From positions 310,001 through 374,000 of the forward strand of contig NZ_JAANYN010000006.1 of assembly GCF_011290685.1 (NCBI RefSeq): a stretch of 64,000 nt of DNA, read 5' to 3'. Below are positions 1 to 64,000 of this stretch, piece after piece; the stretch's first letter is position 1; every line of letters begins with the position of its first letter. The translations under genes were made by a program, and so were the position numbers. Source of the DNA: Cyclobacterium plantarum (lineage in GTDB: Bacteria > Bacteroidota > Bacteroidia > Cytophagales > Cyclobacteriaceae). The notes under the pieces were generated by a model, which saw only the letters and a program-made list of their open reading frames with translations, ran no database searches and was not told where the DNA came from.

Positions 1-996
1 AATTTTTTTACCACTTACGGTATTGTACAAATTCCTGATGATTTTTTTGGAAAACCGCCTTTTCTGATGGTCATTCATAATGATCACCTGTTCCCAATAG
101 TCAGCCACTTCATGCAATCCGTAAGACCGGGAGATATAAACCAGATTCAAAATGTCCTTTTGAAAGCAGGACCCTCCAAAGCCCACTGAAGCCTTCAGAA
201 ATTTGGGGCCAATACGCGAATCTGTCCCGATGGCCTTGGCTACCTCATTCACATCTGCTTCAGTAAATTCGCAAAGTTCAGACAGTGAATTGATAGAAGA
301 CACCCTTTGGGCCAAATAGGCATTGGCTGTCAATTTTGACAATTCAGAAGACCAAACATTCGTGGTTAGTATCCTGTCTTTAGGTACCCATCTGGCATAA
401 ACCTCAACTAGTGCCTGAATGGCCCTTTCCCCATCAGGTGTCTGATCTCCTCCAATAAGTACCCTATCAGGTTTCATTAAATCATCCACCGCCGTACCTT
501 CTGCTAAAAATTCGGGATTAGACAAAATCTGGAAATTCAACCCATTTCCCGTATGGGTCAGGATATCTTTTAATGTACTGGCCGTGCGGACCGGAAGGGT
601 AGATTTCTCTACCACTATCTTATCCCCTTTTGCCACCCTTGCGATTTGACGGGCACACAATTCAATCCATTTCAGATCTGCAGCCTGGCCTTTTCCCTCC
701 CCGTAGGTTTTGGTAGGTGTATTCACAGATATAAAAATCATCTCTGCCTCGTCAATGGCCTTATCCACTTCAGATGAAAAAAACAAGTTTCTTCCTCTGG
801 CCTCGGCTACAACTGCAGACAAGCCAGGTTCATAGACCGGAATATTTTCCACATTCGGATCGTTCCAGGCTGCGATTCTGGCTTTATTGATATCTACAAC
901 AGTAACATTAATGTCAGGACACTTCTTCGCGATCACGGCCATAGTCGGGCCTCCAACATACCCGGCACCGATACAACATATATTTCGGATTTTCAT
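1..996 (-). CDS. ugd: UDP-glucose 6-dehydrogenase, 3' end outside the window
   Basis: Oxidises UDP-glucose to UDP-glucuronate with NAD+, supplying precursors for polysaccharides. The 332 codons present start at ATG 994-996 and run in frame to base 1, so roughly the last 100 residues are missing. The Rossmann motif GAGYVGG lies at about residues 10-16, and the catalytic cysteine is Cys277 inside FGGSCFQKD. Blocks such as [23 protein letters not shown] and [18 protein letters not shown] match the animal/plant-type clade rather than the short bacterial Ugd type, and the Cys position is within one residue of the human enzyme from memory. It is the gene next downstream of the giant gene, but a terminator lies between them, so co-transcription is unlikely. 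The family is certain; the pathway it feeds is not visible here. Confidence 0.95.
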
Positions 997-1161
997 TTTT
1001 TATGTGTTAAAAACAATAGAAAATTTAAAAACAGCGTTAATTAGCAATAATAAAAATTATTTTTATTTCAAAGTCAACACTTATTTGAGTTCAGGTTTCA
1101 AAATTAAAATATTCAAACGAATATCAAAAACAAACCATTCTTTTTGATTGGATATGTAAAT

Positions 1162-1191
1162 AAAAAAAGGGGAATCCTTTTAGGATCCCCC
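1162..1191 (-). terminator. Rho-independent terminator of the giant gene
   Basis: A GC-rich stem (GGGG and ATCCT pairing with AGGAT and CCCC, one bulged A, loop of about 3 nt) spans 1169-1190. On the minus strand it is followed by seven T residues (1162-1168). It begins about 30 bp after the stop codon of the giant gene and separates it from the UDP-glucose dehydrogenase gene. Confidence 0.85.
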
Positions 1192-1219
1192 TTATTCAAT
1201 CTAATCGGGTAATCAAGCA

Positions 1220-4200
1220 CTAATGCACCACAATCAACCTTTGCATGTCTCTGGCTCCGGTTTGGGTGACAGTACTTACAAAGTACACGCCAGCAGCCAG
1301 ATCATTTACAGGTATCTCAAATGCGTTACTGCTGACTTCATCTGCAGGCTCGTAAATGTTCACCAGCCTACCCCTCAGGTCAAAGATCCTCACTTCTGCT
1401 ATTCGCTCTGTTTCATGATCAATGCTAAGGGTTACAAAGTTAGATGCCGGATTAGGATACATGCTAATGTGCAACAGCCTTTCAGCAGCTTCTTCAGAAT
1501 CAGGATTGATTCCCTCATCCCAAACCGAAATCGAAATGGTTTCAGTAAGTAATGGAATACCATATTTACTGATTCGCACTTTGACTTCATACGCTCCTGC
1601 CTGCTCAAAGGTATGCTTAGGATTCTTTTCCTTGGAAGCGTTGCCATCCCCAAAGTCCCAGAAGTAACTAAGTTCAGGATCAGCTGTTCCCAGGAGGTCT
1701 CCGGAGAAGCTTACCAATAAAGGCCCATCTCCTTCCATAGGACTAGCCACCAGCATTGGGGTACTGCTTGTTTTTATCCTTGCTCCTTCAGTACTAAATC
1801 CTTCTATAGCTATTCCGGAAATAGTTGGCCTGTTGGCACTGACAGGGAAATCGATATTCATCTCTCCGTCGCTAACCACGACGTCTTCGAAGGTAAACTT
1901 GACAGGTTCATTTCCTGATTCAAGGAATAGGTCCATATCATCTTTCACCAAAACTCCTTCGATTAAGATATCAAACACCCTGTTTCCTGCACCACCTTCA
2001 AAGAACAGTTCATTGTGATAAGTACTTACAGTATAAACCCCATCCGGCACCTCAATTGCCAAGCCCAATGGTTTCAATCCATCATCAGGACCTCTCTCTG
2101 TTTGATAAAGAGGTTCTTCACTTGCAGCTGAATTTGTATAGGTGTGGTCAGAATCATAGTACACTGGAAGATTAACATCTCCAATAAAGGTTTTACCCTC
2201 AAAACTCACATCATCTGCACTACCCGTATTCAGGTACAAGGTGAAATCAGGTTGGATTTGCTGACCTGTAATTTCAAAGGCTGACAGTTTTGGTTGGTTT
2301 ACACCATCCAAAGAGGAGAAATTCATGTTGAGCTCCCCATCAGTCACTGTAACTTCAAAGGTTTCGGCCAATATCGTTTGAGCACCAACTTCAGCATTGA
2401 GATCCAGGTCGTTTAATACCATGTCGTTTTCAATGTTCACATCAAATATCCGCTTACCGGTACCTCCAGTTCCTCCTGCATTCGCTCCCCAATAAATCTC
2501 TGCAAAGTGCAGGGTTACCTGGTAAGTGCCATTCGGTAAAGGAACAGCATAATCAAATACCTTCATTGGAGAACTCCGTTCGGTCTGATACAGGGCTGGC
2601 ACTTCCGCATTGCTATTGGAATAGGTCTGTCCGCCGATGAAATAAGTGTCGGCCACAAAATCCCTGCCTTCATAAGTCAATGCTGGTCCTCCCGCATTTA
2701 CCCTCAGTTCAAATTCCGGGTCATCAGGGATAACTACCACTGGCTCCTCTACTTCAACGCCGACAACCGCCATATCGGTAAGTCCCTCTTCATCGGTCAC
2801 CGTGAGGCTTACTTCATAAATGCCCGCACTGGTAAAGGTGTAAACCGGATTGGCAGCTGTGGAGGTATCTCCCGTGCCAAAGTCCCACTGATAGGTGACA
2901 GGTCCCTCAGGATCACTGCTCGCATCTCCAGTGAAATTCACTGTCAGCGGAGCTGTTCCTGAACTGGCGGATGCCGATGCAACAGCTACCGGAGCTTCAT
3001 TCTGCTTCTCTCTTATGATTTCAAAAGCAGACAGTTTGGGCTGATCCGATCCGCCTACAGAAGTCAGAGATGAGAAGTTCATATTTAATTCTCCGTCGGT
3101 CACTTCCACTTCAAAGGTTTTCGTTAATGCGGTCTGTGATCCTGCTTCCTCATTGATATTGAGATTATCCAGTACCAACTCTCCTTCTATTCCCACATCA
3201 AATACCCGCTTACCGGCTCCCTGAGGCGCACCTCCAGTGGCTCCCCAGTAAATCTCTGCAAAATGAAGCGTCACCTGGTAAGTACCGTTCGGTACAGGTA
3301 CCACATAGTCGAATACCTTTGGAGAAGAACTCCGCTCTGTCTGATACAGGGCTGGCACTTCCGCATTGCTATTGGTGTAAGACTTGCCGCCGATAAAATA
3401 AGTGTCGGCCACAAAATCCCTGCCTTCATAAGTCAATGCTGGCCCTCCCGCATTTACCCTCAGTTCAAATTCCGGATCATCAGGGATGACTACCACTGGC
3501 TCCTCTACTTCAATGCCGACAACCGCCATATCGGTAAGTCCCTCTTCATCGGTCACCGTGAGGCTTACTTCATAAATGCCCGCACTGGTAAAGGTGTAAA
3601 CCGGATTGGCAGCTGTGGAGGTATCTCCCGTGCCAAAGTCCCACTGATAGGTGACAGGTCCCTCAGGATCACTGCTCGCATCTCCAGTGAAATTCACTGT
3701 CAGCGGAGCTGTTCCTGAATTGGCTGATGCCGATGCAACAGCTACCGGGGCTTCATTCTGCTTCTCTCCTATGATTTCAAAAGCAGACAGTTTGGGCTGA
3801 TCCGATCCGCCTACCGAAGCCAGAGATGTGAAGTTCATATTTAACTCTCCGTCGGTCACTTCCACTTCAAAGGTTTTCGTTAATGCGGTCTGTGATCCTG
3901 CTTCCTCATTGATATTGAGATTATCCAGTACCAACTCTCCTTCTATTCCCACATCAAATACCCGCTTACCGGCTCCCTGAGGCGCACCTCCAGTGGCTCC
4001 CCAGTAAATCTCTGCAAAATGAAGCGTCACCTGGTAAGTACCATTCGGTACAGGTACCGCATAGTCAAATACCTTTGGAGAAGAACTCCGCTCTGTCTGA
4101 TACAGGGCTGGCACTTCCGCATTGCTATTGGTGTAGGACTTGCCGCCGATGAAATAAGTGTCGGCCACAAAATCCCTGCCTTCATAAGTCAATGCTGGTC

Positions 4201-7200
4201 CTCCTGCATTCACCCTCAGTTCAAACTGTGGATCATCAGGGTTGACCACTACTGAACCAACAGTTATTTGTATTTCATCAGAATCTTCCAGTCCAAGGGC
4301 ATCCGTTACTGTCAGGCTCACCAAATAGGTTCCTTCCTGATTGAAAGTAAAAGTCGGATTTGGTTGGGTGGAAATAAATCCATTGCCAAAATTCCACAGG
4401 TAAGTAAGCGATCCTTCCTGATCACTGCTTCCATCCCCCGTAAAGTTCACCGTCAACGGCAAACTTCCTGAGGTTACATTCGCAGCTGCAACAGCGACTG
4501 GTGGCTGATTGGCGACCACACTTATGGTTAATGTAGCCGTATTCGTTTCACCCAATTCATCCGTTACGGTCAGAGTTACCTGATACTCGCCTGCCGATTC
4601 GAAGGTATAGGTCGGATTGGCCGCCGTTGAGGTGATTCCGGTTCCGAAATCCCAGGCATAGCTCACTTCTCCTTCTGCATCACTGCTCTCATCTCCAGTA
4701 AAGTTTACGGTCAAAGGCGTGGATCCTTCAGTTACATCTGCCGACGCTACCGCTACCGGAGGCTCATTCGTTACCACCGAAATATTCAGTGTGGTCGTGT
4801 TTACAGCACCCAGTTCATCGGTTACGGTCAATGTCACTTCAAAATCTCCCGGATCGGCAAAGGTATAAATAGGATTAGCTTGAGTGGAAGATATTCCGGT
4901 TCCAAAATCCCAGACATAGCTCACTTCGCCTTCTGCATCACTACTCTCATCTCCGGTAAAGTTTACGGTCAATGGAGCAAAGCCTTCGGTCACATCTGAC
5001 GAAGCTACGGCTACAGGCGCCTCATTGACTGCCACTGCAATGTTCAGTGTGGCAGTATTAGTAGCTCCAAGATCGTCCGTCACCGTCAGGGTGACTTCAA
5101 AATCTCCCGCAGATTCGAAAGTGTAAGTCGGATTAGCTTCCGTGGAAGAAATTCCCGTTCCAAAATCCCACGCATAACTCACTTCGCCTTCTGCATCACT
5201 ACTCTCATCTCCGGTAAAGTTTACGGTCAATGGAGCGAATCCTTCGGTCACATCTGCGGAGGCCACAGCTACAGGCAATTCATTGGCTGCCACCGCAATG
5301 TTCAGCGTAGCTGTGTTGGTAGCTCCAAGTTCGTCAGTTACCGTCAATGTCACTTCAAAGTCTCCCGCAGATTCGAAGGTGTAAGTCGGATTAGCTTCCG
5401 TGGAAGAAATTCCCGTTCCAAAGTCCCATGCATAGCTCACATCGCCCTCTGCATCGCTGCTGTTATCTCCGGTAAAGTTGACCGTCAATGGGGCGATTCC
5501 CTCAGTTACATCTGCTTCTGCCACAGCTACAGGGGGTTCATTGGCCGATGTAGCACCTACTATGGCGATACCAGAAATACTTGGCCGATTGGCACTTGGA
5601 TCAAGCGTAATATCCAGTAAACCATCCGAAACTTCAATATTGGTGAAAGTCAATTTAAGTGGTTCATTTCCTGATTCCAGGAAGAAGTCCAAATCATCTT
5701 TTACAAGCTGACCTTCCATCAACACATCAAACACCCTGCTTCCGGCGCCTCCACCAACGACTTTACCAAAATACAATTCATTGTGGTAAGTGCTCACGGT
5801 ATAAGTACCATTTGGCACTGCTATACTTAAAGTAACCGGTGCCAGATTGGCTCCTGAACCTCGTTCCGTCTGGAATAGCACATCCGGACTGGCAGCTACA
5901 TTGGTGTAAGTATGATCGGTATCATAATAAGGGGGTAGATTTACATCTCCCACAAAAGTTTTACCCTCATAACTCACATCCGCTGTTCCACCCGTATTCA
6001 GGTATAGCGAAAAGTCAGGTACAACCGGCTCTTCAGCCACACTTATGATTTCAAAAGCAGACAATTTGGGTTGATCTGTTCCTCCATCTGCCGAAAGCGC
6101 AGAGAAATCCATGTTCAATTCCCCATCAGTAACCTCCACTTCAAAAGTTTGCGTAGTGGGTGTTTGAGGTCCAACAGCTGCATTGATGTCATAATTATCC
6201 AGAAGCAGTTCCCCCTCAATGCTCACGTCAAAGACCCGCTGACCTGCTGTTCCAGTGCCACCGCCTCCGGTAGCGCCATGAAAGATCTCTGCAAAATGCA
6301 GGGTGACCTCATAGGTACCATTGGCCACTGGTACATTGTAGCCGAATACTTTCGGTGTTGAGCTGCGCTCGGTCTGGTACAATGCAGGTACAGTAGCACT
6401 GGCATTGGAATAGGTTTTTCCACCTTCAAAATAATTATCAGCAGCAAACACATTCCCCTCAAAAGTCACTTCCGGACCACCGGCATTCACCCTGATTTCC
6501 AGAGAAGGCTGCAGGCCAGGATCAGTAACCACGACCTGAATCTGCTGAACATCTTCGTTTCCATTTGCATCCGTTACGGTCAGGGTTACATTATAGGTTC
6601 CTGTCTGGGTAAAGGTATAGTCAGGATTCGCTTCGGTAGAAGTATCACCGTTTCCAAAATCCCACAGGTAAGTCACTTCACCCTGATCATCACTGCTACC
6701 ATCACCATTAAAAGCTACTGTAAGCGGCGCATTCCCCGTGGTCACACTCGCATCCGGTATAGCTACCGGTGGAAGGTTCTCCTGCACTTCGATTACCAGG
6801 GAGGTTTGCGCACTTTCTCCGGTATCATCAATCACCGTCAAACTTACCGTGTAAGTACCGGGGTTATTAAAGGTATGGACAGGACTTACCATCGTAGCAG
6901 TGGCTTCATCATCAAAATCCCAGGCATAGGATACTATACTGCCATTGGCTTCCGACTCACTGCCATCAAACTGAACTGTCAACGGAGCAATTCCCTGCTG
7001 CACATCTGCAGTTGCGACAGCTATCGGCTCTTCCAAATCCACTACTTTTATCTGCACAGTAGCTGAACTTTCAAGACCGCTGTCATCAGTAAGTGTAAGT
7101 ACCACGTCAAACTCACCTATATTGTTGTAAGTATATGTTGGATTTGGAGCTGTGGAATTGTTTCCATCTCCAAAGTCCCAGGCATAACTGACGATCTCGC

Positions 7201-10200
7201 CTTCATCTGAAGAATTCTCACTACTGAACGCGACAGTAAGTGGCACCCTTCCCTCCGTAACATCTGCGTCCAATACCACCACCGGAGCCTTATTAATTAG
7301 CAAGCTCATGGTTGCGTCTGCTGTCAAACCATTAAGGTCTGTAGCAGTGATTACCAGATCGTAATTGTTTTCTTCATCTTCTGGAACTGTTCCTGACAAC
7401 ACCCCTTCATTATTTATGCTTAACCAGCCTGGCAAAGAAGTTCCGCCAGCTAGTGTAGCTGTGTATTGCAGTTTGTTGCCGGGATAGCCCTTATCAAAGG
7501 AGCCTGAAAGATCGGTGCTGAAGGTATCTCCAATATCTACCAGATAATCCTCAATGGCTTCGGCTGTAGGTACAGCTTCCGGCCTGATGTTGATGTAGTA
7601 GAAGGTATTGTCGTTCCAGTCGCAATTGGCTGATCCTGCCCCGCAACCATTCTGCACAAAATCCTGAAGCACGATGTATTCATTGGGTATGATGTTTCCA
7701 TCACTGTCAATCGCCTTGTAAATTCTCAGCCCCAATAAATCCGGCCGATCACCATTGACATTATTGCCTCCACTAGAGAGGTAACCGGAAACGGAAATTC
7801 GGAAGGCCTGATTGATACTATTGGCCACATCGAAGTTAACGGTTTCATTATCATTGGCTTTTGGCAGCAAGGTCTGGTACCAATTTCCCTGGTGGCTAAA
7901 ACTTATTCCACCTACAGTTCCAGTGCCATCAACTTCCACCAAACGAGATCCATTGCTGGACGGTCCCCCATGAAGGGCCGACAATTGTATGCCGATCACC
8001 GGTTTGGTTGGATCTGCCTGTACAAAATTATCGGACAGGATCATGTCTCCTTCATAACCGGCATCAATGTTTGCCGGATCAGGATAATTTGAACTTGGCC
8101 GGTAAGTAATGGTATTTGGCGGATCAATGGTGCCATCGTCATTGACGATACTCAGCATGCTGGTTTTGAAGCCAAAGGCATCAAAGACCTGCTGGGCATC
8201 AATCTCTTTTCCACCTTCAGGTACCGGTACATATCCGCCATGCAGTGTTGCCATGGCCTTGATCCCATTATCGGCATTGCTGACAATTTCTATACTCTCT
8301 TTCATCAGGATTGTATTGTTGCCATTCACTCCGATAAATGTCAAGGACAAATCTCTGGATTCGCCTGGCTGGATAACCAAAGGCAGTGTAGTAGATTCAA
8401 TTCCCTGCGGTACAATATTGTAGATGAAACGGTTTTCATCCGAAATATTGATCTCCTCGATCACCAATGGCTCAGTTCCCGTATTGTTAAGTCTCATCAC
8501 ATTGCCGTCATGGAACCTGGCACCCGTAGAACCGGTATTGTTAATCTTGTAGAAGGTGAAGTAATTCTCTGCAGGGAAGCCCCTGTCTGTGCCCGGAACC
8601 TTGGTCATGTTTTCAATTTCGACCAGTGCCCCGGAGGGTTCCTCTATGCTAAAGGAATAATTTCTGGAAGTCACATTGCCATTGCCATCCTCGGCTTCTA
8701 CCAATAACTGGTAATCTCCGGCATCGCTTAGAACAAAGGCTGAGGTATAATTCTCAAATGATCCACCGTTGATGCTGTACTGCAGGCTAACGATTTCTCC
8801 GCTTTCGCTCTGGTCAGCAGCAGATACAGCAATGGACACAGGCCCCCTGTAAACGCCTTCTTCAGCTTCAAGTCCTTCGAATACCGTACTCAATGTCGGT
8901 GGCAGCGCCGCCGTATTGATAGGTGCTATCCGAATATAATTAGGCTTGGCATTAACACCTTCAGGAGCCAGGCTCAACCTAAGTTTACCATCAGTAACTT
9001 CCACCATTTTGGTATTTTCGAAGAACAGGAGATTATCCGGATTACTGGCTTCCTGATTGAAATCGACCACCCGGGTACCGTTAACATCCAGTGCATGGTA
9101 ACTGTCCGTAAAATCCGGATCACCTACACTGATATTCACATTGTACAGACCATTGGGAAGATCCACCACCCAATCCCTTTGAGGATAGGTAGCTGCTGTT
9201 CTATGACCAATGATGGTAAAGGTATTCAATAAGGGTTCCTCATTGGCTACCGTATTTCGGTTTCTGCCATTAGCACTGGCGTCTGCCGGCGTCTCCGTAT
9301 TTGGAAGCACCCATCCAAAGTTCAATTGTCCCAAATCGGTGGTCTGCAATCCATAAGGAGCCCCCAGATCATCGATATATCCCTCAGGGGATTCGGAAAC
9401 CTGCTCCGGTGTCTGGAAATTAAACTGATATACATATACAGCTTCCTGGGTAATATTCACCCTCAATTCCAGTACAGCGGCTACATAATTAGGAGCATCT
9501 GCTGTAAGCTCGACAGTATAATTTCCTATGGCCAGACCAGCCTTGTCGAAGCTAATTTCAAATGGTGTACCCAATTCGAATGTCTCTGGCAAAGTGAGTC
9601 TTGGATCTGAACTGCTCAAATTTACTTCTCCGGCAGTCAATCCACCATTAGCATTCAAGGTAATTTCCTGTGTGATTGGATCACTGTCATTTATCGTGCC
9701 GTTCAGACTCAACACTTCCGGATCAAAATTCAACCTCAAAGTCCCGTCTTCAAAAGGAATGACATTGTCTATGACAAACATGTAATCCTGATAATCTCCG
9801 TTTGAAGCATCCTCAAAGGTGATCAGGTAGCTGTTTTCCACCAGGTTGCCTTCCCTGTCTTTAACAGGGTAGGTTCTAACCCTTCTGGCAACCCCTTCGG
9901 TGTTAATGTCATCCTCAGTATAATTGGTTCTGCCAAATACATTTGAAGTAACATACACTCCGAATACCGCTCCCTGAGGGTCAAAGTTATCCGTTCCATC
10001 CGAAATATCCGGATAGAGGGTTTGGTGTTGCCCAAATACACCGGACATCACACCTACTTCGTTCAATGTAATCTCCTCATCTCTGGTGTACCAGCCAAAA
10101 GGTATGCCTTCGTTTGGAGAATACCTGCCCACAGGGGTAATATTCACCTGACCGGGGCCGGCCTTCACCCATTGCTGCACCAGCACTTCCTCTCCTTTCA

Positions 10201-13200
10201 ATACAGCTTGTGTACCATCGGACAGACTGGTCCATCCCACATCGATGCCTATTCCCAAAGCATCCACCACATCCTGCAAAGGAGGTTCATTTCCACCTTC
10301 ATATCCTGTTTTCTTCAGGGCATGCAGGCCAACTTCAAATATAGGTTGATCGGGATTATCGGTAGCGATTTCCAATACCGCTTCCTGGTAGCCCAGGTTA
10401 CTGTTATTGAGATCCGGAGCATAGGTCACAGTATAGGTGACATCCTCTCCCGGTTCCAGCGTGATGCTGCCGGCTGGTGTCACCAGATCGTACTGATCTG
10501 CAAATGCTCCTGCTACCGCTACCCCTGTAATGGTCAGACTTTCGTTGCCTTCATTTGTCAGAAGCACAGACTTGCTTTGAGACTGATCACCCTCAGTATT
10601 ATTGGTGGTTTCAAACAACAGCTCGTCAGGTTCTGCAACCAATTCCGGTTTCAAAGTGGCCGGAATTGCCGCCCGCAATAAGGTAAGCCTTGGAATACCA
10701 TTGTTATCCCTGTCATATTCGGAAATATAGATGTTTCCTGTTTTGGGGTCTTCTACCAAATCCAAAGGATCATCAAATCCGCCCAAACCAGGTATTTGGT
10801 TGTATACTTCGCCGATGTTGCCATTGTTGTTCGGCTCCATAACGAAGATATCATCCTGACCGCTAAACCTTACCACCATCAACAATCCCTGCAACTTGCC
10901 TTCAAAGGCATCACTCTTGTATTCAATTACTCCGTTTGGAGACTTGTTGTTTCCAAAATCGTAGGCAGGGGTTCTGTAGTTTGGATCCGGACCCAAAGTG
11001 GTTGGGTATTTGGACACATCCCTGTACGGTTCAGTTTCCTGACCGGGCACACCACTGTATGGCAAGCCGCCATGATTCAAAATAAACTCTCCCCTGTATG
11101 GATTGGGGTGTCCGTGATAACTTCCTCCCTGGGTTTTGAACAACCAGTCCTTCTGGGTTTCACCGCCCGTAAGTGCAGGTGCAAAAGGAATACTGGTCAG
11201 CCCATCAATTCTCCTGGCCAGCGGGTAGTCGGCTGTTGATGGAGAATTCGGCGAATTGTTGTTGTTACCGGCAGTTCCGTTGGTGGGTACGTATAGCCAT
11301 CCATTGGAGTGCCAGATCAAATCGTATGCATTTCGGATACCAGTGGCAAATATGGTCACCGGAGAATCAGCGGAATAAGGGTTATAGGTCGATCCATCCC
11401 CCATCAACAGTCCGTTTGCCGGAGCTGCATTGATCACTGCAATATCATCGGTAGTGTACACACTTAGCGGCAAGTTTGCCGGTAATTTATCCAGGTCTAC
11501 TTTCAGTACAGCGGCCGCAAGCAATCTCTCCGGACGGTTGTTCCATGCCGGATCAGGAGCTCCTCCTGCTGAATTGCTTCCCTGAGCGATGTACAATATG
11601 CCTTCTCCATCAAAGGTGACGCTATTGGTCAGGTGATCTTTGGTGGATCGGGGCAGGTGAATAACCAGGTCTTGCACAGTGGAAAGATCCGGGCCCGACA
11701 ATCTGGTAAGTTTGCCATCCCATGCCGGACCATTGCTCAGCGATGCTGCACTATGGGTCACGTAGGCGATCAGGTTATCCGCAGTGGAAGCCGGATCAAA
11801 TGCCAATCCTATGATCAGCCTGTCATCTCCGGCATTGATTCCGGTTTCAGGATGCGGAGAACCAGTCAACTCAGGAGTCAATACCTCCAGATTACTTAAG
11901 GTTCCATCTGCTTCCATATCCCATCTGAAGATCTCTCCATCTCCCTGGAAGTTTCCAACGGTACTGGCGTACAATTTACCATCAGGACCTATCACCAGGC
12001 TGGAGAACCTTTCGTTTATTGTTCCATCTCCCAGTTCGACTCCTCCGGGAACAGCTGTAAAGGCCACACCCTCCAGATCTCTTTCAGGAACAGGCAGATC
12101 AGCCAGGGTACCAGTGGTAAACCTGGATTCAAAAGTTGCAAAGGTCAGCCTGTCAGAAAGATCCCCTGAACGGTTGGCTTCCACTCCTGATATTCTGAAA
12201 ATATAAGTCGTGTTTTCTTTCCAGTTTCCGGTCGGTGTCAAAGTAATGGCATCTCCTCCACCCGTATCGTTGGAGTTACTTGGGACCAATACCTCCCCAT
12301 CCAAGGTCAATTCGTACAAATTGACATTTCCGGCAAGGGTACTGTTATCCAATTCGTATCCATCAGGGGTGAGAATTTCCACATTCACCTGTAAGTCATT
12401 CAGGGATACGTTGGTTGCATTATTCGAAGGTGTCACATTGGTGAATACCGGAATATCGGAACCCGATGTCTGAACGATTTCCAGAGAATGGATTTTAGTA
12501 TTGAAACCTCCCTGTGCATCTAAGGTCAACCTTCCATCAAGCACGTTCACCGTAACGGTGGCACTTGTCATTCTGCTTGCCGCACCATCAACTCCTGTAG
12601 GTACAAAACCACTTTCTGCATTCACACCCTCTACATTGATGGTATGGGATGGAGTGGTTCCTTCCTGGGTGTCCAATTGCGGATCACCTACCCCTATGGT
12701 GACTTCATAAGTTCCATTCGGTACATCCATTTCCCAGACACCTTCTGTATTGACACCGTTTGTGCCGCCCACATCCCCGTATTGCAGGTGAATAATGGTA
12801 TTCTGAATGAGGTCCACACCTGGCAGATCCCTGTTACGGGTATTGTCTGTCAGGTTAAGTCCGGTCAGCCCATTGGTGGTCAACCAGCCATAGGTCCTTC
12901 CTTCTCCACGGTCACCATAAGCCGCACCGCTATCTCTGATATATCCTGCAGGAATATCATCAATCGGTCTGGAGAAGTTGATCTTGACCGGATCAAAATC
13001 CGTGTCCGGCAACTGGTCAGGAGTTACGGAGAATTCGGTAAATGTATACTCTACTTCTGCCACTGCTTCCCTTCTTTTGCTGGCAAAAACACCGGCAAAA
13101 GTCAGGTCATTATGGGCTGGATTACCATTGAGGTATACCGCAGGAAGAACTACGTAACCAATTTCTGTTTCCGCACCTCCATTGAGGCTGTAATAGCCCG

Positions 13201-16200
13201 TTAGTAAATTATTTTCTACGTCTACGTACAAGCGCAGGGTGACAGCACTGCTGTGAATTCCAGCAACGTTTGTCGCCTGCACATTGTTTGCAGCATCCGC
13301 AGGCGCCAGTCCGTTGATTTCACGCAGAATTTCCAGTTTTCCCCCGTTGGCAACCACCAGTTTCACAAAATTATCCTCGTTCAATCCGAACCAGATACCT
13401 GCCTGTTCTGAATTATCAGTTCCATCGCTGAATGGATTGACTACGGTAGTCCGGATACTGAAATTCCCATATCCTGTGGCATCCAATCCAACACCCAGGG
13501 TATTGATCTGGGAATTGACATCAGTGCTGGTAGTATTGGTGGTACCGTTCGTCCTGTAAGCAATACCATTGGCGGCATTGATCAGAAGGTTTCCGTTGCT
13601 CAGCTCCAGTCTTTCCGGCTCGTAACCCGGTACATTTGGATAGGAAACAGGTGCATCTGCTTCCAGACGGGCAGAAGGACTATCCACCATGGTAAACCCG
13701 GTGTTGCCCAATCCACCTTCGTCTCCGCTAAACTGCAGACTAAATGGCAGAGCTACTTCCAGCTCGTCACAATCCAGCAAGCTTATCGGTGAGCATCCTG
13801 TAGAAGCTCCATCAAATGGCCTTACATTTCTGGCAATGACCACAATGTCCTGATAATCAAACCCACTGACATGTTCTTCTGTGGCAATAATATAAGCATT
13901 GGACTCGCCCGGTAAAGCATAGACCCTGATATGGTGAGGAATGGCCCCACTAAAGGTATTCAGGGCATCTTCACTGTAAAGGAAGCGGTTGCCAAAGAAA
14001 GGCCACCTGTTGTAAAAACCAAAGCTTCCCGTACCCGGATCGAAGGAAGTAGTGCCGTTGATTACCGGATTCAAGGTTTGTCCATTTCCTGATAGGATAT
14101 TCTGTGCAGTGAAAAGTTCCTGTGTAGAACCACCATCCGTACTGTTGTACCAACCAAATCCTACTATTGGATTGTTGTTCTCGGGACCATATATGCCCAG
14201 TACCTCAATTTCTACCGGGGCATCTGTGGCCCGCTGGAAAAACTGGATATCCAGTTCATCGCCCAGCAGGTTATTGTAAGACTGACCGGCAGGCAGGTTG
14301 ATCAGGTTGGTGGCCGGATCGTTATCTCCTACATCGATCAGTCCCTGACCCAGTTGGGTATCCAGAATCCATTGCAGGGAAGGCTCATTACTTCCTCCAT
14401 TACCTGTTTTACCCAATCCACTCAAACTGATCTGAACCGGTTCTGCACCATTCCCTGAAAGGGTAAGCTGGGCAAATTTTGGTCCGTTGGTAGTTGGGTC
14501 AAAGGTAATGGTAAATGAAGAGCTGTTCTGAGTAGCCACCGTGGCAGGAAGTCCCAAAACAGAGAATTGATTGCTATGGGTACCGCTGATTTCAGCAGTA
14601 ATTCCCTCCAGCGGCGCATTGCCCAGGTTAGACAATAAAATTTCCTCTGAATAAACAGACTCATCAACTCCTGAAGTGATGGCATCCCCGCTGATAGCTT
14701 CCTTGCTGACAGCAATGGAAGGTGCAGGGGCAGCCTGGTTACCAGGCTTCAGCAACACAATTTCATTCCTGGCGTAATCCGATACATAGATATTTCCTGT
14801 ATTGACATCTTCGATCAGGTCCAGTGGATCACCAAATCCGGTAAATCCGGGAATACCTTCCTTAACGGTAGCAATATCTCCATTGGGTCCGTCAGGTACC
14901 AGGGCGATAATATCACTTCCTCCACTGTATCTAACAACCAAAAGGGTTCCCGTCAGGTTGCCATTTTCGGCATTGCTGCGGTATTCGATGACACCGTTTG
15001 GCGATTTGTTGAATTCAAAATCAAAGGCAGCTCCCCGGTAATTTGCATCCGGATCCACACCATTATAATTGTCCACATCTGCGTCACCACGGTTCAGAAC
15101 AAACTCTCCGCGGAAAGGATTGGGATGGCCATAATAACCTAATCCGGAAGAAGGATTCATTCTAAACAGCCAATCCCTTTGCGTATTGTTGTTGTTGGCA
15201 GCAGGAATTGGAGGAAAATCAGGATCGGAATGATCGTAAATGCTGCCATCAGGCCTTCTGGTGCCGCTGACCGAGGCAGGCGAATTGCTGCCTCCTGCGG
15301 TACCATTGGCTGGCACATATAGCTGACCATTGGAATGCCAAACCAAATCATAGGCATTTCTCACACCCGTAGCAAACAGCGTCAGGGGTGCATCCACATA
15401 ATAGGGATTGTACATGCCATCCAGAGTTGGAGAATTGACATCTACATTGTTGATGGCCGTCTGGTTTCTGCTGGTCATGGCATCCAGTGGAAGCGTGGCA
15501 GGTAGCTTGTTCAAGTCCAGTTTCAGCGTTGCTGCTGAAAGCAGGCTTTCCTCCCTGTTGCCCCAGGCACCGTCAGGAGCACCTCCTGCACTGTTGCTTC
15601 CCTGGTTGAAGTAAAGCATGTTTGGTTCTCCGGGTCTGAAGGCAATGCTATTGGTGAGGTGATCCCTCAGAGATCTGGGCAGGTTGGTCACCAGCAATTC
15701 CTCATTTTCTAAATTCGCTCCGGTCAGTCGGGAAAGTTTTCCGTCCCAATCCGGTGCACTGCTCAAACCGGCAGAGTTGTGCGAAACATAGGCGATCAGA
15801 TTTCCCGCTGTTGCCGAGGGGTCAAATTCAAGTCCCACAGCCGTTCTTCCTCCGTAAGCATTTTTCCAGCCACTGAGGGTTTGCTTGCCGGAAAGGGTCC
15901 CATCAGCATTGATGGTCCAGCGATGGATATCACCTCCTATGGTTAATCCGTACAATTTATCATCCGGACCTATGGTCAGGGTAGTGTACTTGGCACCAGA
16001 CGCCACTGCTCCTTCTTTGGTGAAGGATACATTGTCCAGGTCAGTAACTGGTCCGGTGCTTCCTCCTGCCCCTGTCGTGAAAGAAGAACTAAAGAACGCA
16101 AAGGTTTCTCCGGTAAGGTCTTTTACCCCGTCTACTTCAAACACATAAGTGGTATTCGCTTCCAAAGGTAAGCTTGGCACCAGATTAATGGCATCTCCTC

Positions 16201-19200
16201 CACCGGTACCATTTACACTTGCTCCGATTGGTGTATTGATGCCCTGCTTGAAAAGTTTTACGGTACTGTTGGTAATTGTGCTGTTGTCCACACTGGTCAA
16301 TCCATCCTCGTTTGGATTGGGCAGGAACAGGTTGTTGGCAGAAACACTGGTGTTAACAGGAACATTAACTGCTCCATCCACCGGGTTTACATCCAGAATC
16401 CTTGGTGTTTGAACACCGCTGTTAGCGGAACTGATTTGTACATAATTGATCTTGGTATTGAAACCATCGCCCGGGTCAAGCGTAAGGCGGCCATCCGAAA
16501 CGGTCACCACCAGCGTAGCGCTGGTAAAGCGCGTTGCAGCTCCGGCTGCTCCGGAAGGAACAAAGCCATCAATGGCATTAAGCCCCTCTATATTGATAGA
16601 ATGTGAAGGGGTATCTTCAACCGAACCATCTATGTTTGGATCACCTACCCCTACGGTTACGCTATAGGTACCATTCGGTACTTCAATTTCCCATTTGGCA
16701 TCAGGAAGGTATCCATTGGCGGCATTGTCTGAAACATTCCCGTATTGCATGTGAGAAAGGGTGTTTTCCAGAACGCTCACGCCTCCTACTTCACGGTTCC
16801 TTCCGTTCAGGGTAAGATCTGCCGGAGAATCATCAGCCGCATCCAGCCAACCAAAATTGAAGCCACTGCCTCTATCCCCATAGGCATCCCCAGCATCCCG
16901 GACGTATCCTGAAGGTGCTGCCGTTTCCGGATCAGAGAAGTTGACGTTCAAATCAAAATCAGGTGTACCGGGATCAACAGATGCTTCAGTGATCTCAAGG
17001 CTCACTTCCATTTCTGCATTGGTATAGCCCAAATCAGGCTGGTCGATTGCAATAACCGTGGTGGAATAGACACCCACAGGCAAATCTTCTTTGATGGTAA
17101 ATTGAAGCGATCCAAGACTAGGGTCTCCCGGAAGGATCAGCCAGTCACCGGAATCCGGATCATCAGACAGCACCACATCGGGCGTTCCAAAGCTGGAAAT
17201 CAAATCGACTACCTGTGGAGCAATGGCAGCACCCTGCTCACCCGCAAAAGTCAATTGTGAAACAGAGAATCCCAGACTCAATTCCGGACTTACCTGCTCC
17301 ACGGAGAAGTAGGCAAAATCCGTATCAAAAGGTGTACTGCCATTCCTGTAAGAAGCATAAATCCCTGCAAAGGCCGTACCTTCATTGTCCCCTACGCTGA
17401 TTCCATCCAGGTATTCCTGTGGCAGCACAAGGGCATCCAATCCGGTCTTACTTAGCTGTACAAAGGCTCCTGCTCCTATGGCATAATAACCTTTGATGCT
17501 CATATCTGATGGATCGATGACCAATCTCAGGGTCACATCCTGCCCGGCTACACCCACATCATTGACCTGAATCTGGTCAGGTGAGGTGGCTCCGTTCTCG
17601 GACAAGGCATTGATTTCCCTTCGGATCTCCACATTGTCTGCATTGACATTCAGTTTGACAAAATTATCTTCATCCAGGCCAAACCATATTCCGGACTGCG
17701 CCGAGGTGCCCACAGTATTGATGTTCAGCAATTGCGTTTCAATCACCAATGGCTGGCTCAGGTCAGTCAGACCAACTCCCAGACTATTTACCTGAGTATT
17801 GGTATTGGCACTTTGTCCTGGATTCAGATAGGCAATGCCTTTGGAGGCCGTCAAGGTAAGGTTACCCCCGTTGATATTGATTTTTGAAGGCTCATAGCCA
17901 ATTACGTTTTCATATGTTACCGGCAAATCGGCTGCCAGGCGGTCTTCGCTATGCGGGTCAACCATGGTGAATCCGGTGCCTATTGCATTGGCATCCGGCA
18001 ATCCTCCCTCAGTGCCATCAAATTCCAGACGCAAGGTAAGGGCTTTGGGAATGCCATCACAATCCAGTAAACTCCATGGAGAACAGGGTAATGGATCCGC
18101 TACTTCTACCGAAGCCGTCCATTCCTGCACACTGCCGTCTGCTGCCGTTACCGTGTAAACTACCGGATTGCTGAAATCCTGCGCCACTCCGCTTTCAGGA
18201 GAAGAACTCGCTCCTGCTGAAAGGGTAAATTCAGGGGCAAGAGCCGTTACATCCGTGCCAAATGGCACTTCTACATTCACAGCAAAATTGGCCGCATCCA
18301 GCGTGCTTTCCCCTATATCTCCCGGCAATGCAAAAGTCAACAGGGACTTCTCATCACTCAGGCTGGTGGAAACAGAAAGACCTGCCTCCAGCAATGCCGG
18401 CGCAAATCCCTGCGCAGTGGCAATAATGGTATTGTTTCTGCTATCACCCTCGTTTAGGCTGGCTGCAGTCATATTAAATTCTATGGCACCAGGTGCCGTT
18501 GCCTCCGGCAATGTCAACCAATCGTTGCTGCCGGTAATAAATTTGCTCTCCGTATTGACGTTGTCATCAATCACCAGGCCGATGTTGCCCGCTCCGCTTC
18601 CGCTAAGCGTGCTGCTGAACACTCCTGTGGATCCGGGTTCCAGACTGCTATTTACTGCTGCAGGATCGAAACTCAACTGCCCACTGGCAGCGGTACCCGT
18701 GCTGGCCATTATTTCAAGGTAGGTGATTTTGCTATTGTATCCGCCAAGGCCGGTGATGGTCAGAAGACCGTCGTTCACTTCAACCGTTATGGTACCGGTC
18801 CTGGTTTCTCCCTCCTCGGGCACAAAGGCCGCTATGGCCGTATAACCTTCCACTGTGGCACTGTGGCGGCTGTCCAAATCGGAGCCCGCATCGCCCAGGC
18901 CAACGGTCACTTCATAGATTCCGTTGGGAACTTCCATTTCCCAGATCAGTTCATTGCCTCTCGGCTGTCCTGACCAGGACTGAACGCCTCCAGTTGCATT
19001 TATAATGTTGTCTCCCTGGAAATGTACCAGTGTACCCTCCAGTTTTTCCTGGTCGGTAGCGGACGCATAGGTTCCGGATATGCGGTTTCTTCCCACGCCA
19101 GGACCGTTATTGGCCGCCTCATCAGAAGCGTCAATCGGAGTTCCGTCAGCTTTCAGTTTCCAGCCGTAGGCATAATCCGTTTCTTCAAAAGTAAGGGAGG

Positions 19201-21973
19201 CATTCCCAAACTGCTTGCCGTAATCTACCAGGTAGCCGGTAGGAGGTGTGGTCGTTCGGTCCTGGAAGTTGATCCGGGCCGCAAAACCCTCCGCTACTTC
19301 TACCGTAACCGTCCATTCCTGAACGCTGCCGTCTGCTGCTGTTACCGTGTAAAGCACCGGATTGCTGAAATCCTGCGACGTTCCGCTTTCAGGAAAAGAA
19401 CTTGCTCCTTCGGAAAAGGTGAATTCAGGGGCCAGTGCCGTAACATCCGTGCCGAAAGGCACTTCCACATTCACCGAAAAATTGGCCGCATCAATCGTGC
19501 TTTCACCTATATCTCCCAGTAATGTAAAAGTCAGCAGGGACTTCTCATCGCTCAGGGTTTCTGCTTCAATTTCTTCGGTCACCACCTCAGAATAATCCGT
19601 ACTCAGGCGCACCGGCCCGATTTTGGCATCGTTGGTAGATGCTGAACTGATAAACAAACGGCCGATTTTTGGGGTACCCGATACCGTTTGCGCACCTGCA
19701 TTCGTCCAGGTATTGGCACTCTCAGTCAATTGAGGATCAATGGTCCATTGGTAGGTAATGTTGGAACCACCGTCCCAGACACCTTTGACCAAAAATTGTA
19801 TGGTTTCATCAAATGCTACTTCTGCAGTACCATTGTCAGAACCTGGTCCACCCAGCCCCAGACGGGCAATCAGACCTGTACTTCCTCCCTTGGCCATTTG
19901 CAGCCTGACCCATGGGGTAGCGGGCGAATCCTCGTCTATTCTTATTGCCGTCCGGATCCTGTCCCCGGCACCGGCACCAAAACCACTGATGTTGAAATAG
20001 GTGGCAAAATAGAAAGGCACATTGGGGGTAAGGCTTACAGGGTTGTCTGTCAAAGGGATCAGGTCATGGGCATGATTACCCAGAGAAAAATCCAAGGAAT
20101 GACTGGTATTGGGGGTCAACCCTTCATTCAGCACCGGAATGGAGGCATCCCCCTCATTTTCTTTCAGCCATTGGCCGGGTGCAATCTCATGCAGGTTACC
20201 GGTACCATAGCCATCAAAATTTTCTATAAAGGAAAAATCAGCCGGCAAAGCAGAGACAGTTACAGTCCAGTCTTTCTGGCTGCCATCTTCCGCTGTAACC
20301 GTGTAGGTCAGCGCTGAGCTAAAGTCCTGCTCCTCTCCGGATGCCGGTATGGAGCTGGCCAGATCAGAAAGGGTAAAAGCAGGTGTCAAAGCAGTCAGAT
20401 CGGTACCGGATACCACGGTAACTTCAATTGTTCCTGCTGTCTGATCAATCACTGCATCTTCTACCTGCTCCGGCAGGGTAAAATTGAATATGTCTTTGTC
20501 TGAACTGGCAGTCAAAGGTAAAATTTCAATGGCCTGGATCAGGGCATTGTTGGCTGAAGCAAGGAACTGCATGTTCAGTTCTCCATCAGTAACCGTTACA
20601 TTGTTTTGGGTAATTCCCAGCACACCTTTTCCGTAAAGCGCAAAAAGATCCAGGTCATCCTGCACCACTTCACCCTCAATGATGATATCAAAAATCCTTG
20701 CCCCCGGTGCCTCCTGGTAATTCTCTACCATGTGTACACGCACGGTATAGTCTCCGTTGGCTATGGGAAAGTTGTAGCTGAAGTTTGCTCCAAACCTGCG
20801 TGGAAAATACAGGTCCATATGGCCTCCTGGTACAAGGTAGGGTTCTTCAATTTGAGTCAGGGAAGCCTGGGTTTCTAAAGTTTCGACCAGGAAAGCCGTG
20901 TTTTCTGCTACAAACAGATCGCCATCCTTGGTATAATCAAATCCTGCCACATTCATTCGGTAAGGAATGCTGATCAGGTCGGGCTCAACCACAGGCTCAG
21001 CTTCAATGGAAAAATCCTGAAACAGCACGGTAATTGGCTCATTGGCAGCAGCATTTCTATGGCTGGTAAAAATTCCTGCATAGGTATCTCCGGAAAGGTA
21101 GGATGCAGGAACTTCCCGGATGTCTCCTTCAGGCCAGCTAACCAAAATTTCTTCTCCAGCTCCCAAACGGTAAAAACCCTGTACCGTATTGGACACAGGG
21201 TCAAACTCAAGCCTCAGGCTTATGGGTCCGGTATCGGTGCTCAGGTTGGGTGTATTGATTTCCAGAAATGCCGTCATGGTACTGGTATTGTCCATGTTCT
21301 CTACCTGCAGCTGGATTTTCCGCTGATTAGGAGTGCCGTTTTTCACCACCACCAGTTTTACATAATGGTCTTCATCCTTGCCCAGCCAGATTCCCGCCTG
21401 TTGGGAGTTGGTTCCTCCACTTACCCCAAAATCGGGATTGGTCATGGTAGTGGAAACGCTGAACTTGCTGGCAGGGACTTCCAATCCGGCACCCAGGGCA
21501 TTGACCTGAGAATTGGTATTGTTGCTGGATGGAGTACCGGAAGGCTGGCTGTAAAAAATCCCCTTGGTACTGGTAATGCTCAGGCCGCTGCCATCCCTGC
21601 TGATCAGTGCAGGCTCATAGCCTGGAACAGCCGGATCGGATGGGGTGCTGAGAGGAGCACTTGGCTCCAGTACCATGGTAAATCCCGATTCGGAAAGCCC
21701 GCCCTGATCTGTGGAAAAATCAAGGTTTACCGGCAATTCCTGCTGGATCTGCTCACAGTCCAGGGGACTGATGCCCGGGCAGGGCGCTTCCCGAAAATGA
21801 AGAATATCCGGTAAGAGGTCAATCGCCTCCAGATTTCCGGATTTAACTATCCTATCTTCAGGCTCCTCTCCCGTGTCGGGATGGGCAGGATAGGCAACAT
21901 TAAATTGCGTCCCTGTGGTGTTAAAAAATAACAGCAAAAAACAGAGCGCCTTGAGCAAATAAACGTGCTTCAT
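1220..21973 (-). CDS. Giant secreted malectin/PKD/lectin repeat protein with T9SS sorting tail
   Basis: A 6,917-residue protein (about 0.7 MDa) predicted to be secreted and anchored or released by the type IX system. I prefer ATG 21971-21973 because a typical signal peptide (MKHVYLLKALCFLLLFF) follows at once; an in-frame ATG 20 codons upstream (end 22033) adds only a charged stretch. Approximate modules: lectin-like module A 48-328, malectin 328-488, DUF5018-like 488-578, ConA-like 578-798, DUF5018-like, galactose-binding-like module, BACON-like, DUF5018-like to 1293; then two similar super-units (1295-2725 and 2725-4072) of module A, galactose-binding-like, Big_5-like, glucose/sorbosone-dehydrogenase-like propeller, choice-of-anchor-D-like and DUF4114-like modules. 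Next come Ig/cadherin-like modules to 4893, PKD 1-3, malectin 2-3, PKD 4-8, alternating malectin/PKD to 6413, malectin 6-7, PKD 11, and a T9SS type A tail (YPNPASN...GVYFV) at 6828-6917. Function inferred: adhesion to or capture of polysaccharide; the true ligand is unknown. No frameshift was seen. Confidence 0.93.
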   Translation of the reverse strand: MKHVYLLKALCFLLLFFNTTGTQFNVAYPAHPDTGEEPEDRIVKSGNLEAIDLLPDILHFREAPCPGISPLDCEQIQQELPVNLDFSTDQGGLSESGFTMVLEPSAPLSTPSDPAVPGYEPALISRDGSGLSITSTKGIFYSQPSGTPSSNNTNSQVNALGAGLEVPASKFSVSTTMTNPDFGVSGGTNSQQAGIWLGKDEDHYVKLVVVKNGTPNQRKIQLQVENMDNTSTMTAFLEINTPNLSTDTGPISLRLEFDPVSNTVQGFYRLGAGEEILVSWPEGDIREVPASYLSGDTYAGIFTSHRNAAANEPITVLFQDFSIEAEPVVEPDLISIPYRMNVAGFDYTKDGDLFVAENTAFLVETLETQASLTQIEEPYLVPGGHMDLYFPRRFGANFSYNFPIANGDYTVRVHMVENYQEAPGARIFDIIIEGEVVQDDLDLFALYGKGVLGITQNNVTVTDGELNMQFLASANNALIQAIEILPLTASSDKDIFNFTLPEQVEDAVIDQTAGTIEVTVVSGTDLTALTPAFTLSDLASSIPASGEEQDFSSALTYTVTAEDGSQKDWTVTVSALPADFSFIENFDGYGTGNLHEIAPGQWLKENEGDASIPVLNEGLTPNTSHSLDFSLGNHAHDLIPLTDNPVSLTPNVPFYFATYFNISGFGAGAGDRIRTAIRIDEDSPATPWVRLQMAKGGSTGLIARLGLGGPGSDNGTAEVAFDETIQFLVKGVWDGGSNITYQWTIDPQLTESANTWTNAGAQTVSGTPKIGRLFISSASTNDAKIGPVRLSTDYSEVVTEEIEAETLSDEKSLLTFTLLGDIGESTIDAANFSVNVEVPFGTDVTALAPEFTFSEGASSFPESGTSQDFSNPVLYTVTAADGSVQEWTVTVEVAEGFAARINFQDRTTTPPTGYLVDYGKQFGNASLTFEETDYAYGWKLKADGTPIDASDEAANNGPGVGRNRISGTYASATDQEKLEGTLVHFQGDNIINATGGVQSWSGQPRGNELIWEMEVPNGIYEVTVGLGDAGSDLDSRHSATVEGYTAIAAFVPEEGETRTGTITVEVNDGLLTITGLGGYNSKITYLEIMASTGTAASGQLSFDPAAVNSSLEPGSTGVFSSTLSGSGAGNIGLVIDDNVNTESKFITGSNDWLTLPEATAPGAIEFNMTAASLNEGDSRNNTIIATAQGFAPALLEAGLSVSTSLSDEKSLLTFALPGDIGESTLDAANFAVNVEVPFGTDVTALAPEFTLSAGASSSPESGVAQDFSNPVVYTVTAADGSVQEWTASVEVADPLPCSPWSLLDCDGIPKALTLRLEFDGTEGGLPDANAIGTGFTMVDPHSEDRLAADLPVTYENVIGYEPSKININGGNLTLTASKGIAYLNPGQSANTNTQVNSLGVGLTDLSQPLVIETQLLNINTVGTSAQSGIWFGLDEDNFVKLNVNADNVEIRREINALSENGATSPDQIQVNDVGVAGQDVTLRLVIDPSDMSIKGYYAIGAGAFVQLSKTGLDALVLPQEYLDGISVGDNEGTAFAGIYASYRNGSTPFDTDFAYFSVEQVSPELSLGFSVSQLTFAGEQGAAIAPQVVDLISSFGTPDVVLSDDPDSGDWLILPGDPSLGSLQFTIKEDLPVGVYSTTVIAIDQPDLGYTNAEMEVSLEITEASVDPGTPDFDLNVNFSDPETAAPSGYVRDAGDAYGDRGSGFNFGWLDAADDSPADLTLNGRNREVGGVSVLENTLSHMQYGNVSDNAANGYLPDAKWEIEVPNGTYSVTVGVGDPNIDGSVEDTPSHSINIEGLNAIDGFVPSGAAGAATRFTSATLVVTVSDGRLTLDPGDGFNTKINYVQISSANSGVQTPRILDVNPVDGAVNVPVNTSVSANNLFLPNPNEDGLTSVDNSTITNSTVKLFKQGINTPIGASVNGTGGGDAINLVPSLPLEANTTYVFEVDGVKDLTGETFAFFSSSFTTGAGGSTGPVTDLDNVSFTKEGAVASGAKYTTLTIGPDDKLYGLTIGGDIHRWTINADGTLSGKQTLSGWKNAYGGRTAVGLEFDPSATAGNLIAYVSHNSAGLSSAPDWDGKLSRLTGANLENEELLVTNLPRSLRDHLTNSIAFRPGEPNMLYFNQGSNSAGGAPDGAWGNREESLLSAATLKLDLNKLPATLPLDAMTSRNQTAINNVDVNSPTLDGMYNPYYVDAPLTLFATGVRNAYDLVWHSNGQLYVPANGTAGGSNSPASVSGTRRPDGSIYDHSDPDFPPIPAANNNNTQRDWLFRMNPSSGLGYYGHPNPFRGEFVLNRGDADVDNYNGVDPDANYRGAAFDFEFNKSPNGVIEYRSNAENGNLTGTLLVVRYSGGSDIIALVPDGPNGDIATVKEGIPGFTGFGDPLDLIEDVNTGNIYVSDYARNEIVLLKPGNQAAPAPSIAVSKEAISGDAITSGVDESVYSEEILLSNLGNAPLEGITAEISGTHSNQFSVLGLPATVATQNSSSFTITFDPTTNGPKFAQLTLSGNGAEPVQISLSGLGKTGNGGSNEPSLQWILDTQLGQGLIDVGDNDPATNLINLPAGQSYNNLLGDELDIQFFQRATDAPVEIEVLGIYGPENNNPIVGFGWYNSTDGGSTQELFTAQNILSGNGQTLNPVINGTTSFDPGTGSFGFYNRWPFFGNRFLYSEDALNTFSGAIPHHIRVYALPGESNAYIIATEEHVSGFDYQDIVVIARNVRPFDGASTGCSPISLLDCDELEVALPFSLQFSGDEGGLGNTGFTMVDSPSARLEADAPVSYPNVPGYEPERLELSNGNLLINAANGIAYRTNGTTNTTSTDVNSQINTLGVGLDATGYGNFSIRTTVVNPFSDGTDNSEQAGIWFGLNEDNFVKLVVANGGKLEILREINGLAPADAANNVQATNVAGIHSSAVTLRLYVDVENNLLTGYYSLNGGAETEIGYVVLPAVYLNGNPAHNDLTFAGVFASKRREAVAEVEYTFTEFSVTPDQLPDTDFDPVKINFSRPIDDIPAGYIRDSGAAYGDRGEGRTYGWLTTNGLTGLNLTDNTRNRDLPGVDLIQNTIIHLQYGDVGGTNGVNTEGVWEMDVPNGTYEVTIGVGDPQLDTQEGTTPSHTINVEGVNAESGFVPTGVDGAASRMTSATVTVNVLDGRLTLDAQGGFNTKIHSLEIVQTSGSDIPVFTNVTPSNNATNVSLNDLQVNVEILTPDGYELDNSTLAGNVNLYELTLDGEVLVPSNSNDTGGGDAITLTPTGNWKENTTYIFRISGVEANRSGDLSDRLTFATFESRFTTGTLADLPVPERDLEGVAFTAVPGGVELGDGTINERFSSLVIGPDGKLYASTVGNFQGDGEIFRWDMEADGTLSNLEVLTPELTGSPHPETGINAGDDRLIIGLAFDPASTADNLIAYVTHSAASLSNGPAWDGKLTRLSGPDLSTVQDLVIHLPRSTKDHLTNSVTFDGEGILYIAQGSNSAGGAPDPAWNNRPERLLAAAVLKVDLDKLPANLPLSVYTTDDIAVINAAPANGLLMGDGSTYNPYSADSPVTIFATGIRNAYDLIWHSNGWLYVPTNGTAGNNNNSPNSPSTADYPLARRIDGLTSIPFAPALTGGETQKDWLFKTQGGSYHGHPNPYRGEFILNHGGLPYSGVPGQETEPYRDVSKYPTTLGPDPNYRTPAYDFGNNKSPNGVIEYKSDAFEGKLQGLLMVVRFSGQDDIFVMEPNNNGNIGEVYNQIPGLGGFDDPLDLVEDPKTGNIYISEYDRDNNGIPRLTLLRAAIPATLKPELVAEPDELLFETTNNTEGDQSQSKSVLLTNEGNESLTITGVAVAGAFADQYDLVTPAGSITLEPGEDVTYTVTYAPDLNNSNLGYQEAVLEIATDNPDQPIFEVGLHALKKTGYEGGNEPPLQDVVDALGIGIDVGWTSLSDGTQAVLKGEEVLVQQWVKAGPGQVNITPVGRYSPNEGIPFGWYTRDEEITLNEVGVMSGVFGQHQTLYPDISDGTDNFDPQGAVFGVYVTSNVFGRTNYTEDDINTEGVARRVRTYPVKDREGNLVENSYLITFEDASNGDYQDYMFVIDNVIPFEDGTLRLNFDPEVLSLNGTINDSDPITQEITLNANGGLTAGEVNLSSSDPRLTLPETFELGTPFEISFDKAGLAIGNYTVELTADAPNYVAAVLELRVNITQEAVYVYQFNFQTPEQVSESPEGYIDDLGAPYGLQTTDLGQLNFGWVLPNTETPADASANGRNRNTVANEEPLLNTFTIIGHRTAATYPQRDWVVDLPNGLYNVNISVGDPDFTDSYHALDVNGTRVVDFNQEASNPDNLLFFENTKMVEVTDGKLRLSLAPEGVNAKPNYIRIAPINTAALPPTLSTVFEGLEAEEGVYRGPVSIAVSAADQSESGEIVSLQYSINGGSFENYTSAFVLSDAGDYQLLVEAEDGNGNVTSRNYSFSIEEPSGALVEIENMTKVPGTDRGFPAENYFTFYKINNTGSTGARFHDGNVMRLNNTGTEPLVIEEINISDENRFIYNIVPQGIESTTLPLVIQPGESRDLSLTFIGVNGNNTILMKESIEIVSNADNGIKAMATLHGGYVPVPEGGKEIDAQQVFDAFGFKTSMLSIVNDDGTIDPPNTITYRPSSNYPDPANIDAGYEGDMILSDNFVQADPTKPVIGIQLSALHGGPSSNGSRLVEVDGTGTVGGISFSHQGNWYQTLLPKANDNETVNFDVANSINQAFRISVSGYLSSGGNNVNGDRPDLLGLRIYKAIDSDGNIIPNEYIVLQDFVQNGCGAGSANCDWNDNTFYYINIRPEAVPTAEAIEDYLVDIGDTFSTDLSGSFDKGYPGNKLQYTATLAGGTSLPGWLSINNEGVLSGTVPEDEENNYDLVITATDLNGLTADATMSLLINKAPVVVLDADVTEGRVPLTVAFSSENSSDEGEIVSYAWDFGDGNNSTAPNPTYTYNNIGEFDVVLTLTDDSGLESSATVQIKVVDLEEPIAVATADVQQGIAPLTVQFDGSESEANGSIVSYAWDFDDEATATMVSPVHTFNNPGTYTVSLTVIDDTGESAQTSLVIEVQENLPPVAIPDASVTTGNAPLTVAFNGDGSSDDQGEVTYLWDFGNGDTSTEANPDYTFTQTGTYNVTLTVTDANGNEDVQQIQVVVTDPGLQPSLEIRVNAGGPEVTFEGNVFAADNYFEGGKTYSNASATVPALYQTERSSTPKVFGYNVPVANGTYEVTLHFAEIFHGATGGGGTGTAGQRVFDVSIEGELLLDNYDINAAVGPQTPTTQTFEVEVTDGELNMDFSALSADGGTDQPKLSAFEIISVAEEPVVPDFSLYLNTGGTADVSYEGKTFVGDVNLPPYYDTDHTYTNVAASPDVLFQTERGSGANLAPVTLSIAVPNGTYTVSTYHNELYFGKVVGGGAGSRVFDVLMEGQLVKDDLDFFLESGNEPLKLTFTNIEVSDGLLDITLDPSANRPSISGIAIVGATSANEPPVAVAEADVTEGIAPLTVNFTGDNSSDAEGDVSYAWDFGTGISSTEANPTYTFESAGDFEVTLTVTDELGATNTATLNIAVAANELPVAVASADVTEGFAPLTVNFTGDESSDAEGEVSYAWDFGTGISSTEANPTYTFESAGDFEVTLTVTDDLGATNTATLNIAVAVNEAPVAVASSDVTEGFAPLTVNFTGDESSDAEGEVSYVWDFGTGISSTQANPIYTFADPGDFEVTLTVTDELGAVNTTTLNISVVTNEPPVAVASADVTEGSTPLTVNFTGDESSDAEGEVSYAWDFGTGITSTAANPTYTFESAGEYQVTLTVTDELGETNTATLTISVVANQPPVAVAAANVTSGSLPLTVNFTGDGSSDQEGSLTYLWNFGNGFISTQPNPTFTFNQEGTYLVSLTVTDALGLEDSDEIQITVGSVVVNPDDPQFELRVNAGGPALTYEGRDFVADTYFIGGKSYTNSNAEVPALYQTERSSSPKVFDYAVPVPNGTYQVTLHFAEIYWGATGGAPQGAGKRVFDVGIEGELVLDNLNINEEAGSQTALTKTFEVEVTDGELNMNFTSLASVGGSDQPKLSAFEIIGEKQNEAPVAVASASANSGTAPLTVNFTGDASSDPEGPVTYQWDFGTGDTSTAANPVYTFTSAGIYEVSLTVTDEEGLTDMAVVGIEVEEPVVVIPDDPEFELRVNAGGPALTYEGRDFVADTYFIGGKSYTNSNAEVPALYQTERSSSPKVFDYVVPVPNGTYQVTLHFAEIYWGATGGAPQGAGKRVFDVGIEGELVLDNLNINEEAGSQTALTKTFEVEVTDGELNMNFSSLTSVGGSDQPKLSAFEIIREKQNEAPVAVASASASSGTAPLTVNFTGDASSDPEGPVTYQWDFGTGDTSTAANPVYTFTSAGIYEVSLTVTDEEGLTDMAVVGVEVEEPVVVIPDDPEFELRVNAGGPALTYEGRDFVADTYFIGGQTYSNSNAEVPALYQTERSSPMKVFDYAVPLPNGTYQVTLHFAEIYWGANAGGTGGTGKRIFDVNIENDMVLNDLDLNAEVGAQTILAETFEVTVTDGELNMNFSSLDGVNQPKLSAFEITGQQIQPDFTLYLNTGSADDVSFEGKTFIGDVNLPVYYDSDHTYTNSAASEEPLYQTERGPDDGLKPLGLAIEVPDGVYTVSTYHNELFFEGGAGNRVFDILIEGVLVKDDMDLFLESGNEPVKFTFEDVVVSDGEMNIDFPVSANRPTISGIAIEGFSTEGARIKTSSTPMLVASPMEGDGPLLVSFSGDLLGTADPELSYFWDFGDGNASKEKNPKHTFEQAGAYEVKVRISKYGIPLLTETISISVWDEGINPDSEEAAERLLHISMYPNPASNFVTLSIDHETERIAEVRIFDLRGRLVNIYEPADEVSSNAFEIPVNDLAAGVYFVSTVTQTGARDMQRLIVVH
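2734..4245 (-). repeat. Near-identical 756-bp tandem repeat (malectin + PKD, 252 codons)
   Basis: Two adjacent units, 2734-3489 and 3490-4245, each encode one PKD domain and one malectin domain. They differ at only scattered bases; for example the same CTACCAC anchor occurs at 2734 and 3490, exactly 756 bp apart and in frame. A diverged third malectin copy follows at about 2260-2715. Such identity points to recent in-frame duplication or gene conversion inside the giant gene. Confidence 0.9.
4515..5547 (-). repeat. PKD array with exact 258-bp period
   Basis: Four consecutive PKD domains (PKD 4-7 of the giant protein) are encoded by units of exactly 258 bp (86 residues). The anchor GTAAAGTT recurs at 4698, 4956, 5214 and 5472. 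Each unit carries the PKD signature YxWDFGTG. DNA identity between units is high, though lower than in the 756-bp repeat. A fifth, more diverged PKD lies at 4250-4510. Confidence 0.88.
9745..18090 (-). repeat. Duplicated ~4.2-kb super-module of the giant gene
   Basis: The segment 13,800-18,090 and the segment 9,745-13,800 encode the same order of modules: lectin-like module A (CSPxSLLDCD start), galactose-binding-like module, Big_5-like Ig, a glucose/sorbosone-dehydrogenase-like propeller, a choice-of-anchor-D-like module and a DUF4114-like module. The protein copies are clearly homologous but diverged, and a BACON-like insert is present only in the first. This is an old duplication, unlike the near-identical repeats at the 3' end of the gene. 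Confidence 0.75.
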
Positions 21974-22736
21974 GTGTACAAAATGGTTTGATAATGATTT
22001 TTGAGACCTTCGTTTTAATGAAGCACATTGCACTTTGACAAGGTGCCAAAGAGTACAATATCTCCATCAAACTTAATCGACTCGAAATTCAAAAAACGCT
22101 TATGTGTATTTAAAAAACAAATTATTTTATTTAAAAATATTTCAAGGAGGCATTTGACTACAATTTGTGGAAGTTTATACACATTTTTTTTCTCGAAAAA
22201 AAATTTCTTATTCTTGAATTATTCATATTAAATAAAAAACAGAATGTTTTAATAAGAAATTAGCCAGTATTAATGAAATTAGTAAAAAATATGAAAAAAA
22301 TTTTTTTCGCCAAAGGATGGTTTTTTTCATTTTTATTTTTAAGAAAGCCCTAAATCGTTAGAATTTTTTATTCAAGAGGGGAATAATATAAATTTTAATC
22401 GAGCTCACTAAATATAACTAAAAAAATATTTTATTGTCTTTAACTATAATTATATTGCAGGTTAAGCTCCCGGTTTCAGTGCATGAGAGTAATGAATTTA
22501 TGTATTGCCATGCTCCACTATACAAACCTCTGGTTTCGATGATTTAACCAGCCAGATAGAAAAAGTATCCCCTTACCAATAAATGGCTTCATCAAAAAAA
22601 TTTACCCTATTATCCCTATTGTATTTATCAGAAGCCTTTGGTGGAAATGTACCCTGTTTTGGTTTTGTTTAACCCATGCTTTCCACCGGAAGCACAATCC
22701 CAGAAACCTGGTTAACATTAACATAATCCTTAAAAC

Positions 22737-22918
22737 CTGAGTTCGACCTAATTTGATAATAAAATCGTCATTCCGAGGCTTTAGAGGGGGGGGGGGTTGA
22801 GCGATGGAAGCTGTGGGAATCTCTGGTAAAACGGGACTGCCAAAACATAGTACCCACAGAAAAGAGTTCGCAGTGAGGAAAAAACCGGCTTTTAATGACT
22901 TTCGTAATTCGAACTCAG
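22737..22918. repeat. Intergenic inverted-repeat element with a run of 11 G
   Basis: Perfect 10-bp inverted repeats (CTGAGTTCGA at 22737-22746 and its complement at 22909-22918), with similarity continuing a few bases outward, enclose about 160 bp. Inside are an 11-G homopolymer (22786-22796) and a nested pair CTGTGGG (22811-22817) / CCCACAG (22853-22859). The words CGTCATTCCGAGG and GGGAATCTC recall small intergenic repeats common in Bacteroidota genomes; that resemblance is from memory. It has no coding capacity. Confidence 0.6.
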
Positions 22919-23018
22919 TTTAAAAATACAAACTAAAAAAGGGTTTAAATCAGGTTCAATTTGGCTATATCGGCATGAAAACAAAAAGATCAACTGCAGT
23001 TTTGGGAAAAAATCGCAT

Positions 23019-23048
23019 AAAAAAAGCCGAACCTGTTAAGGCCCGGCT
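23019..23048 (-). terminator. Terminator downstream of cysQ
   Basis: A hairpin AGCCG/CGGCT with a further CCT/AGG pairing above a small internal mismatch spans 23025-23048. On the minus strand it is followed by a T-run (23019-23025). It starts about 30 bp beyond the cysQ stop codon. Confidence 0.75.
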
Positions 23049-23076
23049 GCTTTTGGAAAAGGATCCGGATTAAAGT

Positions 23077-23835
23077 TTATCCCTCACAAATGAAAAAAGG
23101 GTTTAATAAGTTTTGTTTATTATACCGCAAAGGCTGATTATTATCGGTTTTTTTTACAGTAAATCCCAGGGCCAGCAAGACCCCATGGGCAGCAGCGGTA
23201 TCCCATTCCATTGTTGGCGCAAAGCGGGGATAGAGTTGGGCCTTCCCTTCCGCCAGCAGCATGAATTTCAGGGATGATCCCATGCTGATCACTTTTGCAT
23301 CCGGGTATCGGTCGATTACTTCCTGTGTTTCCGGACTCAGGTGGGAGCGGCTGGCCACGATAGCGCGAACCATTTTGGTCTCAGGTCGCTTCAGCATGCG
23401 TGCCTCTTCCTTCCCTTCTTGTTTCCAGGCTCCTTCTTCGGCATTTCCCCAGTACATCCTATCCAATACAGGCGCATACACCACGCCCATCACCGGTGTA
23501 TCCCGGTGAATCAGCGCAATATTGACGGTGAATTCCCCGTTTTTTTTGATAAACTCCTTCGTGCCATCCAGTGGGTCTACCATCCAGAAATATTCCCAGT
23601 TTTTGCGCTCTTCATAGGGAATGGATTTACCTTCTTCGGAAAGTACGGGCAGACCGGTTTCACTTAGGTATTTCATGATCTCCTCATGGGCAGCCTTGTC
23701 GGCCAGTGTCAAGGGAGAATCGTCGCTTTTCATCTCAACACCAAAATCGGCAGAATGGTAGATCTTGAGTATTTCCTGCCCGGCTGCTTTGGAGGCCTCG
23801 ACGGCAAGGATGGTTAATTTTGGTAGGTCGATCAT
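23077..23835 (-). CDS. cysQ: 3'(2'),5'-bisphosphate nucleotidase CysQ
   Basis: Hydrolyses 3'-phosphoadenosine 5'-phosphate (PAP) to AMP and phosphate, removing the inhibitory by-product of PAPS use. At 252 residues it has normal family length. The metal-binding motifs of the inositol-monophosphatase fold are all visible: SEEG at 66-69, DPLDGT at 87-92 and WDTAAAH at 211-217. It is the last gene of the minus-strand sulfate assimilation cluster, about 0.8 kb after cysN, with the four-helix-bundle gene in between, and it is followed by its own terminator. The family assignment is firm and the role is supported by the neighbours. Confidence 0.95.
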   Translation of the reverse strand: MIDLPKLTILAVEASKAAGQEILKIYHSADFGVEMKSDDSPLTLADKAAHEEIMKYLSETGLPVLSEEGKSIPYEERKNWEYFWMVDPLDGTKEFIKKNGEFTVNIALIHRDTPVMGVVYAPVLDRMYWGNAEEGAWKQEGKEEARMLKRPETKMVRAIVASRSHLSPETQEVIDRYPDAKVISMGSSLKFMLLAEGKAQLYPRFAPTMEWDTAAAHGVLLALGFTVKKTDNNQPLRYNKQNLLNPFFICEG

Positions 23836-23868
23836 ATTTTCTAGTCTATGTATTCAATAAAAAGACTG

Positions 23869-23937
23869 AGTGAGAGACGAAGGGACTGAGGGACTACTGA
23901 GAGAGGAAGGGACTGAGGGACTAAGTGACATCTTTAA
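23869..23937. repeat. 8-bp-period tract, left of the four-helix-bundle gene
   Basis: On the minus strand this reads as a chain of degenerate octamers of the type GTCYCTNN, such as GTCCCTCA, GTCCCTTC and GTCTCTCA. It lies between the cysQ start and the 3' end of the four-helix-bundle gene. Its orientation is opposite to the other three tracts of the same type. Confidence 0.75.
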
Positions 23938-23970
23938 GTCTCTACGTATCTAAGGCAACAAGCCCCCACC

Positions 23971-24342
23971 TCAATACTGCCACTGTTGCGGATTTCTGCC
24001 CATGTTTACCAATTTCCCCAAAATACAATCATATTTTTCTGATTTGCGGTCCTTGACTTCTATGCTTATGTATTTACAAGCGCAAGCAAACTTTAACCAG
24101 GTCATGGTCTCTGCTGCCTCTCCCTCGCTGTCAATAAGTTTTGCTACAAATGGTTTTGGATACCTTCGCTTCCGGAAACCCTCCGAAATATTGGAGCAAA
24201 CAGATCGGGAAGACCTTCTAATTTGATCTGTTAAAGAGTATTTTTCTTCTTTCGGAAAACGTTGAGATATTTCAAAAATTTCCATGGCTGCTTCTAACGC
24301 CAATTGAAATACCTCTAAATCTTCATGGGACCTGATTTTCAT
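23971..24342 (-). CDS. Four-helix bundle protein (S23 / TIGR02436-like)
   Basis: A 123-residue protein of the four-helix-bundle family first known from open reading frames in 23S rRNA intervening sequences and related in fold to the Avd accessory protein of diversity-generating retroelements. Visible family marks are the start MKIRSHEDLEVFQLA, LTDQIRRSSRSVCSNISEGF at about 37-56 with the typical charged/aromatic pattern, and a C-terminus ending QQWQY. Function is unknown; a basic surface and nucleic-acid binding have been suggested for relatives. It lies inside the cys cluster between cysQ and cysN, where it has no obvious metabolic role, flanked by 8-bp-period tracts and a dispersed repeat. 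No reverse transcriptase or template repeat is present. Confidence 0.88.
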   Translation of the reverse strand: MKIRSHEDLEVFQLALEAAMEIFEISQRFPKEEKYSLTDQIRRSSRSVCSNISEGFRKRRYPKPFVAKLIDSEGEAAETMTWLKFACACKYISIEVKDRKSEKYDCILGKLVNMGRNPQQWQY

Positions 24343-24440
24343 GGATAGGAAATTTGAATCTACTCTCCTTGGATTTGATCTACGACCTATTTGCTTGCAT
24401 TTTGGCTTTTATCTGGATTCAGCCTGAAAGCTCAATGGAT

Positions 24441-24507
24441 GCTCTTTTCCAGGATAAGTCTGCAGAGGACCAACTCTCATCAGCGTCCATAAATCATCAT
24501 ATCGGCC
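24441..24507. repeat. Dispersed 67-bp repeat, copy 1
   Basis: The right 40 bp (24468-24507) match 26559-26598 at 38 of 40 positions, and the left 27 bp match more weakly. It lies about 100 bp upstream of the start of the four-helix-bundle gene and leads directly into an 8-bp-period tract, exactly as in copy 2. Confidence 0.85.
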
Positions 24508-24519
24508 CTTTATCTCTTT

Positions 24520-24651
24520 GACTCTTCGTCTCCAAGTCCCTTCGTCCCTTTGTCTCTTCGTCCCTTCGTCTCCCTCTCACTCCGTCTCCAGGTCCCTTCG
24601 TCCCTAAGTCACTTCGTCTCCCCATCCCTCAGTCCCTAAGTCTCATCGTCC
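24520..24651. repeat. 8-bp-period pyrimidine-rich tract at the cysN 3' end
   Basis: About 16 consecutive octamers of consensus GTCYCTNN on the plus strand, for example GTCCCTTC, GTCTCTTC and GTCCCTAA. It ends 6 bp from the cysN stop codon. Strand composition is strongly asymmetric, with C and T dominating. Apparent short open frames in it are low-complexity by-products. Confidence 0.88.
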
Positions 24652-24657
24652 ATCCAA

Positions 24658-25917
24658 CTAAATCACCATCCCCGCAGCGACGGTTTCGTTGGTATTGGGG
24701 TCGATAAGGATGATAGAACCAGTTTGGCGGTTTCGCCGGTAGGCATCCATAAACAAAGGTTGAGCGGTACGCAGACTGATGCGGGCAATGTCATTCATGC
24801 CGATTTCCTGCACCCCTTCTTCCCGGTGAAGTGTGTTGACATCCACCCGATAAAGGATCTCTTTTACCATTGCCTGACACTCTTTGGTGGTATGTTTTAT
24901 CAGTAATTTGGTTCTCCCTGCCAGCTTTTGCTGACTCATCCAGCATACCATTACATCCAGATCCTGAGCCACATTTGGTACATTGTTAGGCCTTACGAGC
25001 ATGTCCCCCCTGCTGATATCCAATTCATCCTCCAGGGTCATGGTCACCGACATGGGTGAAAAGGCCTCGGCAATAGCTTGCCCGTTGAGCTCTATGCTTT
25101 TGATTTTGGAAGTGAAGCCGGTAGGCAATACCTTCACATCGTCCCCGGGTTTAAATATCCCTCCTTCTATCCTTCCGGCATAACCTCTGAAGTCCTGATG
25201 CTCGTGGGTATGGGGCCGGATGACCATTTGGACAGGAAAACGACAATCAATGTGGTTCAGGTCGGAGGCGATGTGAACATTTTCCAGCAGGTACAACAGG
25301 GTAGGCCCCTCGTACCAATCCATATTTTTGGACCTGTCCACCACATTGTCTCCCTTTAGAGCGGAAATAGGCACAAAATGTACGTCTTTGATTTCCATTT
25401 TGCTGGCAAAGTCTTTGTAATCCTTGATGATTTTTTCGAAGACCGCTTCATCATAATCCACCAGATCCATTTTATTGACACAGACGATCACATGAGGTAT
25501 TTTCAGGAGAGAAGCGATAAAGGAATGCCGGTAGGTTTGTTCCAGCAAGCCCTTTCTGGCATCAATCAGAATAATGGCCAGGTTAGCAGTAGAAGCCCCT
25601 GTCACCATGTTTCTGGTATACTGAATGTGACCAGGAGTGTCGGCAATGATAAATTTTCGCTTGGGAGTGGCAAAATACCTGTAAGCCACGTCGATGGTTA
25701 TGCCCTGTTCCCTTTCTGACTTGAGGCCATCGGTTAGCAGGGAAAGGTCTACATAGTCAAACCCTTTTTTTTCACTGGAGGTTTTTACGGCGGCTATCTG
25801 GTCTTCAAAAATAGATTTGGAATCGAATAACAACCTCCCAATTAGGGTGCTTTTCCCATCATCCACAGACCCTGCCGTGGTAAATCTCAACAATTGATTG
25901 GTTTCTTGTATACTCAT
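24658..25917 (-). CDS. cysN: Sulfate adenylyltransferase subunit 1 (GTPase) CysN
   Basis: The regulatory GTPase of ATP sulfurylase; with CysD it makes adenosine 5'-phosphosulfate from ATP and sulfate, driven by GTP hydrolysis. At 419 residues it is the stand-alone form without a fused CysC kinase domain, consistent with a separate cysC nearby. G-motifs are GSVDDGKS (16-23), DTPGH (93-97) and NKMD (148-151), followed by EF-Tu-like beta-barrel domains. Normally it abuts cysD; here an 806-bp non-coding insert separates the two. The start ATG at 25915-25917 gives the standard family N-terminus. Confidence 0.96.
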   Translation of the reverse strand: MSIQETNQLLRFTTAGSVDDGKSTLIGRLLFDSKSIFEDQIAAVKTSSEKKGFDYVDLSLLTDGLKSEREQGITIDVAYRYFATPKRKFIIADTPGHIQYTRNMVTGASTANLAIILIDARKGLLEQTYRHSFIASLLKIPHVIVCVNKMDLVDYDEAVFEKIIKDYKDFASKMEIKDVHFVPISALKGDNVVDRSKNMDWYEGPTLLYLLENVHIASDLNHIDCRFPVQMVIRPHTHEHQDFRGYAGRIEGGIFKPGDDVKVLPTGFTSKIKSIELNGQAIAEAFSPMSVTMTLEDELDISRGDMLVRPNNVPNVAQDLDVMVCWMSQQKLAGRTKLLIKHTTKECQAMVKEILYRVDVNTLHREEGVQEIGMNDIARISLRTAQPLFMDAYRRNRQTGSIILIDPNTNETVAAGMVI

Positions 25918-25957
25918 GCTCTTTTTATATTTCTAAAATCAGTCTAATATTTATTTA

Positions 25958-25999
25958 GTCACAAAGGACACCAAGAACCACAGAGGACACAAAGGATAA
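25958..25999 (-). repeat. GTGTCCTCTGTGG-type repeat upstream of cysN
   Basis: On the minus strand this reads as a degenerate chain of about 9-10 bp words (CTTTGTGTC, CTCTGTGGTT, CTTGGTGTC, CTTTGTGAC). A related word, GTGTCCTCTGCG, occurs in the opposite orientation at 26674-26685, so the two roughly bracket the insert between cysN and cysD. Similar extragenic words are familiar from other environmental bacteria, but that is from memory. Confidence 0.6.
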
Positions 26000-26016
26000 G
26001 GGTTAAAGTGATAGGT

Positions 26017-26052
26017 AACTGCCAGGCTGTTCAACCGGTCTGTCTGGCAGTT
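26017..26052. repeat. Perfect 9-bp inverted repeat (hairpin) in the cysN-cysD gap
   Basis: AACTGCCAG (26017-26025) and its exact complement CTGGCAGTT (26044-26052) are separated by 18 bases. No T-run follows on either strand, so it is not a standard terminator. It could be part of the cysN leader or of the inserted repeat element. Confidence 0.6.
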
Positions 26053-26189
26053 GGGCTGGCGGTGATATCAACCTTAGTAGTTAAGGGTTAATCAATCGTA
26101 CCATTGTACCATCAAATCATCACATCATGCCTTCGGCTCCGCTCAGGGACCGGAACTAGTTTAGCCTTTTTCCAGCTCCTGTTCACATC

Positions 26190-26333
26190 GTCTTTAAGTC
26201 CCTTCGTCTCTAAGTCCCTTTGTCTCTTTGTCTCTAATTCTCTTTGTCTCTCCGTCCCTTCGTCCCTATGTCTCTTCGCCTCCCTCTCTCTAAGTCCCTT
26301 CGTCTCAAAGTCTCCCTCTCTCTAAGTCTCAAA
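26190..26333. repeat. 8-bp-period tract in the cysN-cysD gap, left
   Basis: About 18 octamers in strict 8-bp register on the plus strand (GTCCCTTC, GTCTCTAA, GTCCCTTT, GTCTCTTT and variants). It is the cleanest of the four tracts. It leads directly into a short stretch resembling the 3' end of the four-helix-bundle gene. Confidence 0.88.
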
Positions 26334-26342
26334 TCCCCTTCG

Positions 26343-26366
26343 GTACTTCCACTGTTATGGATTTTT
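26343..26366 (-). pseudogene. Possible 3' remnant of a four-helix-bundle gene
   Basis: The 24 bp resemble the last codons of the four-helix-bundle gene at 23973-23997, with about 18 of 21 core bases identical. On the minus strand they read NP-stop-QWKY against NPQQWQY in the intact gene. The position relative to the flanking tract and dispersed repeat is the same as in the intact copy. The match is short, so this is suggestive only. Confidence 0.45.
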
Positions 26367-26397
26367 TACAATTCATACTACCGAATAAAGGAAAATA

Positions 26398-26484
26398 TGA
26401 CGCTCCTTTAGAGCTAAACCAAAATATGCACAATTTTCGATGGGCTTCACCCATCGCTGGGAGCTCCCGCCCCTTCAGGGCTCA
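26398..26484. repeat. REP-like hairpin element in the cysN-cysD gap
   Basis: It contains a perfect stem CGATGGG / CCCATCG (26438-26456) with loop CTTCA, followed by a second GC-rich imperfect palindrome around GGGAGCTCCC and GAGC...GCTC (26459-26483). The wording (gatgggtgaagcccatcg, cccctTCAGGGCT) resembles widespread palindromic intergenic repeats of Bacteroidota. It occupies the place where a four-helix-bundle gene would be expected. Confidence 0.55.
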
Positions 26485-26531
26485 AGTTAGATATGATATT
26501 CAGAATGCATATCTTCGCATCATAAAACGCT

Positions 26532-26598
26532 GCTCTTTTTCAAATTAAGTCTACAATTGACCAACTCTCCTCAGCGTCCATTAATCATCATATCGGCC
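26532..26598. repeat. Dispersed 67-bp repeat, copy 2
   Basis: Matches 24441-24507; the right 40 bp are 38/40 identical. Like copy 1, it is followed within about 10 bp by an 8-bp-period tract that runs toward the 3' end of a cys gene, here cysD. Confidence 0.85.
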
Positions 26599-26608
26599 AT
26601 CTTTCTTT

Positions 26609-26680
26609 GTATCTCTCAGTCTACCCCCCAGTCCCTAAGTCTCTTCGTCCCTTCGTCCCTAAGTCTCCTCTTCGTGTCCT
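26609..26680. repeat. 8-bp-period tract at the cysD 3' end
   Basis: Octamers GTCCCTAA, GTCTCTTC, GTCCCTTC and GTCCCTAA are in register, with less regular units at both ends. It ends about 40 bp before the cysD stop codon and runs into the word GTGTCCTCTGCG. Confidence 0.75.
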
Positions 26681-26723
26681 CTGCGACCTTTCTTTTTTTT
26701 GTTCGCTCACTCTCCCTTATTCT

Positions 26724-27629
26724 CTAGAAATACCCGCTTTTCTTCCTGTCTTCCATGGCGGTTTCGCCTCTTTTGTCATCGGCTCGGGTGCCTCTCTCTG
26801 TGGTTCGGGTGGTGGCTACTTCGGCAATGATCTTGTCAAGGTCGTCGGCATCTGATTCCACCGCTCCCGTGATGGGCATGTCTCCACAGGTTCGGTACCG
26901 GACCGTCATGGTTTTGACTTCTTCTTCCGGCTTCAGCTGGATAAACTCCGACTTGGCCAGGATCACCCCATCTCTTACCACACATTCCCTTTGGTGGGAA
27001 AAGTACAGGGACGGCAAATCGATATTTTGGTTTTGAATGTACTGCCAGACATCCATCTCCGTCCAATTAGAAATAGGGAATATCCTGAAATGTTCTCCCA
27101 AATGCTTTTTGCCGTTGAACAGGTTCCAAAGCTCGGGTCTTTGGTTTTTAGGATCCCATTGTCCAAATTCGTCCCTATGTGAGAAAAAGCGTTCTTTTGC
27201 CCGGGCCTTTTCCTCGTCTCTTCTGGCACCACCCATAGCGGCGTCAATTTTGAATTTTTCCAATGTATCCAGCAGTGTTACCGTTTGCAGGGCATTACGG
27301 CTAGCATTTACACCAGTTTCCTCCCTTACTTTTCCTTCATTGATACTTTGCTGTACCGAGCCAACGATAAGTTGTACGCCCAGCTTATTGACCAGGTCGT
27401 CCCTGAAAGCAATGGTTTCCGGAAAATTGTGGCCTGTATCGATATGGATCAGGGGAAAGGGGATTCTGGAAGGATAAAATGCTTTTTTGGACAGATGGGC
27501 CAGTACAATGCTGTCCTTACCACCTGAAAACAAAAGTGCAGGCTTTTCAAATTGGGAGACCACCTCCCGGATAACAAAAATTGCCTCTGCCTCCAGTTCC
27601 TCCAAATGGGATAAATAATATTGCGCCAT
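26724..27629 (-). CDS. cysD: Sulfate adenylyltransferase subunit 2 CysD
   Basis: Catalytic subunit of ATP sulfurylase: forms adenosine 5'-phosphosulfate and pyrophosphate together with the CysN GTPase. The PP-loop motif SGGKDS is at 35-40, and the protein (301 residues) ends in the family-typical basic tail with terminal KKSGYF. It starts 2 bp after the cysC stop, so cysC and cysD are tightly coupled, while the usual next gene cysN is displaced by the repeat insert. Assignment is firm. Confidence 0.97.
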   Translation of the reverse strand: MAQYYLSHLEELEAEAIFVIREVVSQFEKPALLFSGGKDSIVLAHLSKKAFYPSRIPFPLIHIDTGHNFPETIAFRDDLVNKLGVQLIVGSVQQSINEGKVREETGVNASRNALQTVTLLDTLEKFKIDAAMGGARRDEEKARAKERFFSHRDEFGQWDPKNQRPELWNLFNGKKHLGEHFRIFPISNWTEMDVWQYIQNQNIDLPSLYFSHQRECVVRDGVILAKSEFIQLKPEEEVKTMTVRYRTCGDMPITGAVESDADDLDKIIAEVATTRTTERGTRADDKRGETAMEDRKKSGYF

Positions 27630-27631
27630 AA

Positions 27632-28225
27632 CTATATTTTAATTTTTTTCTCTAATTCATTCATTAATTGTTCCACAGCTTTCTCCGGAGATACTTCTGC
27701 TGTTTTGATCACCAAAAAAGGGGATTCAGGAGCTTCATAAGGGGAATCAATGCCTGTAAAATCCTTGATCAAACCTTGCCTGGCTTTTTGATACAGGCCT
27801 TTTACATCCCTTTCTTCACAGACTTCCAGCGGACAATCTACATGGATTTCCAGAAAACGATCAGTGCCTACCAGATCCCGTATCATCTCTCTGTCGGAAA
27901 TATAGGGAGAAATGAATGCCGATAAGACAATCAGTCCGGCATCCATCATCAACTGGCTTACAGCGGCTATTCTGCGGATATTTTCAATACGGTCTGATTT
28001 ACTGAAACTCAGGTCCTTGTTCAGTCCGCAGCGGATATTGTCCCCATCCAGCAAATAGGTATGGTAACCCCTTTTGTGCAAAGCCTGTTCTGTGGCATTG
28101 GCCAGGGTGGACTTACCAGAACCCGACAGGCCGGTAAACCAAACCAGTTTGGCCTGTTGCCCCAGAGCTTGCTGCCGCAGTTCGCGTGTAATTTTAAATT
28201 CTGAGGGATGTATGTTTTCCTGCAT
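27632..28225 (-). CDS. cysC: Adenylylsulfate kinase CysC
   Basis: Phosphorylates adenosine 5'-phosphosulfate at the 3'-OH to give PAPS. The P-loop GLSGSGKST is at 32-40, and the family blocks DGDNIRCGLNKDL, FISPY and the C-terminal IDSPYEAPESP follow. Length (197 residues) is typical. It lies between the SLC13 permease gene (21-bp gap) and cysD (2-bp gap) in the minus-strand operon. Its presence together with CysQ implies a PAPS-dependent reduction or sulfotransfer route; no PAPS reductase gene is in the window. Confidence 0.96.
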   Translation of the reverse strand: MQENIHPSEFKITRELRQQALGQQAKLVWFTGLSGSGKSTLANATEQALHKRGYHTYLLDGDNIRCGLNKDLSFSKSDRIENIRRIAAVSQLMMDAGLIVLSAFISPYISDREMIRDLVGTDRFLEIHVDCPLEVCEERDVKGLYQKARQGLIKDFTGIDSPYEAPESPFLVIKTAEVSPEKAVEQLMNELEKKIKI

Positions 28226-28246
28226 TTGACCTATTCTGAATAAAAC

Positions 28247-30028
28247 TTACAAATAATACCATTGGATAAACAACAGTACCACGGTACTATAAATCAGGGT
28301 TAGGGGAAAACCTATTTTAAAGTAATCCTTAAACTTGTAATTGCCCGGTCCCATGACCATCAGATTCGTTTGATAGCCTATGGGGGTCATAAAGTCTCCA
28401 GATGCCCCAAAGGCGATGGCCACAAAGAAGGGGGCCAAGGGTTGCTCCAGCTGGTTACCCAGCTCCATGGCAATCGGAAACATAATAGAGACTGCAGCCG
28501 CATTGGTGATCAGGCTGGTCAGTACCAGCGTCATGACAAACAACAGGACCAAAGCCAGCATCACCGCCGTCCCATCGGTCAGGTAAAGCAATCCATTGAC
28601 CAGTTGGTTGGCGGCTCCGGAATTGTTCAAAGCTACTCCCAAAGAAAGAGAACAGACCAGGATCAACAAAAGGTCCAGGTCTACTGCCTTCCTTAAAGTC
28701 TGCAAATTTAACACTTTAAATATATACAGGGTAAGGATTCCTGCAAAAGCTGCCATAAAAAGATCCAACCAGCCGATAATCCCGGTGAACAATATGAACA
28801 ATGCCATCAGGGAAGGCAATCTTTTGAAGGTGCCCCTGTCCTGGCTGATCTCTCCTCTAAGGGTGATAATGATCAAGTCTTTCAAATAATCGTTCCTGTT
28901 ATCTTCCTTACCAGTTAGCATCAAAAAAAGATCTCCCGCCTGCACCTTCGTTTCGCCAATGTTTCCTTTCAGCTGCGTACCATTTCTGTGAATGGAAATA
29001 ATCGAAGCCTGATAGCGGTTTCGGAAATCGCTGTCCTTGATCTTTTCCCCTATCAAGGCAGAAGAGGCCGGCACCACGGCTTCGGTCAATTGGAAGAAGC
29101 CATAGTTGGACACATAACCGTCTTCCGGAAGGCTAAGTCCATTTTCTTCCTGAATCAACTTGAGAATGGCTTCAGAATTACCGGTAAAGAAAAGCTTGTC
29201 TCCTTCCTGCAAAATTTCATTGGGTCCTACCGGTGATATTTCCAGACTTCCCCTTTTTATTTCTGCAAGAAAAATTTCTTTCAATTTCCTGAGCCCTGCT
29301 TCTTTGACCGATTTGCCATGCATTTTCGATCCTTTGGGCAGGTAGGTTTCCACCAGGTATTCATTCAGGTGATCAATGATCTCACTTTTGTTTTCCTCTC
29401 TGGTTGGTAAAAGGCGGGAAGAAGCCATGCTCAGATAGCTGATCCCGAAGAAAGTAACCAATAAACCCAGGTAAAGGAAATCTTCAAAACCCAATAAGGG
29501 CAGACCATACTGACTGATCAGCCCATTCAACACCAGGTTGGTAGAGGTTCCTACCACAGTAATCATTCCTCCCAAAATGGTGGAAAAGGAAAGAGGTATC
29601 AGAAATTTTGATGCAGGATAATTGTTGGTTTTGGTCCACTCCTTGACATAAGGAATCATAAAGGCTACCACCGGAGTGTTGTTCAATACAGCAGACAGGC
29701 TTCCCACCAGAAGCATCAGGCGTATCCGAAAAATACCAGGCTTCAATTTTTGGCTGAAAAGTCTGAAGAAAAAGCCCGTACCGATATTTTTTTGAATTCC
29801 TGCCGTGAGTCCGATCAGCAAAAATATCACAATGATCTGTTTGTTGGCCAGGCCCATCAAAAATTCCTCGGGACTGATGATCTGCAGAAGGAGCAATAAA
29901 AAAACTGCACCCAAAAATGCAAAAGATGGTCTTAGCAAGTCTTTGTATAGTACAAAAACCAATATTGCTACAACGAGTAAGGTAATCAGGCTGGGAGAAA
30001 ACATCAAAAGGTTAATGGAGTCAGGCAC
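28247..30028 (-). CDS. SLC13-family sulfate/anion permease with two TrkA-C domains
   Basis: A 593-residue inner-membrane permease of the SLC13/DASS family, probably the sulfate importer of this cluster. Several hydrophobic segments before about residue 210 and after about 400 form the transporter, split by two RCK_C (TrkA-C) regulatory domains near 215-300 and 310-385. The family block with NNTPVVAFMIPYV is near 115, and SLITNAAAVSIMFPIA is in the C-terminal half. It is the first gene of the minus-strand run permease-cysC-cysD. Substrate is inferred from neighbours; the family also includes other divalent anion carriers. Confidence 0.9.
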   Translation of the reverse strand: MPDSINLLMFSPSLITLLVVAILVFVLYKDLLRPSFAFLGAVFLLLLLQIISPEEFLMGLANKQIIVIFLLIGLTAGIQKNIGTGFFFRLFSQKLKPGIFRIRLMLLVGSLSAVLNNTPVVAFMIPYVKEWTKTNNYPASKFLIPLSFSTILGGMITVVGTSTNLVLNGLISQYGLPLLGFEDFLYLGLLVTFFGISYLSMASSRLLPTREENKSEIIDHLNEYLVETYLPKGSKMHGKSVKEAGLRKLKEIFLAEIKRGSLEISPVGPNEILQEGDKLFFTGNSEAILKLIQEENGLSLPEDGYVSNYGFFQLTEAVVPASSALIGEKIKDSDFRNRYQASIISIHRNGTQLKGNIGETKVQAGDLFLMLTGKEDNRNDYLKDLIIITLRGEISQDRGTFKRLPSLMALFILFTGIIGWLDLFMAAFAGILTLYIFKVLNLQTLRKAVDLDLLLILVCSLSLGVALNNSGAANQLVNGLLYLTDGTAVMLALVLLFVMTLVLTSLITNAAAVSIMFPIAMELGNQLEQPLAPFFVAIAFGASGDFMTPIGYQTNLMVMGPGNYKFKDYFKIGFPLTLIYSTVVLLFIQWYYL

Positions 30029-30749
30029 AGCTTCGCCAGGTAAGTCCCTGTATTGAACTGAACATTATTGATTACAATAAAAAATGCAGCATATGCCCCT
30101 GAACAAAAAAAGGACAGTTTAGCTGCAAAATTTAAACGCATAATTTTATCAAATTTAAAACCTATTTTCCAAAAGCTGAAAGTTTATATACCGACACTTT
30201 AGAAGATTAGCAATTGGAATATAAAAGTAGCAGGGTAGTAATTTAATTCAAAATTTTCCAAAGAATTTAAAAGGAGCGTTCAGCCAATCACAAAAGAATT
30301 CCTCCCGATAGTTCCCGGTAAAATTTTTCCCATCTTCCAAAAATTCAGTTCATCTGCATTTTTCATTTTAAAAACCAAGTATTAATTTGATTTTTCTTAA
30401 ATCACTTCATTCCCCTTCTTCCATCTAACTAATAAGTGGAAGGGGCTGGTAAAGTAAAACCAGACAAAATGCTTCTATTAAATGGCTAAAAACGACTGTT
30501 AAAACAATAAAGTCCTTAATCTAAGCCAAATGATTTTATTAACTTTGCTGTTTATAGGAAACATACCTAAATTTTACTGATTGAATTTGAAAGCCAAAAG
30601 GAAGTTTTGAGTTTGAAAATTTCTTGCTGTGAAAAATTAACAAAAATAAGTCGGTGACAAAAACAGCATTCAGCATGAATTTTGCCTCCGATATCTGATT
30701 TTAAATGTAAGGTAAAAATGGAAACCAATTTTTTATCAATCAGGAAAAC
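30029..30749. other. Intergenic region of 721 bp between divergent genes
   Basis: AT-rich and without a plausible gene. It must carry the promoter of the permease-cysCD run (minus) and of the phosphoesterase gene (plus), but I found no well-spaced TTTG / TAnnTTTG pair. One inverted repeat, CCCCTTC (30412-30418) / GAAGGGG (30439-30445), has a 20-nt loop and no T-run. No riboswitch pattern was recognised. Confidence 0.5.
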
Positions 30750-31691
30750 ATGAGCTACCGATTTGTTTTCATTTTAATTACAGGCACCTGCCTGATTTCC
30801 TGCTTTCCACAAGATAATAAAAAGGTCACCTTTATGGCCATTGGTGATGTCCCATACCACCTCCCTGAGGATTTTCAACGTTTTGAACGCCTGATCCTGT
30901 CAATAAATACCACAGCAGCCGACTTCACGCTTCATGTTGGCGATATTAAATCCGGAAGCACCCCTTGTACGGACGAATATTTTGAAAGGATTAAAGGCTA
31001 TTTCAATAACTTTAGGCAGCCTTTGATTTATACACCGGGAGACAATGAATGGACGGATTGCCACAGGGAAGCCTGTGGTGGTTTTGATCCGGAAGAACGA
31101 TTGGATAAACTGCGACAGGTTTTTTATTCAGAAGATCAAAGTCAGGGCAAAAACCCCATGCCCCTGGAAAGACAAAATAGTTGGGAGGGATTTGAAAAAT
31201 TCCCTGAAAATGCCCGCTGGCAAATGTCTGGGTTGACCTTTGGGACCTTTCATGTCACCGGATCCAACAATAACTTTAAACTAGATTCGGCTGCTCTGAA
31301 TGATGAATTTTTTGAGCGGGAACTTGCGAATAATTTCTGGTTGAAGCAACTTTTTGAACAGGCAAAAACAGCAGGTAGCCGGGGCCTCGTACTAGTGCTG
31401 CATGCGGGCTTGAATTACAATAGCAAGGATGAGCGCAACGGTCATGCCAGTTTTGTGCAATTGCTGCGGGAAAGCGTGATGGCATTTGGAAAGCCTGTGC
31501 TGCTCCTTTACGGAGACCACCACCGCTTTATGGTAGACAAGCCCTTGCGTGATAATACCGGAAAAACACTGACAAATTTCACTGCTGTTCAGGTTTTTGG
31601 CGACCGGGACATGCATGCGGTAAAGGTGACCGTAGCTCCTGAAAATCCAAACTTATTTCTTATAGACCCTTTTTATGTAGCAGGGAATTGA
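30750..31691 (+). CDS. Metallophosphoesterase lipoprotein
   Basis: A 313-residue calcineurin-like phosphoesterase predicted to be a lipoprotein: the signal ends in the lipobox LISC with Cys18. Metal-binding motifs are GDVPY (32-36), GDIKSG (64-69), GDNEW (97-101, replacing the usual GNHD) and a late GDHH pair in YGDHHRF. It probably acts outside the cytoplasm, and the substrate cannot be told. It is followed 186 bp later by the GH20 gene in the same direction but with its own gap. Confidence 0.85.
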   Translation: MSYRFVFILITGTCLISCFPQDNKKVTFMAIGDVPYHLPEDFQRFERLILSINTTAADFTLHVGDIKSGSTPCTDEYFERIKGYFNNFRQPLIYTPGDNEWTDCHREACGGFDPEERLDKLRQVFYSEDQSQGKNPMPLERQNSWEGFEKFPENARWQMSGLTFGTFHVTGSNNNFKLDSAALNDEFFERELANNFWLKQLFEQAKTAGSRGLVLVLHAGLNYNSKDERNGHASFVQLLRESVMAFGKPVLLLYGDHHRFMVDKPLRDNTGKTLTNFTAVQVFGDRDMHAVKVTVAPENPNLFLIDPFYVAGN

Positions 31692-31767
31692 AGGCTTAGA
31701 ATTATTGACCCGTAATTTCATTAAAAAATTACCGATTTCCCCCTTACAATTGTCTGAAAATTCATCA

Positions 31768-31798
31768 TTTTTATATTTATTTTTTTTAATTACATTTG
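31768..31798 (+). promoter_or_regulatory. Candidate Bacteroidota promoter of the GH20 gene
   Basis: TACATTTG at 31791-31798 fits the -7 consensus TAnnTTTG. Nineteen bases upstream is TTTT (31768-31771) instead of TTTG. It lies 80 bp before the start codon. One mismatch and the AT-rich setting keep this tentative. Confidence 0.3.
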
Positions 31799-31877
31799 AT
31801 GGTTAATAAAAAATTTTAACAAACTTACATTTAATAATCTGCTAACCTGGTTTTTAACCTGATAAAAAAAAAGATTC

Positions 31878-33779
31878 ATGAATAGAAAGCTTTTGCTAAC
31901 AGGCGTATTGGTTTTAATGTGTGCAATAACCCTTCCCGCCCAAAACATCAGCATTGTTCCCCAGCCCAAAACCATTCGGATGGGAGAAGGTCATTGGGTA
32001 TTACAGCCAGGGACGGCGCTGCTGGCTACTACTTCAGATGCGAGAAAATCCGCTGCCATTTTTAACGAAATGCTGGAAGCAAAAACTGGTTTCCAGCTGA
32101 ATATCCTGCAGTATTCCCCTGGCGAAGGGCCAGTCATTCATTTGGAAGAAAATTTGGTGGATGGACAGGAAGAAGCTTATTACCTGAATATCGGCGATGG
32201 TGGGGTGCACATAAAAGGTTCAGGCAAAGGTTTGTTTTACGGTTTGCAATCGCTGATTCAACTACTGGAAGTAAGGGAATCAGCAGTAGTCTTGCCCCAG
32301 CTGGAAATTTCAGATGCCCCGGCTTTTGGCTACAGGGGTATCATGCTGGACGTTTCACGGCATTTTTTCAGCAGCCAACAGATCAAGAAAATACTGGACC
32401 TGATGGCGCAGCTGAAGTTCAACACCATGCACTGGCATTTGACAGATGATCAGGGCTGGCGGCTTGAAATCAAAAAATACCCCAAACTTACCACCATCGG
32501 TGCCTGGAGGGATTCTACCATTATCGGGCAATATTACGATTTCCAACCCTTCATTTATGATGGCATGCCCCATGGTGGCTATTACAGCCAGGAGGAGGCC
32601 AGGGCCATCGTACAATATGCCGCTGACAGGAAGATTACGATTATCCCGGAAATAGAACTACCCGGACACAGCTCTGCAGTCCTGGCTGCCTATCCTGAAC
32701 TGGGAAGCTTTGATGTCAACCGGGATGAAGGTAAAGGTACCATTGCTGCTCTCAATGATAAGGGCGAGCCTTTGGACAATGATATCAGCAGTCAGGTACC
32801 TGGGTATTGGGGAGTCCATTACAATATTTATGGGCCTACCCCTGAAGCTTATCAATTTCTTGAGGATGTACTGAGCGAAGTAATGGAAATCTTTCCCGGG
32901 GAATACATCCATATAGGAGGTGACGAAGTACCCAAAGACCATTGGCAAACCTCAGCCATCGCTCAAAAAGTCATAAAAAAAGAAAAGTTGGCAGATGAAC
33001 ATGAGCTGCAAAGCTTTTTTATCCGCAGAATCGAGCAGTTTTTAAACAAAAATGGCCGTAAATTAATTGGCTGGGATGAAATACTGGAAGGTGGATTGGC
33101 ACCTAATGCCACGGTCATGAGTTGGAGAGGGGAAAAAGGAGGCATTGCCGCAGCGAAAATGGGGCACGATGTTATCATGACCCCAAACAGCCACATGTAT
33201 TTTGATCATTACCAGGCAGAAGATAAAACTACAGAACCCCTTGCCATCGGTGGCTTTTTACCCCTCGAAAAAGTTTACGGATACAATCCTGTTCCTGAGG
33301 CCCTGACCACTGAAGAAGGAAAACATGTATTGGGGGTACAAGCCAACCTTTGGACCGAGTACCTGGCTACCAATAACAAAATGGAATATTACCTTTTCCC
33401 CCGGGCCCTAGCCCTGGCCGAAGTGGCCTGGAAGCCAAAAGATGAAAAAAATTACCAGTCCTTTATCGAGGACCGCTTACCCTACAGGTTGCTTGATTTT
33501 GAGGAAAACGGGGTGTTTTTCCGGATTCCGGAAGCGGATGTGGAAATCAGTATAGATTCCGAAAGCGGAAGACATAAAGTGGAAATTCAGCCTTTGGTAG
33601 CCGGGGCCAGGGTGTATTATACCCTGGACGGTCACAAGGCAGATCAGACTGGTTCGCTGTATGCAGGACCAATTTTAACTCCTATTCCCGGGGAAGGACA
33701 GGGGCCATTGACCCTAAGGTATGTGACTGTCACTCCTGGTGGCAGAAGCAGTAATGAATTCCAGGTGTTGATTGAGTAA
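31878..33779 (+). CDS. Beta-N-acetylhexosaminidase, GH20
   Basis: Removes terminal N-acetyl-hexosamine residues from chito-oligosaccharides or glycans by substrate-assisted catalysis. The 633-residue protein has a signal peptide (about 1-21, ending in LPAQ), a GH20b N-terminal domain to about 150, and a TIM barrel with HWHLTDDQGWR near 179-189. The catalytic pair is Asp349-Glu350 in HIGGDE. A small C-terminal beta domain is present beyond about 550. Secreted to periplasm or surface. No SusC/D pair is adjacent, so it is not in a classical PUL in this window. Confidence 0.95.
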   Translation: MNRKLLLTGVLVLMCAITLPAQNISIVPQPKTIRMGEGHWVLQPGTALLATTSDARKSAAIFNEMLEAKTGFQLNILQYSPGEGPVIHLEENLVDGQEEAYYLNIGDGGVHIKGSGKGLFYGLQSLIQLLEVRESAVVLPQLEISDAPAFGYRGIMLDVSRHFFSSQQIKKILDLMAQLKFNTMHWHLTDDQGWRLEIKKYPKLTTIGAWRDSTIIGQYYDFQPFIYDGMPHGGYYSQEEARAIVQYAADRKITIIPEIELPGHSSAVLAAYPELGSFDVNRDEGKGTIAALNDKGEPLDNDISSQVPGYWGVHYNIYGPTPEAYQFLEDVLSEVMEIFPGEYIHIGGDEVPKDHWQTSAIAQKVIKKEKLADEHELQSFFIRRIEQFLNKNGRKLIGWDEILEGGLAPNATVMSWRGEKGGIAAAKMGHDVIMTPNSHMYFDHYQAEDKTTEPLAIGGFLPLEKVYGYNPVPEALTTEEGKHVLGVQANLWTEYLATNNKMEYYLFPRALALAEVAWKPKDEKNYQSFIEDRLPYRLLDFEENGVFFRIPEADVEISIDSESGRHKVEIQPLVAGARVYYTLDGHKADQTGSLYAGPILTPIPGEGQGPLTLRYVTVTPGGRSSNEFQVLIE

Positions 33780-33841
33780 AAAAGTCAGTTCGAACGGATC
33801 AAAGCTCTTTTCAACTGTCAATAAAATAGGTCATGACATGC

Positions 33842-33920
33842 CCCGTACCCGTAGGTAGGGTAGTTTGACCTAAATTCGGGAGAATCGCACACCTATCTGC
33901 GGGTAGGTCGGTGTTTTTTT
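33842..33920 (+). terminator. Palindromic region and terminator after the GH20 gene
   Basis: The 3' hairpin (33888-33913) pairs CAC and ACCTA with TAGGT and GTG, with a 2-nt bulge, and is followed by seven T (33914-33920). A segment at 33842-33863 is an inverted copy of its sequence, so a larger alternative stem (33842-33910) is possible. It lies about 60-140 bp after the GH20 stop codon. Confidence 0.7.
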
Positions 33921-33967
33921 ATCATCCATCCTTTTGTTAGCTGCGAAAGCCCGATTTAAGTTTTCCT

Positions 33968-33998
33968 AAGCCCCGGCTGTCCAGGTCGGGGCTTTTCG
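33968..33998. terminator. Second hairpin between GH20 and the CPBP gene
   Basis: A perfect 8-bp stem AAGCCCCG / CGGGGCTT (33968-33975, 33987-33994) with an 11-nt loop is followed by TTTTCG on the plus strand. It could terminate either strand of these convergent genes. Confidence 0.7.
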
Positions 33999-34072
33999 TT
34001 TGGGAGATTAAATTAAGGGGATCAAGTCTGCCGAATTGGTGGAGGAAAAATAAAATTCCAAAGACTTCACCA

Positions 34073-34660
34073 TCAGGTTTTAGAATTGAAATTCTCCCAT
34101 ACTTTCTCAGTTGAATTATTCCCCTTAGTCATCCAGAACAACAATACTGCATCAAACACGGCATGGGCAGTCATGGGCGCTATAATCCCTGCCTCTTCAT
34201 ATAAAAAGCCAAAAAAAGCAATCAGTCCTACCATAAGCAGTCCGTAAACACTGATGCGCCAATTGAAAGGGTTCAGATAACCATGAATGAGTACAAACAC
34301 CACAGCTGTAGGCCATAATCCCAGCAAGGGTTGTAATCCGGCACGAAAAAACATTTCTTCACCTACCCCTGCACAGATCGAAATAAATACAATCCCTTTG
34401 CCCGACCATGACCAGTGGTTGATCAATACTCGGTATCGGATTTTTTCCGTCTCAAAAAAAGGTTGCAGGATAAGCCATTTAGACAAATGTGCTCCAAGAA
34501 AACCCGTCAAACCGCCCAGGAGAAACTGGGCCGGTAAATACCAATGTCCAGTCCATAGCTCGGCCATGGATTGCTCCTGAAAAAAATATACCAGCACCAT
34601 GCCGGCAAGGCCAAAACCCAGGAGGGTAATCCAGCCCAAAAGCCACATTTTTCTATTCAT
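34073..34660 (-). CDS. CPBP family intramembrane metalloprotease
   Basis: A 195-residue membrane protein of the CPBP (CAAX protease / bacteriocin-processing) family. The signature EExxxR is Glu101-Glu102-Arg106 in GEEMFFRAG; later conserved histidines are His126 (IHGYLNP) and His166 (AHAVFD). Several hydrophobic helices cover most of the length. I start at ATG 34658-34660: an in-frame ATG 15 codons upstream would place the N-terminus within the OsmC terminator hairpin. Substrate unknown; the gene is separated from osmC by that terminator. Confidence 0.85.
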   Translation of the reverse strand: MNRKMWLLGWITLLGFGLAGMVLVYFFQEQSMAELWTGHWYLPAQFLLGGLTGFLGAHLSKWLILQPFFETEKIRYRVLINHWSWSGKGIVFISICAGVGEEMFFRAGLQPLLGLWPTAVVFVLIHGYLNPFNWRISVYGLLMVGLIAFFGFLYEEAGIIAPMTAHAVFDAVLLFWMTKGNNSTEKVWENFNSKT

Positions 34661-34678
34661 GTTTGAAATTAAACAGAA

Positions 34679-34708
34679 AAAGTGCCGGAAAGGACTTTCC
34701 GGCACTTT
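34679..34708 (-). terminator. Strong terminator between osmC and the CPBP gene
   Basis: A 14-bp perfect inverted repeat (AAAGTGCCGGAAAG and its complement, 2-nt centre) with T-runs on both sides. It follows the osmC stop by about 23 bp on the minus strand and ends 18 bp before the CPBP start, so it insulates the downstream gene. Confidence 0.9.
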
Positions 34709-34731
34709 AGCAACAAATAAAAAGCCTAGTA

Positions 34732-35169
34732 TTAAGCGTTAAACGTGATCTTTAAAGTAATCGGCACAGCACTTAAAGCTTTACTTACCGGACAGTTTTC
34801 CTTGGCTGCCTCAGCCAGTTCCTTGAATTGGGCTTCATTCATTCCAGATACCTTTCCCTTTAGATCCAGCAAAATCCCGGTAATGGAAAAACCGGCATCA
34901 CCTTTTTCCAAAGTAACAGTAGCCGTAGTGTTCAATTCGTCAGCTTTTAAATCTTTACCAGCTATTTGAAAACTCAGGGCCATATTGAAACAACCCGCAT
35001 GGGCGGCGGCAATCATTTCCTCAGGGTTGGTTCCCTGAGTGCCATCTTCATTTTCAAACCTGGTTTTAGCACTATATGGAGAATTATCAAAAAAACCACT
35101 AGGAGAAGACAAAGATCCACTGCCTTCCAATCCTGTTCCTTTCCAGATTGCTGTTGCTTTTCTTTTCAT
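34732..35169 (-). CDS. OsmC/Ohr-family peroxiredoxin
   Basis: A 145-residue OsmC-type thiol peroxidase that reduces organic hydroperoxides. The two redox cysteines are Cys60 (AHAGCF) and Cys126 (ENCPVSK), matching the OsmC arrangement, and the N-terminal GSGSLSSPSGF block is typical of the OsmC rather than Ohr subgroup. Cytoplasmic. It is monocistronic in appearance, with its own strong terminator. Confidence 0.92.
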   Translation of the reverse strand: MKRKATAIWKGTGLEGSGSLSSPSGFFDNSPYSAKTRFENEDGTQGTNPEEMIAAAHAGCFNMALSFQIAGKDLKADELNTTATVTLEKGDAGFSITGILLDLKGKVSGMNEAQFKELAEAAKENCPVSKALSAVPITLKITFNA

Positions 35170-35337
35170 TTTTTTTGTTTTGTTGATTTGTTAATTGAGT
35201 AAAACTGCTTCAAGGTATCAATAATCTGTCAAAATAACTAAAGCTGCTTCTATCAGGATTAAAGTCCCAAAAGCCTATGGTGGTGTCTACCTAAATTTAT
35301 TACACCTGATTTTGGCTCATGGATAGATGAATCAGGA

Positions 35338-37212
35338 TTAAAATACTTTTATACCCATGGTGACTTCCAGTTCCACTTCTTCCCCCAGCATTTCTTCAAT
35401 TTCATGCTTTATCGATTTCAGCCTTTTTTCATCCAGATTGCCTTCAGTAACAATCTTCACGGCCAGCCTGACAGGATTTATTCCTCGGACCGTAATGTCC
35501 CTCAGGGTAGCGCCCTCCACCTGATATCCATCCAGTTTGGAAATCACATCATTTTCCCGGACCATATCCATGAATCCGAAAAACAAAGGCAAACTAACAA
35601 CGCCTACCACAATAAGGGAGTAAGCAATGCCCTTTCTGGCCAGTCTAAATGGGCTGAATCCCAAAAACAGAAATGTCAAAGCCGCCGCCATGACCATACC
35701 GGCAAGGTTGGTCAATAACAGAAGCAATGCTCCCTGAAAAATGCTCCAATCCATCCAACCCAAGCCAATTCCGGAAACGGCAAGCGGCGGTACCAGGGCA
35801 ACGGCTATGGCCACTCCCGCCAGGGTTTTGGCGATCTCCTCTTTGGCACTTGCATAAGCTCCTGCTACGCCCGACCCCACCGCTATACCCAAATCCAATA
35901 AATTGGGTCTTACCCTGGCCATGATTTCCTCATTGGAAATATTCAAAGGGGTTAACCAGGTAATCAACATGGCGCAGAGGTATCCCAATAGCATGCCCCA
36001 ACCAATGGCTTTGGCACTGTTGAGGATCAGGTTTTTGTCCTGGCGCAATACACCCATCGAGAGCGAAATAATGGGAGCCATAAGGGGGGCAAGTATCATG
36101 GCTCCGATAATTACCGGAGATGAGTTGCCAAATAAACCCAAAGTAGCAATAAATGTAGACAACACCATCAAAACCAGGTAGCTATTGCTTGTCCGGGCAC
36201 TGGATCGTAAGCTGGAAAAAAGCTCCTTGAATTCCTCAGTGGAAGCATGGTGGATCAGGGGAAGTTTACGTTTCAGCAATTCATCCCTTACCTCTCCCCT
36301 GGGCAATACCTTAACCTTGAAAACATCCTCCTCGGAAACATTGCCCTCCATATCTAAATGCCTCCCTGGCAGCATTTTTAATGCTTTAGGACTTACCTTT
36401 AATTCCAGTTTTTTTGCAGTTAATAATATACCATCCTGTGAATATTCTATCGCATCTTCGCTGCATATGGAAAGTGCCGAAGTTTTGATATGGGCTGCAA
36501 AAGGAGGAAGACCAGACTTCCCACTCTTGCGAAAAAAGCTATCCAATCCAAACCAGAGCAGGCCAGAAATACTCTTGGGTGCCAGAATCATGGCATGCAT
36601 TTTCCCGTCATTGATATAGGAATCCTCCAAAACCTTTCTGCTGAGGAGGTTGCTTTTGCCATGTTGCACAATCACCATACCTATAGCAGCCGTATCCAAC
36701 TTCTCCTTGTCTTGCGCTTCCAAAATGTACCTGTGGGATTTTACGACCCAGAATAACTTGAAAAAATAACTGAGCTTTTTCCAAAATCTCTCCCAGCCGT
36801 TTTTGGCCACCGAGGTGCTCATCAGGCTCAGGGATTCTCCTATGATCACCGTATTGAAAACGGGTATGTCATTTACGGTAAGCAAATCCACATTTCTGAT
36901 TTCTCCGGCCTCCAACACCATCTCCAGACAGTCTTCCAGGTCATTGTCGACCCCAAAGCCCTGCCTGCCATGAACCAGTTTGGGATGGGGCAGCAGGGCA
37001 ATGCGCCATTCATGTTTCAAGGCTATAGGCAACAATTCCTTCAACTGTTCGTCCGAGAGGTAGGCAACGACAAAGTCATCCTTCCCTAATTCCACAGTCA
37101 ATTCGGTATTGAAAGGCAGCTTGAGTTTCAAATCTGCACCCAATTTGGGGACTATGACTTCATCTACCAATTCTTCCTCCTCGGGATCATACAATAGGAT
37201 AATGCTTATCAT
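35338..37212 (-). CDS. DUF389 membrane protein with N-terminal kinase-like domain
   Basis: A 624-residue inner-membrane protein. The C-terminal half (about 330-560) holds the DUF389/TIGR00341 transmembrane domain with SSPVIIGAMILAPLMAPI near 360-380. The N-terminal 300 residues have no membrane segment and look like a diacylglycerol-kinase/NAD-kinase-fold domain, as known in some DUF389 proteins; I infer this from layout (the PHPKLVHG and IIGESLSLM stretches), not from a search. A soluble tail follows (570-624). The gene starts 9 bp after the mutase stop codon, so the two are probably co-transcribed. Function unknown. Confidence 0.85.
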   Translation of the reverse strand: MISIILLYDPEEEELVDEVIVPKLGADLKLKLPFNTELTVELGKDDFVVAYLSDEQLKELLPIALKHEWRIALLPHPKLVHGRQGFGVDNDLEDCLEMVLEAGEIRNVDLLTVNDIPVFNTVIIGESLSLMSTSVAKNGWERFWKKLSYFFKLFWVVKSHRYILEAQDKEKLDTAAIGMVIVQHGKSNLLSRKVLEDSYINDGKMHAMILAPKSISGLLWFGLDSFFRKSGKSGLPPFAAHIKTSALSICSEDAIEYSQDGILLTAKKLELKVSPKALKMLPGRHLDMEGNVSEEDVFKVKVLPRGEVRDELLKRKLPLIHHASTEEFKELFSSLRSSARTSNSYLVLMVLSTFIATLGLFGNSSPVIIGAMILAPLMAPIISLSMGVLRQDKNLILNSAKAIGWGMLLGYLCAMLITWLTPLNISNEEIMARVRPNLLDLGIAVGSGVAGAYASAKEEIAKTLAGVAIAVALVPPLAVSGIGLGWMDWSIFQGALLLLLTNLAGMVMAAALTFLFLGFSPFRLARKGIAYSLIVVGVVSLPLFFGFMDMVRENDVISKLDGYQVEGATLRDITVRGINPVRLAVKIVTEGNLDEKRLKSIKHEIEEMLGEEVELEVTMGIKVF

Positions 37213-37221
37213 GCTAAATGT

Positions 37222-40200
37222 CTATTTCATTAACGCAACCAAAAGTTTGATTGCCGCTTCGGCCAATGGGGTTCCAGGGCCAAAAATAGCCAAAACCCCT
37301 TTCTCGTAAAGGAAATCATGGTCCTGGTCGGGTATGACCCCTCCCGCCACGACAGCAATATCCGCTCTGCCTTCCACTTTTAAAGCGTCTATTAAACCTG
37401 GAAGAAGACTTTTGTGGCCACCAGCCAGGGAGGACACCCCTACCACATGTACATCATTTTCCATGGCTTGCCGGGCCACTTCCTCTGGGGTCTGAAACAG
37501 CGGACCTACGTCTACATCAAAACCCAGATCTGCGAAGCCACTGGCGATGACATGGGCTCCCCTGTCGTGTCCGTCCTGCCCGATTTTAGCCACCAGTATT
37601 CTGGGCCTCCTACCCTCCAGCCGGGCAAATTCATCCGACTTTTTCAGGGCTTCCTTTACTTTGATATTGTCCTTCATACCTTTTAAATAAGTTCCACTCA
37701 CAGTTTGGTGTACCGCTTTGTAGCGGCCATAAACCCTTTCCATGGCCTGGGAAATTTCTCCAAGGGTGGCCCTTTCTCTGGCAGCCATTATGGCCAGTTC
37801 CAAAAGGTTTCCGTTGTTTTTTTCTGCTGCTTCCGAAATGGCCTGAAGGTTTTTTGAAACGGCCAACTCATCCCTTTCGGATTTTACGGCTTGAATTTTT
37901 GCTAGCTGAGCGGTTCTAACCTGCTCATTATCTACTTCCAGTATTTCAAAATCGTAAGGCTGACTTTCTCCTTGTTGCCGGTTTATCCCTATAATGATTT
38001 CAGTTCCACTATCAATTTTGGCCTGTTTCCGGGCTGCAGCCGCCTCTATTCTTAACTTTGGGATACCTTTCTTAAGGGCAGCTACCATCCCGCCATGTCC
38101 TTCTATTTCTTCCAGGTGGGCTCTGGCTTTTTCCACCAGGTGGTGGGTCTGGGATTCCAACTCCACAGATCCACCCATTGCATCCACCACCTGGTTCAGG
38201 TCGGTTTCCTGCTGCAGGTAGAGTTGGGTATCGCGGGCAATTTTGGCAGAGGTGGGACTTGGCAGGGCGATGGCCTCATCAAATGCATTGGTATGCAGGG
38301 ATTGGGTATGACCCAGAACAGCGGATATAGCTTCAATAGTGGTCCTGCAAATGTTATTGTAGGGATCTTGCCGGGTCAACGACCATCCCGAGGTCTGGCA
38401 GTGGGCCCGCAACATAAGAGATTTTGGATTTTTAGGTTGGAATTGTTGCATGAGTTCTGCCCAGAGCAACCTACCTGCCCTGAGCTTGGCCATTTCTTCC
38501 CAGTGATTCATCCCAATGGCCCAAAAAAAAGAAAGCCGGGGCGCAAATTCATCAACCGAAAGTCCCATTTCCAGGCCTTTCCTGACATAGGCCAGGCCGT
38601 CTGCCAGTGTATAGGCCAACTCCAGATCGGCTGTAGCACCTGCTTCATGCATGTGGTAGCCTGAGATAGAAATGGAGTTGAACCGGGGCATGAATTTTGA
38701 AAGGTATACAAAGATATCTCCTACTATCCGCATGGAAGGTTCGGGGGGATAAATATAGGTATTCCTCACCATAAACTCCTTGAGGATATCATTTTGAATG
38801 GTCCCGGTCAGGGCTTCTAATGGTACTCCCTGTTCCTCGGCTGTGACCACAAAGAAAGCCAGTATAGGGATCACAGCTCCGTTCATGGTCATGGAAACAG
38901 AAACTTTATCCAGAGGTATGCCCTCAAAAAGGCATTTCATATCTGCTACACTGGAAATGGCCACACCGGCTTTACCCACATCCCCGATCACTCTGGGATG
39001 ATCGGCATCGTAACCCCGGTGAGTAGGCAGGTCAAAGGCCACTGAAAGACCCTTTTGCCCGGCCTGCAGGTTTTTTTTATAAAATGCATTAGACTCCCCG
39101 GCAGTGGAAAACCCTGCATATTGCCGAATGGTCCAGGGTCTCTTGAGGTACATGCTCGCATAGGGTCCCCGGAGATAGGGGGGCTCCCCTGCCCCGAAAC
39201 CGGTATGAGGAAAATCCGGTAATCTCTCCCTATGCTTATTTTTTTTATGACAGTGCATCTGTATTTCCGGGAACAAGGCAAGGATTTGCCGGTCAGTTTC
39301 CGCCATTATCACTGCCTTTAATTTTTCCAGAAAATAACTGCCCCTCCAGCTACTATCCGGGTTCTGCAACCGGGCTTCTTCCTCCAAGATCAGTCCAATA
39401 TTGAAGGAAGTTTGCAAGACCTGCCTGGTCGGTGGTTGCCCCCTTTCGCTGAATGGCTTTATCCACAGGGCCGTTACAGGTGCCAGCATTGCCGCCCAGG
39501 ACCGGGCCGTTTGCTGAATATAGGATTCCAGGGAGCTGGTTTTGTCTGTGTCCACAATGGCAATTACCGGTAATGGGCAAGAGCTGGTTTCCGGAAAAAG
39601 ATTCTCGTAAAAACGGGAAAAACTACTGCTTACTGCACTGATCCTCGCCACTTCATAGAGTAGGCTGTCCCCTACCTCACAAACCCATAAAATATTGTCC
39701 CATATTGCCTTTGCCAATTCTGCTGAAGGTTGAACATTTAAAACATCCATCCAATTTCGGCAGTGGTCAAAAAGCTGACCATTTTTTCCGGTTACTGCCG
39801 GATCCCTAAAGCCCAAAACTTTAAAATGAGGATATTCAGCAGCCATTTTCAAGTATTTCCAACGCTTTTGGGGGTTGGAAGAGAAATCCTCGAATCCATT
39901 CAATAGCACCCCTCCCTTCAGCAAGTCAGGATTGGCACCTCTCTCCCGGTACCAGGCAAGAAATTGTTGCAAAACGGCAACAGGATCTCCTACAGGCTTC
40001 ACATAAAAATGAATGGCCTCTGGAATTACTTTTTCCAGTCGAATCTGAAGATTTTCCTCTCCGGTAAGCTCCAAAAGAATGCCATTTGCCCCCAGCTCAA
40101 ATGCCTGATGAATGGCTTTTGCAGCCTGAAGATCATCCGGATTATCTACCGCTACCAGGGAATGGGTACTTTCAAAAACAGCCTTCGTCTCCCGCCCTTG

Positions 40201-40344
40201 AAGAGATCGTTCCTCAGGAGAATAATAAGGATCTAAACTTCCTCCATGAGGAAGTTTATACCTGATTTCCTCAGGAGATAAGCCTTCCTTTTCCACTGTG
40301 GATTTCCAGTTGGTTTTATTGGTTTTTGGAAAGGAGTATGCCAT
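37222..40344 (-). CDS. Methylmalonyl-CoA mutase, small- and large-subunit-like parts fused
   Basis: Interconverts methylmalonyl-CoA and succinyl-CoA using adenosylcobalamin. The 1,040-residue chain has a MutA-like N-terminal part (about 1-350, without B12 motif), then the complete catalytic large-subunit barrel (about 385-880) and the B12 domain (about 905-1037) with DGHDRG near 921-926. Specificity residues agree with methylmalonyl- rather than isobutyryl-CoA mutase: Tyr in RQYAGFS near 401 and Arg in FMVRNTY near 525; the catalytic His is in SGYHMHE near 564. There is no internal G-protein domain, so it is not IcmF; the chaperone MeaB is encoded beyond dnaA. In most bacteria the two parts are separate subunits, which makes the fusion notable. 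DUF389 follows by 9 bp. Confidence 0.93.
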
Positions 40345-40631
40345 AGGGGATAAAAATGTCCATCAGGCGTCCTGATTTCAGGGCCTTTTCCAAAAATAAA
40401 CTTAAAACGGTTCTCAAACAAAACCGTTCATCATGACATAGGTGTAAAACAAAGGACTTTTTTCACTTTTCAAATAAAAAAAAAATAAAAACCGCCTGAA
40501 CAATCTGCTTTCCCACAAAGTAAAAAAGTCAAGTAAAATGGCATTTTTTATTTAAGATATTTTTCCACAATTTTGTTTCCCCCTGTTAAGGAGTATTCAA
40601 ATTTTTCCTACTTTCGGTTAAAATAAATTCA

Positions 40632-42056
40632 ATGAATTCAGAAGCAACGGCTATATGGACTGAATGTTTGCGGGTAATCGAAAAACACGTCAACGAACAG
40701 AGTTTTTCAACCTGGTTTAAGCCCATTTCACCTGCAAGAATTGAGGGCTCTGTCCTTACAATTCAGGTGCCCAGTCAGTTTTTCTATGAATGGTTGGAGG
40801 ATAATTATGTAGATGTACTAAAACTTGCCATCAAAACCGTCCTCGGTGCCAATGGAAGGCTTGAATATGCAGTGGTTGTGGACAAGGGCAATTCCCAGAA
40901 CCAACCCTATATGGTCAGTTATCCACAGGGAGTAAGCAGCCCTGCTGGCAAAAAGAAAAAAGAAGTACTTGCAGCAGCAAACAGCCCTTTTGACCTGTCC
41001 AGCCTGGACGAAGAAACCACCCTGCAATCCAATCTGAGTTCAAATTACACCTTCAGTTCATTTATAGAAGGTGATTGCAACAGACTTGCCCGATCTGCGG
41101 GGTTTGCTGTAGCCAATAAACCCGGCATCACCTCTTTCAATCCCCTGATGGTTTATGGGGGTGTGGGCTTAGGTAAAACCCATCTGGTACAAGCCATTGG
41201 CAATGAAATCAAAAATGGACCCGAGGATAAATTTGTCCTTTATGTTTCTTCTGAGAAATTTGTCAACCAATTTATGGATGGTATCAAGGACGGTAATATC
41301 AAATCATTCACCAATTTCTACATGCAGGTGGATGTGCTGATCATTGATGACATACAGTTTTTGGCCGGTAAAGGCAGAACGCAGGAGATGTTTTTCCATA
41401 TCTTCAACCACCTGCACCAGAACAAAAAGCAAATCATCATGACCTCAGATTGCGCACCTAAGGATTTGATGGGCCTTGAGGAAAGGTTGCTTTCCAGGTT
41501 TAAGTGGGGGCTTACCGCGGATCTGCAAATGCCTGATTTTGAAACCCGTATCGCCATTATCAGAAAGAAGATGCAGTCCGAAGGCATTACCATACCCAAT
41601 AACGTAATAGAATACCTGGCCTACACCGTAGATACTAACGTGCGGGAGCTCGAAGGTGTGATGATTTCCCTGATAGCCCATGCCTCCCTAAACAGGGTGG
41701 AAATAAGCCTCGACCTTGCAAAGACCATCATGAAAAATATTGTCAAGGACATAGAAACAGAGGTCAGCATAGAGTATATTCAGAAATCCTGTTCCGACTA
41801 TTACGGTATTAAAGTTGAAGAACTCAAGGCCAAAACCAGAAAAAAAGAAATCGTCATCGCGAGACAAGTCGCCATGTATTTCAGCAAGGAATTCACCAAC
41901 CATTCCCTGAAGTCCATAGGATACCATTTTGGGGGAAGGGATCACAGTACCGTGATTCATGCCGTACAATCGGTAAATGATTTGATGGAGACCGACACCA
42001 ATTTCAGGAATGCCATACAGGAGCAAAAGAAACAGTTCAAAATCAGGTCTTACTGA
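40632..42056 (+). CDS. dnaA: Chromosomal replication initiator DnaA
   Basis: ATP-dependent initiator that binds DnaA boxes and opens the replication origin. At 474 residues it is complete: N-terminal DnaB/DiaA-interacting domain (1-75), variable linker with an SPAGKKKK patch, AAA+ core with Walker A GGVGLGKT (176-183) and Walker B LIIDD (236-240), and the C-terminal DNA-binding signature GGRDHSTVIHA near 441-451. It is the only plus-strand gene between the minus-strand mutase and meaB genes, and its last 7 bp overlap the end of meaB tail to tail. A candidate autoregulatory DnaA box lies inside the coding sequence. Confidence 0.98.
   Translation: MNSEATAIWTECLRVIEKHVNEQSFSTWFKPISPARIEGSVLTIQVPSQFFYEWLEDNYVDVLKLAIKTVLGANGRLEYAVVVDKGNSQNQPYMVSYPQGVSSPAGKKKKEVLAAANSPFDLSSLDEETTLQSNLSSNYTFSSFIEGDCNRLARSAGFAVANKPGITSFNPLMVYGGVGLGKTHLVQAIGNEIKNGPEDKFVLYVSSEKFVNQFMDGIKDGNIKSFTNFYMQVDVLIIDDIQFLAGKGRTQEMFFHIFNHLHQNKKQIIMTSDCAPKDLMGLEERLLSRFKWGLTADLQMPDFETRIAIIRKKMQSEGITIPNNVIEYLAYTVDTNVRELEGVMISLIAHASLNRVEISLDLAKTIMKNIVKDIETEVSIEYIQKSCSDYYGIKVEELKAKTRKKEIVIARQVAMYFSKEFTNHSLKSIGYHFGGRDHSTVIHAVQSVNDLMETDTNFRNAIQEQKKQFKIRSY
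40919..40927 (+). promoter_or_regulatory. DnaA box within dnaA
   Basis: TTATCCACA at 40919-40927 is a perfect match to the classical DnaA box. A one-mismatch box lies in opposite orientation at 40877-40885 (TGTGGACAA) and another (TTTTCCACA) upstream of the gene at 40561-40569. Three loosely spaced sites could serve autoregulation, but this is too sparse to call an origin, and chance is possible. Confidence 0.35.
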
Positions 42057-43045
42057 TTAATTTCAAAAAAACGGCGGACCAACTCTTCAGCCAATCCAAT
42101 AGGGTTTGCCTTTTCCTGATTCAATATTTCAATCGCTTTTTGCTTTTCCAATTCCACCGAGCTATTTTCATTGAACTTTTTAAGGAGTAAAAATGAAATG
42201 TGGTCTTCCAGCCACTGTCGCTGCTGGATTTTTCTTGTTTGTTGAAATTGACCACTATCTTTCATTTTTTCAACCAGGACATCGAGACTTTCCAATAAAT
42301 CCACCATTCCCTTACCATTAAGAGCCGAACAGGTTTTTACAGGATTATCCCATTCTTTTCCAACCGGACTAATAAGGGGAAGTATTGTTTGAAGGACCTG
42401 TTTCATCTTTTCGGCTTCGGGGGCATTGGCTCCATCCGCCTTGTTGATGACAAATATATCCGCCCATTCCATGATGCCCCTTTTGATACCCTGCAATTCA
42501 TCTCCTGTCCCGGTGATCATCAATAGCAGGAAAACATCTACCATGTCTTTCACTGATGTTTCTGACTGGCCGACGCCCACGGTCTCAACCAAAATCCTGT
42601 CAAACCCGGCCGCCTCACACAAAAGCATGGTTTCTCTGGTTTTGGCACTGATCCCTCCCAGGTTTTTTCCTGCGGGAGAAGGACGGACATAGGCCGAGGG
42701 ATGATGGCTCAATGTCTCCATCCGGGTTTTATCCGCCAATATACTGCCCCTGCTCTTACCACTGCTGGGATCCACTGTCAGCACGGCCGTTTTATGACCT
42801 TTGGACAACAAAAGTTGTCCAAAGCTATTGATAAAGGTGCTTTTTCCTACACCAGGAATACCTGAAATACCGATCCTTAGTGCATTTCCCGTTAAAGGCA
42901 ATACCTGTTCGATCAGCTGATTCGCCAGCTTCCGGTCTGCCTCCAGCTCACTTTCTACCAGGCTGATGCTCTGGCTAAGCAGGGACCTGTTTCCTGCCAG
43001 TATTCCTGCCTCATATTGGGCCACAGAATGTCTTTTTGCCACCAT
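42050..43045 (-). CDS. meaB: MeaB/ArgK GTPase, methylmalonyl-CoA mutase chaperone
   Basis: A 331-residue G3E-type GTPase that gates cofactor loading and protects methylmalonyl-CoA mutase. Walker A is GIPGVGKST at 62-70; the family block ETVGVGQSE (near 155), with the base-adjacent NKADG near 200, is present. It faces dnaA with a 7-bp overlap of the 3' ends. The mutase gene is on the same strand on the far side of dnaA, so the partners are neighbours but not in one transcription unit. A small membrane-protein gene lies 3 bp upstream and is probably co-transcribed. Confidence 0.96.
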   Translation of the reverse strand: MVAKRHSVAQYEAGILAGNRSLLSQSISLVESELEADRKLANQLIEQVLPLTGNALRIGISGIPGVGKSTFINSFGQLLLSKGHKTAVLTVDPSSGKSRGSILADKTRMETLSHHPSAYVRPSPAGKNLGGISAKTRETMLLCEAAGFDRILVETVGVGQSETSVKDMVDVFLLLMITGTGDELQGIKRGIMEWADIFVINKADGANAPEAEKMKQVLQTILPLISPVGKEWDNPVKTCSALNGKGMVDLLESLDVLVEKMKDSGQFQQTRKIQQRQWLEDHISFLLLKKFNENSSVELEKQKAIEILNQEKANPIGLAEELVRRFFEINQ

Positions 43046-43048
43046 AGG

Positions 43049-43456
43049 TCAGGGACTTTCAAAAGGGAATTGTTGAAAACTAACCTGCCCCATAGCCGAT
43101 TTTTCATATTTTGCCACACAGGATTTTCTGAATTCAGGGTCAAAATGAGGAGGCTCTGGAGAAAGACGGATATCCTTCAGGTCCTGGTCAAAAAAGAAAA
43201 CCCGGGTATTCCCATATTTTGTATGGGGCATGAAATTCCCATATGCCCGCATATCCTCCCAAAGCCTATCGCTGGTGTAAACGGCAAATACCCGGACTAC
43301 CGGCCCCGTATTGTTTTCATTCCTGTACTTTGCCAGCTCCCGGTAATCTCCTTTCAGGTCAGAAACACCAGGTTGGCTAAGGCTGGCATACACCATTACT
43401 GCCATCAAGATACCGACAGCAGCTGCTATCAGGTAAAACCAATAATTTGTTTTCAT
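43049..43456 (-). CDS. Small single-pass membrane protein, function unknown
   Basis: A 135-residue protein with one N-terminal transmembrane or signal-anchor segment (about 5-25) and a mixed alpha/beta soluble domain of about 105 residues. I do not recognise the family. It ends 3 bp before meaB, which suggests co-transcription. The compact length and codon use look genuine. It starts 51 bp from the divergent hemJ start. Confidence 0.7.
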   Translation of the reverse strand: MKTNYWFYLIAAAVGILMAVMVYASLSQPGVSDLKGDYRELAKYRNENNTGPVVRVFAVYTSDRLWEDMRAYGNFMPHTKYGNTRVFFFDQDLKDIRLSPEPPHFDPEFRKSCVAKYEKSAMGQVSFQQFPFESP

Positions 43457-43507
43457 TTTGGACCATTTACTGATGTGAAACCCTTAATTTAGCCCAAAAT
43501 ATTGACA

Positions 43508-44044
43508 ATGGCATTCGAATACATCAAGGCCCTCCATATAATTTTCGTAGTTACCTGGTTTGCAGGCTTGTTTTACATCGTGCGACTTTTCATTTATCAG
43601 ACGGAAGCACTCGAACGCCCGGAACCGGAAAGGGCCATACTAAAGCCACAGCTTGACCTGATGGCAAACAGGTTATGGAACATCATTACCTGGCCTTCTG
43701 CGGTGCTTACCCTGATCTTTGGAATATGGGTTTTACTATACCGGCCTGCATACCTTCAATTACCCTTTATGCATGCCAAATTGGGATTTGTGGTTTTGCT
43801 TTATGCCTACCATCTACGTTGCCATTTTATTTACAAAGCCCTGCAGCAAGGCCAGGCCAGGTGGAACAGTACAAAACTGCGATTGTGGAATGAGTTGGCT
43901 ACCCTGTTCCTTTTTGCCATTGTATTCCTGATCGTATTGAAAAGCCTGCTCAACATGGTCTGGGGCATGTTGGCCTTGGTACTTCTGGCAGTTACCCTGA
44001 TGCTTGCCACCAAATGGTACAAAAAAGTCCGGGAAAGGAACTAA
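43508..44044 (+). CDS. hemJ: Protoporphyrinogen IX oxidase HemJ (CopD/UPF0093-like)
   Basis: A 178-residue four- to five-helix membrane protein matching HemJ, which oxidises protoporphyrinogen IX to protoporphyrin IX in heme synthesis. The family block ALHIIFVVTWFAGLFY with a nearby Arg (VRLFIYQ) is at 8-30, with a second conserved segment HAKLGFVVLLYAYH near 92-105. I use ATG 43508 rather than the TTG two codons earlier. It precedes the SCO and cytochrome c genes by 32 bp, forming a small respiratory cluster. A general CopD annotation is the alternative. Confidence 0.85.
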   Translation: MAFEYIKALHIIFVVTWFAGLFYIVRLFIYQTEALERPEPERAILKPQLDLMANRLWNIITWPSAVLTLIFGIWVLLYRPAYLQLPFMHAKLGFVVLLYAYHLRCHFIYKALQQGQARWNSTKLRLWNELATLFLFAIVFLIVLKSLLNMVWGMLALVLLAVTLMLATKWYKKVRERN

Positions 44045-44076
44045 TGGGTTACCGGGTATGTAATGCTAATAAAAAA

Positions 44077-44748
44077 ATGAAAACTTATCATCTGTTCATA
44101 AGTTCGCTGATACTTGTCCTGACATGGGTTTCCTGTCAACCTAACCATTCCTCAGATCAACCCCTGCCGATTTTGGGCAACAGGCATGTGGAAGAAAACA
44201 CAGTAAACGGGAATGTGAGTGCCGATACTGTCTATCATAAGATAGCTAATTTCGAATTTGTCAACCAGGAGGGGGATACGGTTACCAATAGAGATGTTAA
44301 AGGCAAGGTCTATGTAGCAGACTTCTTTTTTACTTCTTGCCCCACTATTTGTCCCATCATGAAAAAAGAAATGCTTAGGGTTTATGAGGAGTTTAAAGAT
44401 GAGCCCAATTTCAAAATACTCAGCCATACCATTGACCCGGAGTACGACACGGTGACTTTATTAAAAGATTATGCCGCCCGGTTGGGAGTGGATAATGCCA
44501 ATACCTGGAATTTTCTTACCGGTGATCAGCAAAAAATATTTGAAATTGGCCAAACTTCTTACCTGACTACTGCCATGACCGATAAAGAAGAGCCTGGTGG
44601 TTTCCTTCACAGCGGGGCATTTCTTTTAATCGATACGCAAGGCAGGATCCGGGGGGTGTATGATGGAACAAAGACCACTCAGGTAGACCAGTTGATAAAG
44701 GACATTCCCAAATTATTAGCAGCAGGTGATGAGGTTAGTATCCGGTAA
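44077..44748 (+). CDS. SCO1/SenC family copper chaperone lipoprotein
   Basis: A 223-residue thioredoxin-fold protein that delivers copper to the CuA site of cytochrome oxidase. The metal ligands are Cys88 and Cys92 (TSCPTICP) and His178 (GFLHSG). The signal peptide ends in a lipobox WVSC (Cys20), so it is membrane-anchored and periplasm-facing. Start chosen at ATG 44077, directly before the signal peptide; an upstream ATG at 44014 lies inside hemJ. Its 3' end overlaps the cytochrome c start by about 20 bp, indicating translational coupling. Confidence 0.93.
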   Translation: MKTYHLFISSLILVLTWVSCQPNHSSDQPLPILGNRHVEENTVNGNVSADTVYHKIANFEFVNQEGDTVTNRDVKGKVYVADFFFTSCPTICPIMKKEMLRVYEEFKDEPNFKILSHTIDPEYDTVTLLKDYAARLGVDNANTWNFLTGDQQKIFEIGQTSYLTTAMTDKEEPGGFLHSGAFLLIDTQGRIRGVYDGTKTTQVDQLIKDIPKLLAAGDEVSIR

Positions 44749-45196
44749 AGTCTTGGTATTATTCATTCTGATGGCAGGGTATGGCTGTAACCAAAAAGAG
44801 AAAAATCAAGATGCTGGCATCAATGAGATCGAAGATCTGAAAACAAAACAATATGCCATCCAGGGGCAACAACTTTACCTGCAATATTGCGCCAACTGTC
44901 ACCAGAAAGACGGTAGCGGGCTCGCAAGGCTTATCCCGCCTCTAAAGCGGGCAGATTACATGCTGACAGATATAGAAAGGACCATACGTTTAATCAAATA
45001 TGGTATTAAAGGTGAAATTCAGGTAAACGGCATTACCTATAATCAACCAATGCCAGGATACCCGCAATTAACGGCCATTGAAATCGCCCAAATCAGTACT
45101 TATATTTATAATGTTTGGGGAAATAAAAAGGGTATCATTGAAACGGAACGCGTCAACAATGCTTTGAAAATTAAATCAGATACTGACATTCAATAA
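44729..45196 (+). CDS. Class I cytochrome c lipoprotein
   Basis: A 155-residue mono-heme c-type cytochrome. Heme is bound at Cys54-Cys57-His58 (CANCH), with Met108 in QPMPGYPQL as the likely sixth ligand. A lipobox GYGC (Cys20) predicts attachment to a membrane. A GTG one codon upstream could also start it. It overlaps the SCO gene by 20 bp and the facing lipoprotein gene by 21 bp. It probably passes electrons to a terminal oxidase, which is not in the window. Confidence 0.92.
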   Translation: MRLVSGKVLVLFILMAGYGCNQKEKNQDAGINEIEDLKTKQYAIQGQQLYLQYCANCHQKDGSGLARLIPPLKRADYMLTDIERTIRLIKYGIKGEIQVNGITYNQPMPGYPQLTAIEIAQISTYIYNVWGNKKGIIETERVNNALKIKSDTDIQ

Positions 45197-45598
45197 GGAA
45201 TCAGCAGTGCTTTTGGCGGAAAGTATATCAACTTTTACCTTTTCAACCATTCGAAGTTGCTCCATCAAATAAGCCTTGGTTTCCTCCTCGCTCATCTCAT
45301 CATATTCACTTTTAAATTGCCGCATCCAAACAAACATATTGTCATAGGCTGATTCACAGGACTGGGCTGCGAGGTTTAAATCCTCACGATAAGAAGCTAC
45401 ACTGGCTTCGTTCTCCAGAGAATTGGCTTTCTCGATCAACTTTGATTGTTGGTTTTTTAAATGACCAATTTCAGGCATCACTTCATCGTGAATGGCAATA
45501 ACCTGCTCCTTTAGCGCTTCATTCTCCTCTTTTTCTGCTCCACAAGAAAATAAAAGGGTGAAAAATAGCAAGGATAACACAAAAGGTATTAATTTCAT
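45176..45598 (-). CDS. Small coiled-coil lipoprotein, function unknown
   Basis: A 140-residue lipoprotein: signal peptide starting at MKLIPFVLS (ATG 45596-45598) ending in lipobox FSCG, then an almost entirely helical, Glu/Lys-rich coiled-coil region. Relatives in Cytophagales carry the uninformative name viral A-type inclusion protein. Its last 21 bp overlap the end of the cytochrome c gene in antisense. An in-frame upstream ATG (end 45640) would add 14 residues and spoil the signal peptide. Confidence 0.75.
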   Translation of the reverse strand: MKLIPFVLSLLFFTLLFSCGAEKEENEALKEQVIAIHDEVMPEIGHLKNQQSKLIEKANSLENEASVASYREDLNLAAQSCESAYDNMFVWMRQFKSEYDEMSEEETKAYLMEQLRMVEKVKVDILSAKSTADSLLNVSI

Positions 45599-45755
45599 GG
45601 CAAACGTTAATATTGGGTTTGGGTGATAGGTGATATTCAAAACAGCAGTAAATTTTAAAAAAATTACCCTTATAAAAAAATAAAAACTAATATAATTTCA
45701 TTGTAAAAGAATAATTATAACAATAAAATTAAAATAAATATAATTTAGATAATAA

Positions 45756-46592
45756 ATGAAACCTTATTGCTTTGCAGAAAATAAGATTATTGCCAGCGAA
45801 AAGGCCAGCGTTCATCCGCTGGACATTGGACTGATCAGAGGCTATGGCATTTTCGATTTTTTCAGAACGGTGGGCCACCACCCTTTATTTCTGGAAGATT
45901 ACCTTATAAGATTTACGCTTTCAGCAAACAAGGCCGGATTGCCACTGGCATACAGCATTCAGGAGCTGAGGGATATCATTTATCGGCTGATAGAAAAAAA
46001 CAACCACCAGGATGGGGGAATAAGAATGGTGCTGACAGGGGGAATATCTCCCAATCACTTCCTTCCTGCTCAGGGCAAGCTGTTTATTTTTTGCGAGCCA
46101 TTGATGCTCCCTTCTCAGGAAAAGTATGCAAAAGGGGTGAAACTATTGAGTGTGGATTATGTCCGACCCTTACCAGCCATTAAAACCACCAATTATACGT
46201 ATCCCTGCTGGCTGAGCCTGGATTGGAAAGCACAGGGTGCTGAGGATGTGGTTTACCATCACAATGGCAGGGTTTCAGAAAGCTCCAGAAGTAATATATT
46301 CCTGGTAAAACATGGTCAGATCTATACTCCTCAACGAGATATCCTTTGGGGGATCACCAGAAAAAAAGTCATGGAACTGGCCGCTCAAACCAGCCTTTCT
46401 GAATTTAGCCTGGAAGACTTATTGGATGCTGATGAGGTTTTTATCAGTTCCACCACCAAAAGAATCCTTCCTATTACCCAAATTGATGCGGTAAAGATAG
46501 GCGATGGTCTACCGGGCGCTTTCACCAAAAAACTGATGACTGATTTCCTGGCCATGGAAACCGAACATGCTGAAGCTGGGAAAATGGGTTAA
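45756..46592 (+). CDS. Class IV PLP aminotransferase (BCAT/ADCL/DAAA type)
   Basis: A 278-residue fold-type IV PLP enzyme. Lys143 in IKTTNY is the expected Schiff-base lysine, and the family blocks RGYGIFDFFRT (28-38), VSESSRSNIF (173-182) and GITRKKVMEL (199-208) are present. The fold covers branched-chain aminotransferases, aminodeoxychorismate lyase and D-amino acid transaminase; the short length and the RGYGIFDFFRT block do not settle which. It stands alone, with a 115-bp AT-rich upstream gap. Confidence 0.9.
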   Translation: MKPYCFAENKIIASEKASVHPLDIGLIRGYGIFDFFRTVGHHPLFLEDYLIRFTLSANKAGLPLAYSIQELRDIIYRLIEKNNHQDGGIRMVLTGGISPNHFLPAQGKLFIFCEPLMLPSQEKYAKGVKLLSVDYVRPLPAIKTTNYTYPCWLSLDWKAQGAEDVVYHHNGRVSESSRSNIFLVKHGQIYTPQRDILWGITRKKVMELAAQTSLSEFSLEDLLDADEVFISSTTKRILPITQIDAVKIGDGLPGAFTKKLMTDFLAMETEHAEAGKMG

Positions 46593-46603
46593 ATTATTTG
46601 ACA

Positions 46604-47041
46604 TCAGGGAGAAACCAACATGGCGTCTTTCAAAATGTACATTAACTTCTCTGGGTCCTTTGCATTCAGTTCTAACTTGCCTTTTACCTGTACTTTCTTT
46701 GATGTATATTTTATAGGTTCATTGAGCATGACTTCCATGACCGTTTCCGGTCCCCCGGAACCACAAAAAAAGCATTCCGCCAGGGGCAAAGAAGAAAGGA
46801 TTATGTGCTCGGGTTTAAACATTCCTTCAAAAGGAATAATATACCCCTCTGCTGTGATTTCTTCTCCCTGAAGTTTTTTGATCTTTTCGTCAAATACAGG
46901 AAGGTACAATTCCCCGAATTCATCCTCTCCAATTTCATAAGTTACATTGGATAAATCCTTCCAAACACTACCCTGTTGGGCCATAGAAGAAAAAGAAAAA
47001 AAGGTCAATAGTACAATCAAATATCTCATTATCATCTTCAT
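46604..47041 (-). CDS. DUF3299-like periplasmic protein
   Basis: A 145-residue protein with a signal peptide (cleavage near SSMAQ) and the DUF3299-type core: AEGYIIPFE and ECFFCGSGGPETVMEV with two close cysteines. It is the last gene of the kinase/ABC operon and begins 4 bp after the permease stop. DUF3299 proteins often sit beside MacB-like ABC transporters thought to handle zinc or other metals; that link is from memory. Exact role unknown. Confidence 0.82.
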   Translation of the reverse strand: MKMIMRYLIVLLTFFSFSSMAQQGSVWKDLSNVTYEIGEDEFGELYLPVFDEKIKKLQGEEITAEGYIIPFEGMFKPEHIILSSLPLAECFFCGSGGPETVMEVMLNEPIKYTSKKVQVKGKLELNAKDPEKLMYILKDAMLVSP

Positions 47042-47045
47042 TTTT

Positions 47046-48272
47046 TTATTTAGTTAGTTGGTTAGCAATATCTGTTCGATAGGCATTCCAGGCAGGTATC
47101 AATGAGGCCAATATGCCTACCGCCAACGCATAGGCCAGAATCCACCATTCCTGATTCAGAAACACGTCCGCCCGTAAACCAGATAGTGCCCCCTGCTCAT
47201 TCATCGTAACCAAAATATACAGAAAAAGGTGTCCGATCAACAATCCTGCCAGAGCCCCAAGAAAGGTAAGCAGTATTCCCTCCAAAATGATGAGGATAAA
47301 AAGCTGTTCTTTGGAAGCACCTATAGCCCGCATTACCGCCAAATCATATTTCCTTTCTTTAAGTGAATTGTATAGCGCAATAAATATACCTAAACCCGCA
47401 ATCAACACGATAATCAGGGCCAAACCCTGGACAAGAGAAATCCCCACTCCCAACAATTCGAAAAGGCGTGAAATCTCAAATGAGGGAGAGGCAGCCTGGA
47501 GGGAACTTCTGCTGTTTACCAATCTGGGCAATTGAACTGCAGCTATGGGATTTCTGTATTGCACCAAAAGGGTGGTCAGTTCCCTTTCCTCATCTGCTTC
47601 TGTCTCTGGGAAACCGGATTTCGCGATTCCCTTTTCCATTTTATCGTGGTCATGCTCCTCATCATGGGCGTACCAAACCGATTCAATACTGGTCAGGATC
47701 AACTGATCAACAATATTATCTGAGGGAGCCAAAACCCCAACCACTTTATAGGGATGTTCATCGTGTTCGTGACTTGCCGCTTCGATACCATGAGATCCAA
47801 CAAATACATCACCCACCTCAAATCCCGACTTCTCTGCTACTTCGCTTCCCAATACCACATCAAATGCAGTATTCCAGGCCTCACCATCGGAAAATGTAAC
47901 TCCATATAGGTCTAAATAGTCATGGTTGGTACCCACTATCCTGAATCCCTGATAGTTATCCCCCAATCCCAGCGGTATGGTATTTTTTATCAACCGGTTT
48001 CTGGATATGGCTTTGGCCTCATCCAAAGGAATGTTACCTGTAGGAAAATCAATGTGATAAACGGATGACAGCACCAGTTGTAAGGGACTACCTTTGGCAC
48101 CAATCACCAAATCTATACCGGCAGCATCCCTGTTCATTTTATTTTCAAATTGATCCTGAATAAGGATCAACACGGTAATGATAGACAAGCCTAAAGCCAG
48201 CAGAAGGATGTTCAATGCAGTATTCCAGGGTTTGGCCAGCAGGTATTTCCAGCTCAGCTTCAACATACTCAT
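47046..48272 (-). CDS. MacB/FtsX-type ABC permease with His-rich periplasmic loop
   Basis: A 408-residue ABC permease with one N-terminal membrane helix (about 17-37), a large periplasmic domain, and three C-terminal helices (about 275-400). The periplasmic domain has two acidic His clusters, HEHDEH near 163-168 and HDEEHDHD near 200-208, which look like a metal-binding loop. The N-terminus overlaps the ATPase gene by 4 bp and DUF3299 follows by 4 bp. Inferred role: metal-linked transport or efflux together with the ATPase; lipoprotein release (LolCE-like) is less likely given the His loop. Confidence 0.88.
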   Translation of the reverse strand: MSMLKLSWKYLLAKPWNTALNILLLALGLSIITVLILIQDQFENKMNRDAAGIDLVIGAKGSPLQLVLSSVYHIDFPTGNIPLDEAKAISRNRLIKNTIPLGLGDNYQGFRIVGTNHDYLDLYGVTFSDGEAWNTAFDVVLGSEVAEKSGFEVGDVFVGSHGIEAASHEHDEHPYKVVGVLAPSDNIVDQLILTSIESVWYAHDEEHDHDKMEKGIAKSGFPETEADEERELTTLLVQYRNPIAAVQLPRLVNSRSSLQAASPSFEISRLFELLGVGISLVQGLALIIVLIAGLGIFIALYNSLKERKYDLAVMRAIGASKEQLFILIILEGILLTFLGALAGLLIGHLFLYILVTMNEQGALSGLRADVFLNQEWWILAYALAVGILASLIPAWNAYRTDIANQLTK

Positions 48273-48907
48273 AGGTCCTTTCGCTTTAGGGTTATGCTCT
48301 GGTTGATTTCATTTTTGATGCGCTGATCATGCGTGACAATGACCAAGGCTGCCTTGAGTTTGGCAGCTTGAGTTTTCAAAAGGTCTACTACTATCTTGGC
48401 ATTTTCATCATCCAAACTAGCAGTAGGTTCATCTGCCAGGATAATTTTTGGTTCGTTGACCAGCGCGCGGGCTATAGAAACGCGTTGCGCTTCCCCTTCG
48501 CTCAAGGTATTGATCCTGGCATTTTTCTTATCCAATATGCCCAATTCTTTAAGGTAATGGTCCACATTATCGGCTTGGGAACTTTTGCTGAAAAAATGTG
48601 GCAGTGCAATATTCTCAGCCACAGAGAGCGGGCCGAGAATGTGAGGTTTTTGGAATACTATACCAATATTTTTCCCCCTGAATTTGTCCAGATTTTGGCC
48701 TTTCAGGGAATAAAGCGAGATGCCATCAATTAGAATTTCTCCCTTTCCGGGAGCAAGCAAACCGCCTAAAATATTTAAAAAGGTAGTTTTTCCGCTACCT
48801 GACTTTCCCAAAACCAGCAAAGCTTCACCAGCCTTGATTTCAATATCCGGGATTTCAAAGGCCGGAACTCCTTCATAGGCAAATTGAATAGACTTGGTGG
48901 CAATCAT
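48269..48907 (-). CDS. ABC transporter ATPase (LolD/MacB type)
   Basis: A 212-residue ATPase that powers the adjacent permease. Walker A GKSGSGKT is at 34-41, the signature LSEGEAQRVSIARAL near 134-148, and Walker B with catalytic Glu in ILADEPTASLDD near 155-166. The 4-bp overlap with the permease and the 6-bp gap to the sensor kinase show it belongs to a single operon. Cytoplasmic, peripheral to the membrane. Confidence 0.95.
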   Translation of the reverse strand: MIATKSIQFAYEGVPAFEIPDIEIKAGEALLVLGKSGSGKTTFLNILGGLLAPGKGEILIDGISLYSLKGQNLDKFRGKNIGIVFQKPHILGPLSVAENIALPHFFSKSSQADNVDHYLKELGILDKKNARINTLSEGEAQRVSIARALVNEPKIILADEPTASLDDENAKIVVDLLKTQAAKLKAALVIVTHDQRIKNEINQSITLKRKDL

Positions 48908-48913
48908 TAAACC

Positions 48914-50092
48914 TTATTTTTTTGCTGGAATTTCCAGGTTGAACTCTGTCCCTTTGTTAACCTTACTGGTGAAGGATATCTTCCCGCCGATTACTTCAAT
49001 ACATTTTTTCACAATGGACAAGCCTAATCCTGAACCTTCTCTTAACCCTACATTTTTACCTCTGAAAAAACGATCGAATAGCTGAGATTGTTCCGCCTCC
49101 GAAATCCCTATCCCTTCATCTTTGATAGAAAGTTTCAGCAAATCATCCTCATGGTAAACTTTAAATGTTACCTTCCCTCCATCTTTCGAATATTTGACTG
49201 CATTGGAGAGAAGATTCTCCAGGATCTGGTAAAGAAGATCCATGTCGGAGGTAATCATTTTGGGAAGTTTATCAAATGCTGTATGAATCTTTACATCATT
49301 GTCAATACCAGCCTTTACCATGTCAACCACCTCATTCAGAAATGCTGAGGTGTAAATCCTTACCGGCTTATAATTCATTTTATCCGCATCCGCTTTCCCA
49401 AAAAACAACACGCTGGTCAAAAGACTGTTCAGGTTTCTTACAGAATTTTCTATTTTGGTAGAATGCTTTACAATTTTGACCTTATGGGGATGGTCTTTTT
49501 CAGCATACATTTTAAGCAATTGCGCGGAACTCAGAATCGAAGTTAGGGGAGTTTTAAATCCATGGGAAACGTTCTGCACAATCCTGGATTTTAATTCACT
49601 CAATTCCCGCTCCTTTTCCAAGGCCTTCTGAAGTTCTTTGTTGGCTTCATTCAGGTCAGCTGTTCTCTTTCTCACCTTTTCCTCCAGCTCGTTGTTAAGG
49701 TTTTGCAGTTCCTTTTCCTTTTTATCTTTAAATATCGCCAGTTCTATGACCATATTCAGTTCCCTGATATTAAAAGGTTTGATCACATAAGCACTTGGAT
49801 TGGTAACAGCGACTTTTTGCAATGTTTCTGAATCAGAACTGGCAGTCAGGTAAACTACTGGTATATTATATTTTTCATTGATTATTTCAGTAGTTTTGAT
49901 ACCATCCAGTTTTCCGGACAGGTTGATATCCATCATGACTATATCTGCGCGGTTATTTTTGAGGATTTCAAGCGCCATTTCTCCTGAATCAGCCATTCCA
50001 ATAATTTGATGGTGATTTTTTTCAAGAGCTTTTTTGAGCAAAAGTGCCGAAACGGTATCGTCTTCGGTAATCAATATTTTAAGAGAAAACAT
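48914..50092 (-). CDS. Response regulator-histidine kinase hybrid with altered H-box
   Basis: A 392-residue cytoplasmic protein: receiver domain (1-125) with phosphoacceptor Asp55 in MMDINLSG and Lys in IKPFN, a coiled-coil (125-165), HisKA with His177, and an HATPase domain (about 275-390) with the N, G1 and G2 boxes visible. The phosphoacceptor motif reads SHGFKTPLT: the acidic residue that normally follows the His and acts as base is Gly178, while the Thr four residues on is kept. Start: I use ATG 50090-50092; an in-frame ATG 11 codons upstream (end 50125) is also possible. It lies between the large sensor kinase and the ABC ATPase, all within gaps of 6-39 bp. There is no DNA-binding output domain. 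Confidence 0.9.
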   Translation of the reverse strand: MFSLKILITEDDTVSALLLKKALEKNHHQIIGMADSGEMALEILKNNRADIVMMDINLSGKLDGIKTTEIINEKYNIPVVYLTASSDSETLQKVAVTNPSAYVIKPFNIRELNMVIELAIFKDKKEKELQNLNNELEEKVRKRTADLNEANKELQKALEKERELSELKSRIVQNVSHGFKTPLTSILSSAQLLKMYAEKDHPHKVKIVKHSTKIENSVRNLNSLLTSVLFFGKADADKMNYKPVRIYTSAFLNEVVDMVKAGIDNDVKIHTAFDKLPKMITSDMDLLYQILENLLSNAVKYSKDGGKVTFKVYHEDDLLKLSIKDEGIGISEAEQSQLFDRFFRGKNVGLREGSGLGLSIVKKCIEVIGGKISFTSKVNKGTEFNLEIPAKK

Positions 50093-50131
50093 ACTTACAA
50101 AATTATTAAAATTGCGGATCTCCATATGGGT

Positions 50132-53100
50132 CTACTCGTCTAAAGGAAGGGATATTTTCACCAATGTGCCTTTACCTTTTTCGCTTTCAACCTGAATATG
50201 CCCATTCAGGCGATCAACTAAATGCCTGGTAATAGCCAACCCGATTCCCGAGCCTTCAAATTTACGGCTAAAACCCTTACTTTCCTGCTCGAAGGGATAA
50301 AACAATTTCGCCAAATAATCCTGACTGATTCCCACCCCCTGATCCTGTACCTGGAAAGCCAACTGATTTTCAATTTTTTCCACCCGTATTTGAATCATTC
50401 CCTTTTCAGAATATTTAATCGAATTTCCAACGATATTATTCACAATAATTTCCAAACCCCTTCTTTCCACTTTGGCAACAAAAGGTTTTGTGACAAATTT
50501 TGTTGAGACTAAGATACCTTTTTTTATTCCGATCGATTTATGTTTTACCAATATTTTTGAAATAAAATCATTGATATTGGTATTTTCAAGCATGAAATCA
50601 ACCTTATCGGATTCAATCAGGGATAGGTCAAGAATATTGGTCATGGTATGGAGTAATCTTTCCCCACTTTCCCTGATAATCTCCAGATGGCCTTGCAAAT
50701 CTTCGTCACCTGTTCTGTTTTGAATAAGTTGCTCCGTACTTCCCAAGATGCCGTTCAGAGGGGTTCTGACCTCATGACTCATATTGGATAAAATGTTGCT
50801 TTTCAATTGACTTACTTCCTCTGCCTTTTCCTTGGCTATTTTCAATCCCTGTTCATAGGCCTTTTTGCTAGAAATATCACGAAATACATTCAAATAAAGC
50901 GGTTTCCCCTGATAATCTTCTTTCATTCTTGAAATAAACAATTCAATTTCCCTTTCCCCTGAGCGAAATGGCATTTTCAATTCGCAGGTAAAGCCCTTCC
51001 CATCGATATTTTGCAAATCGCCTTTTATCCGGTTGCGAATAGTCGCATAATAGGTCGGTTCAGCAAAAAGGTGTCCAAGTCCGTAAGTCTGCAGGGATTT
51101 CTCAGTTACGGAAGCCATCTTGCATATATTGGGATTAGCTGCGATAACTTGTCCTCCCAAAACAGAGAGCAGTAAGCCATCCTGTGAACTATTCCAAACA
51201 TTGCGAAAACGGTCTTCCCTGTTTTCAATTTCAATGGTTTTTTCATTTAGGGAATTTTTTAACACTCCCTGGTGCCTGGCCTGTCTGAAAAGGGTATTGA
51301 TCCCGATTCCCAAAACAATTAAAAAGACAGTAACTAGAAATACAAACCAAAATTGAAAATAAAAAGGATTATCAATTTGAAAATCAGTGGAATAGACGGT
51401 TTCCGATTCAGGATACCCTACCAGTGATGCCTTCATGGCCAGCCGGTAACTTCCGGGAGGAAGATTATTGAAATACAGCTCATTGCTTCTGGGGTTCTCC
51501 ACTTTTTGCCATTCCGAATGAAAACCCTCTAAACGGTAATGAACCACCAGGTTTGGGGAATTCAGAAAACTGGCAGCACTGAAAGAACAGACAATGTTAT
51601 TTAACTGATAAGGAATGGTCAGGAAGTCCGACTCTACCGGTTCCGCATCTACTACCGCTACTTGGTTGAGGTTCACCAGAGGGCTGGATAGGGAGTTCTG
51701 GTCTTCTTCGGGGTAATAAACAGAAACCCCATTCTGGGTACCAATAAAAACCCTACCCCGGTCTGCCTGAACCAAAGCCCCTCTTCCCACATCATTTCCC
51801 AGCAGTCCTGTATTTTCATCAAAGACCCGCAAACGATCCTTTTCATGGAGGATGACCCCTGAATCTGTACCCAACCAAACATATCCCTTTTCATCTTCTA
51901 ATATGGCATAAACCGGGTGGTCAATCAATTGTTCTTGTAACTGTGCAGGAATCAGCTCACCATCAATATAAGAAAAATACCCCTTTTCAGTACCTAAAAA
52001 CAAAGTATCGTTTCTTTCCAGATAATCATAGCCATTAACTTTAATTACCTTATCATAACTTTTCACATCTTTGATTGAAATAGGCCTTCCCGCTACAAAT
52101 ACAATCCATTTGCCGTTTTTCAATTGTCCAAATTTCCGGATAAAACCAATCGATTCATTTTCAGGAAGCCCAATATCATAGGGACTCAGCTGCGGGTCAG
52201 CACCAGGTCTTGGCAATTTCGCAGTATAGATTTTTTCATTTCCTGCTATCCATAGGTCGTCACCTTTTGCCAAAACATAGCTTACAAATTCCTGATCAGG
52301 TAATTGAAATAATTTGTAGTTCTGGGTTTTGGTATCGAAAAACCCGAGACCATTTTCATAAGCAGAAAACCAGACATTGCTGTTCTTGTCCAGACTGAAA
52401 TTCAGTACCCTTTCTCTCCTGGTAGGAAAGTCTTCATCTGAAAAAAAATAAGTCTTCACCGGTCGGGAACCATACCAAACCTGAATGCCATTTTCAAATC
52501 CAACAAGATAATTCCGCCGGCCATACATGATCGCTGCCGAAATATCAGAATTGGGCATACCAGTTCTTTCGTCAAAATTCTGGAATCTGGTACTGGCAAG
52601 ATTGGCCAATCCACGGAAAGTACCCACCCAGATTATTCCCTCCCTGTCCACCAGGGCGGTATTTATCTGATTGGTTTTCAAGTCATCATAAGCAGAAAGT
52701 TCAAACCGGCGCCGGGTTTTGAGGTTGTATTGAAACAATTGAGAATTATAATAAAAATAGAGTTTACCATACTTGTAAAAAAGGTCGTAGGAATCTTCCG
52801 GACCTATCGACTCCTGCCGGAAATTTGTATGCAATGTATCAATCAGGTTACCTGCCCCGTCTCCCTGATAAACCGCATTTTTGGTGAGATAAAAATAGGT
52901 GTCATTATCTTCCAAATGAATCATCTTCAATAATGGGTTCTCAACTTGACCAATGAAAAGGTCTTCTTTGGGCTGAAGTGATTCACCCAACAATTGGTAG
53001 ATACCACTCTCAAATAAAAAAAAGGTATCCGCATCGGAAACAAAATGGGAATAATATTTCCCGAAACCTTCTGTCCATAAATCAACCGGTTCTTTTTCTG

Positions 53101-53563
53101 GGTGTTCCTGATAAACAATCCTATTCTTCAAAACCAGAAATAGCTTTTTGCTTTCTTTCCTACCGAGGGTGAAAAAATCTATAGAATCAAAAAAGGCCGA
53201 TGAATCAATTGATGACAAAATGGAATGGGGCTTTTCCCAGGAATTCATATTAAAATGATACAAAAGAGGGCGACCGGCACTTTGGTACACCCATACCAAA
53301 CCCTCTTCATCCACCCAAACTTTCTGTTGGGTGGAAAATGCGGTTTTGATACTGTCTGGGAGCTCAAGAGAAACGATTCCATCGGAGAAAATGGTGCCTC
53401 TGTTGCTGGAAACCCAGACAAATCCTCGCTGGTCCTGGGCGATCGAATTGATTTGGTTGGGGATTTGTCCAAAGCCTTTAACCTGTTTGTTGAATTTAAA
53501 AGTTTGACCCAAGGCCAAATCCTGGGCCAGAAAAAGAAAAATAAATAGGAATAATTTGTTCAT
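50132..53563 (-). CDS. Large sensor histidine kinase (Reg_prop propeller, Y_Y_Y, PAS)
   Basis: A 1,143-residue membrane sensor kinase. It has a signal peptide (1-19), a periplasmic beta-propeller of Reg_prop repeats (about 20-640), a Y_Y_Y domain (655-715), one transmembrane helix (733-758), a coiled-coil, a PAS domain (about 795-900), HisKA with SHEVRTPLNG near 928, and HATPase (about 1010-1140). This is the periplasmic architecture of Bacteroidota hybrid two-component systems, but here without the C-terminal receiver and AraC domains. It begins the operon that continues with the receiver-kinase, ABC ATPase, permease and DUF3299 gene, so it may sense the state of that transporter or its substrate. 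Confidence 0.93.
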   Translation of the reverse strand: MNKLFLFIFLFLAQDLALGQTFKFNKQVKGFGQIPNQINSIAQDQRGFVWVSSNRGTIFSDGIVSLELPDSIKTAFSTQQKVWVDEEGLVWVYQSAGRPLLYHFNMNSWEKPHSILSSIDSSAFFDSIDFFTLGRKESKKLFLVLKNRIVYQEHPEKEPVDLWTEGFGKYYSHFVSDADTFFLFESGIYQLLGESLQPKEDLFIGQVENPLLKMIHLEDNDTYFYLTKNAVYQGDGAGNLIDTLHTNFRQESIGPEDSYDLFYKYGKLYFYYNSQLFQYNLKTRRRFELSAYDDLKTNQINTALVDREGIIWVGTFRGLANLASTRFQNFDERTGMPNSDISAAIMYGRRNYLVGFENGIQVWYGSRPVKTYFFSDEDFPTRRERVLNFSLDKNSNVWFSAYENGLGFFDTKTQNYKLFQLPDQEFVSYVLAKGDDLWIAGNEKIYTAKLPRPGADPQLSPYDIGLPENESIGFIRKFGQLKNGKWIVFVAGRPISIKDVKSYDKVIKVNGYDYLERNDTLFLGTEKGYFSYIDGELIPAQLQEQLIDHPVYAILEDEKGYVWLGTDSGVILHEKDRLRVFDENTGLLGNDVGRGALVQADRGRVFIGTQNGVSVYYPEEDQNSLSSPLVNLNQVAVVDAEPVESDFLTIPYQLNNIVCSFSAASFLNSPNLVVHYRLEGFHSEWQKVENPRSNELYFNNLPPGSYRLAMKASLVGYPESETVYSTDFQIDNPFYFQFWFVFLVTVFLIVLGIGINTLFRQARHQGVLKNSLNEKTIEIENREDRFRNVWNSSQDGLLLSVLGGQVIAANPNICKMASVTEKSLQTYGLGHLFAEPTYYATIRNRIKGDLQNIDGKGFTCELKMPFRSGEREIELFISRMKEDYQGKPLYLNVFRDISSKKAYEQGLKIAKEKAEEVSQLKSNILSNMSHEVRTPLNGILGSTEQLIQNRTGDEDLQGHLEIIRESGERLLHTMTNILDLSLIESDKVDFMLENTNINDFISKILVKHKSIGIKKGILVSTKFVTKPFVAKVERRGLEIIVNNIVGNSIKYSEKGMIQIRVEKIENQLAFQVQDQGVGISQDYLAKLFYPFEQESKGFSRKFEGSGIGLAITRHLVDRLNGHIQVESEKGKGTLVKISLPLDE

Positions 53564-53639
53564 GCCTTGTCAAACTAATCCTAAAAATATAAAAAGTTAT
53601 CAATACTCTAAATTAAATTGATATTGTTTGCCATTTCTT

Positions 53640-53669
53640 TTTGTGATCGCTCTTTATCTTCTATTTTTG
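53640..53669 (+). promoter_or_regulatory. Bacteroidota-type promoter of sucD
   Basis: TTTG at 53640-53643, an 18-bp spacer, and TATTTTTG at 53662-53669 match the TTTG / TAnnTTTG promoter of the phylum. A start of transcription near 53676 would give a leader of about 20 nt before the ATG at 53696. Confidence 0.75.
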
Positions 53670-53695
53670 TACCGAATTAATTATAATGTAGACTT

Positions 53696-54577
53696 ATGAG
53701 CGTACTGGTAAATAAAAATTCTAAAGTTATTGTTCAGGGCTTCACCGGCACTGAGGGTTCTTTTCATGCCCAACAGATGATCGAGTATGGCACCAATGTA
53801 GTTGGGGGAGTAACACCTGGAAAAGGGGGCACAACCCACCTTGGGAAACCTGTTTTCAATACTGTAGAAGATGCCGTCAAGTCCAAAGGGGCAGACACCA
53901 CCATTATTTTCGTGCCTCCTGCTTTCGCAGCGGATGCCATCATGGAAGCAGCTGATGCTGGGATAAAGACAATCATTACCATTACCGAGGGAATTCCGGT
54001 AAAAGACATGATGAAAGTCAAACCCTTTGTCAAAAAGAAAGGTGCGATTTTGATAGGCCCTAATTGTCCGGGGGTAATCACTCCGGGTGAAGCTAAAGTT
54101 GGTATTATGCCGGGATTTGTTTTTAAGCCTGGGAGAGTAGGTGTGGTGTCCAAATCAGGAACCTTAACCTATGAAGCGGCAGATCAGATCACAAAAGCTG
54201 GTCTTGGAGTTTCTACTGCCATTGGAATCGGTGGCGACCCCATTATTGGCACATCCACCAAAGAAGCGGTACAAATGCTGATGGAAGATCCTGAAACAGA
54301 TGCCATCGTAATGATTGGAGAAATCGGGGGAAATTATGAAGCTGAAGCTGCCAAATGGATCAAAGAAAACGGAAATAAAAAACCGGTAGTTGGCTTTATT
54401 GCAGGGCAGACTGCACCTGCTGGCCGAAGAATGGGGCATGCAGGTGCCATTATCGGTGGAAAAGATGATACAGCCATTGCCAAAATGCGCATTATGAAGG
54501 AGAATGGTATTTATGTGGCTGAATCTCCTGCCGAAATCGGAGAGGTAATGGCCAAGGCTTTGGGGGTAGATGCCTGA
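53696..54577 (+). CDS. sucD: Succinyl-CoA synthetase alpha subunit SucD
   Basis: Catalyses the substrate-level phosphorylation step succinyl-CoA + ADP/GDP + phosphate to succinate in the TCA cycle. The 293-residue protein has the CoA-binding N-terminal Rossmann domain ([12 protein letters not shown] near 16-27) and the active-site phosphohistidine His248 in MGHAGAII. The beta subunit gene is not adjacent; the gene stands alone between its own promoter and terminator. It shares the succinyl-CoA node with the methylmalonyl-CoA mutase encoded 13 kb away. Confidence 0.97.
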
Positions 54578-54620
54578 TTTTCATATCACCCTCACTGATA
54601 AAAAATAAGATGAATATTAA

Positions 54621-54649
54621 AAGGAAACCCTGAGGGTTTCCTTTTTTTT
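54621..54649 (+). terminator. Terminator of sucD
   Basis: AAGGAAACCC / GGGTTTCCTT forms a 10-bp perfect stem with a 3-nt loop, followed by a run of eight T. It starts about 45 bp after the sucD stop codon. Confidence 0.93.
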
Positions 54650-54776
54650 GTTCTCTGAATTAGTGATTTTTGAAGGAATTGCTACCTTCTATCAAAATAG
54701 TATTGGAAAAATAAGAGATTTTCTTTTACTTTCATTTTATCTGATAGCAAATAGCCAAATAACCTATATCTCTGCG

Positions 54777-56735
54777 ATGAAATCTTATATTTTCCTCGTT
54801 TTATCTATTTTTTTACTTCATTCCAGCATGGCCCAGGAAACCCTGGATTATGCTACGGAAATCATTCCTGTACTCAGAAAACACTGCTATAACTGTCACA
54901 ATGTGGGCAATGCCAAGGGAGGTGTGAATCTGGAAAGATACGAGGAAGAGGGCAGAATCATAAAGGAAGGGCAACTCTGGCTTAAGGTAGTGGACATGGT
55001 AAAAACCAAAGAAATGCCCCCTTCCAACAAACCCTCGCTGGATGAAACTGATTACCATGTATTGGTAGATGGCATCAATGGCATTTTGGTTAAATCCCTG
55101 GAAAAGAAAACACCCGGTAAGGTGATCATCCGAAGATTAAGCCATTCAGAATACCAATATACCATCCTTGATCTTACTGGTATATCCTATGATGCCAACG
55201 GCAGGTTTCCTGCAGATGGTTCAGGCGGGGGCGGATTTGACAATCAGGGAGGATCATTGTTTTTTACTCCTTTAAAAATGGAAAGGTATTACGATGCAGC
55301 AGAAGAAATCGTATCCAATCTTTTGGAAGAACCGAAAAAATGGCAAAAACTGGTACCTGTACGCTATCGCCAAAGCCTATGGCAACGCTTTCTCAACTGG
55401 TTAATGCCCAAATTATACGCAGACTTTGAACTTGTAAATACACCGGAAAAAGCAGCAGAAAAGGTGATCTTTCCCTTTGCCGGCAAAGCCTTCAGAAGAT
55501 TAATAAAAGTGGATGAAAAAGAAAATTTTATCAGCCTCTTCAAAAAAGTTTATCAAACCATGCCCGGAGAGCCAGACCCACAAAGATTTAACCGTTCCGT
55601 GGCAGAGGTCTTTAAAGCCATTCTAATTTCACCTTCCTTTCTTTACAAAATGGAAGAAGAACCCGTGGTCAATGAGCCTGTCCCCCTGAGTGATTTTGAA
55701 CTGGCCAACAGACTTTCTTTTTTTCTATGGTGTAGCATGCCGGACGACGAATTGTTTCAGCTTGCGGTTCAGGGAAAACTACAGGAGCCCGAAGTGCTGG
55801 AAAACCAGGTCCGCAGAATGCTGGATGATCCTAAGTCGATCCGATTTGCTGAATCCTTTGTCAGCCAATGGCTTGGGATCAACAAGTTAAAAGATCCCAA
55901 CGCCCCATTGGCAGAACTGGCCCGGTTTCCTCAATTTACCCAATCCATAAGAGAAGCCATGTTTAAGGAAACAACATCCTTTTTTCACCATGTGCTAACC
56001 GAAAGAAAAAATTTTCTGGACCTGATATCCAGCGACTATGCTTTCCTGAATGAAGAATTAGCTGAATATTATGATATTGAGGGCGTACAGGGAAATGATT
56101 TTCGCAAAGTAGCCCTTAGCAACACCAACAGGGGTGGATTTTTGGGCATGGGCAGTGTTCATTCCGTCACCTCATTACCTACCCGTACCAGCCCGGTACT
56201 CAGAGGCAAATGGGTATTGGAAGAAATTCTGGGGACTTCACCTCCGCCTCCCCCACCCGATGTAGCAGAATTGCCTGAGGATGAGGGGCTGCACGAAGAC
56301 CTGGGCTTAAAGGCGCTTCTGGAGCAGCACCGCTCTGATCCGGCATGCCAGTCCTGCCATGAAAAAATGGATCCCCTGGGTCTTGGACTGGAAAACTTTG
56401 ACGCAGATGGCAAATGGAGAGACAGTTATGGCAATACGCCTATCGATCCCTCTGGAGTATTGGCTAGCGGGGAAACCTTTGAGGGACCCGCTGAACTAAA
56501 AAGCCTTTTGTTGAAGGAAAAGGAACAATTTGCCAGAAATATTTCCAAAAAATCACTTTCGTTTGCCATTGGACGGGGCATAACTTTCACCGATGAAATG
56601 GCAGTCAGAGACTTGTCCGCTGTACTGATGGAGAATGACTTTAACCCGGATTCATTTATAACCGAATTGGTAAAAAGTTATCCCTTTCGGATGAAAATCA
56701 AAGATTTTCAGAAAAAAGTCAATGAAATAGATTAA
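54777..56735 (+). CDS. DUF1587/1592/1588/1585-type di-heme cytochrome (planctomycete type)
   Basis: A 652-residue secreted protein with the domain set DUF1587-DUF1592-DUF1588-DUF1585. Two c-type heme sites are visible: Cys37-Cys40-His41 (CYNCH) near the N-terminus and Cys524-Cys527-His528 (CQSCHEKMDPLGLGLENFD) near the C-terminus. I start at ATG 54777 before a clean signal peptide (MKSYIFLVLSIFLL); the upstream ATG at 54648 lies in the sucD terminator. The neighbouring DUF1552 gene (81-bp gap) is its usual partner in Planctomycetota and Verrucomicrobiota. Biochemical role unknown; an oxidative function in particle or polysaccharide degradation is only a guess. Confidence 0.92.
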   Translation: MKSYIFLVLSIFLLHSSMAQETLDYATEIIPVLRKHCYNCHNVGNAKGGVNLERYEEEGRIIKEGQLWLKVVDMVKTKEMPPSNKPSLDETDYHVLVDGINGILVKSLEKKTPGKVIIRRLSHSEYQYTILDLTGISYDANGRFPADGSGGGGFDNQGGSLFFTPLKMERYYDAAEEIVSNLLEEPKKWQKLVPVRYRQSLWQRFLNWLMPKLYADFELVNTPEKAAEKVIFPFAGKAFRRLIKVDEKENFISLFKKVYQTMPGEPDPQRFNRSVAEVFKAILISPSFLYKMEEEPVVNEPVPLSDFELANRLSFFLWCSMPDDELFQLAVQGKLQEPEVLENQVRRMLDDPKSIRFAESFVSQWLGINKLKDPNAPLAELARFPQFTQSIREAMFKETTSFFHHVLTERKNFLDLISSDYAFLNEELAEYYDIEGVQGNDFRKVALSNTNRGGFLGMGSVHSVTSLPTRTSPVLRGKWVLEEILGTSPPPPPPDVAELPEDEGLHEDLGLKALLEQHRSDPACQSCHEKMDPLGLGLENFDADGKWRDSYGNTPIDPSGVLASGETFEGPAELKSLLLKEKEQFARNISKKSLSFAIGRGITFTDEMAVRDLSAVLMENDFNPDSFITELVKSYPFRMKIKDFQKKVNEID

Positions 56736-56816
56736 ATTACTTGATAATCATCGATTTACTTGATATAAAATAGCTTATTAACCTATACAGGCAATACGAG
56801 AAAAAACACAACACCC

Positions 56817-58202
56817 ATGAGTAAAAAGTGGCAAATATCGAGAAGAAAAATGTTAAAGGGTGTGGGTGCAGCCATTGCACTTCCTTTTATGGAGGCCATG
56901 GCTTCACCCCTTAGCCTGAACACCTACAGAAACGACGGTTTTCCAGTCCGATCTGCTTTCATGTTCATGCCCAATGGGGTTCATCCTGGTCGCTGGACAC
57001 CTGAGGGAATAGGTAGAAACTTCCAGCTTTCCCCTACCCTTTCTCCCCTGAATCATTTGAAAGACGATATTTTGGTTTTGGGTCAGTTGATGAATAAGAA
57101 TGCCATCTTCCAGGGGGCTGATGGGCATTACGCCAAAACCGCAAACTTACTCACCTGCATGTCCATTCAAAAAACAGCAGGAGATAACATCAATAGTGGG
57201 GGAATCTCCGTTGATCAGCTGATTGCCAATCACTATAAAAATGAAACCCTTTTTCCTTCCCTGGAATATGGTTTGGACCGCATTAAAACAGGAGTAGACA
57301 TCAATGTGGGATTTACCCGCCTGTATGCCAGTAGCATCTCCTGGAAAAATGCCACCACACCCCTATCCAAAGAAATTGATCCCAGGCTGGCTTTTGACAG
57401 GCTTTTCAAATCCTTTGTACCGGGAAACAATAACCAAGAAAATCCCCATAAAAGCAGTATTCTGGATGCAGTAATGACTGATGCCAAAAGCCTGAAAAAC
57501 AATCTGGGGCGCTCAGATCAGGATAAACTGGAAGAATACCTTGAATCCATCAGGTCTATAGAAAAAAGAATCAACAACCAGTCAAACATTAAGGATTTTG
57601 CGGGTAATATTACTCCTGACATTAAAAAGGAACTGGTCCGCGTGAATCAGAATATTGATGAATACGTGGAGGTCTATGCAGGGGTAGATGTCACGGAAAA
57701 AACCAGGTTGATGTTTGATATCATGGCCCTGGCACTCTGGAGCGATGCCAGCAGGGTGGCAACCTTTATGTTCGGTAATTCAGTAAGCAACAGGAACTTT
57801 TCCTTTCTGGAAGGAGTAAATGGTGCGCATCATTCCATATCACACCACATGAACCATCCTGAGAAAATGGAACAATATGACCGGATAACCAAATGGCACC
57901 TGGAGCAATATGCTTACTTCCTGAACAAATTGAAATCCATTAAAGAAGGAAATGGTACCCTGCTTGATAATTCACTGGTCATGTTTGCCTCTGGATTAAG
58001 GGATGGGAACCGGCACTCTCCCCGGGATTTGCCCATTATTGTTGGTGGTCGTGGTGGAGGGAAAATAAAATCCGGTCAAAATCTGATTTTCGAAGAAAAT
58101 ACCCCACTGGCAAACCTGTACACTACCTGGATGCAGGCAACAGGTATAGAAATGGAACATTTTGCCGATAGTACCGGAATATTACATCCCATTATCAGCT
58201 AA
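56817..58202 (+). CDS. DUF1552 protein with Tat-like signal
   Basis: A 461-residue DUF1552 protein. The N-terminus SRRKMLKGVGAAIALPF (8-24) resembles a Tat signal, suggesting export in folded form. Family landmarks include FMPNGVHPGRWTP near 50-62, HYAKTANLLT near 103-112 and DNSLVMFASGLRDGN near 384-398, giving the fold a resemblance to alkaline-phosphatase/sulfatase-type DUF1501 relatives. It follows the DUF1592 gene by 81 bp and precedes the membrane cytochrome gene by 69 bp. Function unknown. Confidence 0.9.
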   Translation: MSKKWQISRRKMLKGVGAAIALPFMEAMASPLSLNTYRNDGFPVRSAFMFMPNGVHPGRWTPEGIGRNFQLSPTLSPLNHLKDDILVLGQLMNKNAIFQGADGHYAKTANLLTCMSIQKTAGDNINSGGISVDQLIANHYKNETLFPSLEYGLDRIKTGVDINVGFTRLYASSISWKNATTPLSKEIDPRLAFDRLFKSFVPGNNNQENPHKSSILDAVMTDAKSLKNNLGRSDQDKLEEYLESIRSIEKRINNQSNIKDFAGNITPDIKKELVRVNQNIDEYVEVYAGVDVTEKTRLMFDIMALALWSDASRVATFMFGNSVSNRNFSFLEGVNGAHHSISHHMNHPEKMEQYDRITKWHLEQYAYFLNKLKSIKEGNGTLLDNSLVMFASGLRDGNRHSPRDLPIIVGGRGGGKIKSGQNLIFEENTPLANLYTTWMQATGIEMEHFADSTGILHPIIS

Positions 58203-58271
58203 TTTTTTCCCTTCATCAATATAATTCAATATCAATTTTCAGGAAATGCAGTTCCTGGTACCTGGAATTTT

Positions 58272-59768
58272 ATGGACAAACAAAATTACCCCCATACACA
58301 GCAAAATAATGCTTTATTTGAAAGGAAAAGATTGCCACTTCTGCTCCTGCCCCTTGTTTTTTACCTGATTTTATTGCTCTTGCCATTCGATACAGCAACT
58401 CAAAACCCCTTAATGGTATTTTTGGGAAGATTCCATCCACTGATGTTGCATTTTCCCATCGTGTTGATCCTCCTTACCACTGCCTTTGTCCTGTTGGGAA
58501 AATTTAATCCTAATTTTAATAAACCAGTGATCATCAGGTCCTTGTTGGGAAGCTCGGTACTGTTCACCTTGGTAGCGATCATGGCAGGATACCTGCTTTT
58601 TATTTCCGATGCCTACACAGGATCCCTTGCAAAAAATCATTTTTATGGTGCCCTGATCACCGGTGGAGGCATCACTGTCAGTTTTCTTTTTTATGAATGG
58701 ATGCATGCCAAAGAAAAACCCATTGGATTTGTCTTTTTTATCTTTTTGGCTTTGACCAATTTTGCATTGGCTTATACCAGTCATATGGGCGGGTCCCTGA
58801 CGCACGGGGCAGATTATCTTTCCGAACCTCTGGTAAGCCTGCTACCCTCCAAAATAGAACAAAAAAACCCGGAGGACATGCTCTTATACGATGATATAGT
58901 GGCCACTGTATTGGAAACCAAATGCGCCTCTTGCCACAATGAAAACAAAACCAAAGGAGATTTGCTCCTTAACAGCCATGGTGCCTTGCTGGAAGCTGGA
59001 AAAAGTGAGAAGAAGGCCGTAGTCCCCGGAAAACCAGATGCCAGTGAACTAATGGTCAGGGTTAAGCTTCCCGAAGGTCATGAGGACCGCATGCCGCCAG
59101 AGGGCAAACCAGGATTAACCGAGAACGAACGCGCAGTGATTTCTTTTTGGATAGCAAACGGGGCTTCACAGGAATTCAGGAAGGAAGAGGTGAAAGATAC
59201 CAGCATCCTGGCCAGGCTGGAGGAAATGATGCCTGATATCTACCAGGCCCAATTTAAAATACTGAAAGACAAGGCGGAATTTGAAGCGGCACAAAAAGAA
59301 TTGGAAGCCATCGCTTCCAAACTAGGCGTGACTGTATCACCGGATAAAAAGATGAATGAAAAATTTTTTGATATGAAAATGAAATTTCCTCCTCCACCTT
59401 TTGGAACGGAGGAATTACAGGAATTTTCTCCCTATTTTCCATTCTTTTCCCGCATTTCTCTGGCTTCCAGTAATGTTAAGGACGATGACTTGTTTTTTTT
59501 GGCCAAAATGACCGAATTGCGGGAGTTGGTACTACAAAAAACTGCTGTCACAGGGGATGGTTTGCCTTATTTAAAGGATTTGCCTCATTTGGAGGTATTG
59601 AACCTCTCTTTCACACCATTGGAAGATGCCCATCTGCTCCACCTCCTGGCCTTTAAAAGTCTGAAAAAGGTGTATTTGTTTGGTACCCCGGTAAAAAACG
59701 AACTTATAGACGCCTTTCAAAAACACCGGCCGGAGGTAGCTGTGATTTTGGAAGAAGGGCCCAATTAA
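58272..59768 (+). CDS. Membrane cytochrome c (DUF2231-like helices, PSCyt1-type heme domain, LRR tail)
   Basis: A 498-residue protein combining about five transmembrane helices (20-40, 52-72, 85-112, 118-138, 148-168; DUF2231-like), a planctomycete-type cytochrome domain with Cys218-Cys221-His222 (CASCHN), the typical block RMPPEGKPGLTENE near 277-290, and a short leucine-rich repeat tail (about 390-490). It probably links the secreted DUF1592/DUF1552 pair to the membrane electron chain. It is third in the cassette, with a 51-bp gap to the PhoPQ-related gene. Confidence 0.9.
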   Translation: MDKQNYPHTQQNNALFERKRLPLLLLPLVFYLILLLLPFDTATQNPLMVFLGRFHPLMLHFPIVLILLTTAFVLLGKFNPNFNKPVIIRSLLGSSVLFTLVAIMAGYLLFISDAYTGSLAKNHFYGALITGGGITVSFLFYEWMHAKEKPIGFVFFIFLALTNFALAYTSHMGGSLTHGADYLSEPLVSLLPSKIEQKNPEDMLLYDDIVATVLETKCASCHNENKTKGDLLLNSHGALLEAGKSEKKAVVPGKPDASELMVRVKLPEGHEDRMPPEGKPGLTENERAVISFWIANGASQEFRKEEVKDTSILARLEEMMPDIYQAQFKILKDKAEFEAAQKELEAIASKLGVTVSPDKKMNEKFFDMKMKFPPPPFGTEELQEFSPYFPFFSRISLASSNVKDDDLFFLAKMTELRELVLQKTAVTGDGLPYLKDLPHLEVLNLSFTPLEDAHLLHLLAFKSLKKVYLFGTPVKNELIDAFQKHRPEVAVILEEGPN

Positions 59769-59819
59769 TAATGGCCCGTTTGTCATTTATTGGGTAATAT
59801 TAGGGTAAAATTATAAATC

Positions 59820-61283
59820 ATGCTTAGGAACCACGCTATTTTCACTAACACAGGATTAATGTTTTCTTATATCCTGTCGATTATTTTATTTTCTCATTGT
59901 CAACCAAACAAAACCCTTGAAACCAATGTAGCAGAGGTTAAGGGCCTGGATCTGCTCAAAGCTTATGTTATGGAAGATCAAGATGCCTATAACTATGAGC
60001 TGGCCTACAAATCCAAAGGAGACAATTATTCTTATTATGTCCTTAAAATGGTTTCACAGGAATGGTTGACTGAAGCTGAGGTAGACTCTACCACCTGGTG
60101 GCACTGGGTATCCTTTGTAATTCCAGATAGCTTGAAGTTTGACACCTCCTTACTGATGATTACCGGGGGGAGTAACCAATCGAAATTGCCTGAAAAGGCC
60201 GATGACCTTATATTACAAGCTGCCCTTGCTACAGGATCTCCGGCCATTAAAGTTCACAACATTCCCTATCAGCCGGTCCGGTATGTAGGAGATACCCTTG
60301 AAAAAAGAACTGAAGACGGTCTGATTGCTTATGGTTGGAGAGAATTTATGGAAAGGGGTGCTTCAGACGATGCGGCTATCTGGTTGGCCAGATTTCCCAT
60401 GACCAAGGCCGTGGTATCGGCCATGGATGCCGTGGTGGATTTTACCAGCAAAGAACTGGGCCTTAGTTTGGACAAATATGTAGTGGCTGGTGGATCCAAA
60501 AGAGGCTGGACCACCTGGACTACCGCAGCGGTGGATGACAGGGTGGTGGGCATGGCTCCCCTGGTTATTGACATGTTGAATTTGACTCCTTCATTCAAGC
60601 ACCATTGGCAAACTTATGGGTTCTGGGCACCAGCGGTGGATGATTACACGGAAGAAGGTATTTTTAATTGGATAGACAGCCGGGAATTTGAACGCCTCAC
60701 CGAAATTGTAGAACCATTTAATTTCCTTGATGAATATGCTGAAATCCCCAAATTGCTCATCAATGCCTCGGGAGATCAATTTTTCCTTCCTGATAGCTGG
60801 AAGTTTTATTGGGACGATTTGCCGGGAGAAAAACACCTGGCTTACATTCCCAATACTGGTCACTCTCTGGATAAAACAGATGCAGCACAGGTACTGCTTG
60901 GGTTTTATAGCCATATCATTGCCGGTCAGGAGCGGCCCGAGTACCAATGGGAAATATCAGATGAAGCAATCTCCCTGGAGATTGACCCTGAAAATCCACC
61001 GGTGGCCATCAAACTTTGGACGGCTACCAACGAATCGGAAAGGGATTTCAGGATAGATGTGCTCGGTCCTGCCTGGACGGCAAGCAATATTCCTATAGCT
61101 CCTAACGGTAGTTACAATATTCCCATCCAATCTCCTGCAAAGGGTTGGCGGGGACATTTTGTCGAATTGACCTATGCCGGCAATGCTCCCTTGAAATTTA
61201 CAAGTGGCATCAAGGTCCTTCCGGAAAGCTACCCCCATGAACCCTTTGTACCCGATGTTCCCAAAGGAAATCCAATAGAATAA
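59820..61283 (+). CDS. PhoPQ-activated pathogenicity-related lipoprotein (alpha/beta hydrolase)
   Basis: A 487-residue member of the PhoPQ_related family, an alpha/beta-hydrolase fold. The nucleophile is Ser226 in GGSKRGWT, with likely acid and His in NASGDQFFLPDS and NTGHSLDKT further on. The N-terminal signal ends in a lipobox SHC (Cys27); ATG at codon 14 (59859) is an equally good start. Despite the family name there is no PhoPQ system here. It follows the cytochrome cassette in the same direction and may belong to it. Substrate unknown. Confidence 0.9.
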   Translation: MLRNHAIFTNTGLMFSYILSIILFSHCQPNKTLETNVAEVKGLDLLKAYVMEDQDAYNYELAYKSKGDNYSYYVLKMVSQEWLTEAEVDSTTWWHWVSFVIPDSLKFDTSLLMITGGSNQSKLPEKADDLILQAALATGSPAIKVHNIPYQPVRYVGDTLEKRTEDGLIAYGWREFMERGASDDAAIWLARFPMTKAVVSAMDAVVDFTSKELGLSLDKYVVAGGSKRGWTTWTTAAVDDRVVGMAPLVIDMLNLTPSFKHHWQTYGFWAPAVDDYTEEGIFNWIDSREFERLTEIVEPFNFLDEYAEIPKLLINASGDQFFLPDSWKFYWDDLPGEKHLAYIPNTGHSLDKTDAAQVLLGFYSHIIAGQERPEYQWEISDEAISLEIDPENPPVAIKLWTATNESERDFRIDVLGPAWTASNIPIAPNGSYNIPIQSPAKGWRGHFVELTYAGNAPLKFTSGIKVLPESYPHEPFVPDVPKGNPIE

Positions 61284-61286
61284 AGT

Positions 61287-61494
61287 TTAATCTTCGAGTG
61301 TAAAGGCCAGGTAGTAATCCCCTGAAGGAGTTCCCATTTTGCCACCTCCCGCTGCAATAACCACATACTGTCACCATCAACAGCATAAACTGCGGGTGTG
61401 GCATAGCCTCCGGCAGGCAATTTGTACTTCCACAATTCCTCCCCGGTATCGTTATCAACCAGTAAGCCGCTTTGCGTATTTTCAAAATATTCAT
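61287..61494 (-). pseudogene. C-terminal remnant of a PQQ-dependent dehydrogenase, frameshifted
   Basis: On the minus strand the sequence encodes the tail of a quinoprotein glucose-dehydrogenase-type enzyme: LVDNDTGEELWKYKLPAGGY and ATPAVYAVDG in one frame, then QYVVIAAGGGKMGTPSGDYY and LAFTLED-stop (stop at 61287-61289) in another. The frames switch near 61372, consistent with loss of one base. Everything upstream of about 70 codons is gone. The stop lies 4 bp beyond the end of the facing PhoPQ-related gene, so a complete gene may once have stood here in convergent orientation. Confidence 0.85.
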
Positions 61495-61583
61495 TTAAAT
61501 TAGGTCAATTGTTCCAGACAAATATATCAAATTTGACAAAAGCAGCATTGCAATAGGAGGCATGAAGTATTAAACAGCCAATA

Positions 61584-62090
61584 ATGATGAAAAAACTACT
61601 GATTTGCAGGCACGCCAAATCCTCCTGGGTGCAAGCCTGGTTAACTGACCACGACCGGCCATTGGCCAAAAGAGGATTGAAGGATGCTCCCCTCATGGCC
61701 AAAAGGTTAAAAGCGAACCACATTTTTCCTGGAAAAATTACTTCTTCTGATGCCTCAAGAGCATTACAGACAGCAAAAATATACCTGGAAGTTTTTAGCA
61801 AGGAGGATGTGATTTTTGAACAGACACCGGAACTCTATCATGCCTCTGTAAAAGACATCCTGCAGGTGATCCACAAGACTTCGGAACAGGTAAACAGCCT
61901 GTTTATTTTTGGCCATAATCCCGGCTTTACAGATTTGATCAACCATTTGGGGGAATCGCTTGATAACCTGCCCACTGCGGCAATTTTTGGGTTCACCTTT
62001 TCTACCGATCGCTGGGAGCAAATATCCCGGAAAAACGCCTCCTTCTGGCTATATGATTTTCCAAAAAACAAATCCACTAAAAATTCCTGA
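61584..62090 (+). CDS. SixA-type histidine phosphatase
   Basis: A 168-residue histidine phosphatase (phosphoglycerate-mutase-like fold). The RHG-type motif is Arg9-His10 in CRHAKSSW, with Arg in SSDASRALQTA and the second catalytic His in FGHNPGFTDL. In Escherichia coli SixA removes phosphate from phosphohistidine of phosphotransfer proteins; the target here is unknown. It overlaps the facing SDR gene by 14 bp at the 3' ends. A second Met directly follows the first. Confidence 0.9.
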   Translation: MMKKLLICRHAKSSWVQAWLTDHDRPLAKRGLKDAPLMAKRLKANHIFPGKITSSDASRALQTAKIYLEVFSKEDVIFEQTPELYHASVKDILQVIHKTSEQVNSLFIFGHNPGFTDLINHLGESLDNLPTAAIFGFTFSTDRWEQISRKNASFWLYDFPKNKSTKNS

Positions 62091-62808
62091 CGTCTTGCAA
62101 AACTCCGGAAAATTCCGAATGATTTGCTATCAGGTAGACTACTTTTTTTGCAATAGCTTCAGGTGTACTCAGTGCTCCCTCAGATTTAAAAGTTTTGAAT
62201 TTTGAAAGGCTGCTAAAGCTTTCCTCTGGTGCTGAGCGTATGGTTTCCTGCATGGGGGTATCGATTATTCCGGGGGAGAGCGCAAACAAACGAAATCCCC
62301 TGTTCTTCAAATCGGACTCCTGCTGGGCAACTGCAGTCATTTGATTGAGCGCAGCTTTTGAAGCGCTGTACCCGGACCATCCATCGGTTACTTTACCCGC
62401 TGCACCTGAACTGACATTGATGATCATTTTTTCACCTGGATGATGATCATATTTTTTCATGAAAGCATTCATCAGCAAGGCAGGTGCAATTACGTTTACC
62501 TGATAGATATCCCTTATGGACTTAGGGGCAAGATATCCTGTATGGGCGATTTCCCCGATCCATCCGGCATTATTGATCAAAACAACCTTTTTGAATGGGC
62601 CCTCAGGAAGCATTTCATCCATTTTTTCTATGAGTTGATTTGTATTTCCCAGGTCAAGGCTTATTCCGGTAAAATTTGCTACGGATTTCAGGTGGGATCT
62701 GGCGATCCCGATCACCAGGTTATTTTTATCGACTTTTAACAAATCGCTCAGGGCTTTTCCCAGCCCTTTACTTGCTCCTGTTATGATATAGCAGTTGTTG
62801 TAATCCAT
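62077..62808 (-). CDS. Short-chain dehydrogenase/reductase (sepiapterin-reductase-like)
   Basis: A 243-residue classical SDR. The NAD(P)-binding motif TGASKGLG is at 10-17, NNAG at 79-82, catalytic Ser near 133-134, and Tyr147-Lys151 in YSASK. The Arg in IARSH after the second strand favours NADPH. The overall layout resembles sepiapterin reductase and related benzil reductases, but the substrate is not decided by sequence. It overlaps sixA tail to tail by 14 bp and lies 25 bp downstream of the MATE gene on the same strand, so it may be co-transcribed with it. Confidence 0.9.
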   Translation of the reverse strand: MDYNNCYIITGASKGLGKALSDLLKVDKNNLVIGIARSHLKSVANFTGISLDLGNTNQLIEKMDEMLPEGPFKKVVLINNAGWIGEIAHTGYLAPKSIRDIYQVNVIAPALLMNAFMKKYDHHPGEKMIINVSSGAAGKVTDGWSGYSASKAALNQMTAVAQQESDLKNRGFRLFALSPGIIDTPMQETIRSAPEESFSSLSKFKTFKSEGALSTPEAIAKKVVYLIANHSEFSGVLQDVRNF

Positions 62809-62833
62809 GGTTTCTCTTTTTTTTGCCGGCTAT

Positions 62834-64000
62834 TTAAACAGCCGTTCTTTTTTGTGATTGTCGATACAAACGCAAACTTAAGGCATGAAATCGATAAATC
62901 AACATGAAGGCCGTCAAGGTTAAGCCGATCAATAGCCCTGTCCAAATCCCTATTTCCTTCCAGCCCAGGCCGAAGGCAAGGAAATACCCCAAAGGAAGAC
63001 CAATTACCCAATAAGCGACCAGGGTAACCAGAGTGGGGACTTTGACATCCGACAGCCCTCTCAACGCACCTAAACCTACCACCTGAACACCATCTGATAG
63101 CTGGAAAAAAGCGGCAATGACCAATAAACTGGCTGCCATTTCCACCACCTCTGCATCATTGATATACAGCAGGGGCAAATGGTTTCTTGTCAATAAAAAC
63201 ACTACTGCAAAAGACAACATAAAAACAGCCACCATGACAAAAATAGAAAATCCCACCTCCCTCAATTTTGAAATATCCCTTTTGCCCAGTTGGTTGCCCA
63301 CCCTTACCATGGCGGCAGCAGACAAGCCTGAGGCCATCATGTAACTGATAGAAGCAAGGTTAATGGCAATTTGATGGGCAGCGAGGGCATTGACACCTAT
63401 CCAACCCATCATGATTGCTGCCGTGCTGAAGGCACCGACTTCAAATACAAATTGTAAGCCGGTGGGAATTCCTATCTGCAACATTTTTTTTAAGATCGGG
63501 AACCTGATATTTTTTAAACTAAAGGTACCAAGCAGTTTCCGATACCTTTTGGAACGGGTTACATACAAATAAATGGCCCAAGCCATTAAAACCCTGGAAA
63601 TCAATGTTGCCCAGCCCGCTCCGTTCAGTCCCAACTCAGGAAATCCCCAATTGCCATAAATCAATAACCAGTTCAGGCCAATATTCAGCAAGTTAAAGAT
63701 TACTGTAATGTACATGGCCTGTTTGGTCTGGGAAAGCCCTTCAATAAATTGCTTGTATGTCTGGAAAAACATGAAGGGAACCAGAGAAAATGTAATGATC
63801 AATAAGTAGGGTATGGCCAAAGAGACCACTTCTTCGGGCTGGCTCAACCATTTTAATCCTGGAGAAAGCCCTAGGATCAGCAAAAAAAGAAGCAGGGAAG
63901 AAAAGCTATTGATAACAAAGCTATGACTTAACAACCTGCCAATTTTGCCCTTTTTTCCCTCTCCATCAGCAGCCGCCACCATGGGCGTCACTGCCATAGA
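62834..64000 (-). CDS. MATE family efflux transporter, 5' end outside the window
   Basis: Cation-coupled multidrug exporter of the MATE (NorM-like) family. At least 388 residues are present and the reading frame is open to base 64000. The visible N-terminal part, SMAVTPMVAAADGEGKK, corresponds to the conserved end of the second helix in MATE proteins, so about 60-70 residues are missing; the internal Met at 63997 is not the true start. About ten hydrophobic helices follow. Substrate unknown. Confidence 0.93.
   Translation of the reverse strand, partial: SMAVTPMVAAADGEGKKGKIGRLLSHSFVINSFSSLLLFLLILGLSPGLKWLSQPEEVVSLAIPYLLIITFSLVPFMFFQTYKQFIEGLSQTKQAMYITVIFNLLNIGLNWLLIYGNWGFPELGLNGAGWATLISRVLMAWAIYLYVTRSKRYRKLLGTFSLKNIRFPILKKMLQIGIPTGLQFVFEVGAFSTAAIMMGWIGVNALAAHQIAINLASISYMMASGLSAAAMVRVGNQLGKRDISKLREVGFSIFVMVAVFMLSFAVVFLLTRNHLPLLYINDAEVVEMAASLLVIAAFFQLSDGVQVVGLGALRGLSDVKVPTLVTLVAYWVIGLPLGYFLAFGLGWKEIGIWTGLLIGLTLTAFMLIYRFHALSLRLYRQSQKRTAV

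Follow-up and report, generated by a model that had tools for sequence, protein, structure and literature searches.

Among the described systems closest to the locus analysed here are the intervening sequences (IVSs) of rRNA genes in Coxiella and Leptospira, which carry an ORF of the same S23p/IVP family and, in the accounts covered, hold it within a stem of terminal inverted repeats. Long inverted repeats of short tandem units are also found in foldback transposons, and we know of no established origin for the short tandem repeats of bacterial spacers, such as STRRs. In the parts of the published accounts covered here, tandem heptamers precede the S23p ORF of the Coxiella rRNA IVS (PMC4990558), and cyanobacterial STRRs usually have 7-bp units, are capable of forming hairpins and are described as having no known function (PMC2670836); the STRR literature covered names no gene associated with them. 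In accounts of REPINs and RAYT REPtrons, hairpin repeats are tied to an adjacent gene and gene-less copies occur elsewhere (PMC3116915). A resemblance between IVP proteins and Avd of diversity-generating retroelements (DGRs) has also been noted (PMC10053308).

The present locus lies in a 64,000-nucleotide stretch of a Cyclobacterium genome (the window) and spans two spacers of a cys gene cluster (Table 1). Between cysQ and cysN, an IVP gene is bracketed by inverted tracts of 8-bp GTCYCTNN units, and the tract 5′ of the gene is purine-rich on its sense strand. A first-pass annotation had called an intact four-helix-bundle gene here and 8-bp tracts at both loci, and all of these were recovered. 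When the window arrays were folded as RNA (MFE), the two arrays were predicted to pair around the ORF (z −2.54, 0/20 shuffles). The gene is under purifying selection, with dN/dS of 0.03-0.10 where measurable.

Table 1. Features of the two cys spacers, with positions in the window.
Feature	Position	Strand	Evidence
cysQ-cysN spacer: 8-bp-period array 3′ of IVP gene	23861..23929	-	8 units, 5 perfect; inverted relative to other tracts; GTCYCTNN read on - strand
cysQ-cysN spacer: intact IVP (four-helix-bundle) gene, 123 aa	23971..24342	-	PF05635, E 3.6e-29; TIGR02436; AlphaFold; dN/dS
cysQ-cysN spacer: 67-bp sequence, copy 1, 5′ of IVP start codon	24441..24507	+	Repeat and genome search
cysQ-cysN spacer: 8-bp-period array 5′ of IVP gene	24485..24653	+	20 units, 7 perfect
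9-bp-period CACAAAGGA tract, second repeat family	25960..25996	+	Repeat listing
cysN-cysD spacer: 8-bp-period array, cysN side	26190..26331	+	21 units, 10 perfect
cysN-cysD spacer: remnant of IVP gene 3′ end	26340..26362	-	18/23 bases identical; 0/60 shuffles reach that
cysN-cysD spacer: REP-like hairpin core, dispersed, in place of gene body	26437..26482	+	Genome matches
cysN-cysD spacer: 67-bp sequence, copy 2	26532..26598	+	85% identical to copy 1
cysN-cysD spacer: 8-bp-period array, cysD side	26609..26668	+	7 units, 4 perfect

The IVP protein scored 101.6 bits against PF05635 (cut-off 33.8 bits) and 88.9 bits against the TIGR02436 four helix bundle model (cut-off 24 bits). To our knowledge PF05635 has no agreed function; proteins of the family with solved structures exist. 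For the AlphaFold model of the window IVP (pLDDT 80), the best solved matches were 2gsc (Foldseek E 1.9e-5, TM 0.80/0.87) and 2rld. The relation to Avd that had been proposed earlier holds for the fold (4dwl, E 0.054, TM 0.63/0.71); by sequence, the Avd family model gave 21.7 bits against a cut-off of 80, and the match to the bAvd model was also below its curated cut-off. No reverse transcriptase (RT) lies in the window, as had been stated; contigs C11 and C13 hold the RT matches of this genome, and the window is on C34. With the Avd score below cut-off and no RT adjacent, a DGR link was not supported. Nor was any transposase recognised, again in agreement with the earlier reading: the gene between the repeats matches only PF05635 and bAvd, with no Tyr (Y1) transposase, and three further spacer ORFs gave no Pfam match. 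A phage origin of the window IVP was rejected after a search of 50,697 phage records returned no match, as was a known RNA family at the locus, with no Rfam match at gathering threshold within 22900-27800.

The cysN-cysD spacer holds an internally gutted copy of the same tract-gene unit. Both the 3′ remnant of the IVP gene, which translates as NP*QWKY against NPQQWQY of the intact gene, and a REP-like hairpin where the gene body would be had been proposed, and both were found. The hairpin, with a core of about 46 bp, is the dispersed part of the locus, giving four matches in this genome (including the window copy) and six, six and seven in three relatives. Part of the CACAAAGGA tract (25981-25994) recurs inverted at 26670-26683. 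The 67-bp sequence, also annotated as a dispersed repeat, does have two real copies, but these are its only matches in the 6.17-Mb genome, so that "dispersed" was wrong. As a dispersed mobile core it was rejected, since 98 other genomes gave two partial matches, of 19 and 24 bases, and none at full length. Similarly, a genome search for three GTCYCT units (at most one mismatch) gave 21 matches, every one of them at the cys locus, and none for a reversed control pattern. As the repeats are local in this genome, recent transposition is not seen, and genome-wide amplification of L001-type units was rejected for this genome, where the L001 core has two copies. The two other IVP genes of this genome are likewise bracketed by 8-bp tracts, whose motif differs from one gene to the next. 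Among the GTCYCT tract places listed for this genome and its relatives, 5 of 42 lie no more than 2 kb from an IVP gene (a hand count, with places more than 1 kb apart counted separately); most listed tracts of relatives have no IVP gene nearby, which tells in part against the tie between tract and gene that had been suggested.

Most of the IVP genes tested in the family have short-period arrays beside them. We surveyed 68 IVP ORFs from 19 related genomes, drawn from 77 matches after dropping duplicates, ORF pieces below 80 aa and a small number of matches that were weak or had not been fetched. Significant arrays were found 5′ of 44, 3′ of 56 and on both sides of 38, against 7 of 100 control chunks, none of them at period 7-9. 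The period was equal on both sides at 33 of the 38 loci with two arrays; among these, the two sides had a motif in common in inverted orientation at 18, in direct orientation at 7 and either way at 24, compared with 27/430 (inverted) and 16/430 (direct) for mismatched loci. The sense strand is G-rich 5′ and C-rich 3′ of the gene (G skew +0.41 / −0.35, p 2.8e-5). On plasmids of other phyla, IVP genes carry arrays 5′ in 20, 3′ in 15 and on both sides in 14 of 22 cases, with equal period at 14/14 (control 10/88) and a G skew of +0.62 upstream and −0.56 downstream (p 1.5e-5). This survey used 22 of 34 records with 300-bp flanks and a 32-bp scan, leaving out H8, H17, H20, H23 and H27-H34, among them the four Riemerella records and a number of short matches. 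Under the settings of a Bacteroidota-wide sample, the first ten plasmid loci gave arrays on both sides at seven and an equal period at six. In the Bacteroidota-wide sample itself, only 8 of 30 loci were flanked on both sides, the single sides giving 12 and 14 of 30 and the control 13/80; in its scored subset plus ten plasmid loci the upstream array was the more purine-rich in only 9/14 pairs. Only 8 of 23 loci had arms that paired better with each other than did 95% or more of swapped arms. Mismatches were focused on certain unit positions in only 16 of 57 arrays; pooled GTCYCT unit profiles are partly circular, because their units were chosen by their match to GTCYCT. A constant six-base core in every period was rejected, with mean conserved positions of 3.3 at period 7, 4.6 at period 8 and 6.3 at period 10 (three arrays). 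Of 296 genomes sampled from the phylum, 232 encode PF05635 proteins.

Comparing the cysQ-cysN spacer among 14 genomes, we see no IVP gene in 10 (tblastn) and neither gene nor arrays in 6 (arrays judged by eye). The cys-spacer copy is shared by four genomes from two genera and looks to be vertically inherited. What a given spacer holds varies by species: cys spacers carry different repeat families. Several families can be stacked as composite arrays in one spacer. In G153 the cysQ-cysN spacer contains a GxxExxY (PF13366) gene instead of the IVP unit; an apparent placement of GxxExxY genes between 9-10-bp hairpins, noted by eye, was rejected on a weak period statistic (5′ 5, 3′ 8, both 2, from 30 loci of which 28 had both flanks tested). 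In YHN15 an IVP gene of the window gene's subfamily, flanked by the motif found here, lies beside a manC-like gene (arrays on both sides p 0.01), and relatives adjoin unrelated manC-like, nrd and cas genes. In 16 of 19 locus clusters, IVP genes run in the same direction as the genes next to them; in that clustering, chaining fused different sites into one 22-member cluster, and masked clustering yields 23 clusters with at most 20 members. Read by eye, the 14 cysQ-cysN spacers showed no recognisable target duplication, and they are too diverged to define ends. The proposal of a non-autonomous element carrying its own gene is partly supported. In its favour are the tract-gene unit, the empty spacers, the occurrence at another site and the gutted second copy; against it are the local repeats, the lack of a recognised target duplication, the three further spacer ORFs with no Pfam match and the apparently vertical cys copy. 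The unit is present at some orthologous spacers and absent from others, and no proof of its movement was found.

The motif tracks the protein subfamily more than the site. Protein pairs with identity of at least 0.6 share a motif in 36 of 40 cases, against 13 of 936 for pairs below 0.3, and same-site pairs at identity 0.2-0.4 do so in 1 of 27. Different-site pairs at 0.5 or above share the motif in 8 and the period in 11 of 12 cases, these pairs coming from few loci (YHN15 takes part in 4 of them and two fragmentary G034 genes in 6); one pair at 0.71 identity has neither in common. A Mantel test of motif against protein gave 0/2000, and 1/2000 for different-site pairs alone, with sites defined after masking the IVP gene and 350 bp on each side and with pairs that are not independent.

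The arrays could be microsatellites, born of slippage in spacers that are recombination hot spots, in which IVP genes happen to land with no tie to the repeat. Such an origin would suit the tracts of relatives that lack a nearby IVP gene, the composite arrays, the repeat families of cys spacers that differ among species and the scarcity of position-focused mismatches. We consider it unlikely, however, as the motif goes with the protein more than with the site, the period is equal on both sides and the polarity is centred on the gene. It is distinctly improbable that array-core-array hairpins are non-autonomous units mobilised in trans, as in a REPtron, by IVP or by a partner (Tyr transposase or RT) elsewhere in the genome. 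Units in which inverted arrays enclose a conserved core do lie on both sides of the L001 IVP gene, RT is present in 14 of 15 genomes, and Avd, a fold relative, works with an RT; yet both copies of the L001 core are at its own IVP locus, none was found in 12 other genomes searched, RT matches lie on other contigs and the IVP-bearing G174 has no RT match. TRAP offers a model of mRNA control through array binding, by which IVP would bind arrays in the cys mRNA and regulate sulfate assimilation. We give this very little credence, since most of the 14 genomes lack IVP in the cysQ-cysN spacer, six of them lack gene and arrays alike, and relatives adjoin unrelated genes, even if conservation of the cys copy in two genera under purifying selection and the shared direction with neighbours would fit.

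We regard it as probable that the unit is a free-standing, IVS-like selfish element, consisting of an IVP gene and its own arrays, which the protein would recognise. The analysis itself shows the architecture, the cognate motif, the polarity, a predicted stem, purifying selection and the unit's presence or absence at orthologous spacers; binding, RNA processing and the route of movement are inferred. Telling against this reading are the Bacteroidota-wide sample, the loci with directly oriented arrays, the few loci behind the different-site pairs, the swapped-arm result, the tract places with no IVP gene nearby and the local repeats. The unit would be transcribed with the host operon, and the purine-rich upstream and pyrimidine-rich downstream arrays would pair into a long stem with the gene in its loop, from which the RNA might be processed. 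IVP, an Avd relative and probably a ring, would most likely bind its own array (as RNA or ssDNA) in register with the period, so that motif and period would follow the protein. Array and gene may occasionally reach new spacers together, probably through protein-assisted annealing or repeat recombination rather than a transposase, and on decay of the gene the arrays would be left behind. A wider reading, which we put forward tentatively as something short of probable, is that IVP genes are the source of many bacterial short-period arrays, including cyanobacterial STRRs, with each protein reading and either maintaining or spreading its own motif and the rRNA IVS as a special case. The gene-array pair, if IVP genes do spread motifs, may be a previously undescribed kind of self-propagating unit. 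IVP proteins and spacer short tandem repeats would then gain a shared testable hypothesis, that the protein binds and spreads its own repeat, and rRNA IVSs would be one of the places where a broader element lands.

Among known systems, Avd of DGRs has a fold related to IVP, but IVP falls below the Avd cut-off and has no RT beside it. Foldback transposons have their repeat architecture in common with the unit, which differs in being bacterial, in encoding an IVP protein and in having no recognised transposase. Compared with RAYT systems, the unit has a four-helix bundle in place of a Tyr transposase, phased arrays and repeats that are little dispersed in this genome. STRR-type heptamers flank IVP genes on cyanobacterial plasmids, and 20 cyanobacterial IVP loci have period 7 at many and 8 or 9 at others, the window period being 8; IVP arrays extend to periods 8, 9 and 10, whereas STRRs, in the literature covered, are usually of 7. 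With the rRNA IVS the unit shares a predicted stem that encloses the ORF. It lies, however, in protein-operon spacers and not in rRNA (in the window between cysQ and cysN, not in a 23S rRNA gene), its arms are long phased arrays, and its motif goes with the protein subfamily.

The IVP gene (PF05635, 23S_rRNA_IVP) between cysQ and cysN is flanked on both sides by 8-bp-period tracts of GTCYCTNN units, which are mutually inverted. RNA folding of the sense strand predicts that the two tracts form a long stem whose loop contains the entire gene (z -2.54), and the stability of this stem was equalled in 0/20 shuffles. The cysN-cysD spacer comprises the parts common to the IVP locus with the gene itself gutted, in the order array, 23-bp 3' gene remnant, dispersed REP-like hairpin, 67-bp upstream sequence and array. 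Within this genome (6.17 Mb, genus Cyclobacterium), the GTCYCT tracts and the 67-bp repeat are confined to the cys locus: all 21 overlapping matches to three-unit tracts lie there, and the 67-bp repeat has two copies, with no full-length copy in the 98 other genomes searched. Two further IVP genes in the genome are likewise flanked by 8-bp tracts, with motifs read as TTAAYTGN and GATGRTYT. Elsewhere in the window, a 6,937-codon open reading frame, in which PKD-like and malectin-like repeats were seen by eye, encloses a 258-bp tandem repeat.

Positions of the features discussed, in window coordinates unless a locus or contig is named
Feature	Position	Strand	Remarks
IVP gene	23971-24342	-	PF05635 / TIGR02436 matches
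GxxExxY (PF13366) gene of genome G153	L167 2825-3175 = C21:21824-22174		cysQ-cysN spacer
Open reading frame, 6,937 codons	1220-22033
Tandem repeat, 258 bp	4602-5545

Among 68 IVP ORFs from 19 genomes, significant arrays lie upstream of 44, downstream of 56 and on both sides of 38, and in the rest of the window, used as a control, 7/100 chunks passed, none with a period of 7-9. The period is equal on both sides in 33/38 two-sided loci (7 in 17, 8 in 13, 10 in two and 9 in one). The motifs of the two sides match in inverted orientation in 18/33, directly in 7/33 and either way in 24/33, compared to 27/430 and 16/430 in a mismatched-locus control. Many of the ORFs are orthologous. They fall into 23 locus clusters, the largest (20 members) a product of chaining; every cluster includes one or more members with an array on one side or the other, and 14 clusters have arrays on both. 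IVP genes were found in 232/296 genomes drawn across the phylum, where the array signal is weaker: the best 30 loci gave arrays upstream in 12, downstream in 14 and on both sides in eight, all eight with equal period (control, 13/80 distal pieces). For 22 plasmid loci (22/34 records; 20 Cyanobacteria, one Gemmatimonadota, one Alphaproteobacteria), the counts were 20, 15 and 14, with equal period in 14/14 (control, 10/88). We also see two spacers, each of which strings together arrays from several motif families, as if arrays attract arrays.

On the IVP sense strand, arrays are G-rich upstream and C-rich downstream. The skew is +0.41 and -0.35 in the family set (31/38 pairs, p 2.8e-5), +0.44 and -0.44 in a second set combining the phylum-wide loci with ten plasmid loci (p 1.5e-6), and +0.62 and -0.56 in the 22 plasmid loci, ten of which also belong to the second set (p 1.5e-5). 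Purine content shows the polarity in 12/15 family clusters, and paired purine content agrees in only 9/14 cases in the second set. Where both neighbours were called, they share a strand at 48/65 family loci, and the IVP gene is co-directional in 44; by majority over 19 clusters, it runs with its neighbours in 16, against them in one and between convergent genes in two. Antisense insertions are also present among the plasmid loci. Pairing is on the whole stronger between a locus's own array arms than when arms are swapped (p 0.0008), with only 8/23 loci beating 95% of swaps.

The array motif tracks the IVP protein. Among the 49 IVP genes whose array is strong, the motif is common to 36/40 pairs at protein identity of at least 0.6 and to 13/936 below 0.3 (Mantel r 0.406, 0/2000 permutations). 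Same-site pairs at identity 0.2-0.4 have a common motif in 1/27 cases. Different-site pairs at identity of at least 0.5, drawn from few underlying loci, have a common motif in 8/12 and period in 11/12; different-site pairs alone gave r 0.141 (1/2000).

The cysQ-cysN spacer was compared in 14 genomes, with the gene sought by tblastn and arrays assessed by eye, plus unit counts for some. Four have gene and arrays: the window, C. lianum and C. salsum (the closest named matches of the gene), and G031, from another genus. Two have GTCYCT arrays without the gene, and six have neither. No target duplication could be defined by eye in these 14 spacers. The G153 spacer has a GxxExxY gene with 9-bp CACAGAGGA-type hairpins in place of the IVP unit, and other GxxExxY genes seem, by eye, to be bracketed on both sides by matching hairpins; the 1.4 kb spacer of G174 holds about a dozen tandem gene-less 9-bp-period hairpin units. 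Among the four carriers, protein identity to the window IVP is 76-88% and dN/dS is 0.03-0.10 in the three pairs with measurable dS, indicating selection on the protein; within them the copy looks vertically inherited. The same subfamily (71%) recurs in Cyclobacteriaceae YHN15 beside a gene that we take, from its sequence, to be manC-like, with inverted GTCYCT arrays on both sides, each significant. By hand count among the matches listed, an IVP gene lies no more than 2 kb from 5/42 GTCYCT tract places. Other IVP genes lie between nrd genes or between cas genes; at three loci on cyanobacterial plasmids, the neighbours on the two sides are either cas6 and cas4 or cas10 and a cmr3-family gene. 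IVP appears by name in PMC10910872, in the legend of a figure about CRISPR-associated proteins, which could be because it sits between cas genes on plasmids.

The likeness of PF05635 to Avd is remarked in a passage of PMC10053308. The AlphaFold model of the window IVP (pLDDT 80) has 2gsc and 2rld as top matches, each with five chains, and matches Avd (4dwl) more weakly. What the data show is the layout of the unit, the correspondence of motif and protein, the strand polarity, a predicted stem, selection on the protein and the gain or lack of the unit in different genomes. Beyond that, we suggest that the protein, probably a ring, would read its own array in register, for which TRAP-like logic is a model. 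The stem may let host RNases cut the insert out of operon transcripts, and the unit might spread via annealing or recombination at repeats. The direct-orientation loci are a weak point of this mechanism, as are the local, not genome-wide, occurrence of the repeats and the fainter signal among the phylum-wide loci.

No description of an IVP gene with flanking arrays was found in the literature searched, which left most subscription papers out of reach, so the novelty of the pattern is provisional. The nearest likenesses are the heptamers before the Coxiella S23p ORF, in passages of PMC4990558, and STRR, short tandem repeats of function given as unknown in part of PMC2670836. The proposed removal of the insert would resemble that of rRNA intervening sequences, which RNase III removes according to the same Coxiella passages (PMC4990558).
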